Shown here: piece after piece, positions 1 through 52,175 of the stretch
Numbering within the stretch: position 1 is the first letter of the stretch
Layout of the letters: each line of letters begins with the position of its first letter
Source: Anaerolineae bacterium
GTDB lineage: Bacteria > Chloroflexota > Anaerolineae > JAAYZQ01
Direction: 5' to 3'
DNA length: 52,175 nt
Assembly: GCA_023544525.1 (NCBI GenBank)
Contig: JAMJFU010000004.1
Coordinates: 1 to 52,175 of the forward strand
Made by a program: the position numbers and the translations under genes
Notes under the pieces: generated by a model
The model's database searches: none
Told to the model about the DNA's origin: nothing
What the model saw: the letters and a program-made list of their open reading frames with translations, nothing else

Positions 1-2850
1 CTGCCCGGTGGTGGGTTCGTACATGCCTATCTCTATGACGTATTCACCCGCCGGCGCGTCATCGTCGACCTCGATCGTGTATTTGTCAACAATCACCTCG
101 CCGCGAAGCCAGCCGGTTGTCGGCGCATCACCCTCGCCCGGCACGCTGTCCTTCTGGCCCCAGATGCGCGAGCTCGCGTCGAGCAGATGCGTAAAGACCG
201 TATAAGATGTATCCGTTTCGGCCCCGGCTTGCCAGTAGAGTGTCAGGCGCAAGTCCTGCCCCGTGCTTATCACGTCCTCCACCAACTCGTAGCCGACCAA
301 CCGGAATGTCTCACCCACGCTAATAGCCAGAGGGTGGTCCAATGGTGGCGGTTCGAAGAGACGCGCCCGGCCTTGAACCTGCACCTGGTCCAGTGCGACC
401 CATGCCGTATTGTTTGCCTCGGTCTCCGCCAAACGCACCGACAAGGTGTATGCTCCTGACGCTGTTCCTGCGGGTACGCTGATCCGGTGCCAATCCCGCC
501 ATTGGTCACCGGTTTGCCAGGCAGAAGTAGGATAGGTAGGCTCTGCCGCCAAAGTTGCGGCTACGTTCCCATCCTCGTCTGCCAGCTGCAGCACAATGCG
601 ATAGTCCTGCGCGATCTTGTCCAGCGCCTGCCAGTAAAGGGCCACATGCACCGCGTCGCCCGGATTGACCGACCGCTGGTCCATGTCGTAACCCATCAGG
701 GCCAGGTCAGGGGCCAACTGCACAGCCTCCAGCTCTACCGCGGGCTCTGCGGCGTCGCTGCGCCATGGCCTGGTGATCTGCAGCGGTCCAAGGGACACCG
801 TCGGCTCGTAGACAATGCCTCCTGGATCCACAACTCGGGCTTGATGCTGGTCCACTGGATCATAGAGCAGCAATGAGACTTGATACTGGCCAGGCATCGT
901 GGCTGGCAGACTGGATAAGAGGTGATAGGTGGTCACCGTCTGGCCGGGCTCCCATTGGGAGGTACTCTGATGCTCATTGGAGTACAGCCAGGTGTCCGCC
1001 TGGCCCACCAGGTGGCCCTGGGCGTCGGTCAATCGCAGCGAAGCCTTGTAGTCACGTGCGACTGCTTGCTGCACTCGCCAGCGCAGAGCGAGCCAGGCTG
1101 GACCTCCAGACTCTGCTTCCGTCCCGCGGGCTTGAGCCACGAGGCGCAACCCGTCGTCAAACTCGGCCGAGGTGCCGGCAAAGTCCAGCGGCATACGGAA
1201 TTCCACCGTCTCACCCGGCAGTTCGTAGGTGAAAAGCCGGTAGCCCGAATGGGCTGCCACTTCTGTCGCCCGGCCAAAGGTCTCCAAGAGGAAGGGCAGC
1301 ACCTGGCGAGGATCCGCGTCTATGTGTTCCCCATGGGTCCAGACAATCAGGTGGACCCGGCGCCGTCCACGGCAGATGTCGGTGAGGTCGCTGGCGACCG
1401 TTTCGTCGTCCACGACGATGTAGCGTACGGGCACCGGCCCCTTATGCAACGCTTCGACGGTATTCTCGCGATAAGTCTCCCCCCGCCTATCATAATTCAC
1501 GGGAAAAAGATAGACTGCTTCGGGATCGCGGTCGCGATTGATCCTCGCAGCCAGGTCAGCCATTTGGCCATGATAAGCGTAGTAGACCTCATCCCGAGAG
1601 CGCCACACGCCAAAGTAGCTGTGCCAGGTGGTGTAACCGGCCCATGCCGCCCACAGAGGGATCACCACCAGCACCGCCAGCGAGAGCCGTCCCCATCGTT
1701 GCTGGAGGCGTCGCACCAGGCCCAGGAGCAAGCCAGATACGGCACGGGCCGAGAGGATGCAAGCCACGGGCAGCGTCCCGATGGCACGCAAGCTGTGGGG
1801 AATCGGATCCGGAGCCAGGATGCTGGGCAGCAACATCACAAGCCACCACACAAACAGAAAGAGGTATCGTGGGCGCCGCCAGCGGATCAGGCACAGTGCC
1901 AGGCCGAGCCAAAACAGAACTGCCTGAACGGCATCCAGTTGCGGCCGTCCGGGGATATTATACAGCCAGTTGGGATCACCCCGGAAGCCGAATAGCCCAA
2001 AGTTGCCCAGGATGCTGCGCCAGAACAGGCCCCAAAAGTCGCCCTGATGCAGGTACGGGCTGAACACGCTCAGCGCTTTTGCCCGGGGCACGAGATACTC
2101 GGGGTTGGCGATGAAGTAGATCAGGAGCGGTGAGAAAACCAGCAGGGCCACGGCTGCCAGACCTATCCAGTAGCGCTTGGCCGAGAACACCAGGGTCCGG
2201 CCTCCTTGACTCGCCAGGAACCCGGCAAAAGAGACAACCAGGACAATCGGCACAAAGCGGCCGGACGAGTAGGTGTGGAGGCTCAGGCCCAGAAAGATGC
2301 CACTGGCGATAAAATCCCGAATGTGCCTGCTCTCTACAGCGCGCCACAGGAAGAAGAAACTCAGGACTTCGGCAAGCGGCAGATAGTTGGCGCGGAAGCC
2401 GATCCGGTTCAGCGTCACGTGCCAGAAGGAAACGGCCAGGAACAGGGCTGCCAGCAGGGCCGTCCACTGTGCTAGACGTTGGTCCTCGTCCTGAAAAAGC
2501 CTTCGAGCCAGCAGGAAAGTGGCCAAGACGGTCAGTATGCCAACGAACGCTGTGGGCAGGCGGACGGCCAGTTGCGTGGGTCCCAAAAGCGCTACCAGCG
2601 GCGCTGCCACATAGACAAATAGCATCTCTCGCCCATACGACCGTGGCGAGAAGACCATATGGTCGCCTCCCAGGATGTCCACCGCGTCGAGGGCAGCAGC
2701 GGCCTCGTCGTAGTGGAATCCGGGCGGCGTCTGGCCAATCTGGTAGAGCCGGAAGCCAGCTGCCACGGCGAGGATCAGGAAGAGGAGTGCCAGCCCCAAC
2801 CAGCGTCGTGCCGGCCTGTGCCCAGACGTCGTGGAACAGCCCCAAGCCAT
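1..2850 (-). CDS. GT39-like membrane glycosyltransferase, 3' end beyond window
   Basis: The reading frame is open from an ATG at 2848-2850 to the left edge (about 950 codons), so the C-terminus is missing. Residues 17-31 form the first membrane helix, followed by PPGFHYDEA (D48, E49). That acidic pair after the first helix is typical of GT39/ArnT-like lipid-linked-sugar glycosyltransferases. Many hydrophobic segments follow up to about residue 430. After the membrane part come extracytoplasmic beta-rich modules; three share a pattern around LRWRV (about residue 580), LYWQAL (about 735) and LYWQAG (about 870). It probably transfers a sugar from a polyprenyl carrier outside the membrane. The start lies 9 nt after the stop of the upstream glycosidase, so the two are co-transcribed. 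The substrate is unknown. Confidence 0.85.
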   Translation of the reverse strand, partial: MAWGCSTTSGHRPARRWLGLALLFLILAVAAGFRLYQIGQTPPGFHYDEAAAALDAVDILGGDHMVFSPRSYGREMLFVYVAAPLVALLGPTQLAVRLPTAFVGILTVLATFLLARRLFQDEDQRLAQWTALLAALFLAVSFWHVTLNRIGFRANYLPLAEVLSFFFLWRAVESRHIRDFIASGIFLGLSLHTYSSGRFVPIVLVVSFAGFLASQGGRTLVFSAKRYWIGLAAVALLVFSPLLIYFIANPEYLVPRAKALSVFSPYLHQGDFWGLFWRSILGNFGLFGFRGDPNWLYNIPGRPQLDAVQAVLFWLGLALCLIRWRRPRYLFLFVWWLVMLLPSILAPDPIPHSLRAIGTLPVACILSARAVSGLLLGLVRRLQQRWGRLSLAVLVVIPLWAAWAGYTTWHSYFGVWRSRDEVYYAYHGQMADLAARINRDRDPEAVYLFPVNYDRRGETYRENTVEALHKGPVPVRYIVVDDETVASDLTDICRGRRRVHLIVWTHGEHIDADPRQVLPFLLETFGRATEVAAHSGYRLFTYELPGETVEFRMPLDFAGTSAEFDDGLRLVAQARGTEAESGGPAWLALRWRVQQAVARDYKASLRLTDAQGHLVGQADTWLYSNEHQSTSQWEPGQTVTTYHLLSSLPATMPGQYQVSLLLYDPVDQHQARVVDPGGIVYEPTVSLGPLQITRPWRSDAAEPAVELEAVQLAPDLALMGYDMDQRSVNPGDAVHVALYWQALDKIAQDYRIVLQLADEDGNVAATLAAEPTYPTSAWQTGDQWRDWHRISVPAGTASGAYTLSVRLAETEANNTAWVALDQVQVQGRARLFEPPPLDHPLAISVGETFRLVGYELVEDVISTGQDLRLTLYWQAGAETDTSYTVFTHLLDASSRIWGQKDSVPGEGDAPTTGWLRGEVIVDKYTIEVDDDAPAGEYVIEIGMYEPTTGQ

Positions 2851-2859
2851 GGTCTGGGC

Positions 2860-4215
2860 CTATTTTTCCATCGGTGCCAGGTCCCGGTAGGCCTTGCGCG
2901 GCAAGAACTGGGGATAATTGGGGACGGCGATCGACCACCAGTACTGCTCGTCATCCTCCGTCCAATCGGCGTCCGGCATGTAGATCAAGCTCATCACACC
3001 GATCCAGGGTTGCCAGTGCTCTTTGGCGTATTGGTAGGCCCGTACAAAGTAGTCGGCCTGTTGCTCTTCAGAGACGGCGTGCCAGCCGTAGGGTGAGTCA
3101 GGGCGGGAATCGATGGTCCAGCCAAACTCCAGCACCACGACCTGTTTGTCCGTGTCGCCGTGGTTCACCATGATCTCGCGCAGATCCTCGACGTGGCGGA
3201 AACAGTAGATGCGACAGAGAGGGCCGGGGCAGTTAGAATCACCGTTGTTATAGTAACTGGGATCGTTGGCCGCCTCCCCTGGATCCAGCTCTGGTGGTGC
3301 CCGGTAGCCTGCGCCGTGAGCGCCTAGTGCGTCAAAGTACGGAGCGGCCCCTGCGGCGTACATGCGCTGCAGGTACTCGGTATCGGGCATGGCAACATGG
3401 TCCCAGCGGGTGGTGGGTGCCAGCCCAGCACTGATCACGATGGCGTTGGGATCGGCCCTCTTTATGGCTTCATAGCCTTCCTTGAGCAGGTCGACATAAC
3501 CCTCTGGATCCGGGGCCATGCCTCCCCATTCGCGGCTCAGGTTGGGCTCGTTCCAAAGCTGGTAGGCCGCGATCCTGCCCTTATATCGTGAAGCCAGGGC
3601 GTAACAAAAGTCGGCGAAATCCTGGTAGTCTTCTGGCGGCGTCATAATGATGTTGTCGGTGTTAGGATAGGCCTGCCCGCTTGCCCACGTGGGATCACTG
3701 TCCAGCCGGGCGATGACGTGGAGCCCTACGCTCTCGGCCTGCTCAACGATCCGGTCACTTACACTCCAGTCGTACTGGCCCTTGCCAGTTCCCTCGATCT
3801 CGCGCCAGGCAAACACCTGTTTAACCCAGCCAAACCCGGCATCCCGGATCAGCTCCAGGTCGCGCTGTGCAACCTCAGGACGCCACCAGAGAAAGGCCTG
3901 CATCGCATAGCCGGGTGACTTCATCTCGACCGGGCCGCTGGGAGGTGGGGAAGGGGTAGCAGTGGGTGTGACAGGTTCTTCAGTCGTCTCTGCGGGTAAG
4001 GTCCCGGCTGGTACCGAGGTAAAAGTTGGTCGCAGCGTGGTCTGTAGAGTGGGATCGACTTCTGGTTCCTGGGTACTGTCACTACAGGCGGCCAGGATAA
4101 ACATGCCTACCAGAAAGAGGCCACTGACGAGCAATATGATGGTGAGAGGCACTCCCCCGCTGCTCTTGGGCCTCCTGGCAGAGGTCTCTGGGCCCCGTTG
4201 ATTTCTAGACTCCAT
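2860..4215 (-). CDS. Clan GH-A-like glycoside hydrolase, lipoprotein
   Basis: 451 residues. The basic N-terminus leads into a hydrophobic stretch (23-42) that ends in LAAC (C44), a lipobox, so the protein is probably lipid-anchored outside the membrane. A Thr/Pro-rich linker (50-95) precedes a TIM-barrel glycosidase-like domain. The candidate acid/base is E223 in YQLWNEPN and the candidate nucleophile is E363 in VVLEFGW. These fit clan GH-A families such as GH5, GH39 or GH53. It is translated just before the GT39-like gene. A role trimming or remodelling an envelope or secreted glycan is inferred from that pairing. The exact GH family cannot be decided by eye. Confidence 0.85.
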   Translation of the reverse strand: MESRNQRGPETSARRPKSSGGVPLTIILLVSGLFLVGMFILAACSDSTQEPEVDPTLQTTLRPTFTSVPAGTLPAETTEEPVTPTATPSPPPSGPVEMKSPGYAMQAFLWWRPEVAQRDLELIRDAGFGWVKQVFAWREIEGTGKGQYDWSVSDRIVEQAESVGLHVIARLDSDPTWASGQAYPNTDNIIMTPPEDYQDFADFCYALASRYKGRIAAYQLWNEPNLSREWGGMAPDPEGYVDLLKEGYEAIKRADPNAIVISAGLAPTTRWDHVAMPDTEYLQRMYAAGAAPYFDALGAHGAGYRAPPELDPGEAANDPSYYNNGDSNCPGPLCRIYCFRHVEDLREIMVNHGDTDKQVVVLEFGWTIDSRPDSPYGWHAVSEEQQADYFVRAYQYAKEHWQPWIGVMSLIYMPDADWTEDDEQYWWSIAVPNYPQFLPRKAYRDLAPMEK

Positions 4216-4308
4216 TGGCTTCCCTCGCTCAGAGGTTCATTCCCCGTAGATGGGCCCCATTGTACTGGAGAAGTCCGCAGTTGTCAACAGTCTTGCCAGG
4301 CGAAAGAC

Positions 4309-4337
4309 TTGACATCCATGACGCACTGTGTTATAAT
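4309..4337 (+). promoter_or_regulatory. Perfect consensus sigma-70-type promoter of phasin gene
   Basis: TTGACA at 4309-4314 and TATAAT at 4332-4337 are separated by exactly 17 bp. Both hexamers match the consensus fully. The promoter faces the phasin gene, whose start codon is at 4409. Confidence 0.9.
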
Positions 4338-4360
4338 TGCCCATGATGCAGTGCGTCATG
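4318..4360. promoter_or_regulatory. 12-bp inverted repeat overlapping the phasin promoter (candidate operator)
   Basis: CATGACGCACTG (4318-4329) and CAGTGCGTCATG (4349-4360) are perfect reverse complements. Their centres are 31 bp apart, about three helical turns. The left arm lies inside the -35/-10 spacer and the right arm lies just downstream of the expected start of transcription. This is the geometry of a repressor site. PhaR, encoded in the next gene, is the obvious candidate binder (inference). Confidence 0.75.
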
Positions 4361-4408
4361 AAGGTCTGCAGGTTGAGAACAGAATCCCGGCTAAGAGGAG
4401 GTTTTACG

Positions 4409-4774
4409 ATGGCCAAAGTGAAAGTGAATGTAGAAGAAGCTCCTGAGGAGGAACGCAGTTCCTTGCTTGAGGCAACGCGCAAGGTCCTTCTGGCGAGCAT
4501 GGGGGCCGTAGCATTGGCCCAAGACGAACTGGAGAACTTTGTCAACAAGCTCGTCGAGCGCGGCGAAATCGCTGAGCAGGACGGCAAAAAGCTGGTCCGC
4601 GACGTCATGGAAAAGCGGCGCAAGGAAGCCAAAAAGACCGAGGACGAGCTGGAGAAGCGCATGGAAGACCTTCTGGGGCGGATGAATGTGCCGACCAAGA
4701 GCGACATCGAGGCCCTCAGCGCCAAGATCACGACGTTGAGCAAGAAGGTGGACGAGCTCAAGAAGCAGGAGTAG
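4409..4774 (+). CDS. Phasin-like polyhydroxyalkanoate granule-associated protein
   Basis: 121 residues starting at the ATG at 4409, which is preceded by an AAGAGGAGG ribosome site. An upstream in-frame ATG (4337) overlaps the -10 element and is rejected. The protein is almost wholly alpha-helical and highly charged. A helix with a hydrophobic face (about 15-45) is followed by a Lys/Glu-rich segment and a C-terminal leucine-heptad coiled coil ending [10 protein letters not shown]. This matches the PhaI/PhaF-type phasin family, which coats PHA granules and limits their size. The following gene is phaR, which supports the call. No PHA synthase is in the window. Confidence 0.78.
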
Positions 4775-4790
4775 GCCAGTTGCCAGGCCA

Positions 4791-4832
4791 ACGGGGGGAG
4801 GGGATAGGCACGATCCTCCCCCCGTTTCTTTT
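4791..4832 (+). terminator. Intrinsic terminator after phasin gene
   Basis: An 11-bp GC-rich stem, ACGGGGGGAGG (4791-4801) pairing with CCTCCCCCCGT (4815-4825), is followed by TTTCTTTT. It separates the phasin gene from phaR, so phaR may rely on read-through or its own weak promoter. Confidence 0.85.
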
Positions 4833-4880
4833 GGCGCCCATCACGGTTGCCGGGATCGGAATGCAGCAGAGGAGCCAGCC

Positions 4881-5441
4881 ATGCCAGTCATCAAACGCTA
4901 TCCCAATCGTAAGCTATATGACACTCAGGCCAAACGATACATCACCCTGGAGGGGATTTCTGAGCTGATCCGGCTGGGCGAAGAGGTGACCGTCATCGAT
5001 CACGCCACGGGGGAAGACCTGACCGCCGTCACCCTGACGCAGATCATCTCCGAGCAGGAGAAGAAGCGCAGTGGGTTTCTGCCTGAAGCGGTCCTGACTG
5101 GATTGGTCCGGGCTGGTGGGGAAACCATCTCGACCTTGCGGCGCTCGCTGGCATTGCCCCTGAACCTGTCGCGGCAGGTGGATGAGGAGATCGAGCGGCG
5201 GCTGCAGGCATTGGTTGGCCGGGGAGAGTTGGCTGCCGAGGAGGCCCGGCGCCTGCGCGACCACATGCTGGCCATGGCGCACAGGCCAGCGGAGCCAGCC
5301 TGGCCCAGCGAAGAGGATCTGGAGCGCATGTTGGATCAGCGGGGTGTTCCGAGCCGCGAAGAGTTTCAGGAGATCCTGGAAAAGCTGGAAGTCCTGGCAG
5401 GCCAGCTAGACGAGATTGTCAAAGACACTGACTCGAACTAA
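4881..5441 (+). CDS. phaR: PhaR-type polyhydroxyalkanoate synthesis regulator
   Basis: 186 residues. The N-terminal 60 residues carry the PhaR DNA-binding signature [14 protein letters not shown] and [12 protein letters not shown], and then TQIISEQE. The C-terminal half is helical ([20 protein letters not shown]) and resembles the phasin, in line with dual binding to DNA and PHA granules known for PhaR. In characterised bacteria PhaR represses phasin genes and is titrated away by nascent granules. The candidate target here is the 12-bp inverted repeat at 4318-4360. The start ATG at 4881 follows a GAGGAG sequence. The stop overlaps the convergent YfhO-family gene by a few bases. Confidence 0.88.
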
Positions 5442-7756
5442 AGCCCGCTCCGGCGGCGCGCCAGGGCCACCCCAATCACAGCCAGCAGGGACAGGCCGGT
5501 CAGGGCGGTGAGGATCAGCCCCGCGTGCCAGGTGGTGGGCCGGAACGCCATCGTCACGATGTGAGATCCGGCAGAGATTCCTACGGCACGGAAAGCATAG
5601 TTGGCGCGCAGCAGGCCAGCCGGCTCGCCATCGACCTCGGCCCGCCAGCCAGGATAGTATGGATCGCTCAGCACCAGGTAGCCCTCAGTTGGGCTGTCGA
5701 CCTCGATCTCCAGGGCATCGGGCTCGTAGCGCAAGACGCGGGCCGTTGCCTGCGCCGCACCTTGCAGGTCGATGGACCGGCCCCCTTCCAGCACCACGGT
5801 TGTGCCTGGATCAAAGTCGGGTTGATGGATCAGCCTCCAGGCATCATCGTGGTCGGCGGCGACGATGGCTTCCTGTACGACAAAGGCCCGTGGCAGGGCG
5901 GTGTCGTTGCGATAGACGTTGACAGCGGGATCCTGGTCAAAGGCCAGGCTGAACTTGTCCCAATCCAGCACCACCTCCTTGCTGCCCAGGACATAGCGTA
6001 CCCCCAGAAGATCGTACAGGTCTGTGGACCGGCCCCCTGTGCCCTCCCAGTAGCGAGCTACGTCGGCCACGACCAGCGGATTGTCGACGCCGCCCACATC
6101 GTAAAGGCCTGCCAGCAAGGCCAGGTCTGGCTGCCAGACGTCCGCTACGTCGGTACGGGAGTCGATGCGAAAGAGACCGGGGTCGCGCCTGAGAAACTCG
6201 ATGATCTGGGGATGGTCATACCCCGTGGCCGGAGGGCGGTTGCCCAGGTCAGCGTAGGCGCCTACCGACGCAAGATCCACAAAGATCAGCCCGGCCGCCA
6301 GCCAACCCAGCGCGGTGCGCGATAGCCGGCCTGAGCGCCGCGCGGCGAGCCAGGCGAGGGCGGAGCCGAGCATGGTCAGGGCAAAGATCACGCTGCTGCC
6401 GGCAGCCGAAACCCGCCAGAACAGTGTGGGATCCCGGTCCTGTGCCTGGAAAATGACCAGGTAGGCCCAGGCGCCGCCCACGATGGCCGCTCCCCCGCCC
6501 AACCAGAGGAGGCCACGCCACGCGCCCTCGAAGGACCGGCGCGACCGGCGGTCCAGGGGAGCCAACAACCGGTCCAGGCCCAAGGCGGCGAGGCCGGCGA
6601 GGGCAAAGTCTAGCAACAGGACAAAGCGGGCAGGGGCCCGGAGTTGGTCAAAGCCGGGCAGCAGCAGGTAGGCCCAGCCATGGAAGACGGATGCACCGCC
6701 GAGGGCCAGCAGAAAACCGGCGATGCCGACGACGAGCAACAGGCGGAGGCGCTGGCCCCGGCGCAGCAACACGGCCAGCCCGGCCAGGAGCAAAGGAAAG
6801 ACCCCCAGGTAGCCTGTGGCCACCCGGTCCCAAACGCCCCAGTGGAGCAGTGGCTCGCGGCTGCTGAACAAACCGGGCACCCACAGCTCTCCCAACAGCC
6901 CGGGGATCAGCGAGTAGCGCGCCGCCTCGCGGTAAGGGAGCATAGCTCGCGGGCTGAGGCGAGCATACTCGAAGGCGGGCAGGAGCACCAATGCCGACAG
7001 GCCAGCCCCCACGGCGGCGGTGATCCCAAGCTGCAGCAGGGGCCAAGCCCAATATCGTGCCTCGCCCAGCCCTGGTCGTTCTCTGTGGAGCGACCAGGCG
7101 GACACGAGGGCGGCCAATCCCAGGGCCAGGCCGATCATCAACGTGATCTGTAGATGCCCCTCCAAGGTCGAGATGCCGAGCACCAGCCCGGCTGCGATGG
7201 TCAAGCCCAGGCTCCGGCTACGCAGCGCGCGCCAGAACAACAAAAAGACCAGTGGGAGCCACGCTGCCACGCCGATCAGGTTCAGGTTGCCGAAATGGAC
7301 GATGAACATGTCCGAAAACATATAGGCGATGGCCCCGGCGAAGGCGGCCGGTACGCGCAGCGGGCGACCAGGCTCCAGATAGCGCAGGCAGAGGTACATG
7401 AAGGCTCCGGCCAGAAAGACGTGGAGGGCAGCCATTCCCTGCAGGGCTTCGTAGCGAAACTCCGGGGCGAGGAAGAACAACGCCAGGTTGAGGGGATAGA
7501 ATAGTCCACTCTGCATGTCGGCGAGAAAGGGGACGCCAGCGTAGACGTGAGGATTCCACAGGGGAAGCACCCCCTGTGACAGCTGGCCCGCTGCGAAACG
7601 GTAGGTGGGGAAGAGGAAGGAAACGAGGTCGCCGCCTCCGGCAGGCTTCCAGGCATCCGTGGTGAACAGGATGCGCCAAAAGAAGCCTATGGTCGCCAAT
7701 AGCAGCCCGGCCAGGGGGCCAAGTTCCTGCCAGACGGAGCGGCGCTCTTGGTTCAT
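5438..7756 (-). CDS. YfhO-family integral membrane protein
   Basis: 772 residues from the ATG at 7756, chosen because AGGAAGG lies just upstream. An ATG five codons earlier (7771) has a poorer site. The N-terminus has the family pattern [13 protein letters not shown], then [11 protein letters not shown] and QSGLFYPLN. About a dozen membrane helices follow and then a C-terminal extracytoplasmic beta domain (about 620-740, with [12 protein letters not shown]) and a final helix. YfhO proteins assist glycosylation of lipoteichoic acid in Bacillus. In Chloroflexota they are common near polysaccharide genes but uncharacterised. The upstream DegT-type gene ends 153 nt away, so co-transcription is possible. 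Confidence 0.9.
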
Positions 7757-7909
7757 GCGTACCTTCCTCATCCCTCAAGCTCCATTGCCGGTCGCCAGGG
7801 ATCGCGTCCGATGAGGCGTTTTCCAGGGTTCGCAGAACAGGTCGGGGCGTGCCAGCCTCTGGTGAGATGGGACGTGATGGCTAGTCGCCTCTGGCCCAAG
7901 AACCCCAAG

Positions 7910-9049
7910 TCAATGTATCGCCAGGAAAATGCGAATCAGCCGCACGATCTTGTCTACTTCGGCGCTGCTGATCTGGGGAAAGACAGGCAGCAACACTGCT
8001 TGGGCGGCGATCCGCTCGGCGTTGGGACAAGAACCTGGCTTGTAGCCCAGGCTGGCATAGGCTTCCCCGAAAGCAACGCCGCGGATGGAATGCATTCCGG
8101 AATCTATGCCAGCGCCGGCCAGGTATTCTCTCATCTTGTCGCGCAGTGACGCCCGCACCAGGTAGCGGTGAGGGGCAAGCTCGGCGTCCTCGGGAGTGGG
8201 TGGTAGCGCCAAACTGCCTGTTGAGCGCAGCCCCGCCTGGTAACGAGACGCGACGCTGCGCCGGCGCTTGTTCCAGGCAGATAGGTGACGAAGCTTGGTC
8301 CCCAAAATGGCCGCTTGGATGTCGTCCATGCGGCTGCTCGTGCCCAGTGTCTCGGCCCAGGTGGCTCCCGGGCTCGCTGGCACGACCGCCGGGTGTTGCC
8401 CGCCATGGCGCAGCGCGCGCAGCTTTTCGGCCAGGGCACTGTCGTCGGTGGTCACAGCTCCCGCGTCACCATAGGCGCCCAGGTTGGTGCTGGGATAGAA
8501 GCTAAAGGCTGCCACCTTACCAAGGCTACCAACCTGGCTGCCCTCGTAGCGGGCGCCATGGGCCTGGGATGCGTCCTCCAGGACTAGCAACCCGTGCCGC
8601 TGGGCGATTTCCAGGATGGGGGCCATCTTGGCCGGGCAGCCATAGAGATGCACCGGGACCACGGCGGCTGTCCGCGGCGTGATGCCCGCGGCAAAGGCTT
8701 CCGGATCGAGCGTGGTCCGCTCTGGATCCACGTCGACGAATACAGGCTGCGCTCCGGCGATCGCGACCGCCAGTGCGGTGAAAGCACTGGTCAGCGCCGG
8801 CAGAATGACCTCGTCACCAGGGCCAATGCCCGCGGCCCATAGCGTGAGTTGGATGGCATCCGAGCCGTTGCCTACCCCGATGGCATGCGAGGTGCCGCAA
8901 TAGACAGCCCACGCCTCCTCAAAGGCTTCCGTCTCCTCGCCTAACACAAACCATCCCTGGCGAAGGACCCTGGCGACAGACTCGTCGATTTCAGAGCGGA
9001 TACGCGCGTATTCCCGGCGCAGGTCGACTAGGGGGATCGGCGTTGACAT
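7910..9049 (-). CDS. DegT/DnrJ/EryC1-family protein lacking the PLP lysine
   Basis: 379 residues, the normal length for this fold-type I aminotransferase family, which usually acts on nucleotide keto-sugars. Conserved pieces are PLVDLRREY at the N-terminus, GNGSDAIQL (61-69), the PLP-ring motif LEDASQAHGA (157-166) and the active-site loop FSFYPSTNLGAYGDAGA. In active aminotransferases the second position after YPS is the Schiff-base lysine; here it is Thr188, encoded ACC. The rest of the site (D159, Q162) is intact. The protein may be inactive, regulatory, or a non-aminotransferase variant, as ColD is with its histidine at this position. The neighbours are envelope and polysaccharide genes. 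Confidence 0.88.
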   Translation of the reverse strand: MSTPIPLVDLRREYARIRSEIDESVARVLRQGWFVLGEETEAFEEAWAVYCGTSHAIGVGNGSDAIQLTLWAAGIGPGDEVILPALTSAFTALAVAIAGAQPVFVDVDPERTTLDPEAFAAGITPRTAAVVPVHLYGCPAKMAPILEIAQRHGLLVLEDASQAHGARYEGSQVGSLGKVAAFSFYPSTNLGAYGDAGAVTTDDSALAEKLRALRHGGQHPAVVPASPGATWAETLGTSSRMDDIQAAILGTKLRHLSAWNKRRRSVASRYQAGLRSTGSLALPPTPEDAELAPHRYLVRASLRDKMREYLAGAGIDSGMHSIRGVAFGEAYASLGYKPGSCPNAERIAAQAVLLPVFPQISSAEVDKIVRLIRIFLAIH

Positions 9050-9101
9050 CGTCTTTCCTCTCGGTCAGGCTCGACTGGCTCCCCAGCTGCTTTACACGGG
9101 G

Positions 9102-9130
9102 ATTATAGCACCGTTGTGGGGGGTCGTCAA
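9102..9130 (-). promoter_or_regulatory. Sigma-70-type promoter of the DegT-like gene
   Basis: On the minus strand TTGACG (9125-9130) and TATAAT (9102-9107) are 17 bp apart. The predicted transcript begins about 45 nt upstream of the ATG at 9049. Confidence 0.8.
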
Positions 9131-9190
9131 GACCATCAGAATGGAGCGAGAACTGTGCCCAGGAGGGCCGGATGGCCGGCATTGGCGGGA

Positions 9191-10345
9191 CTAACCCGGC
9201 GCCTGCGGTGGATCAGTGGACGCGTCTTGCCTGTTGGGCCTGCCAGACCTGGCCCGGTACATGCCACCCAGCAGCCAACCGGCTGCAAAACCCAGCATGG
9301 TCACCAGGTAGGGCCGCGCTCTGGGCCACACGGGCTTCTCATCTGCGGGCGGCAGCGCCGCCCGCTCCAGGCTTGCCACCGGAGAGGGGAAGGCTGCTTC
9401 TTGGTGGGCATTCACCTCAGCCCGGAGTGGCTCCTTGTGCGAGATCCCTTCCTTGGCCTGTTCAGAGATGGTGACCCTGACGGCATGATCTGAAGGGACG
9501 ATGCGCGAACCATACCGGCGGCCATAGACCTGGGTGAATTCGGCGCCCAGAAAGAGAAGCTGTGCCGAGTAATAGATCCAGAGCAAGATCAGAATCAGAG
9601 CCCCGGCGGCCCCATAGGCCGAGGAGGCGCCGCTCCGCCCCAGGTAAAGCCCCAACAGGTATTTGCCCACCGTAAACAGGAAGGCTGTTGCTGCAGCACC
9701 GATCCAGACGTCCCCCCAGGTGATCTCGACGTCGGGCAGGACCTTGTAAATGGCAGCGAACAGTAGTGTGGTCACTACGAACGATAGGATCAGATCCAGG
9801 AAGGGCGCAAACACTACCAACCCGGGCACCAGGCTCTCCAGATAGGTGTTGGCCGCCGTCAGAGCGGTGCTCAGGGCCAGCACAAGGAGCAGCAGGAGGG
9901 CAGCGATCAGAACCATAGAGAAGGACAACAACCGGCTGCGCACCGTACCCCACAGGCCCAGGTCTTGCTTGGGACGAACGTCCCAGATGGTGTTGAGGGC
10001 CTCCTGGAGTTGGGCAAAGGCACCTGTCGCACCAAACAGCAGGGTAACGACGCCGACAACGGTCGCCAGCGTGCTTGCACCGGCATCCCAGCCCGCGCCA
10101 TCCAGCATCGTGCCGATGGCTTGGGCCCCGGCGTCATCCATCAAGCGAGATACCTGGTCTATCAGCTGCTGTCGCACCGCCTGGCGGCCCAGAAAAAAGC
10201 CCGCCACCGCGACGGCGATGAGCAGCAGAGGGGGCAGCGAAAAGATGGTGTAGTAGCTCAGGGCGGCCGCCAGGCGCGAGGCCTTGTCCTGCTGCCATTC
10301 GGAAACCGTCTCCTGCACCAGTTGGCGGATTTTGTCTAGCTCCAT
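9191..10345 (-). CDS. YihY/BrkB-family inner membrane protein
   Basis: 384 residues from the ATG at 10345, which has GAGGAGAAGG directly upstream. A longer frame reaching 10519 would run into the rhomboid gene and is rejected. The early signature LAAALSYYTIFSLPPLLL is typical of the family. Five to six membrane helices follow, with the LFGATGAFAQLQEALNTIW loop and the GAAGALILILLWIYYSAQ helix. The C-terminal tail (about 310-384) is polar with one more helix, TMLGFAAGWLLGGMY. Family members were once called ribonuclease BN; that assignment is wrong, and their function, perhaps transport, is unsettled. The gene probably shares a transcript with the rhomboid protease gene, 49 nt upstream. Confidence 0.9.
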   Translation of the reverse strand: MELDKIRQLVQETVSEWQQDKASRLAAALSYYTIFSLPPLLLIAVAVAGFFLGRQAVRQQLIDQVSRLMDDAGAQAIGTMLDGAGWDAGASTLATVVGVVTLLFGATGAFAQLQEALNTIWDVRPKQDLGLWGTVRSRLLSFSMVLIAALLLLLVLALSTALTAANTYLESLVPGLVVFAPFLDLILSFVVTTLLFAAIYKVLPDVEITWGDVWIGAAATAFLFTVGKYLLGLYLGRSGASSAYGAAGALILILLWIYYSAQLLFLGAEFTQVYGRRYGSRIVPSDHAVRVTISEQAKEGISHKEPLRAEVNAHQEAAFPSPVASLERAALPPADEKPVWPRARPYLVTMLGFAAGWLLGGMYRARSGRPNRQDASTDPPQAPG

Positions 10346-10394
10346 CCTTCTCCTCGCTTGGTTGTCTTGATCCGAGACGGCAGATGAGGGGAAC

Positions 10395-11072
10395 CTACGC
10401 TCTCTGAAGGCCCATACTCTGTGCCCGCCGGCGAAATACGATCCCTCCGGCCAGGCCCAACACAAAACCGCCGATGTGCGCCCAGTAGGCCACCCCGGCC
10501 GTCTGGGCCGATTCTGCACCCAGGCTCGCCACCCCGTATAGGAATTGAGTCAGGAACCAGACACCCACGAAAAGCACCGCGGTGACACGCGTGACACGTA
10601 CGAAGTAGAGCAGAAATACTAGAACCCTGATGCGCGCCCGGGGAAACATGACGACGTACGCGCCGAGCACTGCCGCGATGGCCCCGCTCGCCCCCAGGCT
10701 GGGTGTGGTGCTGTCCATATTGAACAGGATATGACCTGCCGAGGCTGCCAACCCGCCGACCAGGTAGAAGACAAAATAGAGGGGCTTGCCCATGACCGCT
10801 TCGACGTTGTCGCCAAAGACAAAGAGGAAAAGCATGTTACCGATGATATGCAGCCAGCCGCCGTGGAGGAACATCGAGGTAATCAGGGATACCAGGTTCT
10901 CCCCCTCGACGACCTGTACTGGCACTACGCCGAACTGGTTAAAGAACTGCTGTAGCTGGTCAGAGCCCAGCGATAGCTCATAGACGAACACCAACACGTT
11001 GATGACAATGAACAGCCAACTCACAACCGGGAGACTCGCTCCCCGAACATCATCGTCGCCAACAGGAAGCAT
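10395..11072 (-). CDS. Rhomboid-family intramembrane serine protease
   Basis: 225 residues with six or more hydrophobic segments. Catalytic serine S129 is in SLGASGA, and catalytic H199 is in YWAHIGGFVLG. The HGGWLHIIGNMLFL segment (70-83) contributes the oxyanion-hole H75/N79 of helix 2. The dyad and its loop residues are intact, so the enzyme should cleave single-pass membrane proteins within the bilayer. No substrate can be named from this region. An AGGGGA site precedes the ATG at 11072. Confidence 0.93.
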   Translation of the reverse strand: MLPVGDDDVRGASLPVVSWLFIVINVLVFVYELSLGSDQLQQFFNQFGVVPVQVVEGENLVSLITSMFLHGGWLHIIGNMLFLFVFGDNVEAVMGKPLYFVFYLVGGLAASAGHILFNMDSTTPSLGASGAIAAVLGAYVVMFPRARIRVLVFLLYFVRVTRVTAVLFVGVWFLTQFLYGVASLGAESAQTAGVAYWAHIGGFVLGLAGGIVFRRRAQSMGLQRA

Positions 11073-11189
11073 GCTAATCCCCTTTCATTTTCTCAGGCCA
11101 GGACTCTCACGTCCACTGGCCCCTGTGGCCGTTCACCCAGAACCAAAGCTCCGCTGTTCTGGCGTTCGCATCGAACTAGAAGCAGTTAG

Positions 11190-11227
11190 AGGGGGACGTC
11201 ATCCTAGATCTTTAGCGACGTCCCCCT
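11190..11227. terminator. 11-bp perfect hairpin between DUF3309 and rhomboid genes
   Basis: AGGGGGACGTC (11190-11200) pairs perfectly with GACGTCCCCCT (11217-11227) across a 16-nt loop. It lies downstream of the DUF3309 gene on the minus strand. There is no clear T-tract, so it may end transcription weakly or protect the 3' end of the mRNA. Confidence 0.5.
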
Positions 11228-11255
11228 CCTGCCTGCAGTGCGGTCTTCCAGTGTT

Positions 11256-11411
11256 CTAAAGGACACCAGCCACCCACAGGATCAGCAGCAACACCAGCAA
11301 AAAGCCCAACAACCCCCCGGGCCCGTATCCCCAGCGCCGGCTGTAGGGCCAGACAGGCAATGCCCCGATCAGCAGCAGGAGCAGCACGATTAATAGGATA
11401 GTCCCTAGCAT
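11256..11411 (-). CDS. DUF3309-family small membrane protein
   Basis: 51 residues. The sequence starts MLGTILLIVLLLLLIGALP, then WPYSRRWGYGPGG and a second hydrophobic helix ending in VAGVL. This two-helix layout with a WP-x-S-x-x-WGYGP turn is the DUF3309 signature. The start ATG (11409-11411) is preceded by AAGGAAGGGAC, a strong ribosome site. Members are widespread in soil and freshwater bacteria and often stress-induced; no molecular role is known. Confidence 0.88.
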   Translation of the reverse strand: MLGTILLIVLLLLLIGALPVWPYSRRWGYGPGGLLGFLLVLLLILWVAGVL

Positions 11412-11492
11412 CTTGTCCCTTCCTTTCATCTCGTCAGGTTACAGGAACCGTTCACTCACTCACCGGCCACAGGTGGCGTGTCACGATGAGCG

Positions 11493-11510
11493 GGGGTGAT
11501 CAATCACCCC
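11493..11510. repeat. Short near-palindrome in a 275-bp gap
   Basis: GGGGTGAT and ATCACCCC are perfect reverse complements separated by only CA. A loop of two bases is too short for a good hairpin, so a protein-binding site or the core of a small interspersed repeat is more likely. The rest of the gap 11412-11687 shows nothing else that can be supported. Confidence 0.4.
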
Positions 11511-11687
11511 TACAGGTAGTCTACCATGGATCGAAGGCCCGTGGCAGACGGCCTGGGTTGGGAGATCGGCTGGGCTGGGTTGACTAAAGTTGGGATATGG
11601 TTCGATCAAGCCGTGGGGTCCCTGGCGAAGGAGTGGCGTCACCATGTACACTGGCAGCGGGTGGTGCATGGTACCTCAGGCTCGCTT

Positions 11688-12689
11688 CTATCCGGCGCCA
11701 ACCCGGGTCTCCAGCGTCTCAATGATCCGGTCCAGGCGACGGAGCAGCTCATCCATCTCGTCCATCTCTTCCCTGTCGCCGACGATGGACGGCGGCGGTT
11801 CGGCGGGCTGCTCCTCGTGCTGGCGGTAGAGGGGGGTCGCCTGCTGGGCCAGGGCCCTGGCCGGCTCCGGCCAGATATCGTAGGATTTCCATGTCCAGTC
11901 GATCATGCCGCAGGCAAAGATGGCAGCCCCCGCAACGTAATCGTCCTTCTGCAGTTCAGCATCGTACCAGGCCAGTTGCTCCAGATATTGGGTAGGGGTA
12001 TAGAGGACCTGCCAACCCCGGGGCGGATAGGGTTGCTCGAGCAGGCCGTCCAGGCCACATTCGGTGATGAGCAGCGGCAGCTTTTTCAGGTGTTTGGGGA
12101 ACCCAGTCCAGTTGTGGTCTGGCTCCCCATGGTACACCTTCCGGTGGCGAAGCGAGTACCACCCGGATTCGTGGTCGAGCGTAGGCCAGGCATATTCGTG
12201 CAGGGCCAACGCCCCCTCGTACTGCAGGGCCGCTTCCAGGGCCGGAAGAAAGTGGCGCCAATAGGGCAGGTGAGGATTGCCCGTAGAAAAACTGCCGACG
12301 ACGGCGCGGAATCCGTACCGGTCCAGGAAAAGCACACGCTCGACTTCGAACGCGGCGTAGCGACGCATCGCCTCGGGTGAGCTGATGACCGGCTCGTTCA
12401 CCCCTTGCCAGTAGTCATAAGACTCGCCCATGCGCTCGGCCCAGGGCAGGACCATCTCGCAATGATTGCGTGCGGTCGCAACCGGGTCCAGGTCGCGGTC
12501 GTTGAAATCTGGCTCTTGCTCACGGATGAGATGCCCGACAAAGAGGGTGTTCGGAGTGCTGTCTTTTACCCGGCGCCAAACATCGCTGTGATCCAGGGTC
12601 ACGACGAGCGGTGGCTTCCATTCCTCGACGATTTCGGGCAGCCCGCCGATGGTCATGTTCACGTGGGTGCCAAGTAGAGAATAAGCCAT
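11688..12689 (-). CDS. TIM-barrel glycosidase-like protein, cytoplasmic
   Basis: 333 residues from the ATG at 12689. A GTG one codon earlier is possible; GGAGG lies 6 nt before the ATG. There is no signal peptide. Candidate catalytic glutamates are E99 in YDYWQGVNEPVIS and E210 in LPLLITECGLDG, the expected acid/base and nucleophile at the ends of strands 4 and 7 of a clan GH-A barrel. The tail (about 290-333) is Glu-rich and coiled-coil-like (EEMDEMDELLRRLDRIIETL). That tail is unusual for a glycosidase and may mediate oligomerisation. The substrate is unknown. The gene stands alone with its own promoter. Confidence 0.78.
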   Translation of the reverse strand: MAYSLLGTHVNMTIGGLPEIVEEWKPPLVVTLDHSDVWRRVKDSTPNTLFVGHLIREQEPDFNDRDLDPVATARNHCEMVLPWAERMGESYDYWQGVNEPVISSPEAMRRYAAFEVERVLFLDRYGFRAVVGSFSTGNPHLPYWRHFLPALEAALQYEGALALHEYAWPTLDHESGWYSLRHRKVYHGEPDHNWTGFPKHLKKLPLLITECGLDGLLEQPYPPRGWQVLYTPTQYLEQLAWYDAELQKDDYVAGAAIFACGMIDWTWKSYDIWPEPARALAQQATPLYRQHEEQPAEPPPSIVGDREEMDEMDELLRRLDRIIETLETRVGAG

Positions 12690-12752
12690 CACCTGCCTCC
12701 ATATCGCCAGGTGCTTTCCGGAGAACCAGAGTTCCTCGTCACCAACGCTGTG

Positions 12753-12781
12753 ATTATAGCCGAAAGCAAGAGAATTGACAA
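12753..12781 (-). promoter_or_regulatory. Promoter of the glycosidase-like gene
   Basis: On the minus strand TTGTCA (12776-12781) and TATAAT (12753-12758) are 17 bp apart. It diverges from the trxB promoter within the 310-bp gap; nothing else is seen in that gap. Confidence 0.82.
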
Positions 12782-12923
12782 GTAGGCGGTGAGACTCTAG
12801 ATCCGAGCCAGTGTCGTGTCCAGTTGGGGCACTGGGATGGCTCCCGCCCTGTCGTGCATAGCCCGCGGGCCGGCGAGCAGTTGCCCAAGCAGACCGCTGG
12901 CAGTGCCTGCTGCCAGTTCTACC

Positions 12924-12952
12924 TTGTCAAAGAAGGCGAAACAAGGTACAAT
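12924..12952 (+). promoter_or_regulatory. Promoter of trxB
   Basis: TTGTCA (12924-12929) and TACAAT (12947-12952) are 17 bp apart, giving a transcript start about 40 nt before the trxB ATG. Confidence 0.8.
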
Positions 12953-12999
12953 AGCGCTGGAAAGACAGCCCTGGATAAGCGCATCAAGAGGATGTAAGT

Positions 13000-13947
13000 A
13001 TGGAAAAAGTGATCATTATCGGTAGCGGGCCTGCCGGCTTGACCGCGGCTGTCTACGCTGGTCGAGCCCAACTCGAGCCCCTTCTCATTTCCGGGCCCTC
13101 GCTGGGTGGGCAGGTCGCCCTAAGCAGTGAAATTGGCAACTATCCCGGCTTTCCGGAGGATATCCCGGGCGCCGAGCTGGCCCAGCGGATGCACGAACAC
13201 GCCGAGCGGTTTGGCACCCGCTTCGAGTCTGACATTGTGACCAGTGTGGATCTGTCCTCCAGGCCGTTCAAGGTTGTGACCTATGGGAACGAATACGAGG
13301 CACAAGCCCTGATCGTCTCCACGGGCTCGTCGCCACGCAAGTTGCGCGTCCCCGGAGAGAAAGAGTTCTCCGGGCGGGGCGTGTCGTATTGCGCCACGTG
13401 CGATGGGTTCTTTTACATGGGCAAGGAGATCGTCATGGTGGGCGGTGGCGATGCCGCCGTGGAGGAGTCGCTTTTCCTCACCCGGTTCGCCTCGAAGGTG
13501 CACCTTGTGCACCGGCGTGACCAGTTGCGGGCAGAGCGGGTGCTCCAGGAGCGCGCACTTCGCAACGAGAAGATCAATGTCGTCTGGGACTCGATCGTCA
13601 CAGAAATCGTGGGCGACGGCGCTGTGAGCGGCGTACAGCTGCGCAACGTCAAGACCGGCGAGGAAGAGCTCTTCTCCACAAGTGGCGTATTCGTTGCCAT
13701 AGGCCACGTGCCCAACACGGCTTTCCTGCAAGGTCAGCTAGAGCTCACCGAGAGCGGCTACATCGTGGCTGACCCAGACGGCCGTACCAGTGTCGAGGGT
13801 GTCTGGGCTGCCGGGGACGTTGCCGACTGGACGTATCGCCAAATTGCCACATCCGTGGGATCTGGCTGCAAGGCCGCCATGCAGGCTGAGCATTATATTG
13901 CCGAGCTAGAGGATCGGGCCTATCCGGGCAGGACCCGCCTCAGCTAA
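13000..13947 (+). CDS. trxB: Thioredoxin-disulfide reductase
   Basis: 315 residues, full length. The FAD-binding GSGPAG is at 8-13, the redox-active pair is CATC (131-134), the NADPH-binding motif is GGGDAAVEE with HRRDQLRA, and the second FAD motif is AAGDV near 270. It transfers electrons from NADPH through FAD to thioredoxin. The gene heads a plus-strand series with DUF1858, an iron alcohol dehydrogenase and an AOR homologue, though a strong hairpin follows DUF1858. Homologues that use ferredoxin or F420 lack the HRRD motif, so NADPH use is favoured. Confidence 0.95.
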   Translation: MEKVIIIGSGPAGLTAAVYAGRAQLEPLLISGPSLGGQVALSSEIGNYPGFPEDIPGAELAQRMHEHAERFGTRFESDIVTSVDLSSRPFKVVTYGNEYEAQALIVSTGSSPRKLRVPGEKEFSGRGVSYCATCDGFFYMGKEIVMVGGGDAAVEESLFLTRFASKVHLVHRRDQLRAERVLQERALRNEKINVVWDSIVTEIVGDGAVSGVQLRNVKTGEEELFSTSGVFVAIGHVPNTAFLQGQLELTESGYIVADPDGRTSVEGVWAAGDVADWTYRQIATSVGSGCKAAMQAEHYIAELEDRAYPGRTRLS

Positions 13948-13981
13948 TCACATGCCGAACGATAACAGGAGGGATTTTCAG

Positions 13982-14209
13982 GTGGAAAGTACTGCATCGA
14001 AGGAAAAGCCGATCAGCAAAGTGATGCCGATAGGCGAGGTTGTCCAGAAGTATCCGCAAACCATCGAGGTTTTTCTGCGGCACGGTCTCATGTGCTTTGG
14101 CTGCGCCATCGCTCGTTTTGAGAACGTCGAGCAGGGCGCTCAGGCCCATGGCATCGACGTCGACGCGCTGATGAAGGACCTAAACGCAGCCGTTGTGGAG
14201 ACGAACTAG
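13982..14209 (+). CDS. DUF1858 domain protein
   Basis: 75 residues from the GTG at 13982. This start was chosen because AGGAGGG lies 8 nt upstream; an ATG at 13952 has no such site. The domain (about 18-70) has the family layout: VMPIGEVVQKYP, then a helix and HGLMCFGCAIARFENVEQGA with a conserved CxxC. DUF1858 domains occur alone or fused to hybrid-cluster and other redox proteins and are thought to act in iron-sulfur or nitrosative-stress chemistry; this is family knowledge, not shown here. It lies 34 nt downstream of trxB, so the two are likely co-transcribed. Confidence 0.85.
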   Translation: MESTASKEKPISKVMPIGEVVQKYPQTIEVFLRHGLMCFGCAIARFENVEQGAQAHGIDVDALMKDLNAAVVETN

Positions 14210-14238
14210 CAGAGCTACAGAAGGTCGTTATCGGGATG

Positions 14239-14273
14239 TTGGACAGGGGCAGGGCAAGCCTGCCCCTGTCCAA
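14239..14273. terminator. 15-bp perfect hairpin after DUF1858 gene
   Basis: TTGGACAGGGGCAGG (14239-14253) pairs without mismatch with CCTGCCCCTGTCCAA (14259-14273) around a 5-nt loop. No T-tract follows. It may end or attenuate the trxB-DUF1858 transcript, or stabilise its 3' end. Confidence 0.6.
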
Positions 14274-14351
14274 TGTAGATGTAAGGCTACGCCAGGGTTT
14301 TCTGCCCGGTACAGGGCGCTCGATCGACAGAGGAATATGCGGAGGTGATCG

Positions 14352-15521
14352 ATGTGGTTCTTTCGCAGCCCAGAGATCGTCTTTGGTGAGGATGCCCTCG
14401 ACCATCTGGCCCAGGTGCAGGGCACGAAGGCCCTGATCGTCACCGATGAGAACATCGTCGGCCTGGGATACGTCGAGCGGGTGCAGGCCAAGCTCTCCGA
14501 GGCGGGCCTGGAAACTGCCGTATTCTCCGATGTGGAACCCAATCCCAGCTTACAGACCACTCAACGGGGGGCCCGAGTGGCCTTGGCCTACGAACCGGAC
14601 TGGATCATTGGGCTGGGCGGCGGCTCGTGCCTGGACGCCGCCAAATCGATCTGGATCCAATACGAGCGTCCTGACCTCGCTCCGGACGACGTTGCCCCCA
14701 TCGGCCGGCTAGGCCTGCGGCAGAAGGCCCACCTCATCGCCATTCCCACCACGAGCGGCACGGGTGCCGAGGTCACCTGGCCGATTGTCCTCAGTGACCT
14801 CGACGAGCACAGGAAACTATCGATCGGTCACTCTGAGAACATCGCTGACCTGGCAATTGTGGACCCGGTGTTCGTGCTTCACCTGCCGGCCCAGGTCACC
14901 GCCGACACCGGCATGGATGTCCTGACCCACGCCATAGAGGGCTATACCTCGAACTGGCACAACGATTTTTCCGACGGGCTCTGCCTGAAAGCCACCCAAC
15001 TCGTCTTCGATTATTTGCCCCGGGCCTACGAACAGGGTGCCAGCGACCCAGAAGCTCGCGAGAAGATGCACAATGCAGCCACCATCGCCGGTCTCGGGTT
15101 TGGCAACTCTATGGCGGCCGCAGCGCATGCGTTGGGGCATTCGATGGGTGCCCTTTTGCCTATACCCCATGGCCGCGCCGTAGGTCTTTGCCTACCCTAC
15201 ACCATCGAGTTCGCGGTCCGTGGCTACCTGCCCACCCGCTACGGCGAGATCACGCGTTTTTTGGGACTGCCGGCCGCCGGTGAGGACGAGGCCGCGGTCA
15301 GGCTGGCCCAGGCTATCCGCGACCTGGCCCGCCGTATTGCCCAGCCACTCTCCCTGAGAGAGGCAGGCATTGCCCCAGAGGATTTCGAAACCCAGCTACC
15401 CAGCCTCGTGGACAATGCCCTGAACGACAGTGCCATGACCATTGCCCCGCGCTTTCCCGCAGACGAAGAAGTGGAACAGATCCTGCGTTACATTTACGAC
15501 GGTAGGCCCGTGGATTTCTAG
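14352..15521 (+). CDS. Iron-containing (group III) alcohol dehydrogenase
   Basis: 389 residues with GGAGGTGAT upstream of the ATG. The NAD(P) loop is GLGGGSCLDAAKSI (87-100), and PTTSGTGAE (132-140) is the usual second signature. Metal ligands by comparison with FucO are D189 and H193 (DTGMDVLTHAIEG), H263 (LGHSMGA) and H273 (IPHGRAVG); all four are present. It interconverts an aldehyde and an alcohol with NAD(P)H. The next gene encodes an aldehyde:ferredoxin oxidoreductase homologue 48 nt downstream, so the pair may move electrons between an alcohol, an aldehyde and an acid. The substrate cannot be read from sequence. Confidence 0.93.
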   Translation: MWFFRSPEIVFGEDALDHLAQVQGTKALIVTDENIVGLGYVERVQAKLSEAGLETAVFSDVEPNPSLQTTQRGARVALAYEPDWIIGLGGGSCLDAAKSIWIQYERPDLAPDDVAPIGRLGLRQKAHLIAIPTTSGTGAEVTWPIVLSDLDEHRKLSIGHSENIADLAIVDPVFVLHLPAQVTADTGMDVLTHAIEGYTSNWHNDFSDGLCLKATQLVFDYLPRAYEQGASDPEAREKMHNAATIAGLGFGNSMAAAAHALGHSMGALLPIPHGRAVGLCLPYTIEFAVRGYLPTRYGEITRFLGLPAAGEDEAAVRLAQAIRDLARRIAQPLSLREAGIAPEDFETQLPSLVDNALNDSAMTIAPRFPADEEVEQILRYIYDGRPVDF

Positions 15522-15569
15522 CCCATCTGGATTTGCCAGGGCAACTTTCAACGGAGAGAGGATGGCAGC

Positions 15570-17417
15570 ATGAGTGGATACATGGGCAAGCTGCTGGTCG
15601 TAGATCTGACCAGCGGAGAACTCGTTGACGAGCCGCTGGATGCCAATATCGCCCACGACTATGTGGGTGGTGCCGGTTATGCCGCTCGCTTCCTCTACGA
15701 TGAGCTGGGGCCCGGTATCGACCCCCTGGGTCCTGAGAACGTCCTGATGTTCATGACCGGACCGCTGGTCGGCACTCGTGCGCCGTCCTGCGGGCGCCAC
15801 GAGGTCTGCGCCATTTCGCCCTTGACGGGCATCTGGGGGGAGTCAAATTCCGGTGGCTTCTGGGGGGCCGAGCTCAAGTTTGCCGGCTACGATGGCATCG
15901 TGGTCCGCGGATGCTCGGAGAAGCCGGTCTGGCTGTCGATCGAGGAGGGCAAACCTCCGGCGCTACATGATGCGTCGGGTCTGTGGGGCCTCGACACCTA
16001 CGAGACGCAAGACCGCCTGCGCCAGGAGTTGGGCGACGAAAAGGTGCGGGTGGCGAGCATCGGCGTGGCGGGCGAGAACATGGTGCTCTATGCTGCCATC
16101 ATGAACGATCACGGCCGGGCGGCGGGCCGCACCGGCATGGGCGCTGTGATGGGTTCCAAAAAGCTGAAGGCCATCGCCGTGCGCGGCAAGCAGCGCGTTC
16201 CCTTGGCTGACAAAACGCTGTTCAGCCAGACGGCGAAGGAAGCGATCCGGATCGTCAAGGACGACATCTCCAGCCAGGTTTACCGCGAGATGGGCACTGC
16301 CTCCTTTGTGGACATGAGCATTATGTGGGGTAACATGCCCAATGCCTATTGGAGCGAGCCTCGCTTCGAAGAAGCGACCAATCTGAGCGGTGTTGCGATG
16401 ATGGAGACCATCCTGACCCGCCCTGTGCCGTGCTATGGCTGCCTCGTGGCGTGTGGCCGCGAGGTCACACTCAAAGAGACGCCGTATGGGGTCGAAGTGG
16501 TGGACGGCCCCGAATATGAGACCGTGGCCACGCTCGGCTCGATGCTGATGGTGGATGACCTGGCGGCAGTGGCCTATGCCGGGCACCTCTGTAACCGCCA
16601 CGGCCTGGACACTATGAGTGCCGGATCCGCCATTTCGCTGGCATATCTCCTCTACGAGCGAGGCTTCCTGGGCGCGGGTGACACGGGCGGGTTGCCCCTG
16701 AGGTGGGGCGACATCGAGACCGCCCACACCTTGTTGGAGATGATTGCCCGGCGGGAGGGTTTTGGCGATGTCCTGGCTGAAGGCTGCCAGCGCATCGCCG
16801 CGCGGTACGGGGCTGAGGATTTGGCCGTCCATGTCAACGGCCTGGAAGCGGCGGCCCACGACCCCCGGGCGTTGTCGGGCATGGCTCTGGTGTATGCCAC
16901 TTCACCGCGTGGGGCCTGTCACATGCAGGGCGATATGTACAGCATCGACATGGGCCTGACCATCCCGGAGGTGGGCATCTTTCCTGGAGGGCGGTTCAAG
17001 ACCCGGGGCAAGGCCAAGGTTGTGGCGCGGGTCCAGGATTGGCGCACCCTGTACAACAGCGCCATCATGTGTGTCTTTGTCAACCCCACAGCACCGGTCC
17101 TGGTCAGGCTGTTGTCGGCTGCGACCGGTTGGTCGTCGGACATTGTCTGGTGGCAACGCACGGGAGAGCGGATTTTCAACCTGAAGCGCGCCTTTAACAA
17201 CCGGTTGGGGATCCAGCGCGGAAATGACCGGTTGCCGGAGCGCATGCTGATCCCCATGTCCAATGGCTCTCGCGGGCGCACGCCGCGCATGGACATGTTG
17301 CTTCAGGAGTACTACGAAGAGCGCGACTGGGACTGGCACACTGGCAAACCGTCGCGCGAGAGACTCATCAGCCTGGGCGCGCCCGATATCGCCGGAGACC
17401 TGTGGGACGGCGCATGA
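15570..17417 (+). CDS. Aldehyde:ferredoxin oxidoreductase-family tungsten/molybdopterin enzyme
   Basis: 615 residues, typical length. The N-terminal AOR domain begins GYMGKLLVVDLTSGE and contains NSGGFWGAELKFAGYDGIV. The [4Fe-4S] cysteines are C288, C291, C295 (CYGCLVAC) and C501 (IMCVF), close to the positions in Pyrococcus AOR. In characterised members a bis-pterin tungsten centre oxidises aldehydes to acids and reduces ferredoxin. No ferredoxin or cofactor gene is in the window. It follows the alcohol dehydrogenase by 48 nt and overlaps the patatin gene by 4 nt (ATGA), so these three form one unit. Whether it holds W or Mo cannot be told here. Confidence 0.93.
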   Translation: MSGYMGKLLVVDLTSGELVDEPLDANIAHDYVGGAGYAARFLYDELGPGIDPLGPENVLMFMTGPLVGTRAPSCGRHEVCAISPLTGIWGESNSGGFWGAELKFAGYDGIVVRGCSEKPVWLSIEEGKPPALHDASGLWGLDTYETQDRLRQELGDEKVRVASIGVAGENMVLYAAIMNDHGRAAGRTGMGAVMGSKKLKAIAVRGKQRVPLADKTLFSQTAKEAIRIVKDDISSQVYREMGTASFVDMSIMWGNMPNAYWSEPRFEEATNLSGVAMMETILTRPVPCYGCLVACGREVTLKETPYGVEVVDGPEYETVATLGSMLMVDDLAAVAYAGHLCNRHGLDTMSAGSAISLAYLLYERGFLGAGDTGGLPLRWGDIETAHTLLEMIARREGFGDVLAEGCQRIAARYGAEDLAVHVNGLEAAAHDPRALSGMALVYATSPRGACHMQGDMYSIDMGLTIPEVGIFPGGRFKTRGKAKVVARVQDWRTLYNSAIMCVFVNPTAPVLVRLLSAATGWSSDIVWWQRTGERIFNLKRAFNNRLGIQRGNDRLPERMLIPMSNGSRGRTPRMDMLLQEYYEERDWDWHTGKPSRERLISLGAPDIAGDLWDGA

Positions 17418-18214
17418 GCCAGGTTCAACGGCAAGTGACCCGCCACACTGCACGCCGGAAGAAACTGGGGCTGGCTTTGGGCGGTGGCGGTGTCCGGGGC
17501 CTGGCTCATGTGGGCGTCATACGGGCATTGGAGCGTGAGGGCATAGCCATCGACTGCATCGCCGGCAGCAGCGTTGGCTCGCTGGTGGGTGCTGCCTATG
17601 CAGCCGGGTTTCGAGGCGACCGCCTTGTAGACCTGGCTCTGAGCACGCACTGGCGGGACCTCGCAACCTTTGTCTGGCCGGACAATGGCTTTGTATCGTT
17701 CGAACGGATGGAGCATGCGCTTGCAGAGCGGTTTGGCGACCGGTCCTTTTCCGAGTTGGATATCCCCTACGCGGCCATTGCCGCTGACTTGGCGACGGGC
17801 GAACAGGTCACCCTGCGAGAAGGCAAGCTGGCCGCGGCGGTGCGAGCCAGCTGCTCGGTGCCGGGCATTGTTACGCCGGTCGAAATCGGCGGCCGGGTCC
17901 TGGTGGACGGTGGGGCGGTCAACAACCTGCCGATTTCGGTCGTACGAGAACTGGGAGCCGACGTGGTGCTCGCCGTAGCCCTGGGCGATCCGTCTGCCGG
18001 ACCGCCACAGGGGACGTTCCAAGTCGCGCTCAGGGCCATCGAATTCCTGCTTTACCACGCCAGCGACGATCCTGCTAGCGCCGATCTATACCTGGCCATC
18101 CCCCTCACTGGCTTTTCTAGCCTGGTTCGCACTTCCGCCGGACGTCGTATCATGGCGCTGGGAGAAGAGATGGCCCAGGTGGCCTTGCCCGACATCAAGG
18201 CCGCACTGCGCTGA
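17414..18214 (+). CDS. Patatin-like phospholipase
   Basis: 266 residues from the ATG at 17414, which overlaps the AOR stop codon (translational coupling). The oxyanion-hole glycines are GGGGVRG (23-29). The nucleophile is S53 in GSSVG, and the dyad aspartate is D165 in VDGGAVNN. All catalytic parts are intact. There is no signal peptide or membrane helix, so it is cytoplasmic or peripheral. It resembles the short bacterial RssA/YchK group rather than plant patatins. Its link with the AOR/ADH pair is unexplained; acyl-chain release feeding aldehyde metabolism is only a guess. Confidence 0.92.
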   Translation: MSQVQRQVTRHTARRKKLGLALGGGGVRGLAHVGVIRALEREGIAIDCIAGSSVGSLVGAAYAAGFRGDRLVDLALSTHWRDLATFVWPDNGFVSFERMEHALAERFGDRSFSELDIPYAAIAADLATGEQVTLREGKLAAAVRASCSVPGIVTPVEIGGRVLVDGGAVNNLPISVVRELGADVVLAVALGDPSAGPPQGTFQVALRAIEFLLYHASDDPASADLYLAIPLTGFSSLVRTSAGRRIMALGEEMAQVALPDIKAALR

Positions 18215-18250
18215 CCGCGTCTCCTCACGGACGCCACACTGACCCTAGGC

Positions 18251-18295
18251 CTCCAGCTGACCCCGCCAGGAGTGGGCTGGAGACCTTGTCTTTTT
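18251..18295 (+). terminator. Possible weak terminator after patatin gene
   Basis: CTCCAGC (18251-18257) can pair with GCTGGAG (18276-18282), followed by ACCTTGTCTTTTT. The T-run overlaps the -35 of the next promoter. Confidence 0.45.
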
Positions 18296-18314
18296 GAGCG
18301 GTTCGTGCTATGAT
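18286..18314 (+). promoter_or_regulatory. Promoter of the 73-residue helical protein gene
   Basis: TTGTCT (18286-18291) and TATGAT (18309-18314) are 17 bp apart. Confidence 0.65.
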
Positions 18315-18397
18315 TCCGGTTGTCGCCGCTGCCAACTCTGCCATACTCAGCATGTCATGAAAGAGGCCAGGCCTGTGCCTGGTCCGGGGGTGCATAC

Positions 18398-18619
18398 GTG
18401 ACCCGAGATGAATCTGTTGCGCTGATCAAAAAGCTGCTGCTGGCTGAGAGCCAGCAGGAACTGCAGAGGCTTATTGCCTTACACCTGCCAGAAATGGACA
18501 GCACGTTTTTTGGCGTGCTGGCTCAGGCTGCCGAGGCAGAGTCCACGCGCAATCCAGCACTTGCGGCCCGGTTGGCCTCTTTGGCACAGACGTTGCTACC
18601 TCTCCGCACCCTGATCTGA
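18398..18619 (+). CDS. Small helical protein resembling the helical module of Chloroflexota CHAT proteins
   Basis: 73 residues from the GTG at 18398, with GGGGGTG upstream and a promoter at 18286-18314. The sequence is all-helical: ALIKKLLLAESQQELQRLI, then LPEMDSTFFGVLAQAAEAE and a final leucine-rich helix. As I recall, this pattern precedes CHAT protease or TPR domains in cyanobacterial and Chloroflexota proteins (L-x-A-x-S-x-x-E followed by HLPELD). Here it stands alone, with no protease or TPR nearby. Codon use and its own promoter favour a real gene. It lies 110 nt upstream of sdhC but has a separate promoter. Confidence 0.65.
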   Translation: MTRDESVALIKKLLLAESQQELQRLIALHLPEMDSTFFGVLAQAAEAESTRNPALAARLASLAQTLLPLRTLI

Positions 18620-18649
18620 CTTGCGCAAGCCGAGTCTGCCGGAGCCTGT

Positions 18650-18678
18650 TTGACTTGGGACGATCGCTGTTGTATAAT
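18650..18678 (+). promoter_or_regulatory. Promoter of sdhCDAB
   Basis: TTGACT (18650-18655) and TATAAT (18673-18678) are 17 bp apart, about 45 nt before the sdhC start. Confidence 0.88.
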
Positions 18679-18728
18679 CTAGGCTGTCTCCAGCAGTCGT
18701 GACCCTGGTGCCAAGCTAGGAGGTGAGT

Positions 18729-19124
18729 ATGATGGCTGCGATCACGAACCTGTTTCGGGCCGTGACCTACCGTGGACAGGAAGGGCAGATTGCCTGGATG
18801 CTGCATCGGATTGCGGGGGTGGGCGTTTTTGTCTTCCTCGCCGGGCATATCTTTGACATTTTCCTCATGGCCTTTGGCCCAGATGTTTTTGATGCACTCC
18901 TCTTCTTCTATCACCAGTTTTTCTTCAAGCTATTGATCATCTTTGGACTGTACCTGGGAGTCCTGTATCACGCCCTGAACGGCATCCGTATCGTCATCAT
19001 AGACTTCTGGCCCGGCATGGCCAAATACCAAGCCAGGCTATGGCGGATCCAGCTGGGCATCTTTGTCCTGGCCTACATCCCCTCGGCGACGATCATGCTG
19101 AGCCGGATGTTCGACGGCAGCTAA
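18729..19124 (+). CDS. sdhC: Succinate dehydrogenase cytochrome b subunit
   Basis: 131 residues with three membrane helices. AGGAGGTGAG precedes tandem ATG codons at 18729 and 18732; either may be used. LHRIAGVGVFVFLAGHIF forms the quinone-side helix. H81 in LYHALNGIRIVIIDF matches the heme b ligand of the SdhC family (H-x-x-x-GIR-x-x-x-x-D). It anchors SdhAB to the membrane and helps bind heme and quinone. It is the first gene of a four-gene operon in the order C-D-A-B. Confidence 0.92.
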   Translation: MMAAITNLFRAVTYRGQEGQIAWMLHRIAGVGVFVFLAGHIFDIFLMAFGPDVFDALLFFYHQFFFKLLIIFGLYLGVLYHALNGIRIVIIDFWPGMAKYQARLWRIQLGIFVLAYIPSATIMLSRMFDGS

Positions 19125-19141
19125 CCCGGGAGAGACTGAAT

Positions 19142-19516
19142 ATGCAAGCAACAAGCCCTGCTCGCCCCCGTCCAGCCAGCAACTTTGAGCTGTACAGCTG
19201 GTTCTTTATGCGTATCTCGGCGATTGTGCTATTCGTCCTGGCCGTCTTTCACCTGGTCTACATGCACCTTGTCATCGGGCTGGACGCCATTACCTTTGAA
19301 GTCATCGCTGAGCGGTGGCAGTCAGCGGGTTGGCGCCTTTTTGACCTCTTCCTCCTTGTATTTGGCTGGATCCACGGGGCCAACGGCATGCGCGTTGTGC
19401 TCGACGACTACATCCATCCTCAGGGCTGGAAGGTGTTCGTCAAGTCGATCCTCTATGTGGTGACCTTTGTCCTGATCGTCCTAGGCGCATACATTATCTT
19501 TACCTTCAGGATGTAG
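19142..19516 (+). CDS. sdhD: Succinate dehydrogenase hydrophobic anchor subunit
   Basis: 124 residues, three membrane helices, 17 nt after sdhC. FGWIHGANGMRVVLDDYI contains H78, in the same context as the heme-ligand histidine of SdhC. Both anchor subunits therefore have a candidate axial histidine, implying a single heme bridged between them or two hemes. The start ATG at 19142 follows GGGAGAGACTG; a longer frame from 19040 overlaps sdhC and is unlikely. Confidence 0.9.
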   Translation: MQATSPARPRPASNFELYSWFFMRISAIVLFVLAVFHLVYMHLVIGLDAITFEVIAERWQSAGWRLFDLFLLVFGWIHGANGMRVVLDDYIHPQGWKVFVKSILYVVTFVLIVLGAYIIFTFRM

Positions 19517-19621
19517 CACGGGCCGGCTGAGAGGATGGCAGATTGGACCTTCTAGGTGTGGCGCCAATCGGCTGCCTTCCCAGTTCCTGAATGTCAGAGT
19601 TGGTTCTGGAGGCAAAAACCA

Positions 19622-21346
19622 ATGTACCATTCCTTTGACGCGATCGTTGTCGGTGCAGGCGGCGCTGGCCTACGCGCAGCTCTGGAGTTGGGCAGGTCGG
19701 GCAGTGTGGCCGTGCTCACCAAGTTGTATCCCACCCGGTCGCATACCGGCACGGCACAGGGGGGCATCGGCGCGGCCCTGGGCAACGTCGAGGAGGACCT
19801 CTGGGAGTGGCACATGTTCGACACGGTGAAGGGCGGGGACTACCTGACCGACCAAGATGCGGCTGAAATACTGGCTCGCGAGGCTGTGGATACCGTCTAT
19901 GAGCTCGAGCACTGGGGGTTGCCCTTCGACCGTACCTCTGACGGCAAGATCGCCCAGCGGCCTTTCGGTGGCCATACGCACCACTTTGGCAAAGGAGCGG
20001 TGCGCCGGTCGTGCTACGCCGCCGACCGCACTGGCCACATGATCCTGCAAACCCTCTACCAGCAGTGTCTGCGGCACAGCGTCCAGTTTTTTGACGAGTA
20101 TCACGTGGTCGATCTGCTGATCCAGGATGGCGTGGCCTGCGGGGTGGTAGCCTACCAGATCCTGACGGGCGAGTTTCATACGTTTCGCGCCAAGGCCGTC
20201 TTGCTTGCCACGGGAGGGATGGGCCGCCTGTTCCGCATCACATCCAATGCCCATGCCCTGACCGGTGATGGGCCGGCCATGGCGCTGCGCCGCGGTATCC
20301 CGCTGGAGGATATGGAGTTCTTCCAGTTCCACCCGACCGGCATTCGCAAGATGGGCATCCTGATTACCGAGGCGGTTCGCGGCGAGGGTGGGATCCTGCT
20401 GAACGACCGGGGCGAGCGATTCATGGAGCGCTATTCGCCCACCCTTCTCGATCTGGCGCCACGGGACATTGTCTCCCGCGCTATCTACCTGGAGGTCCGC
20501 AACGGGCTAGGCATTGGGGGCAAAGACTATGTCCACCTTGATGCGACCCATCTCGGCCGGGACGTCGTGGAGTCCAAGCTGCCGGACATCGCAGATTTTT
20601 GCCGGACCTACCTGGGCATCGATCCGGCCACCGAACCAATGCCGGTCCAGCCCACAGCGCATTATGCCATGGGTGGCATCCCTACGGACACGGACGGCCG
20701 GGTCATCGTCGACGAAAAGAACACGGCCCTGCCGGGGTTGTATGCCGCAGGCGAATGTGCCTGTGTCTCGGTGCACGGTGCCAACCGCCTCGGGACCAAC
20801 TCACTGGTGGATCTGGTGGTTTTTGGGCGGCGAGCGGGGCGAGACATGGCCCGGTACGTGCGGGAGAATGACTTTGTGGCTCTACCACCCGAGCCCGAAT
20901 GTGAGGCCTGCGACGAGGCGGAGCGATTGCTCAAGGGTACCGGCCAGGAGCGCGTGGCCGACATCCGCCAGGAGCTCCAAGACTTGATGATGGACGACGT
21001 AGGCGTCTTTCGGGTAGAGGAGCAGATTGCAGGGGCCCTAAGCAAGATCGGTGAGCTCAAGAGCCGCTACCAGAAGGTGGCGCTGGATGATAGGGGCCAA
21101 AAGTTTAACACGGAACTCCTGGAGGCTATCGAGCTAGGTTACCTGCTCGACCTGGCCGAGGTGACGGCCGCCAGCGCACTGGCTCGTCAGGAGAGCCGTG
21201 GCGCCCACTCCCGCGAGGACTATCCCGAGAGGGACGACGACCATTGGCTGAAACATACGCTGGCCTACCAGACCGGGGAGGGTGTCGAACTCAAGTACAA
21301 GCCGGTGAGCATTACCCGTTTTGAGCCCAAGCCCAGGACCTATTAG
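19622..21346 (+). CDS. sdhA: Succinate dehydrogenase flavoprotein subunit
   Basis: 574 residues from the ATG at 19622, with GGAGG upstream. The FAD fold starts VVGAGGAGLRAA (9-20). H41 in TRSHTGTAQGGIGAALGN is the expected covalent FAD attachment site. Substrate-site motifs QFHPTGI, RDIVSRAI and HYAMGGIPTD are all present. The C-terminal helical domain has the RSRGAHSREDYP-type motif, written here QESRGAHSREDYPERDD. It oxidises succinate to fumarate on the cytoplasmic face and passes electrons to SdhB. All catalytic residues look intact. Confidence 0.96.
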   Translation: MYHSFDAIVVGAGGAGLRAALELGRSGSVAVLTKLYPTRSHTGTAQGGIGAALGNVEEDLWEWHMFDTVKGGDYLTDQDAAEILAREAVDTVYELEHWGLPFDRTSDGKIAQRPFGGHTHHFGKGAVRRSCYAADRTGHMILQTLYQQCLRHSVQFFDEYHVVDLLIQDGVACGVVAYQILTGEFHTFRAKAVLLATGGMGRLFRITSNAHALTGDGPAMALRRGIPLEDMEFFQFHPTGIRKMGILITEAVRGEGGILLNDRGERFMERYSPTLLDLAPRDIVSRAIYLEVRNGLGIGGKDYVHLDATHLGRDVVESKLPDIADFCRTYLGIDPATEPMPVQPTAHYAMGGIPTDTDGRVIVDEKNTALPGLYAAGECACVSVHGANRLGTNSLVDLVVFGRRAGRDMARYVRENDFVALPPEPECEACDEAERLLKGTGQERVADIRQELQDLMMDDVGVFRVEEQIAGALSKIGELKSRYQKVALDDRGQKFNTELLEAIELGYLLDLAEVTAASALARQESRGAHSREDYPERDDDHWLKHTLAYQTGEGVELKYKPVSITRFEPKPRTY

Positions 21347-21425
21347 AGCCTGGCCCGGCCATGTTCGAGCCACCAGGGTACGATCTCTTGGACCCTGGGC
21401 CGGCTGATCTACGAGGGAGCAGCAC

Positions 21426-22127
21426 ATGAACGTCACGCTCAGAATTCAGCGGTTCAATCCCGAGACAGACAGCAAGCCGCATTGGGAGGAGTACCCGCTT
21501 GATGTCGAACCGTCGGACCGTCTGCTGGATGCCTTACATGAGGTCAAGTGGCATCACGATGGCACACTTGCCTTCCGTCGCTCCTGCGCCCACGGGATCT
21601 GTGGCTCGGATGCCATGACCATCAATAACGTCAACCGCCTGGCCTGCAAAGTCCTGATGGGCGACCTCGGCGCCCGGGTGACGGTGGAGCCGCTGCGTGG
21701 GTTCCGGATCGTCAAGGATCTGGTGGTGGATATGGAGCCGTTCTTTGAAAAGTACAGGTCGATCAAGCCTTACTTCATCAACTACGATCCAGACCCGCCA
21801 ACGGAGCGTTACCAGAGCCAGGAGGAGCGCGAGCGCTACGACGATACGACCAAGTGCATTCTCTGCGCCGCCTGCACCAGCTCTTGTCCCTCCTACTGGG
21901 GCAACCGGGAATTTCTAGGTCCGGCGACGATCGTTCAGGCCCACCGCTTCATCTTTGATAGCCGGGACCAGGGCGCCAACGAGCGCCTGGAAGTCCTCAA
22001 CGATCGCGACGGGGTGTGGCGCTGCCGGACGATCTTTAACTGCACGGGCGCTTGCCCACGTGAGATCAAGGTCACACAGGCCATTGGCGAGGTGAAAAAG
22101 CTGCTGCTGTTCAACCGCATGGTGTAG
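21426..22127 (+). CDS. sdhB: Succinate dehydrogenase iron-sulfur subunit
   Basis: 233 residues. [2Fe-2S] ligands are C54, C59, D62 and C74; the third ligand is aspartate, as in the E. coli enzyme. The [4Fe-4S] motif is CILCAACTSSCP (C144, C147, C150, with C210 later). The [3Fe-4S] cluster uses C154, C200 and C206 (CRTIFNCTGACP). It wires electrons from FAD to the membrane quinone. It ends the operon, 79 nt downstream of sdhA. Confidence 0.96.
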   Translation: MNVTLRIQRFNPETDSKPHWEEYPLDVEPSDRLLDALHEVKWHHDGTLAFRRSCAHGICGSDAMTINNVNRLACKVLMGDLGARVTVEPLRGFRIVKDLVVDMEPFFEKYRSIKPYFINYDPDPPTERYQSQEERERYDDTTKCILCAACTSSCPSYWGNREFLGPATIVQAHRFIFDSRDQGANERLEVLNDRDGVWRCRTIFNCTGACPREIKVTQAIGEVKKLLLFNRMV

Positions 22128-22171
22128 GGATCGTGGCTCTGGCCACTGAAAAGGGAATAGGCTGGAGACGG

Positions 22172-22199
22172 GGCGCGGCCTGGAACGCTGGGTCGCGCC
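22172..22199 (+). terminator. Possible sdh operon terminator
   Basis: GGCGCGGCC can pair with GGGTCGCGCC (imperfect, internal loop), 45 nt after sdhB. The T-content downstream is poor (TTCGTT). Confidence 0.4.
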
Positions 22200-22263
22200 T
22201 TCGTTCATGCCTATTGGCTACGTGGTGGGCTGTGCAGCTCGCAGGCGTCCAGGTTCAGAGATC

Positions 22264-22316
22264 AAAAAGGCGGAATCATCGCCCAGGGCTACAAGCTCCC
22301 TGGCGACGATTCCGCC
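22264..22316 (-). terminator. Ferritin gene terminator
   Basis: A 19-bp stem (22269-22288 with 22298-22316, one mismatch and one bulge) is followed on the minus strand by TTTTTGAT. It lies 40 nt past the ferritin stop codon and may also stop sdh read-through from the other side. Confidence 0.82.
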
Positions 22317-22356
22317 CGATTCCCCATAATTGAACGAACTGGGGCCGAACTCGACC

Positions 22357-22845
22357 CTATCGCTGGGCTAGCTGGCGGTCCAGCATGAGGAGACCCTGGC
22401 CCTTCTCGCCGATGAGGCGCAGGTATTCCAGGACCTGAAGTGCGCTTTCCTCTTCCTCGACCTGCTCGTCCACAAACCACTGCAGCAGGCTAAAGCTGGC
22501 GTACTCGCCTTCCTTCTGCGCCAGCTTGTAGAGGTCGATGATGCGGCTCGAGATGTACTGCTCGTGTTTCAGCGCCTGCTCAAAGATGTCCGTGGGCCCA
22601 TCAAAGTCGACCGGCGGCTGTTCGATGGCCTGGAGCAGAACGCGCCCGCCGCGCTCGTTGATGTGCTCGAAGAATTTGATGGCGTGTGCCATCTCTTCGT
22701 TGGACTGCTGACGCATCCAATGGGCAAAGCCGGTCAGGTTCTGCGTTTCGAGATAGGCAGCCATGGAGAGGTAGATGTAAGCTGATGCCAGCTCCTCGCG
22801 GATCTGTTCGTTGAGGGCGTTTTCCAGGTTCTTGCCGAGTTGCAT
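22357..22845 (-). CDS. ftnA: Ferritin
   Basis: 162 residues, full length for bacterial non-heme ferritin. The four-helix bundle carries the diiron centre: E18 (REELASAY), E51 and H54 (SNEEMAHAI), and, in helices C-D, Q and E in [10 protein letters not shown]. The start ATG is preceded by AAGGAG. It oxidises Fe(II) and stores the mineral in a 24-subunit shell. A strong promoter lies at 22926-22954; no Fur box is obvious to the eye. It is a single-gene unit. Confidence 0.95.
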
Positions 22846-22925
22846 TTTATTCTCCTTTCGATATTCAGACTGTTGATGTCTCTGGCCGCAGCAAAGCGGC
22901 GCGAGGACTTATGATTCTGATTATG

Positions 22926-22954
22926 AGTATAGCATGAACGAGAACGGCTGTCAA
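22926..22954 (-). promoter_or_regulatory. Promoter of the ferritin gene
   Basis: On the minus strand TTGACA (22949-22954) and TATACT (22926-22931) are 17 bp apart; five or six of six bases match consensus in each hexamer. Confidence 0.88.
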
Positions 22955-22990
22955 AAAGCAGTGTGTCAAAGGCCTGCCAGCGCTGGCAGC

Positions 22991-24292
22991 CTAGCCATCC
23001 GATTGAGGCTGGTGTTTCTCATCCGGCCATCCAGAGCGCAGATGCACTTCCAGCTGGCGGAAGGGCATCTCTATACCGTGTTGGTCAAAGGTCTCCACCA
23101 GGTTGTAGCGCAGGGCACTACGGGTTGATATCACCTGGCTGCGCTCAGCCACAAAGCAGTAGAGTGAGAAATCAAACGTGCTCTCGCCAAAGTCGTCAAA
23201 CACTACCGACGGGGCAGGGTCGTCAACCACGTCGGGATGGGAGGAAGCAATCTCCAGCAGCAGCTGTTCTACCGCGCGGGGATCGGCGGCCGTGGAGACG
23301 CCGACCTTGATGTGGATCCGGCGAGCTTCGGTCATGTCGCTGATCTTCTCGGTAATGAGATCTGAATTGGGTATGATCACCTGGGCTCCATCCCAGGTGC
23401 GGAGGGTCGTCGACCGGATGCCAATCCGCTCGACAATTCCCGATTCGTCCGAGATCTCAAAGACCTCGTCCGGGCGCACGTACCCCTCGGCCAGCAAGAT
23501 CATACCGCCCATGACATTCTTGATCACGTCCTGCAGACCAAAGCCGATGCCTACGGTCAGGGCGCTGATGAGAATGGTCAGATTTGAGATCTGCAGTCCC
23601 AGGGTGACCACCGCAAACCAAGAGCCGACGACGACGATGGCGAATTGGACAAAACCCGCTGCCGACTGGGCAAGGCTAGGATCGGTGTCCGTACGGGGCA
23701 GGACCCAACGCAGGAAAATGCTGCGGGCGAGCCGCGAACCGAGCCAGAACCCCACAGCGATGGCCGCGGCTGTTAAGACCTTGGCTGGCGTGAGCGAGCC
23801 CCACGACGCGCTAAACACAGGCTGCGTAGCCCAGTCCCACAGGGCGGTAAGCAGGCCCACGACGTGCAGGACGCCCAGTACGGCGACGGTCGGCAGCAGC
23901 ATGCGGCGGATGATCCGGCGAGCCTCACCGGTAGGGAGCAAGACGGTGACCGATTTGGCGATGAGCGCGTAGGCGAGCAAGAACCAGAAGAGGCTGACCA
24001 GCCGGTGCAGAGTGTAGGATGGCCGGCCGCTGGCCGAATAGATAGAGAGGGCCAGGTAGCCAAACAGCAGGACCAGGGTGGGGTACTTGGCCGACCAGAG
24101 GATGGCCCGCAGCCGGTTCTCTGTGGGATCGCCAACCCACGAGTCACGGTACTGCTCCAGAATCCGGTCGATGCTGAGTGCTGCCAGCAGGACGGCACCC
24201 AGGACGAGCAACTGAGCCTGTATTACCGAAGCGTTCAACAGGGCCGACTGTCTCTGCAGGTTTTCCCACCATCTGACCCAGGGGTTGGTCAT
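22991..24292 (-). CDS. MscS-family mechanosensitive ion channel
   Basis: 433 residues. About five hydrophobic segments (25-40, 70-90, 100-118, 130-150, 170-190) precede the pore helix and the MscS core (about 205-310). The conserved pore-lining and beta-domain stretch reads ALTVGIGFGLQDVIKNVMGG, then GYVRPDEVFEI and STTLRTWDGAQVIIPNSDLI. The C-terminal alpha/beta cytoplasmic cage domain ends near 415. It releases osmolytes when membrane tension rises. AAGGAGGAAGATC precedes the ATG. It lies 65 nt after the M50-like gene and is probably the last gene of that transcript. Confidence 0.94.
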   Translation of the reverse strand: MTNPWVRWWENLQRQSALLNASVIQAQLLVLGAVLLAALSIDRILEQYRDSWVGDPTENRLRAILWSAKYPTLVLLFGYLALSIYSASGRPSYTLHRLVSLFWFLLAYALIAKSVTVLLPTGEARRIIRRMLLPTVAVLGVLHVVGLLTALWDWATQPVFSASWGSLTPAKVLTAAAIAVGFWLGSRLARSIFLRWVLPRTDTDPSLAQSAAGFVQFAIVVVGSWFAVVTLGLQISNLTILISALTVGIGFGLQDVIKNVMGGMILLAEGYVRPDEVFEISDESGIVERIGIRSTTLRTWDGAQVIIPNSDLITEKISDMTEARRIHIKVGVSTAADPRAVEQLLLEIASSHPDVVDDPAPSVVFDDFGESTFDFSLYCFVAERSQVISTRSALRYNLVETFDQHGIEMPFRQLEVHLRSGWPDEKHQPQSDG

Positions 24293-24357
24293 GATCTTCC
24301 TCCTTATCTCTGGTTGTCGTGTCTGGTCCAGCGGAACCGCTGGCTACGGTACTACGG

Positions 24358-25107
24358 CTACCAGCCCTGAACTTGCCTGGTTATCCAGATCCCCAAACCG
24401 ATGATGGCGGCAAAGACTACATCGGCGGCCAGAGTCAGACCGAAGGCCGAGGCGAGGTACCCGGCGACGGCTTCTGCCAGGTCAACCACCTCCGGCGAGA
24501 TGGCCGGCACCCCGCCCAGGAATAGGAACGCCGCCCCTGCGATGCCCAAAAAGATCAACACCGGTCGTATGGCCGACATGTCTGACTCGCTGGGCAGCAT
24601 GGCGTTGGACACGGAAAATATCAGGTACAGCCATAGCCAGAAATCGGGTACCTGGACCAACATCTCCACGCGCTGGGCCAGTTGATGTGCGCCGCCGGCC
24701 AGGGCCAGGGCCAGTTCGTCCACACCCAGCACCAGATTGCCGATGAGCAGGATGACAGCCGTTGCCCCCAGCATTGGTGCCAGGCCGATGAGGCTGGCTC
24801 GCACAGGATCCACTTTGCCAACCTGCACTGAGCCGAGAGATACCCGCTGGCTACGGCCTTTGCGCACCGGACCGATGGCCAGCCTGCTGACCCGTACACC
24901 TAATAGCTTGGCCATCAGCCAGTGGCTCAGCTCGTGGAGGACCACACCGGGCAGCACGAGTACAAAGTATACGAACAGAGCCACGTCGGGATCGCCCACC
25001 CAGCGCAAGCTCAACTCCTGGAGGTGGCGCGTGATCCAGCGCTGGATCCACAGCAAAGGCAGGAGTGTCCCGGCCAGGGCCACGAACGGTGTCCAGGCAC
25101 CAAACAC
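24358..25107 (-). CDS. M50-like (site-2 protease-type) membrane zinc metalloprotease
   Basis: 249 residues, five to six membrane helices, GTG start at 25107 with GGAGAT upstream. The zinc motif HELSH (58-62) lies in the helix VVLHELSHWLMAKLLGV, and the third-ligand motif N-x-x-x-P-x-x-x-x-D is NAMLPSESD (168-176). Both are placed as in M50 proteases, though the P-loop differs slightly from the usual NxxPxxPLDG. It could cleave membrane proteins or may be a pseudo-protease. The GTG start lies 3 nt after the stop of the phosphoesterase gene, so the two are coupled. Confidence 0.8.
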   Translation of the reverse strand: MFGAWTPFVALAGTLLPLLWIQRWITRHLQELSLRWVGDPDVALFVYFVLVLPGVVLHELSHWLMAKLLGVRVSRLAIGPVRKGRSQRVSLGSVQVGKVDPVRASLIGLAPMLGATAVILLIGNLVLGVDELALALAGGAHQLAQRVEMLVQVPDFWLWLYLIFSVSNAMLPSESDMSAIRPVLIFLGIAGAAFLFLGGVPAISPEVVDLAEAVAGYLASAFGLTLAADVVFAAIIGLGIWITRQVQGW

Positions 25108-25110
25108 AGT

Positions 25111-26328
25111 CTACTGATCTCCGTCTGTACAGCTCACCGGCCGGTCAGCGATGGCGGCCGGCTCTGACCCGCCAAGAGCAACGTGGACCATCTCGGGTGG
25201 GCAGAAGAAGCGGGCCCTCGGCGCCCCAAAGCCCTCCAGGCCCAGCCCACGGCTGACGTAAAGATGGGTGTTGCCCTCGCAGTAGTGCCCCGCCTCGTAA
25301 CGCTTCCAGTAGCGAGAGCTGGTCAGGATGGCGCCAAAGCCGGGCAGGCGCCACTGCCCACCGTGGGTATGCCCGGCCAGGTACAAGTCGATGCCGAGCG
25401 CCGCCGCTTGGGGCATGAGATCCGGGGTGTGGTATAGAAGCAGCGTGGGTATGCCAGGCGGAGCAGCCGCGGCCAGGCTGGCCACACGATCCGCGTCGGC
25501 GGCCAGGTCCCTCGTTGGGCTGACCCCCATAAGCCACAACCGTCGCCCGGCAACGCTAGCCTCCTGTGCCCGGTCCTCCAGGATGACGATGCCCAGGTCC
25601 TGGAGCGCCGGCCGGAGTACGTGGGGCAGGTCGACCTGCGGTGTACCCCACACGGCATAGATGCCCCCTGGAGCGCTCAGCTGCCCCAGGAGCGCCACCA
25701 GGTCGGCCACAGCCCTCGGGTCGTCGTTGTATGAGGTGCTCAGAAAGTCTCCTGTGAGCACGATGAGGTCTGGTGATAGCCCGGCCACCAGGCCAGGCAG
25801 GGATCGATCCCGGGGCGTCAGGCGCTCGATATGCACATCGGAGAGCTGTACGATGCGCAGCGGTGGGGCAGGGTTGGGCAGCTTGGGGTTGGGGATGGCC
25901 ACGTGGGTGACTCCTACACGGAATGGCTCAACGAGCGTGCCATACGCCAGCAGGATAGAGAGACACACCTGGACCGCCGCCAGGCCGATCGCTGCTGGTA
26001 GCAGCCACTGGGCCGCCATGGGGGCGGCCAGCAGCGACAATGCCGTGCGGAGTGCGGTCCAGGCCAGCAAGGGAGGCTGCACTGCTCCAAACGACAGGCC
26101 CCGGCGTGGCAGCGTAGCCAGAAGGAGCCAGTCGGCCAGGGCGAGAAGCAGCAATCCTACAGAGATCCCCCAGCCCCATGCGGGCTGAGCTGTCACCCGA
26201 GCCCAGAGCCAGCCTGGACCTGCCGCCAACGCCAACAAAATGGCAGCGACCAGCCACGCGGGCCACCGGCCTGGCCTCTCAGTAAGTAATAGAAGGGTGT
26301 GTAGCGGATACTCTCCCAACCATTTCAC
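25111..26328 (-). CDS. Membrane-anchored metallophosphoesterase with altered metal motif
   Basis: 405 residues. Four N-terminal hydrophobic segments (25-40, 54-72, 86-102, 108-130) anchor a calcineurin-like domain (about 157-385). Metal motifs present are SDVH (163-166), GD (193-194), YHTPD (299-303) and GHTHGG (319-324). The central GNH(D/E) motif is replaced by GTPQ (228-231), so the bridging-metal Asn and the catalytic His are missing. Relatives such as YkuE/LpxG-type proteins act on lipid phosphates; with this change activity is uncertain. The start is a GTG almost at the 5' end of the predicted mRNA. It is the first gene of the unit with M50-like and MscS genes. Confidence 0.87.
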   Translation of the reverse strand: MKWLGEYPLHTLLLLTERPGRWPAWLVAAILLALAAGPGWLWARVTAQPAWGWGISVGLLLLALADWLLLATLPRRGLSFGAVQPPLLAWTALRTALSLLAAPMAAQWLLPAAIGLAAVQVCLSILLAYGTLVEPFRVGVTHVAIPNPKLPNPAPPLRIVQLSDVHIERLTPRDRSLPGLVAGLSPDLIVLTGDFLSTSYNDDPRAVADLVALLGQLSAPGGIYAVWGTPQVDLPHVLRPALQDLGIVILEDRAQEASVAGRRLWLMGVSPTRDLAADADRVASLAAAAPPGIPTLLLYHTPDLMPQAAALGIDLYLAGHTHGGQWRLPGFGAILTSSRYWKRYEAGHYCEGNTHLYVSRGLGLEGFGAPRARFFCPPEMVHVALGGSEPAAIADRPVSCTDGDQ

Positions 26329-26336
26329 AACGGGGC

Positions 26337-26365
26337 ATTATACCATTCGGGCAGGGAATGCACAA
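26337..26365 (-). promoter_or_regulatory. Promoter of phosphoesterase-M50-mscS unit
   Basis: On the minus strand TTGTGC (26360-26365) and TATAAT (26337-26342) are 17 bp apart. The -10 lies only 8 nt from the GTG start codon, which suggests a leaderless transcript. Confidence 0.7.
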
Positions 26366-26418
26366 TTCCCGGTTTTGTTCTCACGGCCGGCAGGCCTGCT
26401 TGTGTGGGCGGGCCTGGG

Positions 26419-27378
26419 CTAGCCGTCGGCTGCTTCCTTGGACCCTCCGACTTTCGGGCTCGTGAAGAGGTTGTCCCACCACGCCTCTTCGTCGATGACC
26501 TGCAGCCCGGTGTCGCGGCGGATGAGGAGCACACTCACCGCAAAGAGCGCCGCGCCGAGCCATTGCGGGGCCGTAAAGCTCTCGCCCAGGAGCACAAAGG
26601 CCAATGTTACCGCCACCAGGGGCTCTGCGAGGCCCAGCAGGGCTGTCTGAAAGCCACCCAGGTTTCGTAGCCCGGCAAAAACCAACAACCGGGCCAGGGC
26701 GGTGGGAAAGATCGCCAGCAGCAAGATGGCCGTCCATCCCGAAGTAGAGATCGGCTCCACAGGCTGGCTTTGGAGCAAAAAGGGGATACCCACCACCACG
26801 GCCATGGTCGTCAGGCCATAGAGCGTCACCGTGCGCGAGTGCACATCTGCCAGCGTCCACTGGCCCAGCACCAGGTGGAAGCCGTACAGCGCCCCGGCAC
26901 TGATCATGAGGGTCACGCCCAGCGGATCGACCAGGCCTGCGCCTTGCCAGGTGAGCAGGAATACACTCACCAAGGCCATGGCCAGGCGCATGAGCGATAG
27001 CCGGGAGACAGGATGCCCGGCTGCTGACAGAAAGATAAAGACCCAGAAGGGATACATGGAATAAAGCAAGTGTGCCAGCGAAGCATCCACGCGCGACAGG
27101 CCATTGTAGTAGAGTAGGGAACCGAGGCCGTTGGCCAGCCCCATCCCCACGCACCCGACCAGGTTGTGCCGGTCAATGTGGATATATCGCCGCCAGAACA
27201 AGAGGTACATGACCCAGAGCAGGCCAGCGGCCAATGCCGTGCGCAGCGCAACCAGCGTGGTCGGTGCCACCTGGGCCTGGTAAGCCAGTTTGCCCAGGAT
27301 GGGAGCCAACCCGGCAAAGAGCGTCGAGAGCAACGTAGCTGCAACGCCCTGCAAGTTGCGGTTTGGTTGGGTGTCCAT
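26419..27378 (-). CDS. EamA/DMT-superfamily transporter
   Basis: 319 residues with ten predicted membrane helices in two repeats of the EamA domain (about 10-140 and 155-290). Typical patterns are LRTALAAGLLWVMY and, near the end of each half, the Pro- and Gly-rich helices such as ALLGLAEPLVAVTLAFVLLG. The tail after 295 is cytoplasmic and polar. Members export metabolites or nucleotide sugars; no substrate can be predicted. The ribosome site is weak (CACAGG). It is followed 70 nt or so upstream by the P-loop gene in the same direction. Confidence 0.93.
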   Translation of the reverse strand: MDTQPNRNLQGVAATLLSTLFAGLAPILGKLAYQAQVAPTTLVALRTALAAGLLWVMYLLFWRRYIHIDRHNLVGCVGMGLANGLGSLLYYNGLSRVDASLAHLLYSMYPFWVFIFLSAAGHPVSRLSLMRLAMALVSVFLLTWQGAGLVDPLGVTLMISAGALYGFHLVLGQWTLADVHSRTVTLYGLTTMAVVVGIPFLLQSQPVEPISTSGWTAILLLAIFPTALARLLVFAGLRNLGGFQTALLGLAEPLVAVTLAFVLLGESFTAPQWLGAALFAVSVLLIRRDTGLQVIDEEAWWDNLFTSPKVGGSKEAADG

Positions 27379-27467
27379 CCTGTGATCCAGAACCTCCTAG
27401 CCTGCGCCGCGCGACCCCGTTTCGTGGCCTGGCAGATCCAGATGAGCTTCTGCTGCCTGCGGCTGGC

Positions 27468-27815
27468 TCATCGCCGGCCCTTCAGAAAGGCGACCGCCCG
27501 GGCCAGCACTTCATCCTCGGTCAGATCACTGGTCTGCAAATAGAGGTCGCAGTGCTCCCTGGCGTGGCGCAGGCGATGGTGCTGCTCGTCCAGGTAGTCC
27601 TGGTCCCAGCCGGTGCCTCTGCGACCTCGCCGGTGGACCGCCGCGAGGTCCACGTCGAGATAAATGAGCAAGTCCGGCGCGTTCAGGCGCTGCCACATGT
27701 CGGGCACGTAGGAGTGATCCTGGGCCGCCGAAGAAGCTTCGTAGCCCAGGCTCCGCAGCCCAGCCGCCAGTATGCTTTTCCCTGAGGCACAGGGGCCCAC
27801 CACCTTAACGCGCAT
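27468..27815 (-). CDS. Small P-loop NTPase/kinase-like protein
   Basis: 115 residues. The Walker A motif GPCASGKS (7-14) follows the first strand RVKVV. A later strand, LLIYLDVDL, could carry the Walker B or substrate aspartate. An Arg-rich lid, HRRGRRGTGWD, follows. The size and lid resemble nucleotide or sugar kinases reduced to a minimal core, shorter than most family members (about 170-200). GGAG precedes the ATG at 27815. Its substrate is unknown; a nucleoside- or shikimate-like kinase fold is the best guess. Confidence 0.75.
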   Translation of the reverse strand: MRVKVVGPCASGKSILAAGLRSLGYEASSAAQDHSYVPDMWQRLNAPDLLIYLDVDLAAVHRRGRRGTGWDQDYLDEQHHRLRHAREHCDLYLQTSDLTEDEVLARAVAFLKGRR

Positions 27816-27918
27816 CGTGCTCCACCCACCGCCCCCACTGGCCGGCTACCGCTCCTGCGGGTGGTTCAGCCGTCTCAGCCGGCTCAATATGTCTAGCGAG
27901 GCAAAGACACAGATCTCC

Positions 27919-28653
27919 TCAGATAGGAAACCGGACTGACATGCGCCGGACCTTGTCCAACTGCTGGCTGGGCACGACCGAAAAGACGACCACGCTCATG
28001 TCATCGCCGGGCCGGTCCCGATCCAGTTCGACGGCGCGGGCGAGCAGCGCATCGGCCAGGGCCCGTGCCTGCCCTTTTCTGGGTACGGCCGCCAGCCATT
28101 CCCGGACAAAGGCCAGAGGATCGAAAGCCGCCCCATATCGCTCTCCGGCCGTGAGCAGGCCGTCGGTAAAGACCACGGCGTGCAAGTCTTGCTCCAGGGG
28201 CAGCTCGGTGATGACCGGCCGGGTCCGGACGTGAACCCCGATGGCACTACTGGGGGTGTCGAGAAGGGATAGCTGGCCCTCCTGGCCATGGGCCACGATG
28301 GCAGGGCAGTGGCTGTTGCGCGAGATGACGATGGTGCGGGTGCCGAGATCGACCGAGACGATGTTGAGGGTGGCCGAGACCTGACCGCCGCGCAGGGTGC
28401 GCAGGTAATCGTGAGCTGCGCGGGCCGCCGCGCCGTCGCGCACACCGTCTGCCAGAAGTGACACCGCCTTGCGGGCGACGATGTTGCTGATGGCCTTGGC
28501 CGAGTGCCCGCTGCGTTGGCCATCTACCATGACCAGGGACAAGCCACCATGGGGCCGCTCGATTACCTCTACCGTGTCGCCACTCTCACTGACCGCATAC
28601 TTGCTGACCTTGGCCACGGCTACTTGAAGTTCCAGATCTGGCTCCACGTCCAT
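27919..28653 (-). CDS. SpoIIE-type PP2C-like protein phosphatase
   Basis: 244 residues covering one PPM/SpoIIE domain. Metal-binding aspartates are in VMVDGQRSGHSA (D44 region), VVFTDGLLTA and GDDMSVVVF, in the correct order and spacing. The GHSAKAISN segment is the SpoIIE/RsbU version of the G-H-G-x-x-A motif. There is no sensor domain, so regulation must come from a partner. Such phosphatases usually act on anti-anti-sigma factors; none is in the window, though an ECF sigma gene diverges from it. The promoter is at 28796-28824. Confidence 0.88.
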   Translation of the reverse strand: MDVEPDLELQVAVAKVSKYAVSESGDTVEVIERPHGGLSLVMVDGQRSGHSAKAISNIVARKAVSLLADGVRDGAAARAAHDYLRTLRGGQVSATLNIVSVDLGTRTIVISRNSHCPAIVAHGQEGQLSLLDTPSSAIGVHVRTRPVITELPLEQDLHAVVFTDGLLTAGERYGAAFDPLAFVREWLAAVPRKGQARALADALLARAVELDRDRPGDDMSVVVFSVVPSQQLDKVRRMSVRFPI

Positions 28654-28795
28654 GGGCGTCCGTACTCCTACCGGGTCTGCAATCTCGCCGGAAGATTCCG
28701 TGTGATCCCCTCACTGGCGGGGCGCTACTCAGAACGCCAAGCTGCGGCCCGGCGCAGGTTTCCAACGATATCAAGCGTTTTCCAAGAGCGCTGCC

Positions 28796-28824
28796 ATTAT
28801 ACCTCACTCGTAGTTAACAGGCAA
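28796..28824 (-). promoter_or_regulatory. Promoter of the SpoIIE-type phosphatase gene
   Basis: On the minus strand TTGCCT (28819-28824) and TATAAT (28796-28801) are 17 bp apart. The leader to the ATG is about 140 nt and otherwise featureless. Confidence 0.75.
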
Positions 28825-28916
28825 GCCATCCGCGGAGCTGGTGGGGGCCCAAGGGCTGCGGGCAGCAGGCCCTCGCTGAGAGGCAGATCCCTTGTGCCTG
28901 CCGCCGGCACTGGCAG

Positions 28917-28945
28917 TTGACCATCGGGGGCATCTTTGTTATACT
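28917..28945 (+). promoter_or_regulatory. Promoter of the ECF sigma factor operon
   Basis: TTGACC (28917-28922) and TATACT (28940-28945) are 17 bp apart. It is a housekeeping-type promoter, not an obvious ECF autoregulatory AAC/CGT pair. Confidence 0.82.
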
Positions 28946-29016
28946 ATCGCGCAACCATTCGCGCCTATTGGTGTTTCTATTGTGCGAGACCGGTGGGCGC
29001 TGGCGAGGTCATTCTT

Positions 29017-29574
29017 GTGCAAGATCAAGTAGACGAAGCAGCGCTGGTCGAAAAGGCCAAGACAGATCCAAAGTCGTTCGGTCTCCTGTACGAAGAGTAC
29101 GTTGACAGGATCTATAACTATATTTACTATCGCACGGGAAACCACCATGACGCCGAGGACTTGACGGCCAAGGTGTTCATCCAGGCTCTCAAGCACATTT
29201 CTCGCTACGTCGACAGGGGAGCGCCTTTCTCGGCCTGGCTCTATCGCATCGCTCACAACCTGGTGGCCAACTGGCACCGCGACCGCAGCCGGCGAAAGGT
29301 GGTCTCCCTTGACCAGGTGGCGATGATGCACTCCCGTGACGAGCCCGGCCCCTTCGAGCGTGCGGCTCGGAGCGAGCGCTGGGATACACTTTTGGCTGCC
29401 ATACGCCGGCTGCCTGACGACCGCCAGCAGCTGCTGATCCTGAAGTTTGTCGAGCGGTTGCCCAATGCGGAGATCGGCGACGTCATGGGGCGGAGTGAGG
29501 GCGCCATCAAATCGCTCTACCACCGGACCCTGGTGGCCCTGCGCAGCGATGTGAAGGACCAAGCGAACGATTGA
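29017..29574 (+). CDS. ECF-type RNA polymerase sigma factor
   Basis: 185 residues from the GTG at 29017, with GAGG 8 nt upstream. A longer frame starting at 28936 overlaps the -10 box and is excluded. Region 2 covers about 20-90 (YVDRIYNYIYYRTGNHHDAE, then FSAWLYRIAHNLVANWHR). Region 4 covers about 125-180 (LPDDRQQLLILKFVERLPNA, then SEGAIKSLYHRTL). It directs RNA polymerase to a stress or envelope regulon. It is followed by degV and a small membrane protein that could be its anti-sigma factor. No C-terminal extra domain is present. Confidence 0.93.
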   Translation: MQDQVDEAALVEKAKTDPKSFGLLYEEYVDRIYNYIYYRTGNHHDAEDLTAKVFIQALKHISRYVDRGAPFSAWLYRIAHNLVANWHRDRSRRKVVSLDQVAMMHSRDEPGPFERAARSERWDTLLAAIRRLPDDRQQLLILKFVERLPNAEIGDVMGRSEGAIKSLYHRTLVALRSDVKDQAND

Positions 29575-29599
29575 TTTTGCTGGAAGGAACGGACTTGTC

Positions 29600-30445
29600 A
29601 TGATCAGAATAGTCACCGACTCGACCTGTGACCTGCCACCAGGCTACTTTGGGGAATACGGCATTAAGGTAGTGCCTATCAACATCCAGTTCGGCACGGA
29701 CACCTATGAAGACGGGGTGACCATTGATCGCGCTACGTTCTATCAGAAGATAGAAGATACGGGCCGCCTGCCCTCCACCTCACAGCCCTCAGCCGGGCAG
29801 TTCCAGGAACACTATGCACGGCTTGTAGCCCAGGGAGCGGAGGACATCATTTCGCTTCATGTGACGGCCAAGCTCAGTGGGACCTACCAGTCCGCCGAGC
29901 TGGCCAAGGAGATGATGCAGGATGAGGTCCGGATCCATCCCTTTGACAGCGCTTGTGGTTCCGCTGGCCTTGGTTTCATGTCCCTTGAGGCGGCCCGTAT
30001 GGCCGAGGAGGGCAGGAGTGTAGCCGAGATCCTCTCGCGCATGGAGGTAGTGCGTGAGCGCATGAACATCGTCCTCACCCTCAACGATCTGCGCTTTGCC
30101 CAGATGAGCGGGCGCGTAGGCAAGATGCAGAGCAGCCTGGCCTCGCTGCTCAACGTCAAGCCAATCGTCGTGCTAGAGGCGGGGATCATCGACGTGTCAG
30201 AAAAGGTACGGACCCGGAGCAAAGCCATCGACCGCATGGTCCAACTCATGGTAGAGCGAGTGGGTACGGCGCGCCCCGTCAACCTGGCCGTCGTCCATGC
30301 AGAAGCCCCGGAAGAGGGACAGGCGTTGCTCGAGCGGGCCCAGGTGCTCTTTGAGTGCCGCGAGTCCTTTCTGACCGACCTGACGACCTCACTGGTCGTA
30401 CACTTTGGACCAAAGACACTCGGTCTGGTTGCCTATCAGGTCTAA
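29600..30445 (+). CDS. DegV-family fatty-acid-binding protein
   Basis: 281 residues, full length. It has the DegV start RIVTDSTCDLP, then the lipid-pocket motifs STSQPSAGQF (Ser-Gln-Pro-Ser) and SLHVTAKLSGTYQSA (SGTY). The C-terminal domain contains RVGKMQSSLASLLNVKPI. Known DegV/FakB proteins bind a fatty acid and present it to the kinase FakA for phosphorylation. No fakA (DAK-domain) gene is in the window. It lies 25 nt after the sigma factor gene, so the two are co-transcribed. Confidence 0.93.
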   Translation: MIRIVTDSTCDLPPGYFGEYGIKVVPINIQFGTDTYEDGVTIDRATFYQKIEDTGRLPSTSQPSAGQFQEHYARLVAQGAEDIISLHVTAKLSGTYQSAELAKEMMQDEVRIHPFDSACGSAGLGFMSLEAARMAEEGRSVAEILSRMEVVRERMNIVLTLNDLRFAQMSGRVGKMQSSLASLLNVKPIVVLEAGIIDVSEKVRTRSKAIDRMVQLMVERVGTARPVNLAVVHAEAPEEGQALLERAQVLFECRESFLTDLTTSLVVHFGPKTLGLVAYQV

Positions 30446-30481
30446 ATCGTATCGCATAGGCAGCCATGCCGGGGGGAGGAC

Positions 30482-30853
30482 ATGATGAACCGGAGAGAAG
30501 AGAGAGACCTGGTCGTCAGCTACACCGACCGGCTGCTTGGGCTGGAACCCGGCCAGCCCCAGTCGCTGACCCGTAATGGCCGGGTGCAGGGCTTGCTGAC
30601 GCTAGCCGACCACCTCCAGGCGATCCTGGTCCCTGTCGAACCCGATCCAGCCTTCCGGCGACGGCTTCATGGAGACCTCATCCTGGAGGGCCAGCGGATG
30701 GGAGGTGAGCCGGAGGCGGGCCTGTTCGAGCAGCATCGTAAGGGGATCCTGATAGGTGCCGCGTTGGGCTCTGTGGCTTCGGTGCTCGGCGTCGTGATCG
30801 CCGTCGTGATCCGTCAAAGGCACCAACGGGCAACCAACGTGGCAACCGGCTGA
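30482..30853 (+). CDS. Small single-pass membrane protein, candidate anti-sigma factor
   Basis: 123 residues with GGGGGGAGG before tandem ATGs. The first 85 residues are soluble and acidic-basic mixed (VSYTDRLLGLEPG, LADHLQAILVPVEPDPAFR). One membrane helix follows at about 88-108 (ILIGAALGSVASVLGVVIAV), then a short basic tail. The layout, a cytoplasmic N-terminal domain followed by one helix in the same operon as an ECF sigma factor, fits an anti-sigma factor. There is no ZAS zinc motif (HxxxCxxC), so this would be a different class. No close family is recognised. Confidence 0.7.
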   Translation: MMNRREERDLVVSYTDRLLGLEPGQPQSLTRNGRVQGLLTLADHLQAILVPVEPDPAFRRRLHGDLILEGQRMGGEPEAGLFEQHRKGILIGAALGSVASVLGVVIAVVIRQRHQRATNVATG

Positions 30854-30873
30854 CGATACGCGCCACGGCCGAG

Positions 30874-30900
30874 CCTTCCGTGACCCGGAAGGTTTATTTT
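30874..30900 (+). terminator. Terminator of the sigma factor operon
   Basis: CCTTCCG (30874-30880) pairs with CGGAAGG (30886-30892) and is followed by TTTATTTT. Confidence 0.75.
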
Positions 30901-31057
30901 GCGTGGATTTTTTGGTATTTTGGGTAACTGGGCCGGGTTCGTGGCGCTGTCCCGGACTGTGGTGGCTCGGGAAAGCCTGTACAGGCTGCAAGTGAGTGAG
31001 GCCCCGGGGTGTCGTGCCCCGTCAGGGGCGACAAATCCAAGAGGGAGGTTAGGAGTT

Positions 31058-32227
31058 ATGAGCAAGTACGCACGGATTACTGGCTGGGGCAAATATGTCC
31101 CTGAGCGCAGGCTGACCAACTTTGACCTGGAAAAGATGATAGATACCAGCGATGAGTGGATCCGCACGCGAACCGGCATCCGCGAGAGGCGCATTGCTGC
31201 CCCCGGGGAGACTTGCTGCAGCATGTCGCTGGCCTCAGCGCGCCAGGCTCTGGCCATGGCACATCTCCCGCCATCTGACGTCGAGCTCATCATCGTCGCC
31301 ACATCTACTCCCGACTACTTGGTGCCAGCCGTCGCAAGCATGGTTCAGGATCGGTTGGGTGCCGGTAACGCTCCGGCTTTTAGCCTGCAGGCTGGCTGCA
31401 CGGGCTGGGTGTATGCCTTGGTGACGGCCAGCCAGTTTATCCAGACCGGTGCCTACCGCAATGTGCTGGTCATCGGGACCGAGCACTTGTCCGTCGGTGT
31501 TGACTGGACCGATCGCGCGACATGTGTCCTCTTCGGCGATGGGTCCGGGGCGGTGGTCCTCGAGGCCAGCGACCAACCAACAGGACTGTTGAGCTTTGAC
31601 CTGGGCTCCGATGGGTCGGACTATGATGCCCTTATTTTCCCGGGCTGTGCCGGTGTGCACCCACCCAGCCACGACGTGATCAACCAGCGGCTGCATTACC
31701 TGCGCATGGACGGGCGCAGGGTCTTTAAGTTTGCCTCGCGCGTGCTGGCCGACTCGGTACGCAAGGTGGTCATAGACAGCGGGCTGACGATCGACGACAT
31801 AGCCCTGATCATCCCTCACCAGGCCAACGACCGCATCATCGAGTTGGCTCGCCGCAGGCTGAAGGTGCCTCCTGAAAAGATGATGGTCAACATCGATCGC
31901 TATGGCAATACTTCGGCTGCCTCGATCCCTCTGGCGTTGGTGGACGCCCTCGACGAGGGTCGCATTCAGCCGGGCGACAGGGTGGTCTTTGTCGGCTTTG
32001 GCGCAGGCCTGACCTGGGCGGCGGCTGCCTTCCATTGGGAGCCCCAGGAGCCGATGTCCATCCCGGTTCTGGACTGGCCCGTACGCGAGCGGCTCGCGCA
32101 ACCGGTGGCCAGGGCCCGCACTGCGCTGTGGAGTGCGCGCATTAGCCTGGCGACCAAAGTAGAGCCACTTTTGCTGCCGTTATACGGCTTTGCCGCCGGA
32201 TATCGGAAGCGGCGCAAGAAAGAGTAG
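31058..32227 (+). CDS. fabH: 3-oxoacyl-ACP synthase III with C-terminal extension
   Basis: 389 residues from the ATG at 31058, with GGGAGG upstream. A frame extended to 30899 begins inside the preceding terminator and is rejected. The catalytic triad is C114 (LQAGCTGW), H254 (IPHQAND) and N284 (YGNTSAAS). The thiolase-fold core ends near residue 328 (AAAAFHWEP). Typical FabH stops there; this one continues for about 60 residues, rich in Arg/Lys and hydrophobics, ending YRKRRKKE. It condenses acyl-CoA with malonyl-ACP to start fatty acid synthesis, or could make a special lipid. It is a single-gene unit with its own terminator. Confidence 0.92.
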   Translation: MSKYARITGWGKYVPERRLTNFDLEKMIDTSDEWIRTRTGIRERRIAAPGETCCSMSLASARQALAMAHLPPSDVELIIVATSTPDYLVPAVASMVQDRLGAGNAPAFSLQAGCTGWVYALVTASQFIQTGAYRNVLVIGTEHLSVGVDWTDRATCVLFGDGSGAVVLEASDQPTGLLSFDLGSDGSDYDALIFPGCAGVHPPSHDVINQRLHYLRMDGRRVFKFASRVLADSVRKVVIDSGLTIDDIALIIPHQANDRIIELARRRLKVPPEKMMVNIDRYGNTSAASIPLALVDALDEGRIQPGDRVVFVGFGAGLTWAAAAFHWEPQEPMSIPVLDWPVRERLAQPVARARTALWSARISLATKVEPLLLPLYGFAAGYRKRRKKE

Positions 32228-32254
32228 TTTTGGCTCGCTCGCCCGCCATGCCAA

Positions 32255-32292
32255 CAGGCCCTCCCCATATTCTGGGGGAGGGCCTGTTTCTT
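32255..32292 (+). terminator. fabH terminator
   Basis: CAGGCCCTCCCC (32255-32266) pairs perfectly with GGGGAGGGCCTG (32275-32286), followed by TTTCTT. Confidence 0.9.
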
Positions 32293-32430
32293 GAGGCACT
32301 CGAACCCGGACCAGAGAAGGCCTGCGGCCCAGGGCAGCCTGTGATGGATGAGCGCATCCCAGGGGCTGCGCCACTGCGGCGGCCTTGCACCGGGGTGACA
32401 CAGAAGCCTGGGCTGCTTCTAGACTGGTTT

Positions 32431-32829
32431 CTAGCGGCGGTCCCGTCTGGCCCGCTTTCGCCTGTCGTCCTCGCGGAACACGAGGCTCAGGATAAAGCTG
32501 ACCACGCTGATCAGCAGCGCGCCCAGGAAAGCGGGCACAAACCCTTCGACGCGAAAGTCGACGCCCAACTGTGCAGCGATCCAGGATGAGAGCCAGAGCA
32601 TGAGCGCGTTGATGACCAGGGTGAATAGCCCCAAGGTCAGGACATTGATCAGGCAGGTCAGCAACTTGACCAGGGGCCGGATCAGCGCATTCACCAGGCC
32701 AAAGATGACGGCTACAAGTGCAACTGCGACCCAGGCCTGGTCCCCGGTGGTCTCGATGCCCGGCACCACGGCTGCGGCCAGGGCCAGGGCGGCAGCATTG
32801 ATCAGCCAACTGATGATGAGTTTGACCAA
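32431..32829 (-). CDS. Phage holin family 4-like (Mycobacterial 4-TMS type) membrane protein
   Basis: 132 residues with four membrane helices. The motif FGLVNALIRPLVKLLTCLIN, followed by VLTLGLFTLVINALMLWLSS, is the signature of this widespread family. The C-terminus is strongly basic (DDRRKRARRDRR). Despite the name, these are chromosomal proteins with no proven holin activity, and no phage genes surround it. The gene stands in a minus-strand run with SHOCT-like genes. Confidence 0.9.
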   Translation of the reverse strand: MVKLIISWLINAAALALAAAVVPGIETTGDQAWVAVALVAVIFGLVNALIRPLVKLLTCLINVLTLGLFTLVINALMLWLSSWIAAQLGVDFRVEGFVPAFLGALLISVVSFILSLVFREDDRRKRARRDRR

Positions 32830-32955
32830 GATCTATCCTCTTTGTGCAGGTTTAATGGTCGTGTTGGCATCATACCACAGCCCAGCCATACCGTCAACCG
32901 CGGTTCCGGTCGCCGGTAGAGCTGGGCTGGATGGGACGGCAAACCCGGGTACGGG

Positions 32956-33339
32956 TTACTCGACGTAAATCTCGACCCGCTCGCCCCCCTCCGCGTCCTC
33001 CACCTCGATGATCTTGCCCTGCGCCCCGCTCTTGACCTGTTCGATGATGGCATCAAAGTCAAAGTCTTCCAGCTCGGGCGCAAAGCGGGCGCCCATGCGG
33101 GTGCCGACGTCCACCAGGCTCATCGGCAAGTTGACGTTGACCTTGTTCTTGCCGGTTTCCAGGTCGGTGACCCGCACCCGGAACCAGCGGGCGGCGCTGG
33201 GAGCGCCCATCGCTGAAGGCGCTTCCTTCTTTTTCCGCTCGGGCTCCAGGGCGCTCAAGAGCCTGGCACCCTCATCCGCCGTGATCTTGCCCTCCGCGAC
33301 CATGTTCAGGATCTGCATTCTCTCCTCTGTGCTTGCCAT
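32956..33339 (-). CDS. SHOCT-like domain protein
   Basis: 127 residues from the ATG at 33339, chosen because GGAGGAAGAG lies just upstream; a longer frame to 33450 has no such site. Residues 5-32 form the SHOCT-like helical hairpin (MQILNMVAEGKITADEGARL). A charged linker follows, then a conserved C-terminal domain (about 47-127): WFRVRVTDLETGKNKVNVNL, DFDAIIEQVKSG and EIYVE. This last domain also appears, divergent, in the next protein (33383-33991). It is probably cytoplasmic. No function is known for the family. Confidence 0.82.
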   Translation of the reverse strand: MASTEERMQILNMVAEGKITADEGARLLSALEPERKKKEAPSAMGAPSAARWFRVRVTDLETGKNKVNVNLPMSLVDVGTRMGARFAPELEDFDFDAIIEQVKSGAQGKIIEVEDAEGGERVEIYVE

Positions 33340-33382
33340 TCTCTTCCTCCTATCTTCTTGCGGTCCCTGGTCTCCAGGGAAG

Positions 33383-33991
33383 CTAGCCGATATAGATCTG
33401 CACTTTCTCGCCCTTCTCATCATCCTGAACATCGATGAAGAGGGGCTCATTTCTGGATTTCCCCTGGCGTAGAGCGATGATCAGGTCATCTACGCCGGTA
33501 TCCTTGAGCTGCGGCACAAACGGTTGGGCCAGGCGTAGCCCCCAAGCAGCCAGTGTCAGAGGCAACGGCAAGCTGAAAGCGACCTTGTGGCCGTTGCCTT
33601 CCCCTTCGCTGATGCGCAGGTGGAGCCAGGTGGCACTGCGCGTCCACCAGGCGATGAGCATCACCCCCAGGCCGAGGATCATGGGCAGCCAGCCGCACAG
33701 CCGCCAACCGGGTGCTGCCCTGATGGAATAGACGAGACCCATGATCAGTGCACCGGCAACGAGGACAATGCCTCCGGCCATGAGTGGATAGATCCAAAAC
33801 CGGGCCCAGCGGGTCTCTGCCTGTTCGACAGGTGACAAGCTGGGCGAACCGCTCCAGCTGGCCCCTTCAGTCCGAGTTTGAACAGCCTCGGACTCTGCCT
33901 GCTCGAGCGCGGTGAGCAACTGGGCGGCTTCCTCCGCCGTGATCTCGCCCGATCCCAGCATCTCGAGGATGCGCAGCTTTTCTTCTTCCAT
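33383..33991 (-). CDS. SHOCT-like domain membrane protein
   Basis: 202 residues from the ATG at 33991 (AAGG upstream). The SHOCT-like hairpin occupies residues 5-31 (LRILEMLGSGEITAEEAAQL). Two membrane helices follow at about 68-90 and 100-118. The C-terminal part (about 120-202) has LRISEGEGNGHKVAFSLPLP, DDLIIALRQGKS and VQIYIG, clearly related to the C-terminus of the downstream SHOCT-like protein. The two genes look like an ancient duplication in which this copy gained a membrane hairpin. They are 43 nt apart and probably co-transcribed. Confidence 0.82.
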   Translation of the reverse strand: MEEEKLRILEMLGSGEITAEEAAQLLTALEQAESEAVQTRTEGASWSGSPSLSPVEQAETRWARFWIYPLMAGGIVLVAGALIMGLVYSIRAAPGWRLCGWLPMILGLGVMLIAWWTRSATWLHLRISEGEGNGHKVAFSLPLPLTLAAWGLRLAQPFVPQLKDTGVDDLIIALRQGKSRNEPLFIDVQDDEKGEKVQIYIG

Positions 33992-34109
33992 AGAACCTTG
34001 TCTCCCCAGCACGATCGGCTGGGTGGCCAACGCCCAACCCACCTACTTGGAATCGCGGATCCCCCGGTTGTCCTGGCCCACTGCGGGTTCCGCGCGTCCG
34101 GCTGGCAGT

Positions 34110-35489
34110 TCACTCCCCACTCAAAGCGTCGATGGGCTCCCCCGCGCCTGCCACGGCCAGCTCATACCGCCCTGAGGACGTCTCTGGCTCCTCCAGCACG
34201 GCGAGACCCACCAGGCCACCAGCCGAGACGATGATGCCCGAGACGACATAGATCGAACGCAGGGCTACGATTTCGCCCAGGGCGGCGGCGGCGACCATCG
34301 AGATCAGGCCGGCTGCCGTGGTCAGGGCATTCAAGGCACTGCCCATCCTGCCTCGTTTCAGGTCAGGGACAGCCAGCTGCATCATGGTTGTCAGAGTCGA
34401 TTGGGCAGGCACCAGGGCCACTCCTACGAGCAAGCTGGCCAGCAGGACCATCAGTGGCATGTAGAGGAGCCTCTGGCCCACGGCCATCTCGGCCTGGGGG
34501 AGACCCGGGGGCAGCGCAGGGTTCAGGTTGGCCAGCGAGTACGTGGGGGAAAGCCCGATCAGGGCGAGCATCGCCCCGATGAACACGATGGTCCAGCCTG
34601 CCAACTTGCGCTTGGAGAAGCGCGCTGTCACAAAGCCAAGCATCACGCCACCCAGGGCCATGCCAATGCCCTGGGCTGCATCCACCATGCCGAGCCCTTC
34701 GGCCCCCAGGCCAAAGGTCCGCTGCATAAAGGGCACCCAGATGACATTCATAGCACCCAGACCCAGTTGCACCACGGCCAGGCAGAGCAAGACGCCGACC
34801 ATGATCCGGTTGCCAAAGAGAAAGGTCACCCCATCACGCAACTCGGCCCGCACCGCTGCGAACTCGCTTCCGGCTGCTGCCTGCCTGCCGCTGGTGGTGC
34901 GTGGGACGGCCATGGTAACGATGGCCAAGGCCGAGACGAAAAACGTTGCCGAGTCGACCAGGAAGGCGACGTGGGCGCCCCACAGCCCGATGGAAAAGCC
35001 GGCCAGCGCTGGCCCGATCAGGAGGCCTGCTGTCTGGACGATCTGCATCAGCCCGTTGGCCGCCAGCAGGTGATCCCTCTCGCGGATGATCAGGGGCAGG
35101 ACGGCGTTCTGTGCCGGGAAGAAAAAGCGGCTGACGGAGGACATCAGGAAGGCGACGATATAGTAGATCCATACCTGGTCTGGGGTTTTGACCAACAAGC
35201 ACAGCAGGACCAGCATGCCACGCAGTACATCGGCCGCGATCATGGTCCGCTTGCGGTCCCAGCGATCGACAAACACGCCAGCCACCGGTCCCAGCAGGAG
35301 CATGGGTAGGGCACTGGCCATGACGGACAGGCCCACCTGCAGCGCTGATCCCGTCAGCCGTTCCACCATGATTGGAATGGCCAGCCAATAGAAGTAATCG
35401 CCGACGAAAGAGATGGTCTGGCCAAGCCACAGGGCCAGGAAACTTCTATTGCGAAAAAGCTGCCGGTAAGGCGTCTTTTCCTGTTCCAC
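34110..35489 (-). CDS. MFS transporter (macrolide-efflux/MFS_3 type)
   Basis: 459 residues from the GTG at 35489, which has GAGGAAA upstream; a TTG at 35501 overlapping the previous stop is an alternative. Twelve membrane helices are predicted. The family signature is NRSFLALWLGQTISFVGDY near the N-terminus and, in loop 2-3, GPVAGVFVDRWDRKRTMIAA, the MFS motif A. It is likely a proton-driven exporter of drugs or metabolites. It directly follows the GNAT gene, so the two are co-translated. Confidence 0.93.
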   Translation of the reverse strand: MEQEKTPYRQLFRNRSFLALWLGQTISFVGDYFYWLAIPIMVERLTGSALQVGLSVMASALPMLLLGPVAGVFVDRWDRKRTMIAADVLRGMLVLLCLLVKTPDQVWIYYIVAFLMSSVSRFFFPAQNAVLPLIIRERDHLLAANGLMQIVQTAGLLIGPALAGFSIGLWGAHVAFLVDSATFFVSALAIVTMAVPRTTSGRQAAAGSEFAAVRAELRDGVTFLFGNRIMVGVLLCLAVVQLGLGAMNVIWVPFMQRTFGLGAEGLGMVDAAQGIGMALGGVMLGFVTARFSKRKLAGWTIVFIGAMLALIGLSPTYSLANLNPALPPGLPQAEMAVGQRLLYMPLMVLLASLLVGVALVPAQSTLTTMMQLAVPDLKRGRMGSALNALTTAAGLISMVAAAALGEIVALRSIYVVSGIIVSAGGLVGLAVLEEPETSSGRYELAVAGAGEPIDALSGE

Positions 35490-35497
35490 GAATTTCC

Positions 35498-36514
35498 TCA
35501 AAACCTCTTCTGTAGTGTCAAAAGGGTCCGCATCTCTTCGAAGCCGTAGGTGCGCAGGATCCTCTGCAGCTCTGTCTCCCGCTGGTAGGCCGTAACCTGG
35601 ACCGGCTGAGGTGGGGCACCTGCCAGTTTGTGCAGGGCGCGGCTGATCAGAGCTGCCTCTACCTGTCCAGCATGCTCAGGATGGACCAGCATCGCCAGGC
35701 GATGACCCTGTTGGCGACGGGCTATGATGATCTTTACCATGCCCACGAGTTCTTGGCCGTTAAGGATCACCAGCCGCTGGATCTGCTGCCCTCCGATCAG
35801 GTTGCCCAGCCAGTCTACCAAACGGTTGCCCCAGTCGGGCCAGTACTGAACCCTCTGGATAGGCCGGAACCACTGCTGAGGTTCGGGAATGACCTGTTGA
35901 GCCAGTTGGTAGGTGGCTCTGCCGTCGGCAGGGCGCCAGGCCCGGACCCGGTAGCCCGGCGCGTCGCTGATGACGATGGAGCGGACCTGGTCAGCCACCA
36001 GATCGATCTCGCCGCCGACTTTCTCAAAGCCCAGGCCAGTATACAGATGCCGGGCAGGCGGGTTATCGTGGCGCACCTGGAGCACTGCCGCCTGGGCACC
36101 ATTGGCCCTGGCCTGGTCGATGGCCCGTTCGGTGAGGCGCCGGCCGATCCCCTGGTTGCGATACTCCTGGGCGACGACGACGTTGCAGATGATATAGCGA
36201 CTGCGGCTGCCGGGCGCCCGGTTGAGGTTCACGTTGCCTACGATCTGGCGCTTGTGGCTGATAGCTTCCTCCCAGACGAAACCGCTAAAGGTATCCTGGA
36301 AGGTCGGGTCTGCCTGGGACAGCCACCAGACCAGTGGGGACAAGCGGCCCATCAAGCGCATTTCTCGCAGGGCCGCCCGGCCCCGCTCGTCCATGTCTTG
36401 GGCAAAGGCGTCGGTGATGAGATCGGCGACCTCGCCCAGGTCCCGTACGGGGTCCAGTCGACGCAGCCCGCCCTGCCTCTGGGCGGTCGCCTCGGTTGCT
36501 GCCGTTACGACCAT
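35498..36514 (-). CDS. GNAT-family N-acetyltransferase
   Basis: 338 residues from the ATG at 36514. Upstream ATGs at 36574 and 36547 lie in or before the -10 element, so they are not used. The GNAT acetyl-CoA motif A is VVVAQEYRNQGIGRRLTERA (R/Q-x-x-G-x-G/A), followed by AVLQVRHDNPPARHLYTGLG and FEKVG, the usual motif B. The C-terminal half (about 165-338) is a second, more degenerate acyltransferase-like domain. Its substrate is unknown. Partnership with the MFS gene suggests modification and export of a small molecule. Confidence 0.9.
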   Translation of the reverse strand: MVVTAATEATAQRQGGLRRLDPVRDLGEVADLITDAFAQDMDERGRAALREMRLMGRLSPLVWWLSQADPTFQDTFSGFVWEEAISHKRQIVGNVNLNRAPGSRSRYIICNVVVAQEYRNQGIGRRLTERAIDQARANGAQAAVLQVRHDNPPARHLYTGLGFEKVGGEIDLVADQVRSIVISDAPGYRVRAWRPADGRATYQLAQQVIPEPQQWFRPIQRVQYWPDWGNRLVDWLGNLIGGQQIQRLVILNGQELVGMVKIIIARRQQGHRLAMLVHPEHAGQVEAALISRALHKLAGAPPQPVQVTAYQRETELQRILRTYGFEEMRTLLTLQKRF

Positions 36515-36545
36515 GACGTTCTGACCACCTGTGTAGACTTGGCCC

Positions 36546-36551
36546 ATTATA
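36546..36551 (-). promoter_or_regulatory. -10 element upstream of the GNAT gene
   Basis: TATAAT on the minus strand, about 30 nt before the chosen start. No good -35 is seen at 16-18 bp, so an activator may be needed. Confidence 0.5.
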
Positions 36552-36670
36552 GCACACCCGGCAGAATTCAACACGTTCGATCTGTTGGGTTGTTAATGTG
36601 CGGCCCGTGTCCGGGGCATAGGCACAAAGCCCGGAGGCAGCAGGCAGACGCAAACTGCCTGGGCCAGCGT

Positions 36671-38074
36671 CTACTCCAGCGCATCCAGCAGCATCTCGGC
36701 CTCTTCGGGCGTAATCTGGCCCTGCTCGACCATCTTGAGAATGGTCAGGCGTTGCTCCTCCAGCTCGGAGTCATCGGGTGAGGTAGCGACGTCCTCCCCT
36801 TCCCGACCCCAGGCGCCATCCTCGGTCCAGGGTTCAGCCTGTGCCTCTCGCTCATGCCGCCGCTTTCTCCACTCCTGGCGGCGTTGCTCCCTCTCTAGCC
36901 TCCGTTCCAGGCGCTCCTGGTGGCGGGCGGCGCTTTCGACGGCGCGGTCCATATCCCGCTGCAGGCGCTCCATGGCCCGCTCTACCGCCTGCTGGGCCCG
37001 CAGGCCCATGTGCTCCCAGTCCACGCTCTCCAGCTTGACCCGCAGGCGGGAGGTCGCGGCTTCCATCTCATCGGCCACCTGGCGACTGATGGCCTCCAGG
37101 TCGATGGCTTGCAGGCCTTCCTCAACCTGTCTCGATATTTCCTCACCGAAGCCAGCGCCCATCGACTCCGGGCCACCGCCAAGGATGACATTGCCGCGGA
37201 CTTCGATAGCCAGCTCGGCACCGCCTTCGCCCAGGGTGCCAGTCAACCTGCCGTTGCTTCGCTCCTGGTTCTGGAGCGCCAGCGAGGTGAGGATCTTGCC
37301 GCGGGCGTTGGCGGTGACGTGGGCATTGGTTCCCTCTGGCAAGCGCACCGTGGCGTTGCCATCGGCCTGGAAGTGGTAACTGTGGCCCTGCCCGAGACCT
37401 CCGCTTAGCACTAGGTTGCCGCCGATGCGGGCCACTTGGGCACCCCCGTTGAGGTCTTTGGCAATCAGGTTGCCGGCGACCTGGTCCAGCGTCACCGGCC
37501 CGTCGACGGACTTGAGTAAGGCATTGCCGCCTACCCGGTCCACGTCCAGGGCGCCACCCAAGGCTTTGACTTGCAGGTTTCCCCCGATGCGCGAGGCCCG
37601 AACACGGTTCAGGCCCTTGGTCAGCAGGCTGCCGCGCACGTTCTGCAGGTCAGCGTTCTCGACTGAACTAAGGCTCGCGTCGCCATAGACGGTGCCGACA
37701 ACCCGGAGCGACGTGGTGGCGTCGACCTTCAGATTGCCATAGACCTCGGCAAGCAGGACCCTGTCCACGCCCTCGAGTTTCAGATTGCCGCGCACCTGCT
37801 CGGCATTCAGGTCGGCCAGGCCGTCGACCTTGAGATTGCCCTTTGCCTGGCGGATGACGACCGGCAGGGAGCCGGGCACCTGTATCTCACAGGAAACCCT
37901 GGCTGACAGTGCGGGACCAGCCTCTGTCTGCTCAATGGTCAGGTGCTCTTCACGGTCGTCTGGGAGCCGGATCAGCAGTTCCGGTTGGTCCCAGACCTCG
38001 AGCAGGACGTTGCCCGCCATTTCGACGAGGGTCAATTGCTGTGCGTCTTCCAGCGGAATGCGCTGTTCGTACAT
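36671..38074 (-). CDS. Beta-solenoid/coiled-coil protein with C-terminal SHOCT-like hairpin
   Basis: 467 residues. Residues 79-235 hold nine repeats, each opening with GN-L or a close variant (G79, G96, G113, G131, G148, G165, G183, G201, G219). They are spaced 17 or 18 residues apart, as in right-handed beta-solenoids of the DUF4097/bactofilin type. A second beta-rich region runs to about 305. Residues 305-420 are a long charged helix (ERAMERLQRDMDRAVESAAR, then the Arg/Glu-rich RRLEREQRRQEWRKRRHERE). The last 30 residues are a SHOCT-like hairpin (LTILKMVEQGQITPEEAEML). It has no signal peptide. It lies 10 nt after the DUF2089 gene, which probably regulates it. Confidence 0.85.
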   Translation of the reverse strand: MYEQRIPLEDAQQLTLVEMAGNVLLEVWDQPELLIRLPDDREEHLTIEQTEAGPALSARVSCEIQVPGSLPVVIRQAKGNLKVDGLADLNAEQVRGNLKLEGVDRVLLAEVYGNLKVDATTSLRVVGTVYGDASLSSVENADLQNVRGSLLTKGLNRVRASRIGGNLQVKALGGALDVDRVGGNALLKSVDGPVTLDQVAGNLIAKDLNGGAQVARIGGNLVLSGGLGQGHSYHFQADGNATVRLPEGTNAHVTANARGKILTSLALQNQERSNGRLTGTLGEGGAELAIEVRGNVILGGGPESMGAGFGEEISRQVEEGLQAIDLEAISRQVADEMEAATSRLRVKLESVDWEHMGLRAQQAVERAMERLQRDMDRAVESAARHQERLERRLEREQRRQEWRKRRHEREAQAEPWTEDGAWGREGEDVATSPDDSELEEQRLTILKMVEQGQITPEEAEMLLDALE

Positions 38075-38084
38075 GGCTGTCCTC

Positions 38085-38459
38085 CTACTTGGCCTTGAGT
38101 AGCTCTACAGCCTGCTCCGACGAAATGTCCCCGGATGCCAGTTGCTGCAGGATCTGTTTGCGTTGTTCGGGCGAGACCGAGTCGTCCCCTTCGTCGACTT
38201 CGTAGCCAAGGCTGCGGATCACCTCGGTGAGGCGTGCCCGGGCGGTGGGGTAGGACATGCCGAGCTCATCCTGGACCCTCGTCAACTTGCCCTCACAACG
38301 GATAAAGGTCTCGGTAAAAGCCAACTGTTGGGGCGAGAGCTGGTAGAAGCGTCCCAAAGTGAACTGGCCCTCGAGGGCCGAGTCGCAGTTCCGGCAGTGG
38401 AGACGGGTCACCGACATCGTATCGCCGCAGACGGGGCATTTCCCGATGACTGGATACAT
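38085..38459 (-). CDS. DUF2089-family zinc-ribbon/HTH regulator
   Basis: 124 residues from the ATG at 38459, with AAAGGAGG upstream. The N-terminal zinc ribbon is CPVCGDTM (C7, C10) and LHCRNCDS (C21, C24). A helix-turn-helix region follows: FIRCEGKLTRVQDELGMSYP, then TARARLTEVIRSLGY. The tail (about 98-124) is again a SHOCT-like hairpin (QILQQLASGDISSEQAVELL). This is the standard DUF2089 layout, a putative transcription factor commonly next to DUF4097-type genes. That is the arrangement here. Confidence 0.92.
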   Translation of the reverse strand: MYPVIGKCPVCGDTMSVTRLHCRNCDSALEGQFTLGRFYQLSPQQLAFTETFIRCEGKLTRVQDELGMSYPTARARLTEVIRSLGYEVDEGDDSVSPEQRKQILQQLASGDISSEQAVELLKAK

Positions 38460-38519
38460 CTTGGTTCCTCCTTTGTGTTTTGATCTCAGTCTGTTGTCAC
38501 GATGGCTGCCCATGGCCCA

Positions 38520-38744
38520 CTAGTGTGAGGGCTGTGGCACGTCGGGAATTTGCAGTGCCAGGCCGGCTTCGGTCACACGCCGGCCCAGGCTGAGCAGCCC
38601 TCGACTCACGCGGGTCAAGAGCCGCAGCCTCCCGGCCGAGATTGGCCGTGCGTGGCGGGGCAGGCTGTTCGAGGCAGTGACAGCCTGTGTTTCGGCCAGG
38701 TGGGCCTTGATGATCGTTTCGCTCAGGCGCCAGTCAGGATAGTG
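38520..38744 (-). CDS. Small hypothetical protein
   Basis: 74 residues from the ATG at 38744; AAAGGAGCATAGGGAG lies upstream. It lies between the strong promoter at 38827-38855 and the DUF2089 gene. The sequence is basic and helical (LRLLTRVSRGLLSLGRRVTE) with no cysteines, signal peptide or membrane helix. No family is recognised. A longer frame to 38855 would start inside the -35 element and is rejected. It is a probable but unproven gene, first in the DUF2089-solenoid operon. Confidence 0.5.
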   Translation of the reverse strand, partial: HYPDWRLSETIIKAHLAETQAVTASNSLPRHARPISAGRLRLLTRVSRGLLSLGRRVTEAGLALQIPDVPQPSH

Positions 38745-38826
38745 CATCTCCCTATGCTCCTTTCCGCAGGCCGGTCCGCAGCTACACAGACCCAGCCCTT
38801 GAGAAAAATTCAAGACTACTTTCAGT

Positions 38827-38855
38827 ATTCTAACATATGGTCTCATTTTTGTCAA
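38827..38855 (-). promoter_or_regulatory. Promoter of the DUF2089-solenoid operon
   Basis: On the minus strand TTGACA (38850-38855) and TAGAAT (38827-38832) are 17 bp apart, inside an unusually AT-rich stretch (38810-38920). Confidence 0.85.
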
Positions 38856-38921
38856 TACCCTAATTCGAAAAATTGCCCTAATACTGAGAAATATTAATAT
38901 TGTACTAAATATTCTTACACT

Positions 38922-38941
38922 GCCAACAACATGTTGTTGGC
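38922..38941. promoter_or_regulatory. 20-bp perfect palindrome upstream of the DUF2089 operon
   Basis: GCCAACAACATGTTGTTGGC reads the same on both strands. It lies about 70 bp upstream of the -35 element, a typical place for a dimeric activator or repressor site. It could also be a hairpin. The gap 38942-39086 shows nothing else supportable. Confidence 0.6.
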
Positions 38942-39086
38942 GTTGTCCTGCTAGCTGATGCTTGTTGCGGGCACGGCGTTAGCTAGACACTTCGGCCTGC
39001 GGCGTCGGTGGCATGTGCCAGGCATGGCGGCTTTGGGATGGCCCGCGGTGGTGGCGCCCTGCCCACCTCGCTCGTGTATTCCGTTC

Positions 39087-39115
39087 TTGCAAATTGCAGA
39101 GTCTTGTTGTACAAT
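39087..39115 (+). promoter_or_regulatory. Promoter of the tRNA pair
   Basis: TTGCAA (39087-39092) and TACAAT (39110-39115) are 17 bp apart, about 80 nt before the tRNA-Gln gene. Confidence 0.7.
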
Positions 39116-39198
39116 CCAGCACGATATGGGCATTCGGCACGAGGCCGTTTGCGTGTTGCCACGCTGAACCCTGTGCTGGAATACCCTCGTTCATCCAT

Positions 39199-39269
39199 TC
39201 GGGGGTCGTCTAACGGCAGGACAAGGGACTTTGGATCCCTGTATTGAGGTTCAAATCCTCACCCCCGAG
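39199..39269 (+). tRNA. tRNA-Gln (anticodon TTG)
   Basis: The acceptor stem TCGGGGG pairs with CCCCCGA. The D arm is GTCT-AACGGCA-GGAC, and the anticodon arm AGGGA-CTTTGGA-TCCCT has TTG at 34-36. The T arm is TGAGG-TTCAAAT-CCTCA. The discriminator is G; CCA is not encoded. It reads CAA/CAG. Confidence 0.95.
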
Positions 39270-39366
39270 CCTATGTCGATCGAGTTCTGCGGAGTGCGGC
39301 ACCCCAGGCGCCAGCCCGCTCCGCCCCTGGGTGCCCGCTCCTCGGAAGTCGATCTGCGGATCTCCT

Positions 39367-39438
39367 GGGCCCTTAGCTCAGTGGCAGAGCGGCCGGCTCA
39401 TAACCGGTTGGTCGCAGGTTCGAATCCTGCAGGGCCCA
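39367..39438 (+). tRNA. tRNA with CAT anticodon (Met elongator or Ile2)
   Basis: The acceptor GGGCCCT pairs with AGGGCCC; the discriminator is A. The D arm is GCTC-AGTGGCA-GAGC, the anticodon arm is GCCGG-CTCATAA-CCGGT, and the T arm is GCAGG-TTCGAAT-CCTGC. The body resembles bacterial tRNA-Ile2 (CTTAGCTCAGTGG, CTCATAA, TTGGTCGC) and has C4-G69 and C5-G68, which TilS reads in E. coli. Ile2, with lysidine at position 34, is therefore quite possible. It is not an initiator, since position 1-72 is a G-C pair. Confidence 0.9.
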
Positions 39439-39494
39439 TTGCAGAGGCGGACGCAACTCCCGCCCTCGTTGTCGGAGGGTAAAAAAGATCGGTC

Positions 39495-39998
39495 ATGAGC
39501 CGGGTTTTGGTCCTCAATGCAACCTATGAGCCCTTGAGCGTCATTTCCATACGGCGCGCAGTGGTGCTCCTCCTCAAGGAAAAGGCCGAGATTGTCGAAG
39601 CGGCCGAGGCTTGGCTCCGCTCGGAACGGGCGGCCCTGCCTATTCCGCTGGTGATCCGCCTGGTCTACTATGTCCGGATCCCTCGCCGCTTTTCGCTGCC
39701 GCTCTCCCGGCGCACGGTCCTGGCCCGCGACCATTACGCGTGCCAGTATTGCGGCGAGCAGATGAGCAAGGCCAGCCTGACCCTGGACCACGTGATCCCT
39801 CGCTCCCGAGGTGGCGAGACCCGTTGGGAGAACGTGGTGGCTGCCTGTGGACCCTGCAACCGGCGCAAAGGTGACCGTACCCCAGAAGAGGCGGGGATGC
39901 CACTCTTCCGGCAGCCACGGCGCCCCCGTTACCTGGCCCTGACCTTGATCGAGGAGAGCAGCACCCACCAGGTGTGGAACAAGTACATGTACTTCTGA
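39495..39998 (+). CDS. HNH endonuclease domain protein
   Basis: 167 residues. The N-terminal half (1-75) is the conserved VLVLNATYEPLSVISIRRAV module that defines this chromosomal HNH family. The HNH core is CQYCGE, then LTLDHVIPRSRGG, NVVAACGPCN and RRKGDRTP. The zinc cysteines and the DH/N/H catalytic set are complete. Members are common single-copy housekeeping-like genes of unknown role, not intron or phage homing enzymes. It lies just downstream of the tRNAs; a GGAGGG is somewhat far upstream (15 nt). Confidence 0.93.
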   Translation: MSRVLVLNATYEPLSVISIRRAVVLLLKEKAEIVEAAEAWLRSERAALPIPLVIRLVYYVRIPRRFSLPLSRRTVLARDHYACQYCGEQMSKASLTLDHVIPRSRGGETRWENVVAACGPCNRRKGDRTPEEAGMPLFRQPRRPRYLALTLIEESSTHQVWNKYMYF

Positions 39999-40088
39999 GG
40001 CAGGCCTTCAGCGCGGGCAGTGGGCTATGTTGGTCGCCCGCGGCATTGCCTGCTACCTGTGTGGGCGCGCTGATTCCTGGTCAGAATC

Positions 40089-40120
40089 AAATCGGATCCG
40101 ATCCGGGTCCGATTTTTTCT
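40089..40120 (+). terminator. Terminator after the HNH gene
   Basis: AAATCGGATCC (40089-40099) pairs with GGGTCCGATTT (40105-40115), with one G-U pair, and runs into TTTTTTCTTT. Confidence 0.8.
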
Positions 40121-40228
40121 TTGCGACTTGCCACGCGTGGATCCCGGTCAGGACAGGGATTGGCCCTGACGCCGGTGAGCATGGCCTCATCGGCGGGCCG
40201 GTGGGCAGTGTACTGCCGGCAAAAGTTC

Positions 40229-40257
40229 TTGCAATCTCCAAGCTCATGTGGTATCCT
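40229..40257 (+). promoter_or_regulatory. Promoter of the RpiR-type regulator gene
   Basis: TTGCAA (40229-40234) and TATCCT (40252-40257) are 17 bp apart. The 170-nt leader that follows is GC-rich with short inverted repeats (e.g. AAGGCC/GGCCTT near 40340) but no recognised riboswitch. Confidence 0.6.
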
Positions 40258-40433
40258 AGTTAGGCGATGCCGGGCCTGTCAAAGAACCCCGTGGGGGACG
40301 GACCCCATACGTAAGAGTTGGGGGTCGACGCCTGAAGGCCGCCACAGGCCTTTGGGATCTGCCACTCAGGCCGGGCTCTGCCCTCTGCCCACAGGCGGAA
40401 GGCGCAAGTGCATAGATTAGAGAGGAGCAGTCC

Positions 40434-41315
40434 ATGTTCAGAGAGAGGATCACCAGGCACTATCCGTCGCTGTCACCGAGTTTCCGGAAGGTGGCCGATT
40501 TTATACTCGCGTCTCACCAGCGTGCAGCTTTTATGAGTGCATCGCGGCTGGCCAAGCACGTGGGCGTCGATGTCGCCACGGTCACCCGTTTTGCCCAGCA
40601 GCTGGGCTACGAAGGCTACATCGAGCTGATCCGTGAGATCCAGGAATCGGTCTTGAAAGAGATGCGGGAGAGCCGGGCGCCGGTCTTGGAGCGCCTCGAA
40701 ACCGCCGAAAGCCCGATTACCCAGACCCTCTGGCGCGACTGGGCCAACCTGGAAAAGACCATCCAGAACATCTCCCTGGAGGATGCTCGGGAAGCCATGG
40801 AGGGCCTCCGTTCGGCGCGCCACATCTATATCGTCGCCGAAGGTGTTGGCATCGGCCTGGCCATGACTGCAAAGAGCTACCTCAAAATGCTGAAAGCAGA
40901 CGTCTTTGTGTTGGGACAGGGTGCTTTTGATACGGCCATGGAACTCAAGGAGCTGACCCCCCGGGATGTGGTCATCGGCATCGGCTACACGAGCTACGCC
41001 TACGCCGCCACAAAAGCCCTGGAGATCGCAAACCGCGTCGGTGCGTTGAGCATCGGTTTCATAGGCCAGCCCGATTGTCCCATCGCCACCCAGGCCAAGC
41101 TGCTCTTTGCCTGCTCGGTAACTGAGGAGGGCTATCTGCCCTCGCCTACCGGCCCTGGTGCTATCCTCTTTGCTTTCATCTACAACCTCTTTATGAGCGA
41201 CCCCGACTCGTACAATCGCAAACTGGTTCAGTTCCAGGAGTACTATGCCAACTTGACAGAGGGTACGGCCAGGGGAGACGAAGAGGTCGTCGACGACCTG
41301 CTCGGACTTTTCTAG
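40434..41315 (+). CDS. MurR/RpiR-family transcriptional regulator
   Basis: 293 residues. The N-terminal RpiR helix-turn-helix (about 1-77) contains FRKVADFILASHQRAAFMSA and VGVDVATVTRFAQQLGYEGY. The SIS sugar-phosphate-binding domain (about 125-255) has IYIVAEGVGIGLAMTAKSYL and the DVVIGIGYTSYAYA loop. It should respond to a phosphosugar and control catabolic genes. No sugar gene lies next to it, so its target is elsewhere or it autoregulates through its leader. GAGAGGAG precedes the ATG. Confidence 0.93.
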   Translation: MFRERITRHYPSLSPSFRKVADFILASHQRAAFMSASRLAKHVGVDVATVTRFAQQLGYEGYIELIREIQESVLKEMRESRAPVLERLETAESPITQTLWRDWANLEKTIQNISLEDAREAMEGLRSARHIYIVAEGVGIGLAMTAKSYLKMLKADVFVLGQGAFDTAMELKELTPRDVVIGIGYTSYAYAATKALEIANRVGALSIGFIGQPDCPIATQAKLLFACSVTEEGYLPSPTGPGAILFAFIYNLFMSDPDSYNRKLVQFQEYYANLTEGTARGDEEVVDDLLGLF

Positions 41316-41347
41316 AGTAACGCCTGCTGGACAATCGACGCCTGGGC

Positions 41348-41376
41348 TTGTTGCGCAGGTCGAAACCTGCTATAAT
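41348..41376 (+). promoter_or_regulatory. Promoter of the DUF3795 gene
   Basis: TATAAT (41371-41376) is perfect. The -35 TTGTTG (41348-41353) is weak, with a 17-bp spacer. Confidence 0.6.
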
Positions 41377-41494
41377 GCAGGCAGGGGCGAGGAACAGGTG
41401 CTCTCTGGCCCGTTTCGCCGGATGCCAGCAGCAGACTGCCCCTGCAAATAGCCCAGGGCCCCATCGCGGGTTCACAATAGTGGGGACGGTCCGT

Positions 41495-41815
41495 ATGACA
41501 ACGCATGATTGCCACCGGCGGCGGCTAGCAGCCGTCTGTGGCGCTTATTGTGGCGTGTGTGAGGCCTATCGCGACAACTCGTGTTGTGGTTGCGCATACG
41601 CCTTGGGTTGTACCCGGCGCGGGGAATGCGCCGTCTTTACCTGTTGCGTTGCCGACCGCGGCCTCGAGCACTGCGGCGAGTGCATCGATTTTCCCTGCCA
41701 GGTGTTCATGAGCCATGCCTCCCCGCAGGTGGTTGCCAAGCGTTATCGTGCGCTCTGTCGCCGGGTGGACGTGGGGACCACCGCCTGGCTCGACGAACAG
41801 GAGCGCAAGGCCTGA
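41495..41815 (+). CDS. DUF3795-family cysteine-rich protein
   Basis: 106 residues from the ATG at 41495; a longer frame reaching 41348 overlaps the promoter. It carries many paired cysteines: VCGAYCGVCEAY, CCGCAYALGC, CAVFTCC, and HCGECIDFPC. This is the DUF3795 pattern, probably binding zinc or an iron-sulfur cluster. It has no membrane helix or signal peptide. No function is established. It lies 460 nt upstream of the response regulator and has its own promoter. Confidence 0.88.
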   Translation: MTTHDCHRRRLAAVCGAYCGVCEAYRDNSCCGCAYALGCTRRGECAVFTCCVADRGLEHCGECIDFPCQVFMSHASPQVVAKRYRALCRRVDVGTTAWLDEQERKA

Positions 41816-41972
41816 TCCCGGCCTGGGTCCAGGACGAGCCACGGTTCATCTCGCGGTTTTTCGATCGGGCCCAGCACATCACCCTCCCCTCCTGCCTGTG
41901 CCGTTGCGCCCGGCAGCCGGACAGCGACCCCTTCGGTAACCTAGTCTACTGCTCGTTCCCGCCAATTGCTCT

Positions 41973-41978
41973 TATAAT
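41973..41978 (+). promoter_or_regulatory. Candidate -10 upstream of the two-component system genes
   Basis: TATAAT without a good -35. The long leader to 42280 (about 300 nt) shows no recognised RNA element. A phospho-response-regulator site may assist. Confidence 0.4.
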
Positions 41979-42279
41979 GTAGTGGGGTGTTTTGCTCTCT
42001 TCCCGTGCCGCGGCGATCCGGGCGGTGGCTGCCGGGATGGCAGGCTGTAACCAACTCGTAAGAATCGGGTCGCTTCAGCGTAATGGTTCTGTGCCATAAT
42101 TGGGTGATGGGCGCTGGAAGGATCCCAAGCATGGAAGAGGGTCGGCGCTACGTGTCAGGTCGACCAGGGCTGACAAGCCCGAAACCAGCGCAAGAGAGGA
42201 TGATGTCGTGTTCTAGAATCCATGGATGTGGGGGCCAGAAGATGGCCAACGTCTGGGATTCTTTGGGAGTGTACCTCAG

Positions 42280-42969
42280 ATGAACGAAGCAAGGATTTTG
42301 GTTGTAGAAGATGAGCCGAGCATCCGGGAGGTGGTCAGCCTCTACCTGCGACGCGCCGGCTATGACGTGTCGGTCGTCGCGGATGGAAGGGCTGCCCTGG
42401 ACAGCCTGTCGGCCCAGATGCCTGACCTGGTGGTCCTGGACCTGATGCTGCCAGGCGTCGATGGGTTAGAGATCACACGCTGGTTGAGGGCGAGAGGCGA
42501 CACGCCCATCATCATGCTCACCGCCCGGCGCGACGAGCCAGATCGTATTGCTGGCCTGGAGATGGGTGCCGACGATTACGTCGTCAAGCCGTTCAGCCCA
42601 CAGGAGTTGGTCAGCCGTGTGCGGGCCGTGCTGCGGCGGACCAGGACGGCGATGCCGGGCAGTGGCGAGCGCCCACTGGAATACGGCGGCCTCAAGATCG
42701 ATCCGCAGACACGGCTGGTCGAGATAGATGGCAGAGAGCGAAGCCTCACGGCCAAGGAGTTTGATCTGCTGTGGACCATGGCCCGCCACCCGCGGCAGGT
42801 CTTTACCCGTGATCAGCTTTTGGACCATGTCTGGGGCCTGACGGAGTACATCGATCCCAGTACCGTCACGGTTCACGTGCGCCGGCTCCGGGAAAAGATC
42901 GAGGCCGACCCGGGCGAGCCACAGCACGTCGTCACGGTGTGGGGCGTGGGCTACCGCTTTGAGCCCTAA
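42280..42969 (+). CDS. OmpR/PhoB-family response regulator
   Basis: 229 residues from the ATG at 42280. The receiver domain (1-118) has acidic D11, phospho-acceptor D54 (VVLDLMLPG), T81 and K103 (VVKPFSPQEL). The winged-helix DNA-binding domain (about 130-228) ends TVWGVGYRFEP, the usual OmpR-type wing. It is followed after 6 nt by its histidine kinase and then by msrPQ. Control of msrPQ by this pair is inferred, by analogy with the CusSR/HprSR control of msrPQ in E. coli. Confidence 0.95.
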   Translation: MNEARILVVEDEPSIREVVSLYLRRAGYDVSVVADGRAALDSLSAQMPDLVVLDLMLPGVDGLEITRWLRARGDTPIIMLTARRDEPDRIAGLEMGADDYVVKPFSPQELVSRVRAVLRRTRTAMPGSGERPLEYGGLKIDPQTRLVEIDGRERSLTAKEFDLLWTMARHPRQVFTRDQLLDHVWGLTEYIDPSTVTVHVRRLREKIEADPGEPQHVVTVWGVGYRFEP

Positions 42970-42975
42970 GGAGCG

Positions 42976-44247
42976 ATGATGCAAGCCAGTCTTGAGTACC
43001 GGCAGTCCCTGAGGCCCCACCTGCGCTTCGTCGGCGGCGTCATCCTGACGCTGGCCCTGGCGCTGGCGCTCTTTTTCCTGTTGCTGCAGCCACCGATGAA
43101 CGAGATAGGGCTCATGGCCCTCTTCCTGGCCTTCACGGCCATGATCTCGATGGCGGCCGGTTACGGCGCCTACCGCTTTGGCTGGATCTACCGTTCGCCA
43201 CGCATCAGTTGGGTCATCCTGGGCGGATATGCCCTGGCCAATGTCCTGACCTTCCTCAATGTCTGGCTTACGGCCCGCCTGATGTTCGCCAGCCAGCATG
43301 ACCTGCGGCTAGCGACGGTCCTGTTGCTCTTTGCGGGCGGGATCGCGATGTCGGTCGGCTACTTTTTGTCCGTGGCCCTGACGGATCGCATCGTGGCCTT
43401 GAGCCGCGCAGCGCAGGAGATAGCCCGCGAACGGCTGGACGTGCGCGTGCCCATCGCCGGCAACGACGAGATGGCCAATCTGGCCCGGGCGTTTAATGAC
43501 ATGGCCACGCAGCTGGAGGAAGCGGCCCGCAAGCAGGAGGAACTGGACACCCTGCGCCGCAATCTCATCGCCTGGGCAGGCCACGACCTCCGCACGCCTC
43601 TGGCGTCGATCCGGGCCATTGTCGAAGCCCTGGCTGATGGGGTGGTCGAGCAGCCCGAGATGGTAGAGCGTTATCTGCACACCGCCCAGAGGGAGATCCG
43701 TTCGCTTTCGGTCCTCATCGATGACCTGTTTGAGCTGGCCCAGTGGGAAGCTGGCGGATTGGGTCTGGAGCTGTGCCCCAACTCTATCTCTGACTTGATT
43801 TCGGACACCATCGAGAGCTTTTCCGAGCTCTCGTCACGACAGGGCATCCGCCTGCAGGGCAGTGCAGCACCCGGCGTGGATCCGGTGGCAGTGGATGCCC
43901 AACAGATTCAGCGTGTGCTATCCAACCTGGTGGGCAATGCCTTGCGCCACACTCCCCCGGGCGGCACGGTCGAGATCCGGGCTACTGCGCAGCAAGAGGG
44001 GGTTCGCGTGGAGGTCAGGGACACAGGCGAGGGTATCAACGCCCACGATCTGCCGCACATTTTTGAGCACTTTTACCGCGGCGAAAAGTCGCGCAGCCGG
44101 GCCACCGGTGGCTCCGGTCTGGGCCTGGCCATTGCCAAGGGCATTGTCGAGTCGCATGGTGGTCGGATCGGTGCCGAGAGTGCGGTGGGCGAGGGTACGA
44201 CCTTTTTCTTTACCCTGCCGCGTGGCGATGGCGTAAGCGAGTTGTAA
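42976..44247 (+). CDS. Sensor histidine kinase with HAMP domain
   Basis: 423 residues. Four membrane helices lie in the first 135 residues (about 18-38, 46-66, 78-98, 112-133), with almost no periplasmic domain, so the signal is probably sensed in the membrane. The HAMP domain runs from about 134 to 186. The H-box is AWAGHDLRTPLASI with phospho-acceptor H203. The ATPase motifs are NLVGNALRHTPPGG (N box), DTGEGI (G1), FEHFYRG (F box) and GGSGLGLAIAKGI (G2). It pairs with the response regulator 6 nt upstream. AAGGAG precedes the ATG. Confidence 0.95.
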   Translation: MMQASLEYRQSLRPHLRFVGGVILTLALALALFFLLLQPPMNEIGLMALFLAFTAMISMAAGYGAYRFGWIYRSPRISWVILGGYALANVLTFLNVWLTARLMFASQHDLRLATVLLLFAGGIAMSVGYFLSVALTDRIVALSRAAQEIARERLDVRVPIAGNDEMANLARAFNDMATQLEEAARKQEELDTLRRNLIAWAGHDLRTPLASIRAIVEALADGVVEQPEMVERYLHTAQREIRSLSVLIDDLFELAQWEAGGLGLELCPNSISDLISDTIESFSELSSRQGIRLQGSAAPGVDPVAVDAQQIQRVLSNLVGNALRHTPPGGTVEIRATAQQEGVRVEVRDTGEGINAHDLPHIFEHFYRGEKSRSRATGGSGLGLAIAKGIVESHGGRIGAESAVGEGTTFFFTLPRGDGVSEL

Positions 44248-44312
44248 GGCTTGGGTAGCACATTCTTCACGTCCTCCTGCTACTATGATAGGCGAGGATG
44301 CAGGAGTGATTT

Positions 44313-45290
44313 ATGATAGGAGGAAACGTGGTCAAAATACACCCTTCAGAGATTACGCCGGAACACATCTATCTGTCCCGGCGAAGGTTCCTTAAAGGCG
44401 CGGCCGCCCTGGCCGCCGCCACCTTGGCTGTAGCAGCCTGTGGTCCCGAGGGATCCGGCCCAACGGCGGCCCCGACGGCCGGGCCGGGGCTGGTTTCTCC
44501 TTCACTGCCGGCCCCCAGTGCCGAGACCGACGAGTTGGGGGCAGCGCTGACGTCCTACGAGGCTATCACCAACTACAACAACTTCTACGAGTTCACCACG
44601 AGCAAGGAACGGGTCGCGGACCTGGCCAAGGATTTTCGGACGTCCCCCTGGGAGGTACAGGTAGGCGGTCTTGCCGGCAAGCCGCGGGTATTCGGCCTGG
44701 AAGACCTTCTCGAATTCGAGCAGGAGGAGCGGATCTATCGCCTGCGCTGCGTCGAAGCCTGGTCGATGGTCATCCCCTGGGTCGGTTTCCCTCTCAGGCG
44801 ACTGCTGGAGGAGGTGGAACCCTTGTCCGGGGCCCAATATGTGCGTTTTGAGACGCTAGTCGATCCGGAGCAGATGCCCGGCCAGGAGCGCGCCTCCTTC
44901 AGTTGGCCCTATGTGGAAGGGCTGCGCCTGGATGAAGCGATGCATGACCTGACACTGCTGGCGACGGGGATCTATGGCAAGTCGCTGCTGCCGCAGAACG
45001 GGGCGCCGGTGCGCCTGGTTGTGCCCTGGAAGTATGGTTTCAAGAGCATCAAGTCGATCGTCAAGATCGACCTGGTCGAGGAGATGCCGGTCTCCTTCTG
45101 GATGGCGTCTGCGCCCCACGAGTATGGGTTCTATGCCACTGTGAACCCGGAGGTCAACCATCCCCGTTGGTCTCAGGCCACCGAGCGCCGCATCGGCGAA
45201 AGTGGGCGCATGGAGACTTTGCCCTTCAATGGCTATGCCGAAGAGGTAGCGCACCTCTACGAAGGGATGGACCTGAGCCAATGGTACTAG
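44313..45290 (+). CDS. msrP: Protein-methionine-sulfoxide reductase catalytic subunit (molybdopterin)
   Basis: 325 residues. The Tat signal [10 protein letters not shown] (22-31) ends in AVAAC (C43), so the exported protein may also be a lipoprotein. The Mo ligand is C146 in [18 protein letters not shown], at the same position as in E. coli MsrP. A long linker (45-75, Pro/Ala-rich) separates the signal from the sulfite-oxidase-fold domain. It repairs oxidised methionines in envelope proteins with electrons from MsrQ. Two starts are possible: the ATG at 44313 (AGGAG upstream) or the GTG at 44328 (AGGAGG upstream). The downstream msrQ overlaps it. Confidence 0.93.
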
Positions 45291-45952
45291 GACCCTGGTG
45301 GCGCAAGAACTGGTTGAGGGTCGTGGTCCATGCCGCTGCCTGGGTGCCTCTCGTCTGGCTGGCGGCCCAATATGCACAAGGGGCCTTCCTGGTCGACCCC
45401 GTCCGGGAGATGACGACCTTTACAGGCAAGACGGCCCTCATCCTGCTGGTGCTGTCCCTGGCTTGCACGCCCATCAGTACCGTGACCGGGCTCAAGATGG
45501 TGGTACGCGTGCGGCGGGCCCTGGGGCTCTACGCCTTGCTCTATGCGAGCGTACACTTTGCCATCTTTATCGGCCTGGACTATGGCTTTGATCTTGGCCT
45601 TCTCGGGGAGGCCATCTTTGAACAGCGCTTCGTCATCGTCGGTTTCGCAGCGGGCGTTATCCTCTTGCTCCTGGGCATCACCTCCACCCGCGGCTGGCAG
45701 AGGCGGTTGCGCCGCAACTGGAAACGCCTTCACCGGCTGGTGTACGTCGCAGCCGTCTTGGCCGTGGCCCATTTCCTATGGCTCACGAAAGACCCACAGG
45801 AGCCGCTGCGTTATGCAGCCCTGGTGGCGGGCCTCCTCCTGCTGCGCCTGCCGCCCGTACGCCGGGCAGCGAGCCGCCTGCGCCGGCGGCTGGCATCACG
45901 CCTCGAACGCAAAGAGAGAAGAGAGCCAGAAGCCGTGACGGCCCCTCGATAG
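45281..45952 (+). CDS. msrQ: Heme-binding membrane subunit of the MsrPQ system
   Basis: 223 residues from the ATG at 45281, overlapping the msrP stop by 10 nt. Five to six membrane helices form a ferric-reductase-like bundle. Heme-ligand histidines are expected in [20 protein letters not shown] and [20 protein letters not shown]. It takes quinol (or flavin) electrons to MsrP. The C-terminal tail is very basic ([20 protein letters not shown]). It completes the sensor-kinase/msrPQ cluster. Confidence 0.93.
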
Positions 45953-45992
45953 GCCGGCCTCCGCGCTCCCACTTCCACCTCGCCGGAGGCGC

Positions 45993-46021
45993 TTGCCGAC
46001 TCGAAACTTTTCGGGTATAAT
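45993..46021 (+). promoter_or_regulatory. rplI promoter
   Basis: TTGCCG (45993-45998) and TATAAT (46016-46021) are 17 bp apart. Confidence 0.85.
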
Positions 46022-46028
46022 ATCCCTC

Positions 46029-46060
46029 GCCTGGCGTCGCTTGCCTAAGCGACGCCAGGC
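46029..46060 (+). promoter_or_regulatory. 14-bp perfect hairpin at the 5' end of the rplI transcript
   Basis: GCCTGGCGTCGCTT (46029-46042) and AAGCGACGCCAGGC (46047-46060) pair fully around GCCT. It begins about where transcription should start, so it would cap the mRNA. There is no T-tract, so it is a leader structure rather than a terminator. Confidence 0.7.
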
Positions 46061-46096
46061 TCCCAGACTTGGTTCACACCACCGAGGAGAGCAAAC

Positions 46097-46552
46097 ATGG
46101 ATGTTTTGTTGTTGAAGGATGTGCAGGGGCTCGGAGAGGCCGGAGAGGTCAAAAGAGTGGCCGATGGGTATGGCCGCAACTATCTCATCCCCCGGGGCCT
46201 GGCCGTGATGGCCCGTCCAGGCGCCGTCAAACAGGCCGAGCGCGAGGCGGCGGCAGAAGCACGGCGCAAAGACCGGGAGCTGACCGAAGCCCAGGAGCTC
46301 GCCCAGGCACTGGATGGCCTGACCGTCAACTTCCAGGCCCGTGCTGGCGAGACGGACCGGTTGTACGGGTCCATCACAAAGGCCAACATCGCAGAGGCGT
46401 TGGAGGAACAGATAGGCCAGGAGGTGGACCGCCGCAAGATTGATCTGGACGAACCCCTCAAGGAACTGGGCACCCACGCCGTGACGATCCGTCTCGCACC
46501 GGAAGCCCAAGCCAAGGTAACAGTCATCATCGAACGCGAAGAGGAGGAATGA
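46097..46552 (+). CDS. rplI: 50S ribosomal protein L9
   Basis: 151 residues. The N-terminal domain begins MDVLLLKDVQGLGEAGEVKR and contains DGYGRNYLIPRGLA, the L9 signature. A long central helix (about 42-75) leads to the C-terminal RNA-binding domain. GAGGAG precedes the ATG. In many bacteria rplI follows rpsF-ssb-rpsR; here it is away from them and paired with a zinc-ribbon gene. A 14-bp hairpin is present in its leader. Confidence 0.97.
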   Translation: MDVLLLKDVQGLGEAGEVKRVADGYGRNYLIPRGLAVMARPGAVKQAEREAAAEARRKDRELTEAQELAQALDGLTVNFQARAGETDRLYGSITKANIAEALEEQIGQEVDRRKIDLDEPLKELGTHAVTIRLAPEAQAKVTVIIEREEEE

Positions 46553-46585
46553 GTGCCGCTCTAGGCGGCTCAGGGAAGTGGTGGG

Positions 46586-46939
46586 ATGAGCGCAGAACTG
46601 CCTTTGGACGAGAATGACAAGCGCCGTCTGGTCTTGAAGTTGATAAGCCAGTTGCGTTGCCTCGAGTGCGGGCAGCCCTTCGAGCGCCAGAACTTTACCC
46701 TGCTGCATCGCTGGGACGACGTGTGGCTGCTCAGCAGTCACTGTCGCCACTGCGACGAGACGAGTCACGTCATCATCATGATGCGGTTGGACGCGGAACC
46801 CGTACCTACCACAGATCTGACGCCGGACGAGATGGGCAACGCGGAGGATTGGACGCCCATCACGGCCGATGACGTCCTCGACATCCATACCCTCCTGGAA
46901 GAGTTCGAAGGCGATTTCGAGGAATTCTTTACCCTCTGA
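46586..46939 (+). CDS. Zinc-ribbon hypothetical protein downstream of rplI
   Basis: 117 residues. Two CxxC pairs, LRCLECGQPF (C25, C28) and SSHCRHCDETS (C53, C56), with about 24 residues between them, form a zinc ribbon. The C-terminus is acidic (DDVLDIHTLLEEFEGDFEEF). It lies 33 nt after rplI and before a strong terminator, so it belongs to the rplI transcript. No known family is recognised; a role in translation or RNA binding is possible from context only. Confidence 0.8.
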   Translation: MSAELPLDENDKRRLVLKLISQLRCLECGQPFERQNFTLLHRWDDVWLLSSHCRHCDETSHVIIMMRLDAEPVPTTDLTPDEMGNAEDWTPITADDVLDIHTLLEEFEGDFEEFFTL

Positions 46940-46957
46940 GTTCGCGCGAATGTACAC

Positions 46958-46985
46958 GACCGCCACAAGGTGGCGGTCTTTTGGT
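46958..46985 (+). terminator. Terminator of rplI operon
   Basis: GACCGCCAC (46958-46966) pairs with GTGGCGGTC (46970-46978) around AAG and is followed by TTTTGGTTT. Confidence 0.9.
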
Positions 46986-47034
46986 TTGGGGCAATACCTC
47001 GCACCCGCTGTACCTGCAGCGGGATCCATCTGAC

Positions 47035-47087
47035 TTGTCAAAACGACCGCTCTGTGTTATACTTGAAATATGAGCGATTACTCATAT
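47035..47087 (+). promoter_or_regulatory. Promoter and ArsR-type operator of the metal-resistance unit
   Basis: TTGTCA (47035-47040) and TATACT (47058-47063) are 17 bp apart. Just downstream, ATATGAG (47068-47074) and CTCATAT (47081-47087) are a perfect inverted repeat with a 6-bp spacer. This is the layout of ArsR/SmtB/CadC sites, which usually cover the start of transcription. Confidence 0.85.
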
Positions 47088-47104
47088 ATTGTCCGGAGGC
47101 GGCC

Positions 47105-47458
47105 ATGAGCGAAGGCCCTTGCGCAGTCAGCTACCTTCATGACGACGACGTGCTCCGTGCGCTGCCCAGCTTGGTGGATGACGAGAGTGCGATGCGGCTG
47201 GCCGAGACATTCAAGGCACTCAGTGACCCTACACGGGTGCGCATTGTCTCGTTGCTGGCCGACGCCGAGTTGTGCGTCTGCGACCTGGCCGCAGCATTGG
47301 ACATGAGCCAATCGGCCATCTCGCACCAACTACGTACCTTGCGGGAGATGCAGCTGGTCCGGCGGCGCAGGGAGGGCCGGCAAGCCTTTTATACCCTGGA
47401 CGACGATCACGTCGCCAATCTCTTCCGCCGTGGCTTGGAGCACGTGGGACATGGCTAA
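47105..47458 (+). CDS. ArsR/SmtB-family metal-sensing repressor (CadC-like)
   Basis: 117 residues from the ATG at 47105, GGAGG upstream. It is a winged helix with the recognition helix in SQSAISHQLRTLR. Candidate metal cysteines are C6 and the pair C57, C59 in ELCVCDLAAAL, matching Cys7, Cys58 and Cys60 of Staphylococcus CadC; the fourth CadC cysteine (11) is replaced. This argues for soft metals such as Cd, Pb or Zn. It precedes a CPC-type metal ATPase by 90 nt and has an inverted-repeat operator upstream, so it likely represses itself and the pump. Confidence 0.93.
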   Translation: MSEGPCAVSYLHDDDVLRALPSLVDDESAMRLAETFKALSDPTRVRIVSLLADAELCVCDLAAALDMSQSAISHQLRTLREMQLVRRRREGRQAFYTLDDDHVANLFRRGLEHVGHG

Positions 47459-47548
47459 GGATGCCAGCCACGGTCCCGCGGTTAGGGGCATGGCGCATCC
47501 CATCGAGACGGACAAGGAGCGAGGCACGTCCGTCGCGGAGGATATGGA

Positions 47549-50209
47549 TTGACCGAGATCATCAAGATCCAAGCTGACTTGTTGCTACCCAGCGGCAACG
47601 ATTGTGAGCCCTGCCTGGAACGCCTGCGAGACCGGATCCAGGCATTCGGGGGTATCGATCTTGCCCACATAGAGCGCGAAGACGATACCACCCGTCTGTG
47701 CGTGCATTACGATCCCGGCTCGCTTGCAGTCGATTATGTACGGGCCATGGCCACGGAGGAGGGCGCTCTCCTGGAGTCCAGGTATCGACACGAGACGCTG
47801 CCAGTGGAAGGCATGGATTGTGCCGACTGTGCCCGCACGCTGGAGAGCGGGGTCGGGCGCATGGATGGTGTTTTATGGACATCGGCCAACTTTGCTGGTT
47901 CCACGTTGGCTGTCGAGTACGACACTGAGCGGATCGGGCGGCCAGCCATCCTGTCCCGGGTGCGTGCCTTGGGCTACGATGTAAGTGCCTTGCCAGGCGG
48001 CGGGTCTGGGGACCAGGCTACGACCGAGATGGTCTTTGATGTGGAAGGCATGGACTGCGCAGACTGTGCCCTGCATCTTGAGGAGGCTCTGCGCCACACC
48101 GGGGGCATTGCCCAGGTCAGTGTTGACTTTTCGCTCGCCCGGCTGCAGGTGGTGCCCCAGGACGGTTCTCAGGTCGAGACAGAGATTGAGCGGGTGGCGC
48201 GGGAGATGGGCTACGCCGTCCGGAACCGGGGGCGACCAGAGCCGGTCGAGGGCAGGTCTGGCTGGCGTGACTGGCTGTGGCGCCATCGCCGTGACATCAG
48301 CATGGCCGGCTCCGGTTTGCTCATTGGGCTCGCGCTGCTGCTGCGGCTTTTCGGTGCGCCCGAGGTTGTCGTAGCCAGCGCCTTTGTGGGGGCGATCCTG
48401 GTGGGAGGCTTCTACATCGCCCGAGCGGGCTGGGCCGCATTACGCACCGCCCGTGCCCTGGACATGAACGCCCTGATGACGATTGCGGCGGTGGGAGCGG
48501 TCTTTGTCGGGGAATGGGCGGAAGGGGCTGTGGCCATGTTCCTCTTTGCCCTGGGCAATACCCTCGAGAGCTACACCATGGACCGCGCGCGGAACGCAAT
48601 CCGCAGCCTGATGGACCTGTCACCACGCCGGGCAACAGTGTTGCACGGTGACGTAGAAGAAGAGGTCCCTGTGGAAGAGCTGGGCATCGGCGACCGCATT
48701 CTGGTCCGGCCCGGCGAGCGGATCCCGATGGACGGCGTGGTGCTGGCCGGTGCGTCGGCGGTGAACCAGGCGCCCATCACCGGCGAAAGCGTGCCGGCTG
48801 AAAAAACATCCGGCAGCGAGGTCTATGCCGGGACGGTCAATGGCCAGGGAGCGCTGACGGTGCGTGTCAACCGCCTGGCTGCAGACACCACCATCTCGCG
48901 GATCATAAAAATGGTGGAGGAGGCGCAAGCGCAGAAAGCGCCATCTCAGCGTTTTGTGGACCGATTCGCCCGCGTGTACACGCCAGCGGTCATAGCCATT
49001 GCGGCCGGGATCGCGGTTCTTCCGCCGCTGATCGGCTGGCTGACCGGCGCCGGTGCGTTCCAGGACCTACTGGGGACGTGGATCTACCGGGCGCTGGTGT
49101 TGTTGGTCATTGCCTGTCCTTGTGCCCTGGTCATCTCCACGCCGGTCAGCATTGTCAGCGCCATTGCCAACGCCGCTCGCGCCGGTGTGCTGATCAAAGG
49201 TGGGACCTACCTCGAGTCGCTGGGTTCCCTCAGGGTGATCGCCTTTGACAAGACGGGCACGCTGACGGTTGGTGAGCCCCGTGTAGTGGACGTCCAGTGC
49301 ATCGACCACCCGGACGGTTTGCCCTGGACCGAATGCTCCGAGTGCAGACGTACCCTGGCCGAGGCAGCGGCTGTAGAGCGCCGCTCCGAGCATCCCCTGG
49401 CGCAGGCCATTGTGCAGGCTGCCGACGCCCAGGGCCTGACCGCCGGACTCCCTGCCGCTGAGGAGGTGCAAGCCCTCACGGGTCGAGGTGTGCGTGGGCG
49501 GGTGAATGGCCACGTGGTGACCATTGGCACGCACGACTTTATCCATGAGAGCCACCCGGAGTTGGTCGAAGGCCCATTGTGCCAAGCCGTACATCGCGCG
49601 CAGGCGAGCGGGCAGACGGCCATGGTTGTGCGTGATGACTGTTGTGGTGTATTGGGCTACATTGCCGTGGCTGATACGCTGCGACCTTGTGTGCCTTCGG
49701 TCATTTCGGCGCTCAAGGAGGTGGGCATCGACCAAACGGTCATGCTTACGGGTGATAATGAGGCCACCGCTCAGGCCGTCGGCAAAGCTGCCGGCGTGGA
49801 TGCCCTGCAGGCTGACCTGTTGCCTCAGCAGAAGGTGGCAGCGATCGAGCGGCTGTTGGAACGGTACGGGGCTGTGGCCATGGTCGGCGATGGCGTCAAC
49901 GATGCTCCGGCCCTGGCCCGGGCCACGGTGGGCATTGCCATGGGTGCAGCAGGGACCGATACGGCCCTGGAAACCGCCGATGTGGCGCTCATGGCCGACG
50001 ACCTGACCAAGCTACCATTCGCCGTCCGGCTCAGCCGCCGCTCGCGGAAGATCATCCAGCAGAACGTCGCGCTGTCTTTGGGCATCAAGGCCGTGTTCCT
50101 GGCACTTGCCCTGGCCGGGGTTGCCACCCTGTGGATGGCGGTCTTTGCCGACATGGGCGCTTCGCTCATTGTGACCTTTAACGGGATGCGGCTGCTGCGG
50201 CAGCGCTAG
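47549..50209 (+). CDS. cadA: Heavy-metal-translocating P1B-type ATPase (Cd/Zn/Pb type)
   Basis: 886 residues from a TTG start with GGAGGAT upstream; no better start is visible. Two intact HMA domains carry GMDCADC (C91/C94 and C170/C173). A third, degenerate one at the N-terminus has GNDCEPC (C19, C22). Membrane helices begin near 250. The transmembrane metal site is ACPCA (CPC 523-525), the phosphorylated aspartate is D567 in DKTGT, and the N-domain SEHPLA and hinge MLTGDN and GDGVNDAP are present. It exports divalent soft metals. Two in-frame PEPVEG/HPELVEG segments are remnants of an interspersed repeat. Confidence 0.95.
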   Translation: MTEIIKIQADLLLPSGNDCEPCLERLRDRIQAFGGIDLAHIEREDDTTRLCVHYDPGSLAVDYVRAMATEEGALLESRYRHETLPVEGMDCADCARTLESGVGRMDGVLWTSANFAGSTLAVEYDTERIGRPAILSRVRALGYDVSALPGGGSGDQATTEMVFDVEGMDCADCALHLEEALRHTGGIAQVSVDFSLARLQVVPQDGSQVETEIERVAREMGYAVRNRGRPEPVEGRSGWRDWLWRHRRDISMAGSGLLIGLALLLRLFGAPEVVVASAFVGAILVGGFYIARAGWAALRTARALDMNALMTIAAVGAVFVGEWAEGAVAMFLFALGNTLESYTMDRARNAIRSLMDLSPRRATVLHGDVEEEVPVEELGIGDRILVRPGERIPMDGVVLAGASAVNQAPITGESVPAEKTSGSEVYAGTVNGQGALTVRVNRLAADTTISRIIKMVEEAQAQKAPSQRFVDRFARVYTPAVIAIAAGIAVLPPLIGWLTGAGAFQDLLGTWIYRALVLLVIACPCALVISTPVSIVSAIANAARAGVLIKGGTYLESLGSLRVIAFDKTGTLTVGEPRVVDVQCIDHPDGLPWTECSECRRTLAEAAAVERRSEHPLAQAIVQAADAQGLTAGLPAAEEVQALTGRGVRGRVNGHVVTIGTHDFIHESHPELVEGPLCQAVHRAQASGQTAMVVRDDCCGVLGYIAVADTLRPCVPSVISALKEVGIDQTVMLTGDNEATAQAVGKAAGVDALQADLLPQQKVAAIERLLERYGAVAMVGDGVNDAPALARATVGIAMGAAGTDTALETADVALMADDLTKLPFAVRLSRRSRKIIQQNVALSLGIKAVFLALALAGVATLWMAVFADMGASLIVTFNGMRLLRQR
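48236..48253 (+). repeat. In-frame PEPVEG repeat remnant in the metal ATPase gene
   Basis: The codons for PEPVEG (residues 230-235) match the translation of a short interspersed repeat (core of the type GAGCCGGTCGAGGGC) that is common in many environmental bacterial genomes. It lies in the linker between the second HMA domain and the first membrane helix. Confidence 0.6.
49553..49573 (+). repeat. In-frame HPELVEG repeat remnant in the metal ATPase gene
   Basis: The codons for HPELVEG (residues 669-675, GAGTTGGTCGAAGGC core) are a second copy of the same repeat type. It lies in a nucleotide-binding-domain loop, between GTHDFIHES and PLCQAVHRA. Confidence 0.65.
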
Positions 50210-50224
50210 TCACGCGGGGATGTG

Positions 50225-50259
50225 TGCACCAGGGCTGGTGCATCCAGAGCCCTGGTGCA
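50225..50259. terminator. 12-bp perfect hairpin after the metal ATPase
   Basis: TGCACCAGGGCT (50225-50236) pairs with AGCCCTGGTGCA (50248-50259), 11-nt loop, no T-tract. Probable 3' end structure of the ATPase mRNA. Confidence 0.6.
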
Positions 50260-50315
50260 GGTTCTACGGTATGTGGCTGGGTCAAACGTCGCGGGATCTG
50301 ATCGGGCGAGTTTGG

Positions 50316-50331
50316 GGGGGCAAGTGCCCCC
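50316..50331. terminator. Small hairpin after the zinc-ribbon cold-shock gene
   Basis: GGGGGC-AAGT-GCCCCC, 20 nt past the minus-strand stop at 50351. No T-tract on that strand. Confidence 0.35.
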
Positions 50332-50350
50332 TAACGGCGGGCACTACGAT

Positions 50351-50719
50351 CTAGTTCTCGTAAACCTCGACCTGGATGGCCTGCGGCCCTTTAGGCGTGT
50401 CCATTACCTCGAACAAGACCTCCTGTTCCTCTTCCAGAGGGGGTAGGTTCCCGTCTTCTGTCAGAGGTACACCACTGCGGTGGAAAAAGATCTCGTCGCC
50501 TGCGTCTGGGGCGATGAAACCGTAGCCCTTGGTCAGATCAAACCACTTGATTCTCCCGTGGAGCTTGCCGCCATAGCGGATCCGCTGGCGGCACCCCGGG
50601 CACATCTCTGGGGTGGTCACTTCGCCCTGCGTGTTGGCAAGTTTTCGCTGCTCCTCCACCGTAAAGATGAATTCCTTGCCGCATTCCGTGCAGGTAACCA
50701 GTGTGTCTCGAAAGTTCAT
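50351..50719 (-). CDS. Zinc-ribbon plus cold-shock domain protein
   Basis: 122 residues. The N-terminal part (1-50) is a zinc ribbon of the trcl type: TCTECGKEF (C10, C13) and MCPGCRQR (C40, C43). The cold-shock domain (about 53-120) has RNP1 KGYGFI (64-69) and RNP2 IFFHRS (77-82), so it should bind single-stranded RNA or DNA. The fused arrangement is seen in Chloroflexota and some other phyla, in place of a free CspA. AAAGGAG lies 12 nt before the ATG. It has its own promoter. Confidence 0.9.
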   Translation of the reverse strand: MNFRDTLVTCTECGKEFIFTVEEQRKLANTQGEVTTPEMCPGCRQRIRYGGKLHGRIKWFDLTKGYGFIAPDAGDEIFFHRSGVPLTEDGNLPPLEEEQEVLFEVMDTPKGPQAIQVEVYEN

Positions 50720-50767
50720 GTCTTCTCTAACTCCTTTGGTCTAAGACCGGTGCGGTCCTGTTTCATA

Positions 50768-50796
50768 ACTATACGTCATTTCTCAGAGATTGTCAA
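50768..50796 (-). promoter_or_regulatory. Promoter of the zinc-ribbon cold-shock gene
   Basis: On the minus strand TTGACA (50791-50796) and TATAGT (50768-50773) are 17 bp apart. Confidence 0.85.
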
Positions 50797-50831
50797 ACAT
50801 ACGCAAAGGACCCTGTTCCCTGCAGCGCTTA

Positions 50832-50860
50832 TTGACATGCATCCTGTTCCATGTTATGCT
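50832..50860 (+). promoter_or_regulatory. Promoter of the 81-residue protein/DDAH-like unit
   Basis: TTGACA (50832-50837) and TATGCT (50855-50860) are 17 bp apart; it diverges from the cold-shock promoter. Confidence 0.8.
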
Positions 50861-50950
50861 GTCTCCACATCGGAAGGGAGGGGTTCGACCCTCGCGGCCC
50901 GGCCCCAGGATCACACGGCTATGAACGCAGCACAGAACTGGAGGTCCGCC

Positions 50951-51196
50951 ATGGAGCAGTACGAATACCGCGTATGCCAAGCCCAGCAGTCGCGGGTGAC
51001 CTTTGTCAATGGGCAGTGGGCAGGAGAGATCTCGCGCGACGATGCCGATGCCCCGACGGCTCTGAACTCCTGTCCAGAGGTGTGGGACTATCTGGACCAG
51101 GCTGGTGGTGAGGGTTGGGCCCTGGTGGCCGTCACCACCCGGATCGAGGCCGCGGAGCAGGTTGTTGACCTCCTCTACCTGAGGAAGAGATGCTGA
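50951..51196 (+). CDS. Small hypothetical protein (DUF4177-like)
   Basis: 81 residues from the ATG at 50951, with GGAGG upstream. The sequence starts EQYEYRVCQAQQSRVTFVNG and has the pattern of a strand, a tryptophan-containing helix (VWDYLDQAGGEGWALVAVT) and a final strand. It is similar in shape to DUF4177 proteins, which are small alpha/beta proteins with the Leu-x-x-x-Gly-x-x-Gly-Trp motif. No function is known. Its stop overlaps the start of the DDAH-like gene by 7 nt, so the two are translationally coupled. Confidence 0.8.
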   Translation: MEQYEYRVCQAQQSRVTFVNGQWAGEISRDDADAPTALNSCPEVWDYLDQAGGEGWALVAVTTRIEAAEQVVDLLYLRKRC

Positions 51197-51948
51197 CGGC
51201 CGTGGTGCGCCCTCCGGGCGATAGCTTTGCGCGAGCGATCAGCGCCCAAGAACCGCGCCCAACCATCAACCCGGACATGGCGCGACAGCAGCACGCTGTC
51301 TACCGGGCTGCCCTGCAGCAAGCCGGTGTGCGCTTGATCGAACTGCCCGCCGACGAGCAATATCCCGACGCCTGCTTTGTACAGGACACAGCGGTGATTT
51401 TTGAGGGGCTGGCCGTTGTTGCGCGTTTTGGCGTCGCGACTCGCCAGGGTGAACAGGCGGCGGTACGCCAGGCTCTGCAGGGGCACAAACGCCTCGCCGA
51501 GATCCGTGCGCCTGCCACTTTGGAGGGGGGCGATGTCCTGGCCATTGGCAGCAGGCTCTTTGTCGGGCTGTCGGCACGCACAGACCGGGGTGGTTTCGTC
51601 CAGGTTCGTGACCTGGTGGAACTGGAGGGGGGATCCGTCGAGCCCTTGGAGGTGCCTGAGGGCTTGCATCTACTGAGCGGCTGCACCTATCTGGGCCAGG
51701 GGGTGCTCTTGGCGACGGACCTGTACGCTGATCTGCCCGCCTTTGCTGGCTTGGACGTGGTCCGCGTGCCGGCGGAGGAGAGCTATGCGGCCAACGCGCT
51801 GGGTCTGGGCGAATATGTGCTCCTGCCTGAGGGTTATCCCCAAACCTCAGCCCGGATCCGCGAGCGGGGCTTAGAGACGCTCAGTGTGCCCCTCTATGAG
51901 TTTGCCAAGGCCGATGGTGGGGCCACTTGCCTGTCTCTGCTCTTCTGA
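51190..51948 (+). CDS. Dimethylargininase (DDAH)-like amidinotransferase-fold hydrolase
   Basis: 252 residues, the DDAH length. The family opens LTAVVRPPGDSFARAI. Active-site residues are D60 (YPDACFVQDTAV, with D66), E112 (LEGGDVL), H160 (LHLLSGCTYLG) and the nucleophile C247 in GGATCLSLLF at the C-terminus. DDAH releases citrulline and a methylamine from methylarginines. In bacteria the substrate may instead be arginine-like. The full active-site set is present, so activity is expected. It ends its transcription unit; a GC-rich imperfect repeat lies 60-80 nt downstream. Confidence 0.9.
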   Translation: MLTAVVRPPGDSFARAISAQEPRPTINPDMARQQHAVYRAALQQAGVRLIELPADEQYPDACFVQDTAVIFEGLAVVARFGVATRQGEQAAVRQALQGHKRLAEIRAPATLEGGDVLAIGSRLFVGLSARTDRGGFVQVRDLVELEGGSVEPLEVPEGLHLLSGCTYLGQGVLLATDLYADLPAFAGLDVVRVPAEESYAANALGLGEYVLLPEGYPQTSARIRERGLETLSVPLYEFAKADGGATCLSLLF

Positions 51949-52120
51949 CGGACAAACCGGTCGTCTCCGACACCAACGTCTTTGTGGACGCGGGCTCTAG
52001 TCCCCGGAATAGTCCGGCGAAAACCCGGGGAGCCGTGGAGCAGGGCAGGCTTCAGCATGTGTGGGAACTCCTGCTTATCCTCCCTAGATAGGTGGTCCTT
52101 CCGGTAGCCGGTCCATCTGT

Positions 52121-52150
52121 TTGACATTTCATCTGACAGTATGCTATACT
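52121..52150 (+). promoter_or_regulatory. Promoter reading off the right edge
   Basis: TTGACA (52121-52126) and TATACT (52145-52150) are 18 bp apart; its gene lies outside the window. The region 51949-52120 holds only a possible weak hairpin (CCCCGG 52002-52007 with CCGGGG 52025-52030). Confidence 0.7.
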
Positions 52151-52175
52151 CGTGGTGGCCATGGCTGTTTTTGGT

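Follow-up and report, generated by a model that had tools for sequence, protein, structure and literature searches.

The hairpin-encoding genes at 33.2-38.2 kb of the window (the whole stretch of DNA that was analysed, 52,175 nucleotides) and their neighbours probably form, as judged from the sequence, a seven-gene operon, the probable members of which are a DUF2089 regulator, a Toastrack protein, a GNAT acetyltransferase, an MFS exporter, two hairpin proteins and YvlD, all encoded on the minus strand. The DUF2089 regulator (38085-38459) contains a zinc ribbon (PF22747), a helix-turn-helix domain (HTH, PF09862) and a C-terminal SHOCT-like hairpin (PF22746), found in that order. It is followed by a Toastrack (DUF4097-type) beta-solenoid with a C-terminal hairpin (36671-38074), assigned by the Pfam matches of its relatives, AF2 and PDB fold search; by the GNAT acetyltransferase (35498-36574), assigned by Pfam and by its relatives; and by the MFS exporter (34110-35501), whose closest NCBIfam subfamily is TIGR00900, although it scores below the cutoff of the latter. 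The GNAT gene end and the MFS gene start share 4 bases, and the true GNAT start may lie downstream of 36574. Next come the long N-hairpin protein (33383-33991, 202 aa), made up of a hairpin, two hydrophobic membrane segments and a C-terminal domain, and the short N-hairpin protein (32956-33339, 127 aa), in which the hairpin precedes a beta-beta-alpha-alpha-beta-beta C-terminal domain that the two proteins have in common. The final gene of the unit (32431-32829) encodes the small membrane protein YvlD/PF04020 (PF04020, E=9.6e-30); it belongs to the locus although it lies outside the range that the sequence-only reading had drawn, within which the four hairpins are indeed found.

Upstream of the operon there is a promoter-like site, TTGACA-17-TAGAAT with an extended -10 (minus strand, 38855-38827), which agrees with 11 of 12 consensus bases and is the best of 3 such sites in the scanned region, where shuffles gave an expectation of 1.1. 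The strong promoter earlier placed ahead of the DUF2089 and solenoid genes is thus real as a consensus match. Besides two tRNAs, an Rfam scan of the upstream region gave a single plastid match, which overlies a tRNA and is spurious. The ORF at 38520-38747 was rejected as an operon member, having no Pfam match and no relative in 51 stretches from genomes of the class.

All four hairpins, N-terminal in two proteins and C-terminal in two as originally described, were located and match a single Pfam family, PF22746 (SHOCT-like_DUF2089-C), so that profile comparison, which had been named as a possible refutation, instead found them homologous. The matches lie at residues 5-36 of the short (E=3.6e-13) and 3-31 of the long (E=2.6e-8) N-hairpin protein, at residues 441-467 of the Toastrack protein (E=1.8e-7), and at residues 98-123 of the DUF2089 protein (E=2.8e-5), the last being marginal, with 24 bits in hmmscan and 27.3 bits in the genome scan against a cutoff of 27 bits. 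In the scan of the 4.5-Mb genome these four places, and no others, exceeded the 27-bit cutoff (next best, E=0.054); hence all PF22746 copies of the genome are confined to 5 kb. The term ‘SHOCT-like’ is therefore apt in the sense of this DUF2089-C family, but not of classical SHOCT, which a Pfam scan with E up to 1 did not return for any of the four proteins. Classical SHOCT (PMC3581485) resembles the present hairpin in being a short two-helix element at protein termini that is joined to many domains, but it constitutes another Pfam family.

The domain assignments of the individual proteins were examined further in their relatives. The DUF2089 family has a mean column identity of 62%, and PF22747 and PF09862 were present in 32/32 relatives and PF22746 in 28/32. 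In the Toastrack protein, a beta-solenoid (residues 1-300) gives way to a helical part, with a long helix at 356-412, and the C-terminal hairpin spans residues 435-466. Its own PF13349 match (18.2 bits) falls below the cutoff of 22.9, whereas 22 of its 33 relatives match this family at E<=0.01 (best, 4.2e-20) and all 33 carry PF22746. Its AF2 model (mean pLDDT 89) matched 4QRK best in the PDB (E=2.1e-6, probability 1.00), with 4OPW also among the matches, the whole-chain TM-scores being low (0.1-0.4). By this model, the product is a single-stranded beta-solenoid like 4QRK and 4OPW; what had been called a solenoid protein is more exactly a Toastrack/DUF4097 protein, as the relatives, the model and the PDB match agree. 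Sequence searches of the PDB, made with the short hairpin protein and with the Toastrack alignment, gave nothing useful; by fold, the short hairpin protein had no PDB match below E=0.47. The GNAT protein scored 71.6 bits for Acetyltransf_1 (cutoff 20.7), with an intact acetyl-CoA-binding motif, YRNQGIG, in which G142 and I143 are invariant.

Clustering of the hairpin genes held across Anaerolineae and beyond, in agreement with the co-localisation on which the earlier proposal was to stand or fall. Of 38 relatives in the class with at least two PF22746 copies, 37 have them within 6 kb of one another; a neighbouring copy within this distance exists for 110 of 124 hairpin copies. Eighty loci were named, found by the short hairpin protein alone (the profile for the contig search was built from an 8-row alignment), and 46 of them had at least 6 kb of upstream sequence; among these, DUF2089 was present in 42, Toastrack in 36, GNAT in 34, the long hairpin protein in 27, MFS in 13 and YvlD in 10. 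In the loci so found, all 374 classified genes occupied a single strand, and most adjacent gene pairs had median gaps of -1 to 65 nt. The GNAT gene, close to single-copy, is found no more than 8 kb from a hairpin gene in 28 of the 38 relatives that possess both, and the transporter slot is occupied by an MFS protein in some genomes and by an ABC-2 exporter in others. The view of the MFS and GNAT genes as inserts that break up the locus was thus rejected; both are recurrent members. In L042, L060 and L085, pentapeptide-repeat proteins carry the hairpin beside DUF2089, which marks the hairpin, rather than the solenoid, as the constant part. The arrangement of DUF2089 immediately upstream of an N-hairpin protein also occurs in Clostridia (Paraclostridium), Bacilli (Niallia) and one actinomycete (Embleya). 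The closest relative within the family (G001/L037, a 456-kb contig) has kept GNAT, the short hairpin protein and YvlD and no more, and so DUF2089 and Toastrack can be dispensed with in some cases. Moreover, since in family f27 GNAT and the hairpin cluster are apart, and since GNAT remains together with YvlD in four hairpin-free genomes (G017, G024, G028 and G042), the module may in fact be two modules that associate.

The hairpin had been proposed to act as a matching oligomerisation tag. This was addressed by permutation over 119 non-redundant loci, repeated with GC stratification, in which hairpins of the same locus were compared with those of different loci. There was no same-locus excess for Toastrack-short (p=0.16), DUF2089-Toastrack (p=0.55) or short-long (p=0.66); the sole pair with a slight excess was DUF2089-short (0.418 vs 0.400; after GC stratification, 0.418 vs 0.404, p=0.002), which may reflect relatedness. 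The nearest relative outside the own locus belonged to the same protein class for 272 of 296 hairpins, and the own-locus partner was never as close as that relative. Save for the small DUF2089-short excess, the matching-tag hypothesis was therefore rejected. Absence of same-locus likeness excludes locus-specific matching, but stays compatible with a generic contact between hairpins.

Comparison with known systems suggests kinship of the locus with envelope stress operons. Ravi et al. (2024, mSystems, PMC11237479) connected a DUF2089-Toastrack context, with SHOCT-like domains at the N- and C-termini of several products, to phage-shock/Lia stress of the envelope; as far as the available part of that report goes, our locus differs in its partners, namely GNAT, an exporter of MFS or ABC-2 type, two N-hairpin proteins and YvlD. 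The system is thus not wholly undescribed as had been suggested, but the portions of the literature consulted gave no description of the complete operon, in which GNAT, an exporter of exchangeable type and both N-hairpin proteins join that context. The operons yvlABCD of Bacillus subtilis, liaXYZ of enterococci and lmo2484-2487 of Listeria likewise join Toastrack and a YvlD/PF04020-type membrane protein. YvlB also has a SHOCT-like hairpin, which is N-terminal there, by the accessible text of PMC11237479, and C-terminal in the Toastrack protein here. Operons of Toastrack, PspC and YvlD act in membrane stress, as documented for LiaXYZ (PMC10269926, PMC11601895) and lmo2484-2487 (PMC12791056), and YvlB contacts PspA and LiaH in two-hybrid assays (PMC9239133). 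In contrast to these operons, the present locus contains a DUF2089 regulator and the GNAT and exporter genes, and is devoid of a PspC gene, the sole above-cutoff PspC of the genome being on another contig (C122, not C444). There is also no PspA/LiaH effector in the locus; the two PspA homologues of the genome are likewise on other contigs, C483 and C504. With about even confidence, we assign the locus to the phage-shock-like systems of the DUF2089-Toastrack/YvlB-LiaX type, as a variant from Chloroflexota.

We propose, at evenly balanced probability, that the seven-gene operon senses and answers cell-envelope stress, with hairpin contacts gathering the regulator and Toastrack at the membrane; that the signal is envelope stress is presumed by analogy with distant relatives. 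The long N-hairpin protein would be anchored by its two membrane segments and show its hairpin to the cytoplasm, Toastrack would serve as a soluble scaffold whose long helical arm terminates in a hairpin, and DUF2089 as a DNA-binding regulator that also has one at its end. Contacts specific to the hairpin class, not to the locus, would collect regulator and scaffold at the membrane. Membrane damage would alter this assembly and free or activate DUF2089, which would raise expression of its own operon; as outputs, the exporter and GNAT would remove or acetylate the offending compound, or modify a protein, and YvlD would support the membrane.

Rather unlikely, yet the most serious of the alternatives, is that the hairpin is an amphipathic membrane-surface anchor and not a protein-protein tag, the products being tethered independently to the inner leaflet. 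Ravi et al. propose such a role for SHOCT-like domains (PMC11237479, in the part available), a classical SHOCT fusion remained monomeric, showing no oligomerisation (PMC3581485), and hairpin conservation is class-specific without locus matching. However, an additional anchor would be redundant in the long N-hairpin protein, which already has two membrane segments, and the limitation of the hairpin family to one cluster of the genome is more readily reconciled with a contact specific to this system than with a generic anchor. We find it improbable that this is instead a drug-handling operon, with exporter and acetyltransferase under DUF2089 and with Toastrack and the hairpin proteins sensing a toxic compound rather than membrane damage: the exchange of the exporter slot, the conserved GNAT with its intact motif and the resemblance of the MFS protein to macrolide-efflux families (below their cutoffs) agree with it, but many loci without an exporter retain the other members, the best MFS matches are weak beyond a few genomes, and YvlD and Toastrack suggest a link with the membrane. 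Lastly, mere proximity of a small regulator unit (DUF2089 and hairpin proteins) to an unrelated GNAT-MFS-YvlD cluster often found beside it, as the separate GNAT of f27, the hairpin-free GNAT-YvlD genomes and a GNAT-MFS pair in G016 might imply, is very improbable in view of the intercalated gene order (Toastrack-GNAT in 29 loci, GNAT-short hairpin in 48), with median gaps of about 58 nt, on one strand and in many families.

Returning to the membrane-linked stress operon, we offer only tentatively, as something we consider possible but doubtful, that it is new as a unit throughout Anaerolineae: a one-component DUF2089 regulator governed by its recruitment to a hairpin protein anchored in the membrane, one hairpin family as the connector, exchangeable solenoid (Toastrack or pentapeptide) and exporter (MFS or ABC-2), and a dedicated GNAT as the enzyme. 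For the widespread SHOCT-like hairpins, the literature search brought up no role that had been demonstrated; with all copies of a genome on one short gene cluster that includes a regulator, this locus offers a clean test of whether the hairpin serves for contact, for anchoring or for neither. The analysis also names a specific acetyltransferase and an exporter as candidate outputs. The locus would also bring into a large environmental phylum the Toastrack/LiaX kind of membrane-stress system, which is important for how Gram-positive bacteria tolerate antibiotics.

On translation and Pfam search, seven minus-strand genes were recognized at the locus: DUF2089 (38459-38085), a 467-residue protein (38074-36671), GNAT (36574-35498), MFS (35501-34110), a 202-residue and a 127-residue protein with N-terminal hairpins (33991-33383 and 33339-32956; the long and short hairpin proteins, respectively), and YvlD (PF04020; 32829-32431). 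The best-ranked promoter-like site lies upstream of DUF2089; two tRNA genes on the plus strand (window 39199-39269 and 39367-39438) are found just upstream of the operon. As the sequence-only reading had stated, a SHOCT-like helical hairpin is shared by four of the proteins, at the C-terminus of the first two and the N-terminus of the long and short hairpin proteins; all four indeed match Pfam PF22746 (SHOCT-like_DUF2089-C). In a six-frame search of the entire 4.5-Mb genome, matches above the cutoff occurred in exactly these four places, the next best having an E-value of 0.054. The likeness of the hairpins is therefore real homology, and the clustering of all four genomic copies into 5 kb is not due to chance.

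In the DUF2089 protein, the hairpin is preceded by a zinc ribbon and an HTH. The 467-residue protein is assigned to Toastrack: PF13349 is matched by 22 of 33 relatives, and the predicted structure (mean pLDDT 89) shows a beta-solenoid over the first 300 residues, a long helix at 356-412 and the hairpin at 435-466. The top PDB match of this model was 4QRK (E=2.1e-6), the structure cited for Toastrack in PMC11237479; whole-chain TM-scores are low, so the assignment is one of fold class. The short and long hairpin proteins are paralogues with a common C-terminal domain, which in the short protein has a beta-beta-alpha-alpha-beta-beta order, with no significant match in PDB and no Pfam family. In the long protein, two putative hydrophobic segments, read from the sequence, separate the hairpin from this domain. 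A natural protein of a related locus (L056:4626-5147) has a pair of hairpins in tandem (17-43 and 55-81, residue numbers) ahead of the shared domain, offering a ready test case for packing of hairpin against hairpin.

The arrangement is conserved. The hairpin domain was found in 42 of 60 class genomes (own included) and in 176 of 301 genomes of the phylum sample. Among the 41 class relatives having it, 38 had at least two copies, and the proposed co-localization held in 37 of these 38, with copies lying within 6 kb; another copy was within 6 kb for 110 of 124 copies. An independent GTDB genome scan with the short hairpin protein retrieved 358 relatives, the best 80 of which bore Chloroflexota or lower-rank names, with one exception ('uncultured bacterium'); these loci overlap in part with the 60-genome set (L088 is L037). 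Profiles made from the class relatives served to annotate their flanks. Of these loci, 46 had 6 kb or more of upstream sequence; 42 of the 46 contained DUF2089, 36 Toastrack, 34 GNAT, 27 a long hairpin protein, 13 MFS and 10 YvlD, fractions that are lower bounds because many contigs are short. Exactly four hairpins were present in 26 of the 46 loci and five in 6. Over all 80 loci, every classified gene (374/374) lay on a single strand, and typical adjacent pairs were GNAT to short hairpin protein (48 loci, median gap 59 nt), Toastrack to GNAT (29; 58 nt), DUF2089 to Toastrack (16; 3 nt) and short hairpin protein to YvlD (14; 29.5 nt).

MFS and GNAT had been thought to interrupt the locus; this view was abandoned, as GNAT, matched in 54 of 60 genomes and single-copy in nearly all 54, has a hairpin gene no more than 8 kb away in 28 of 38 relatives with both. 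If chance is generously set at 2% per genome, the binomial probability is near 1e-39, which is indicative only, the genomes being related. At E<=1e-40, the GNAT profile recovered 25 class genomes and just 3 outside the class (201-genome sample). Of the 80 loci, 17 had MFS in the exporter slot; further MFS-like genes stood there in 10, and in 18 there were genes for an ABC ATPase, an ABC-2 permease or both. Among 44 relatives with both YvlD and GNAT, 22 had the two within 8 kb of each other, and four of those 22 had no hairpin at all. Thus, GNAT, the exporter and YvlD are parts of the unit; considering the hairpin-free YvlD-GNAT proximity, the module may comprise two parts, regulator/hairpin and GNAT/exporter/YvlD, that usually travel together. 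In genomes G017, G024, G028 and G042, GNAT adjoins YvlD although the hairpin domain is unmatched at E<=0.01. A family-2 glycosyltransferase gene is found near the module on the same strand in L113 (5028-6452) and 21 other loci, mostly upstream of DUF2089.

The proposal that the hairpins act as matching tags did not hold when identity was compared within and between 119 non-redundant loci. No significant within-locus excess was seen for DUF2089-Toastrack, Toastrack-short, short-long, Toastrack-long or DUF2089-long; for DUF2089-short, identity was 0.418 within versus 0.400 between loci (0.418 versus 0.404 after GC stratification, p=0.002). For 272 of 296 hairpins the nearest one outside their own locus belonged to the same protein class, and for none of the 296 was an own-locus partner equally close. 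By these identities, the hairpins are paralogues of old standing, each specific to its protein class. They may still make contacts of a generic or complementary kind; a classical SHOCT, of a different family, was monomeric when fused to a reporter (PMC3581485). In G027 (C1:4117267-4117460), and also in G113, G160 and G328, the coding sequences of the Toastrack C-terminal hairpin and of the N-terminal hairpin in the following gene are ~15 nt apart across the gene junction, which suggests duplication or gene splitting.

Hairpins are also borne by other solenoids beside DUF2089, namely pentapeptide repeats (L042:6131-7303 and L085:8558-9163) and a pentapeptide-Toastrack fusion (L060:279-2708); the hairpin is therefore kept while the solenoid type changes. 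Other loci have no Toastrack following DUF2089 and instead encode short proteins of no assigned class that carry a hairpin at the C-terminus (L045:4645-5289, L071:7596-8141, L080:312-737, L127, L131 and L150). Outside Chloroflexota, three replicons encode homologues of the short hairpin protein: a plasmid of Paraclostridium (34% identity over 96%, E=7e-12), a megaplasmid of Niallia and a replicon of Embleya. Each has a DUF2089 gene immediately upstream whose product matches the hairpin at its C-terminus, weakly in Embleya; the pairing of DUF2089 with an N-hairpin protein is thus widespread and probably represents the core.

The claim of an undescribed system was not supported as it stood. Ravi et al. 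2024 (PMC11237479) had already described DUF2089 in a Toastrack context, as well as SHOCT-like domains at N- and C-termini, and both are common to the present locus, whereas an operon with GNAT and an exchangeable exporter was not found described in the open-access papers searched. In Firmicutes, operons with Toastrack and YvlD function in membrane stress, namely LiaXYZ (PMC10269926, PMC11601895) and lmo2484-2487 of Listeria (PMC12791056), and YvlB contacts both PspA and LiaH (PMC9239133). By this analogy, we infer that the locus is a membrane-stress operon. Its hairpins would help bring regulator and scaffold together at a putatively membrane-anchored hairpin protein, and the exporter, GNAT and YvlD would be its outputs; the hairpin interaction, the signal and the substrate are presumed. 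Homologues of PspA and PspC, encoded elsewhere in the same genome, could link up with this operon.

Follow-up and report, generated by a model that had tools for sequence, protein, structure and literature searches.

A Toastrack (DUF4097) protein with a SHOCT-like tail in a conserved Chloroflexota gene cluster with a DUF2089 regulator

An open reading frame at positions 36671 to 38074 on the minus strand of the window (the whole 52,175-nucleotide stretch of Anaerolineae DNA analyzed here) raises the question of what a long, repetitive protein does directly behind a gene for a DUF2089 regulator. A sequence-only reading had described its product as a nine-rung solenoid of the bactofilin or DUF4097 type, joined to a coiled coil and a SHOCT-like tail, and had proposed it as a candidate filament-forming scaffold tied to the DUF2089 protein. 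The open reading frame is genuine and encodes 467 amino acids from an ATG start. Of 60 related genomes, 22 have Toastrack-SHOCT homologues in conserved open frames, and a family-profile search of the phylum found matches in 186 of 300 genomes, weak ones counted.

Fold and family of the Toastrack protein

Glycines recur at residues 79, 96, 113, 131, 148, 165, 183, 201 and 219, with spacings of 17, 17, 18, 17, 17, 18, 18 and 18, exactly as had been noticed. When residues 1-305 were shuffled 100,000 times, nine G[NDS] in a chain at a spacing of 17-18 never came up (the longest chain had four), and 13 of the shuffles contained a chain of at least nine bare glycines. Beyond residue 219 the repeat goes on in a less regular form. 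An AlphaFold2 model, which the sequence-only reading had named as a check, was made with 56 window and locus sequences as input (mean pLDDT 89.9) and contains the solenoid: residues 1-301 form a single continuous beta-solenoid with a pLDDT of about 98. As the solenoid spans all of these residues and the repeat extends past residue 219, the solenoid itself stands but the count of nine rungs was an undercount. The chain has no signal peptide, as had been read, and no transmembrane segment, the maximum 19-residue hydropathy being 1.06; 80 of 81 homologues likewise stay below 1.8.

The solenoid runs directly into a helical neck (residues 303-412, with helices at 303-323, 326-347 and 353-412), which is followed by a linker of low confidence at about 413-434 and a C-terminal helical hairpin (435-450/456-466). 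The neck agrees with the charged helical stretch described earlier: its 60-residue helix is 50% charged and its best heptad frame places only 41% hydrophobic residues at a/d against 30% overall. With so much charge and so weak a heptad pattern, this helix may stand alone as a single charged helix instead of pairing into a firm coiled coil. The tail is indeed SHOCT-like, as PF22746 (SHOCT-like_DUF2089-C) matches above its cut-off (E 1.8e-7, 30.9 bits against 27) over residues 441-467 (36671-36754 with the stop codon, minus strand), and the same domain is present in 56 of 56 scanned homologues.

In a Foldseek search of the PDB, 4qrk ranked first (E 1.2e-6), followed by 3pet, 3lyc, 4opw (rank 4), 3ljy and 3jx8, most of them PDB entries for putative adhesins. 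Of these, 4QRK and 4OPW have been named as Toastrack examples (Ravi et al. 2024, PMC11237479). By the model and this search, the protein is a single-stranded beta-helix like 4QRK and 4OPW, with low global TM-scores (0.13-0.25 by query length) and a different number of rungs. In VIA-align, many other beta-helices score as high (Z 11-15), as is usual for a repeat fold, and the family is therefore not assignable from the fold match alone. PF13349 (DUF4097) matches the window protein under its curated cut-off (E 0.0017), 26 of 56 homologues give a DUF4097 match, the strongest at E 3.8e-13, and hhalign aligned the window family to the genome's own DUF4097 protein over residues 163-298 with a probability of 95.5% (E 1.5e-8). 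Together with the rank of 4qrk, these matches bear out the DUF4097-type solenoid of the earlier proposal: the product belongs to the known Toastrack (DUF4097) family. The LiaG model NF049997, which also stands for a DUF4097 beta-solenoid, matches far below its cut-off (E 2.7e-7, 30 bits against 285); LiaG differs in being membrane-anchored (PMC9239133), and no SHOCT hairpin is described for it.

Run against PDB sequences, the family profile gave chance coiled-coil matches only. A match of the neck to the exonuclease VII large subunit (E 0.0099) was rejected as chance coiled-coil composition, since it was seen in just one of 56 homologues. Homologues differ in solenoid length by whole rungs gained or lost, and their only invariant residues are P67, G192 and positions in the SHOCT hairpin. 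This variation, together with invariant residues that are structural or in the hairpin, speaks, on sequence grounds, for a scaffold and against an enzyme.

Bactofilins and the question of filaments

Bactofilins (PF04519) polymerize independently of nucleotides into non-polar filaments, and proteins with this domain are encoded elsewhere in the genome. Like them, the Toastrack protein is a cytoplasmic beta-solenoid, here with regular rungs, and one can picture a cytoskeletal scaffold in which such solenoids stack end to end, the charged neck lends lateral contacts, and partners are brought in by way of the helix and the SHOCT tail. Membership in the bactofilin family is ruled out by profiles, as PF04519 at E 0.01 was absent from all 56 homologues and hhalign gave a probability of 0.3% against the genome's own bactofilin. 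The proposed bactofilin kinship is not supported. The best structural matches are solved relatives from the Toastrack family; that no bactofilins were seen among the Foldseek matches proves nothing by itself. Whereas BacA polymerizes through a conserved C-terminal Phe (PMC12448750), the last rungs of the Toastrack protein (residues 276-301) hold no F, W or Y and, unlike in bactofilins, tail helices sit directly on the solenoid end. With no bactofilin match, no aromatics in the last rungs, a neck on the solenoid end and weak heptads, the claim of filament formation finds no support, and no description of filaments was found among published Toastrack proteins. We regard a filament as highly improbable.

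The gene cluster, its relatives and their promoters

The Toastrack gene is part of a cluster on one strand, in the order leader ORF, DUF2089, Toastrack-SHOCT, GNAT, MFS, SHOCT-2TM, SHOCT-small and 4-TM PF04020 protein. The leader ORF (38520-38747, minus strand) encodes 75 amino acids with an amphipathic C-terminal helix (RLLTRVSRGLLSLGRRVTEAGLALQ) and is preceded by a purine-rich, ribosome-binding-like stretch; its product is possibly a small membrane-surface peptide. Many homologous loci have small ORFs with a similar LGxWLVxxGxxLQ helix ahead of their DUF2089 gene. The DUF2089 regulator (38085-38459, minus strand, start inferred at MYPVIGKCPVCG) consists of a zinc ribbon, an HTH and a SHOCT-like part (PF09862, 2.7e-19; PF22747, 4.8e-14; PF22746, 27.3 bits in a genome search), and the Toastrack gene, the second after the leader ORF, starts 10 bp behind it. 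Next, on the same strand, come a GNAT acetyltransferase of two GNAT-like halves (35498-36514, start inferred from homologues; PF00583 in two stretches, 8.6e-20) and an MFS efflux-type transporter (34110-35501; PF07690, 1.3e-38; TIGR00900, 6.6e-63, below its cut-off). They are followed by the SHOCT-2TM protein S219 (33383-33991, start inferred), with a SHOCT-like domain (PF22746, 2.9e-8), two transmembrane segments by hydropathy and a conserved C-terminal domain, and by SHOCT-small, S164 (32956-33339, start inferred), with a SHOCT-like domain (PF22746, 6.3e-13) and a conserved alpha/beta domain. The AlphaFold2 model of S164 reaches a pLDDT of 80, and its C-terminal alpha/beta domain gave no confident structural match (best Z 4.1); this domain is shared with the SHOCT-2TM protein and has no Pfam name. 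The last gene encodes a 4-TM protein of the YvlD/LiaZ type from a TTG start (32431-32829, minus strand; PF04020, 9.6e-30). PF04020 is the family type of YvlD, the holin-like membrane protein encoded with YvlB in yvlABCD, and also, as a homologue of holins, that of LiaZ.

The 4.5-Mb genome encodes exactly four PF22746 domains, in four proteins, and all four lie in this cluster; they are C-terminal in the Toastrack and DUF2089 proteins and N-terminal in SHOCT-2TM and SHOCT-small. Toastrack, SHOCT-like and PF04020 partners, as in Psp/Lia-type systems, are thus combined in one operon. PspA is absent from the cluster, the genome's two PspA genes being on other contigs (C483 and C504), and no PspC (YvlC/LiaY) gene was recognised in it.

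The cluster is conserved across Chloroflexota. A scan of the genome collection with a SHOCT-region pattern, which bounds its sensitivity, yielded 80 loci from Chloroflexota lineages throughout. DUF2089 lies directly upstream of the Toastrack gene in 65 of the 70 loci with enough flank, and 45 of 50 loci have SHOCT-small (41) or SHOCT-2TM (30) downstream. GNAT and MFS genes are found there in 16 of 50 each. As read from sequence, two loci (L088 and L134) have genes for an ABC-2-type, drug-efflux-like ATPase and permease in place of the MFS pump, and this replacement suggests that export may be the constant function of the cluster. In two others (L059 and L069), three tandem lipoprotein-like genes of about 480-560 amino acids, LysM- and M23-peptidase-like by eye, lie just upstream of DUF2089, an arrangement of a subset of Anaerolineae; similar-sized genes occur in L071 and L076. 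One locus (L056:7432-7809) encodes a stand-alone helical neck with SHOCT domain and without solenoid, adjoining a full Toastrack gene.

A strong TTGACA-TATAAT-like promoter lies upstream of DUF2089 or the preceding small ORF in 61 of 70 loci. In the window, the predicted sigma-70 promoter (TTGACA-17-TAGAAT, 38827-38855, minus strand) has its TTGACA at 38850-38855 and its TAGAAT at 38827-38832. Spacing of TTGA/TCAA half-sites was tested in 53 non-redundant promoters, with tetramers strictly upstream of the -35 box and dinucleotide shuffles for comparison. Pairs at 9 bp were seen 23 times (1.1 in shuffles), at 12 bp 17 times (1.0) and at 21 bp 27 times (0.9). The positions that half-sites mostly occupy are -33, -21 and -12 relative to the -35 hexamer, which itself starts with TTGA, and promoters without any half-site at -33, -21, -12 or +9 make up 47 of 56 controls from other genes as against 19 of 53 cluster promoters. 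The array over the -35 box can be followed upstream of DUF2089 in loci L055-L134, for example L084, L095, L122 and L106. In five-fold cross-validation with the hexamer excluded, 37 of 60 loci had their best site, on either strand, upstream of DUF2089, where about 3% is expected for random positions; AT-rich intergenic sequence inflates this result, and the spacing test therefore weighs more. The array in the relatives' promoters is probably an autoregulatory operator, and its overlap with the -35 box points to a cooperative autorepressor, for which DUF2089, the sole recognised DNA-binding protein of the cluster, would be the candidate.

The window's own promoter is without consensus half-sites and is not the top operator match of its locus, and the half-site pattern is therefore not attributable to the window. 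Its leader contains a CTTGA/TCAAG inverted repeat, and a perfect 20-bp palindrome (GCCAACAACATGTTGTTGGC, 38922-38941) lies upstream of the promoter. The other loci do not share that palindrome; they have various hairpins but no common one upstream of DUF2089. The strict pattern TTGA-N5-TTGA-N8-TTGACA matched 12 times in 121 genomes, never with a detectable gene of the DUF2089 cluster within 1.5 kb; as most of these matches resemble chance coding ones and the pattern is too narrow, no regulon can be claimed.

A possible submembrane scaffold

Ravi et al. (2024, PMC11237479) described SHOCT-like domains at the N- and C-terminal ends of globular domains, Toastrack among them, as well as Toastrack contexts without PspA, and a four-gene Toastrack-DUF2089 context with a proposed relay of membrane signals to transcription. 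The window cluster shares with that context the Toastrack protein and the ZnR-HTH-SHOCT-like DUF2089 protein. It differs in also having the two-domain GNAT, an MFS/ABC pump, SHOCT-2TM, SHOCT-small and the 4-TM PF04020 protein, in the C-terminal position of SHOCT behind a helical neck, and in spaced half-sites at the relatives' promoters. With YvlB (yvlABCD) and LiaX (liaXYZ) it has in common a DUF4097/Toastrack domain with a SHOCT-like part (for YvlB, according to Ravi et al.) and a holin-like membrane partner, such as LiaZ (PMC11601895). In YvlB-type proteins, however, the SHOCT-like part is N-terminal, those operons have a PspC gene (YvlC/LiaY) of the kind not recognised here, and they are controlled by SigW or LiaFSR, whereas control here is presumably by DUF2089. 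The cluster resembles the Toastrack contexts known from work on phage shock and belongs to a known kind of system, in a distinct Chloroflexota arrangement.

By analogy with B. subtilis YvlB, whose two-hybrid contacts are PspA, LiaH and Yvl proteins (PMC9239133), and with LiaX, whose C-terminal domain restrains LiaFSR (PMC11601895), the reading that we favor, with a probability of about 0.55, is that the Toastrack protein serves as a cytoplasmic submembrane scaffold of a membrane-stress and efflux operon, with the SHOCT tag joining the regulator and the membrane partners. The solenoid would offer two long flat sheets for the docking of proteins, the charged neck would act as a spacer between it and the flexible SHOCT-like hairpin, and this hairpin would be the connector common to the proteins of the operon. 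The hairpins may pair mutually or dock on a shared submembrane platform with the 4-TM YvlD/LiaZ-type protein. Direct pairing gets little support from co-variation, since SHOCT domains from one locus resemble each other barely more than mismatched domains do (0.388 against 0.375 for DUF2089 and Toastrack, 0.530 against 0.517 for Toastrack and S164); two pairs are nominally significant, with an effect of about 1% identity, and the other pairs are no different. A disturbance of the membrane would change the binding partners of the DUF2089 regulator and so alter control of the operon promoter, with pump and GNAT as the outputs of the switch. The link to DUF2089 that had been proposed from the sequence holds in the adjacent genes, the conserved pairing and the common SHOCT-like domain; as to who controls whom, either of the two proteins may regulate the other.

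The same adjacency could mean that the Toastrack protein is a dedicated partner of DUF2089 alone, an anti- or co-regulator of anti-sigma-like kind whose hairpin sequesters or presents the regulator, with the membrane proteins merely co-transcribed. The 10-bp gap, the upstream DUF2089 in 65 of 70 loci next to variable GNAT and MFS genes (16 of 50 each) and the SHOCT-like domain in both proteins would fit this, as would the C-terminal domain of Enterococcus LiaX, which restrains LiaFSR (PMC11601895). Yet SHOCT-2TM and SHOCT-small come close to DUF2089 in constancy, with at least one of them in 45 of 50 loci, so that two proteins alone do not account for the cluster, and this alternative is a doubtful one. 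We think it unlikely that the protein is a structural, membrane-protective effector of the Psp/LiaX kind, which would bind phospholipid or PspA where the membrane is damaged, be anchored to the membrane by its hairpin and have no direct regulatory role. Anchoring of SHOCT-like domains to the inner leaflet has been proposed (PMC11237479), PspA and LiaH are among the two-hybrid contacts of YvlB (PMC9239133), and the genome encodes PspA, but a hairpin on the DNA-binding DUF2089 protein suits protein-protein contact better than pure anchoring.

Within the scaffold reading, a more specific version is offered tentatively. DUF2089 would be a repressor, bound cooperatively as an oligomer on the TTGA/TCAA array, whose 21-bp periodicity it would follow, and on membrane disturbance it would leave the DNA for the Toastrack scaffold and the SHOCT-2TM protein as the four SHOCT-like hairpins switch partners. 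Its release would induce the efflux and acetylation functions. The promoter array in the relatives was the least expected part of the analysis.

Common as DUF2089, SHOCT-like and Toastrack domains are, the literature found has hardly any experiments on them beyond Bacillus and Enterococcus. With a compact, conserved set of parts, all SHOCT-like domains of the genome together and a candidate operator in the relatives, a handful of purified proteins and a single promoter would suffice to test directly what SHOCT-like domains bind and what controls DUF2089 proteins. If the partner-switching version is true, the cluster would be a stress switch without a kinase or sigma factor, widespread in Chloroflexota.
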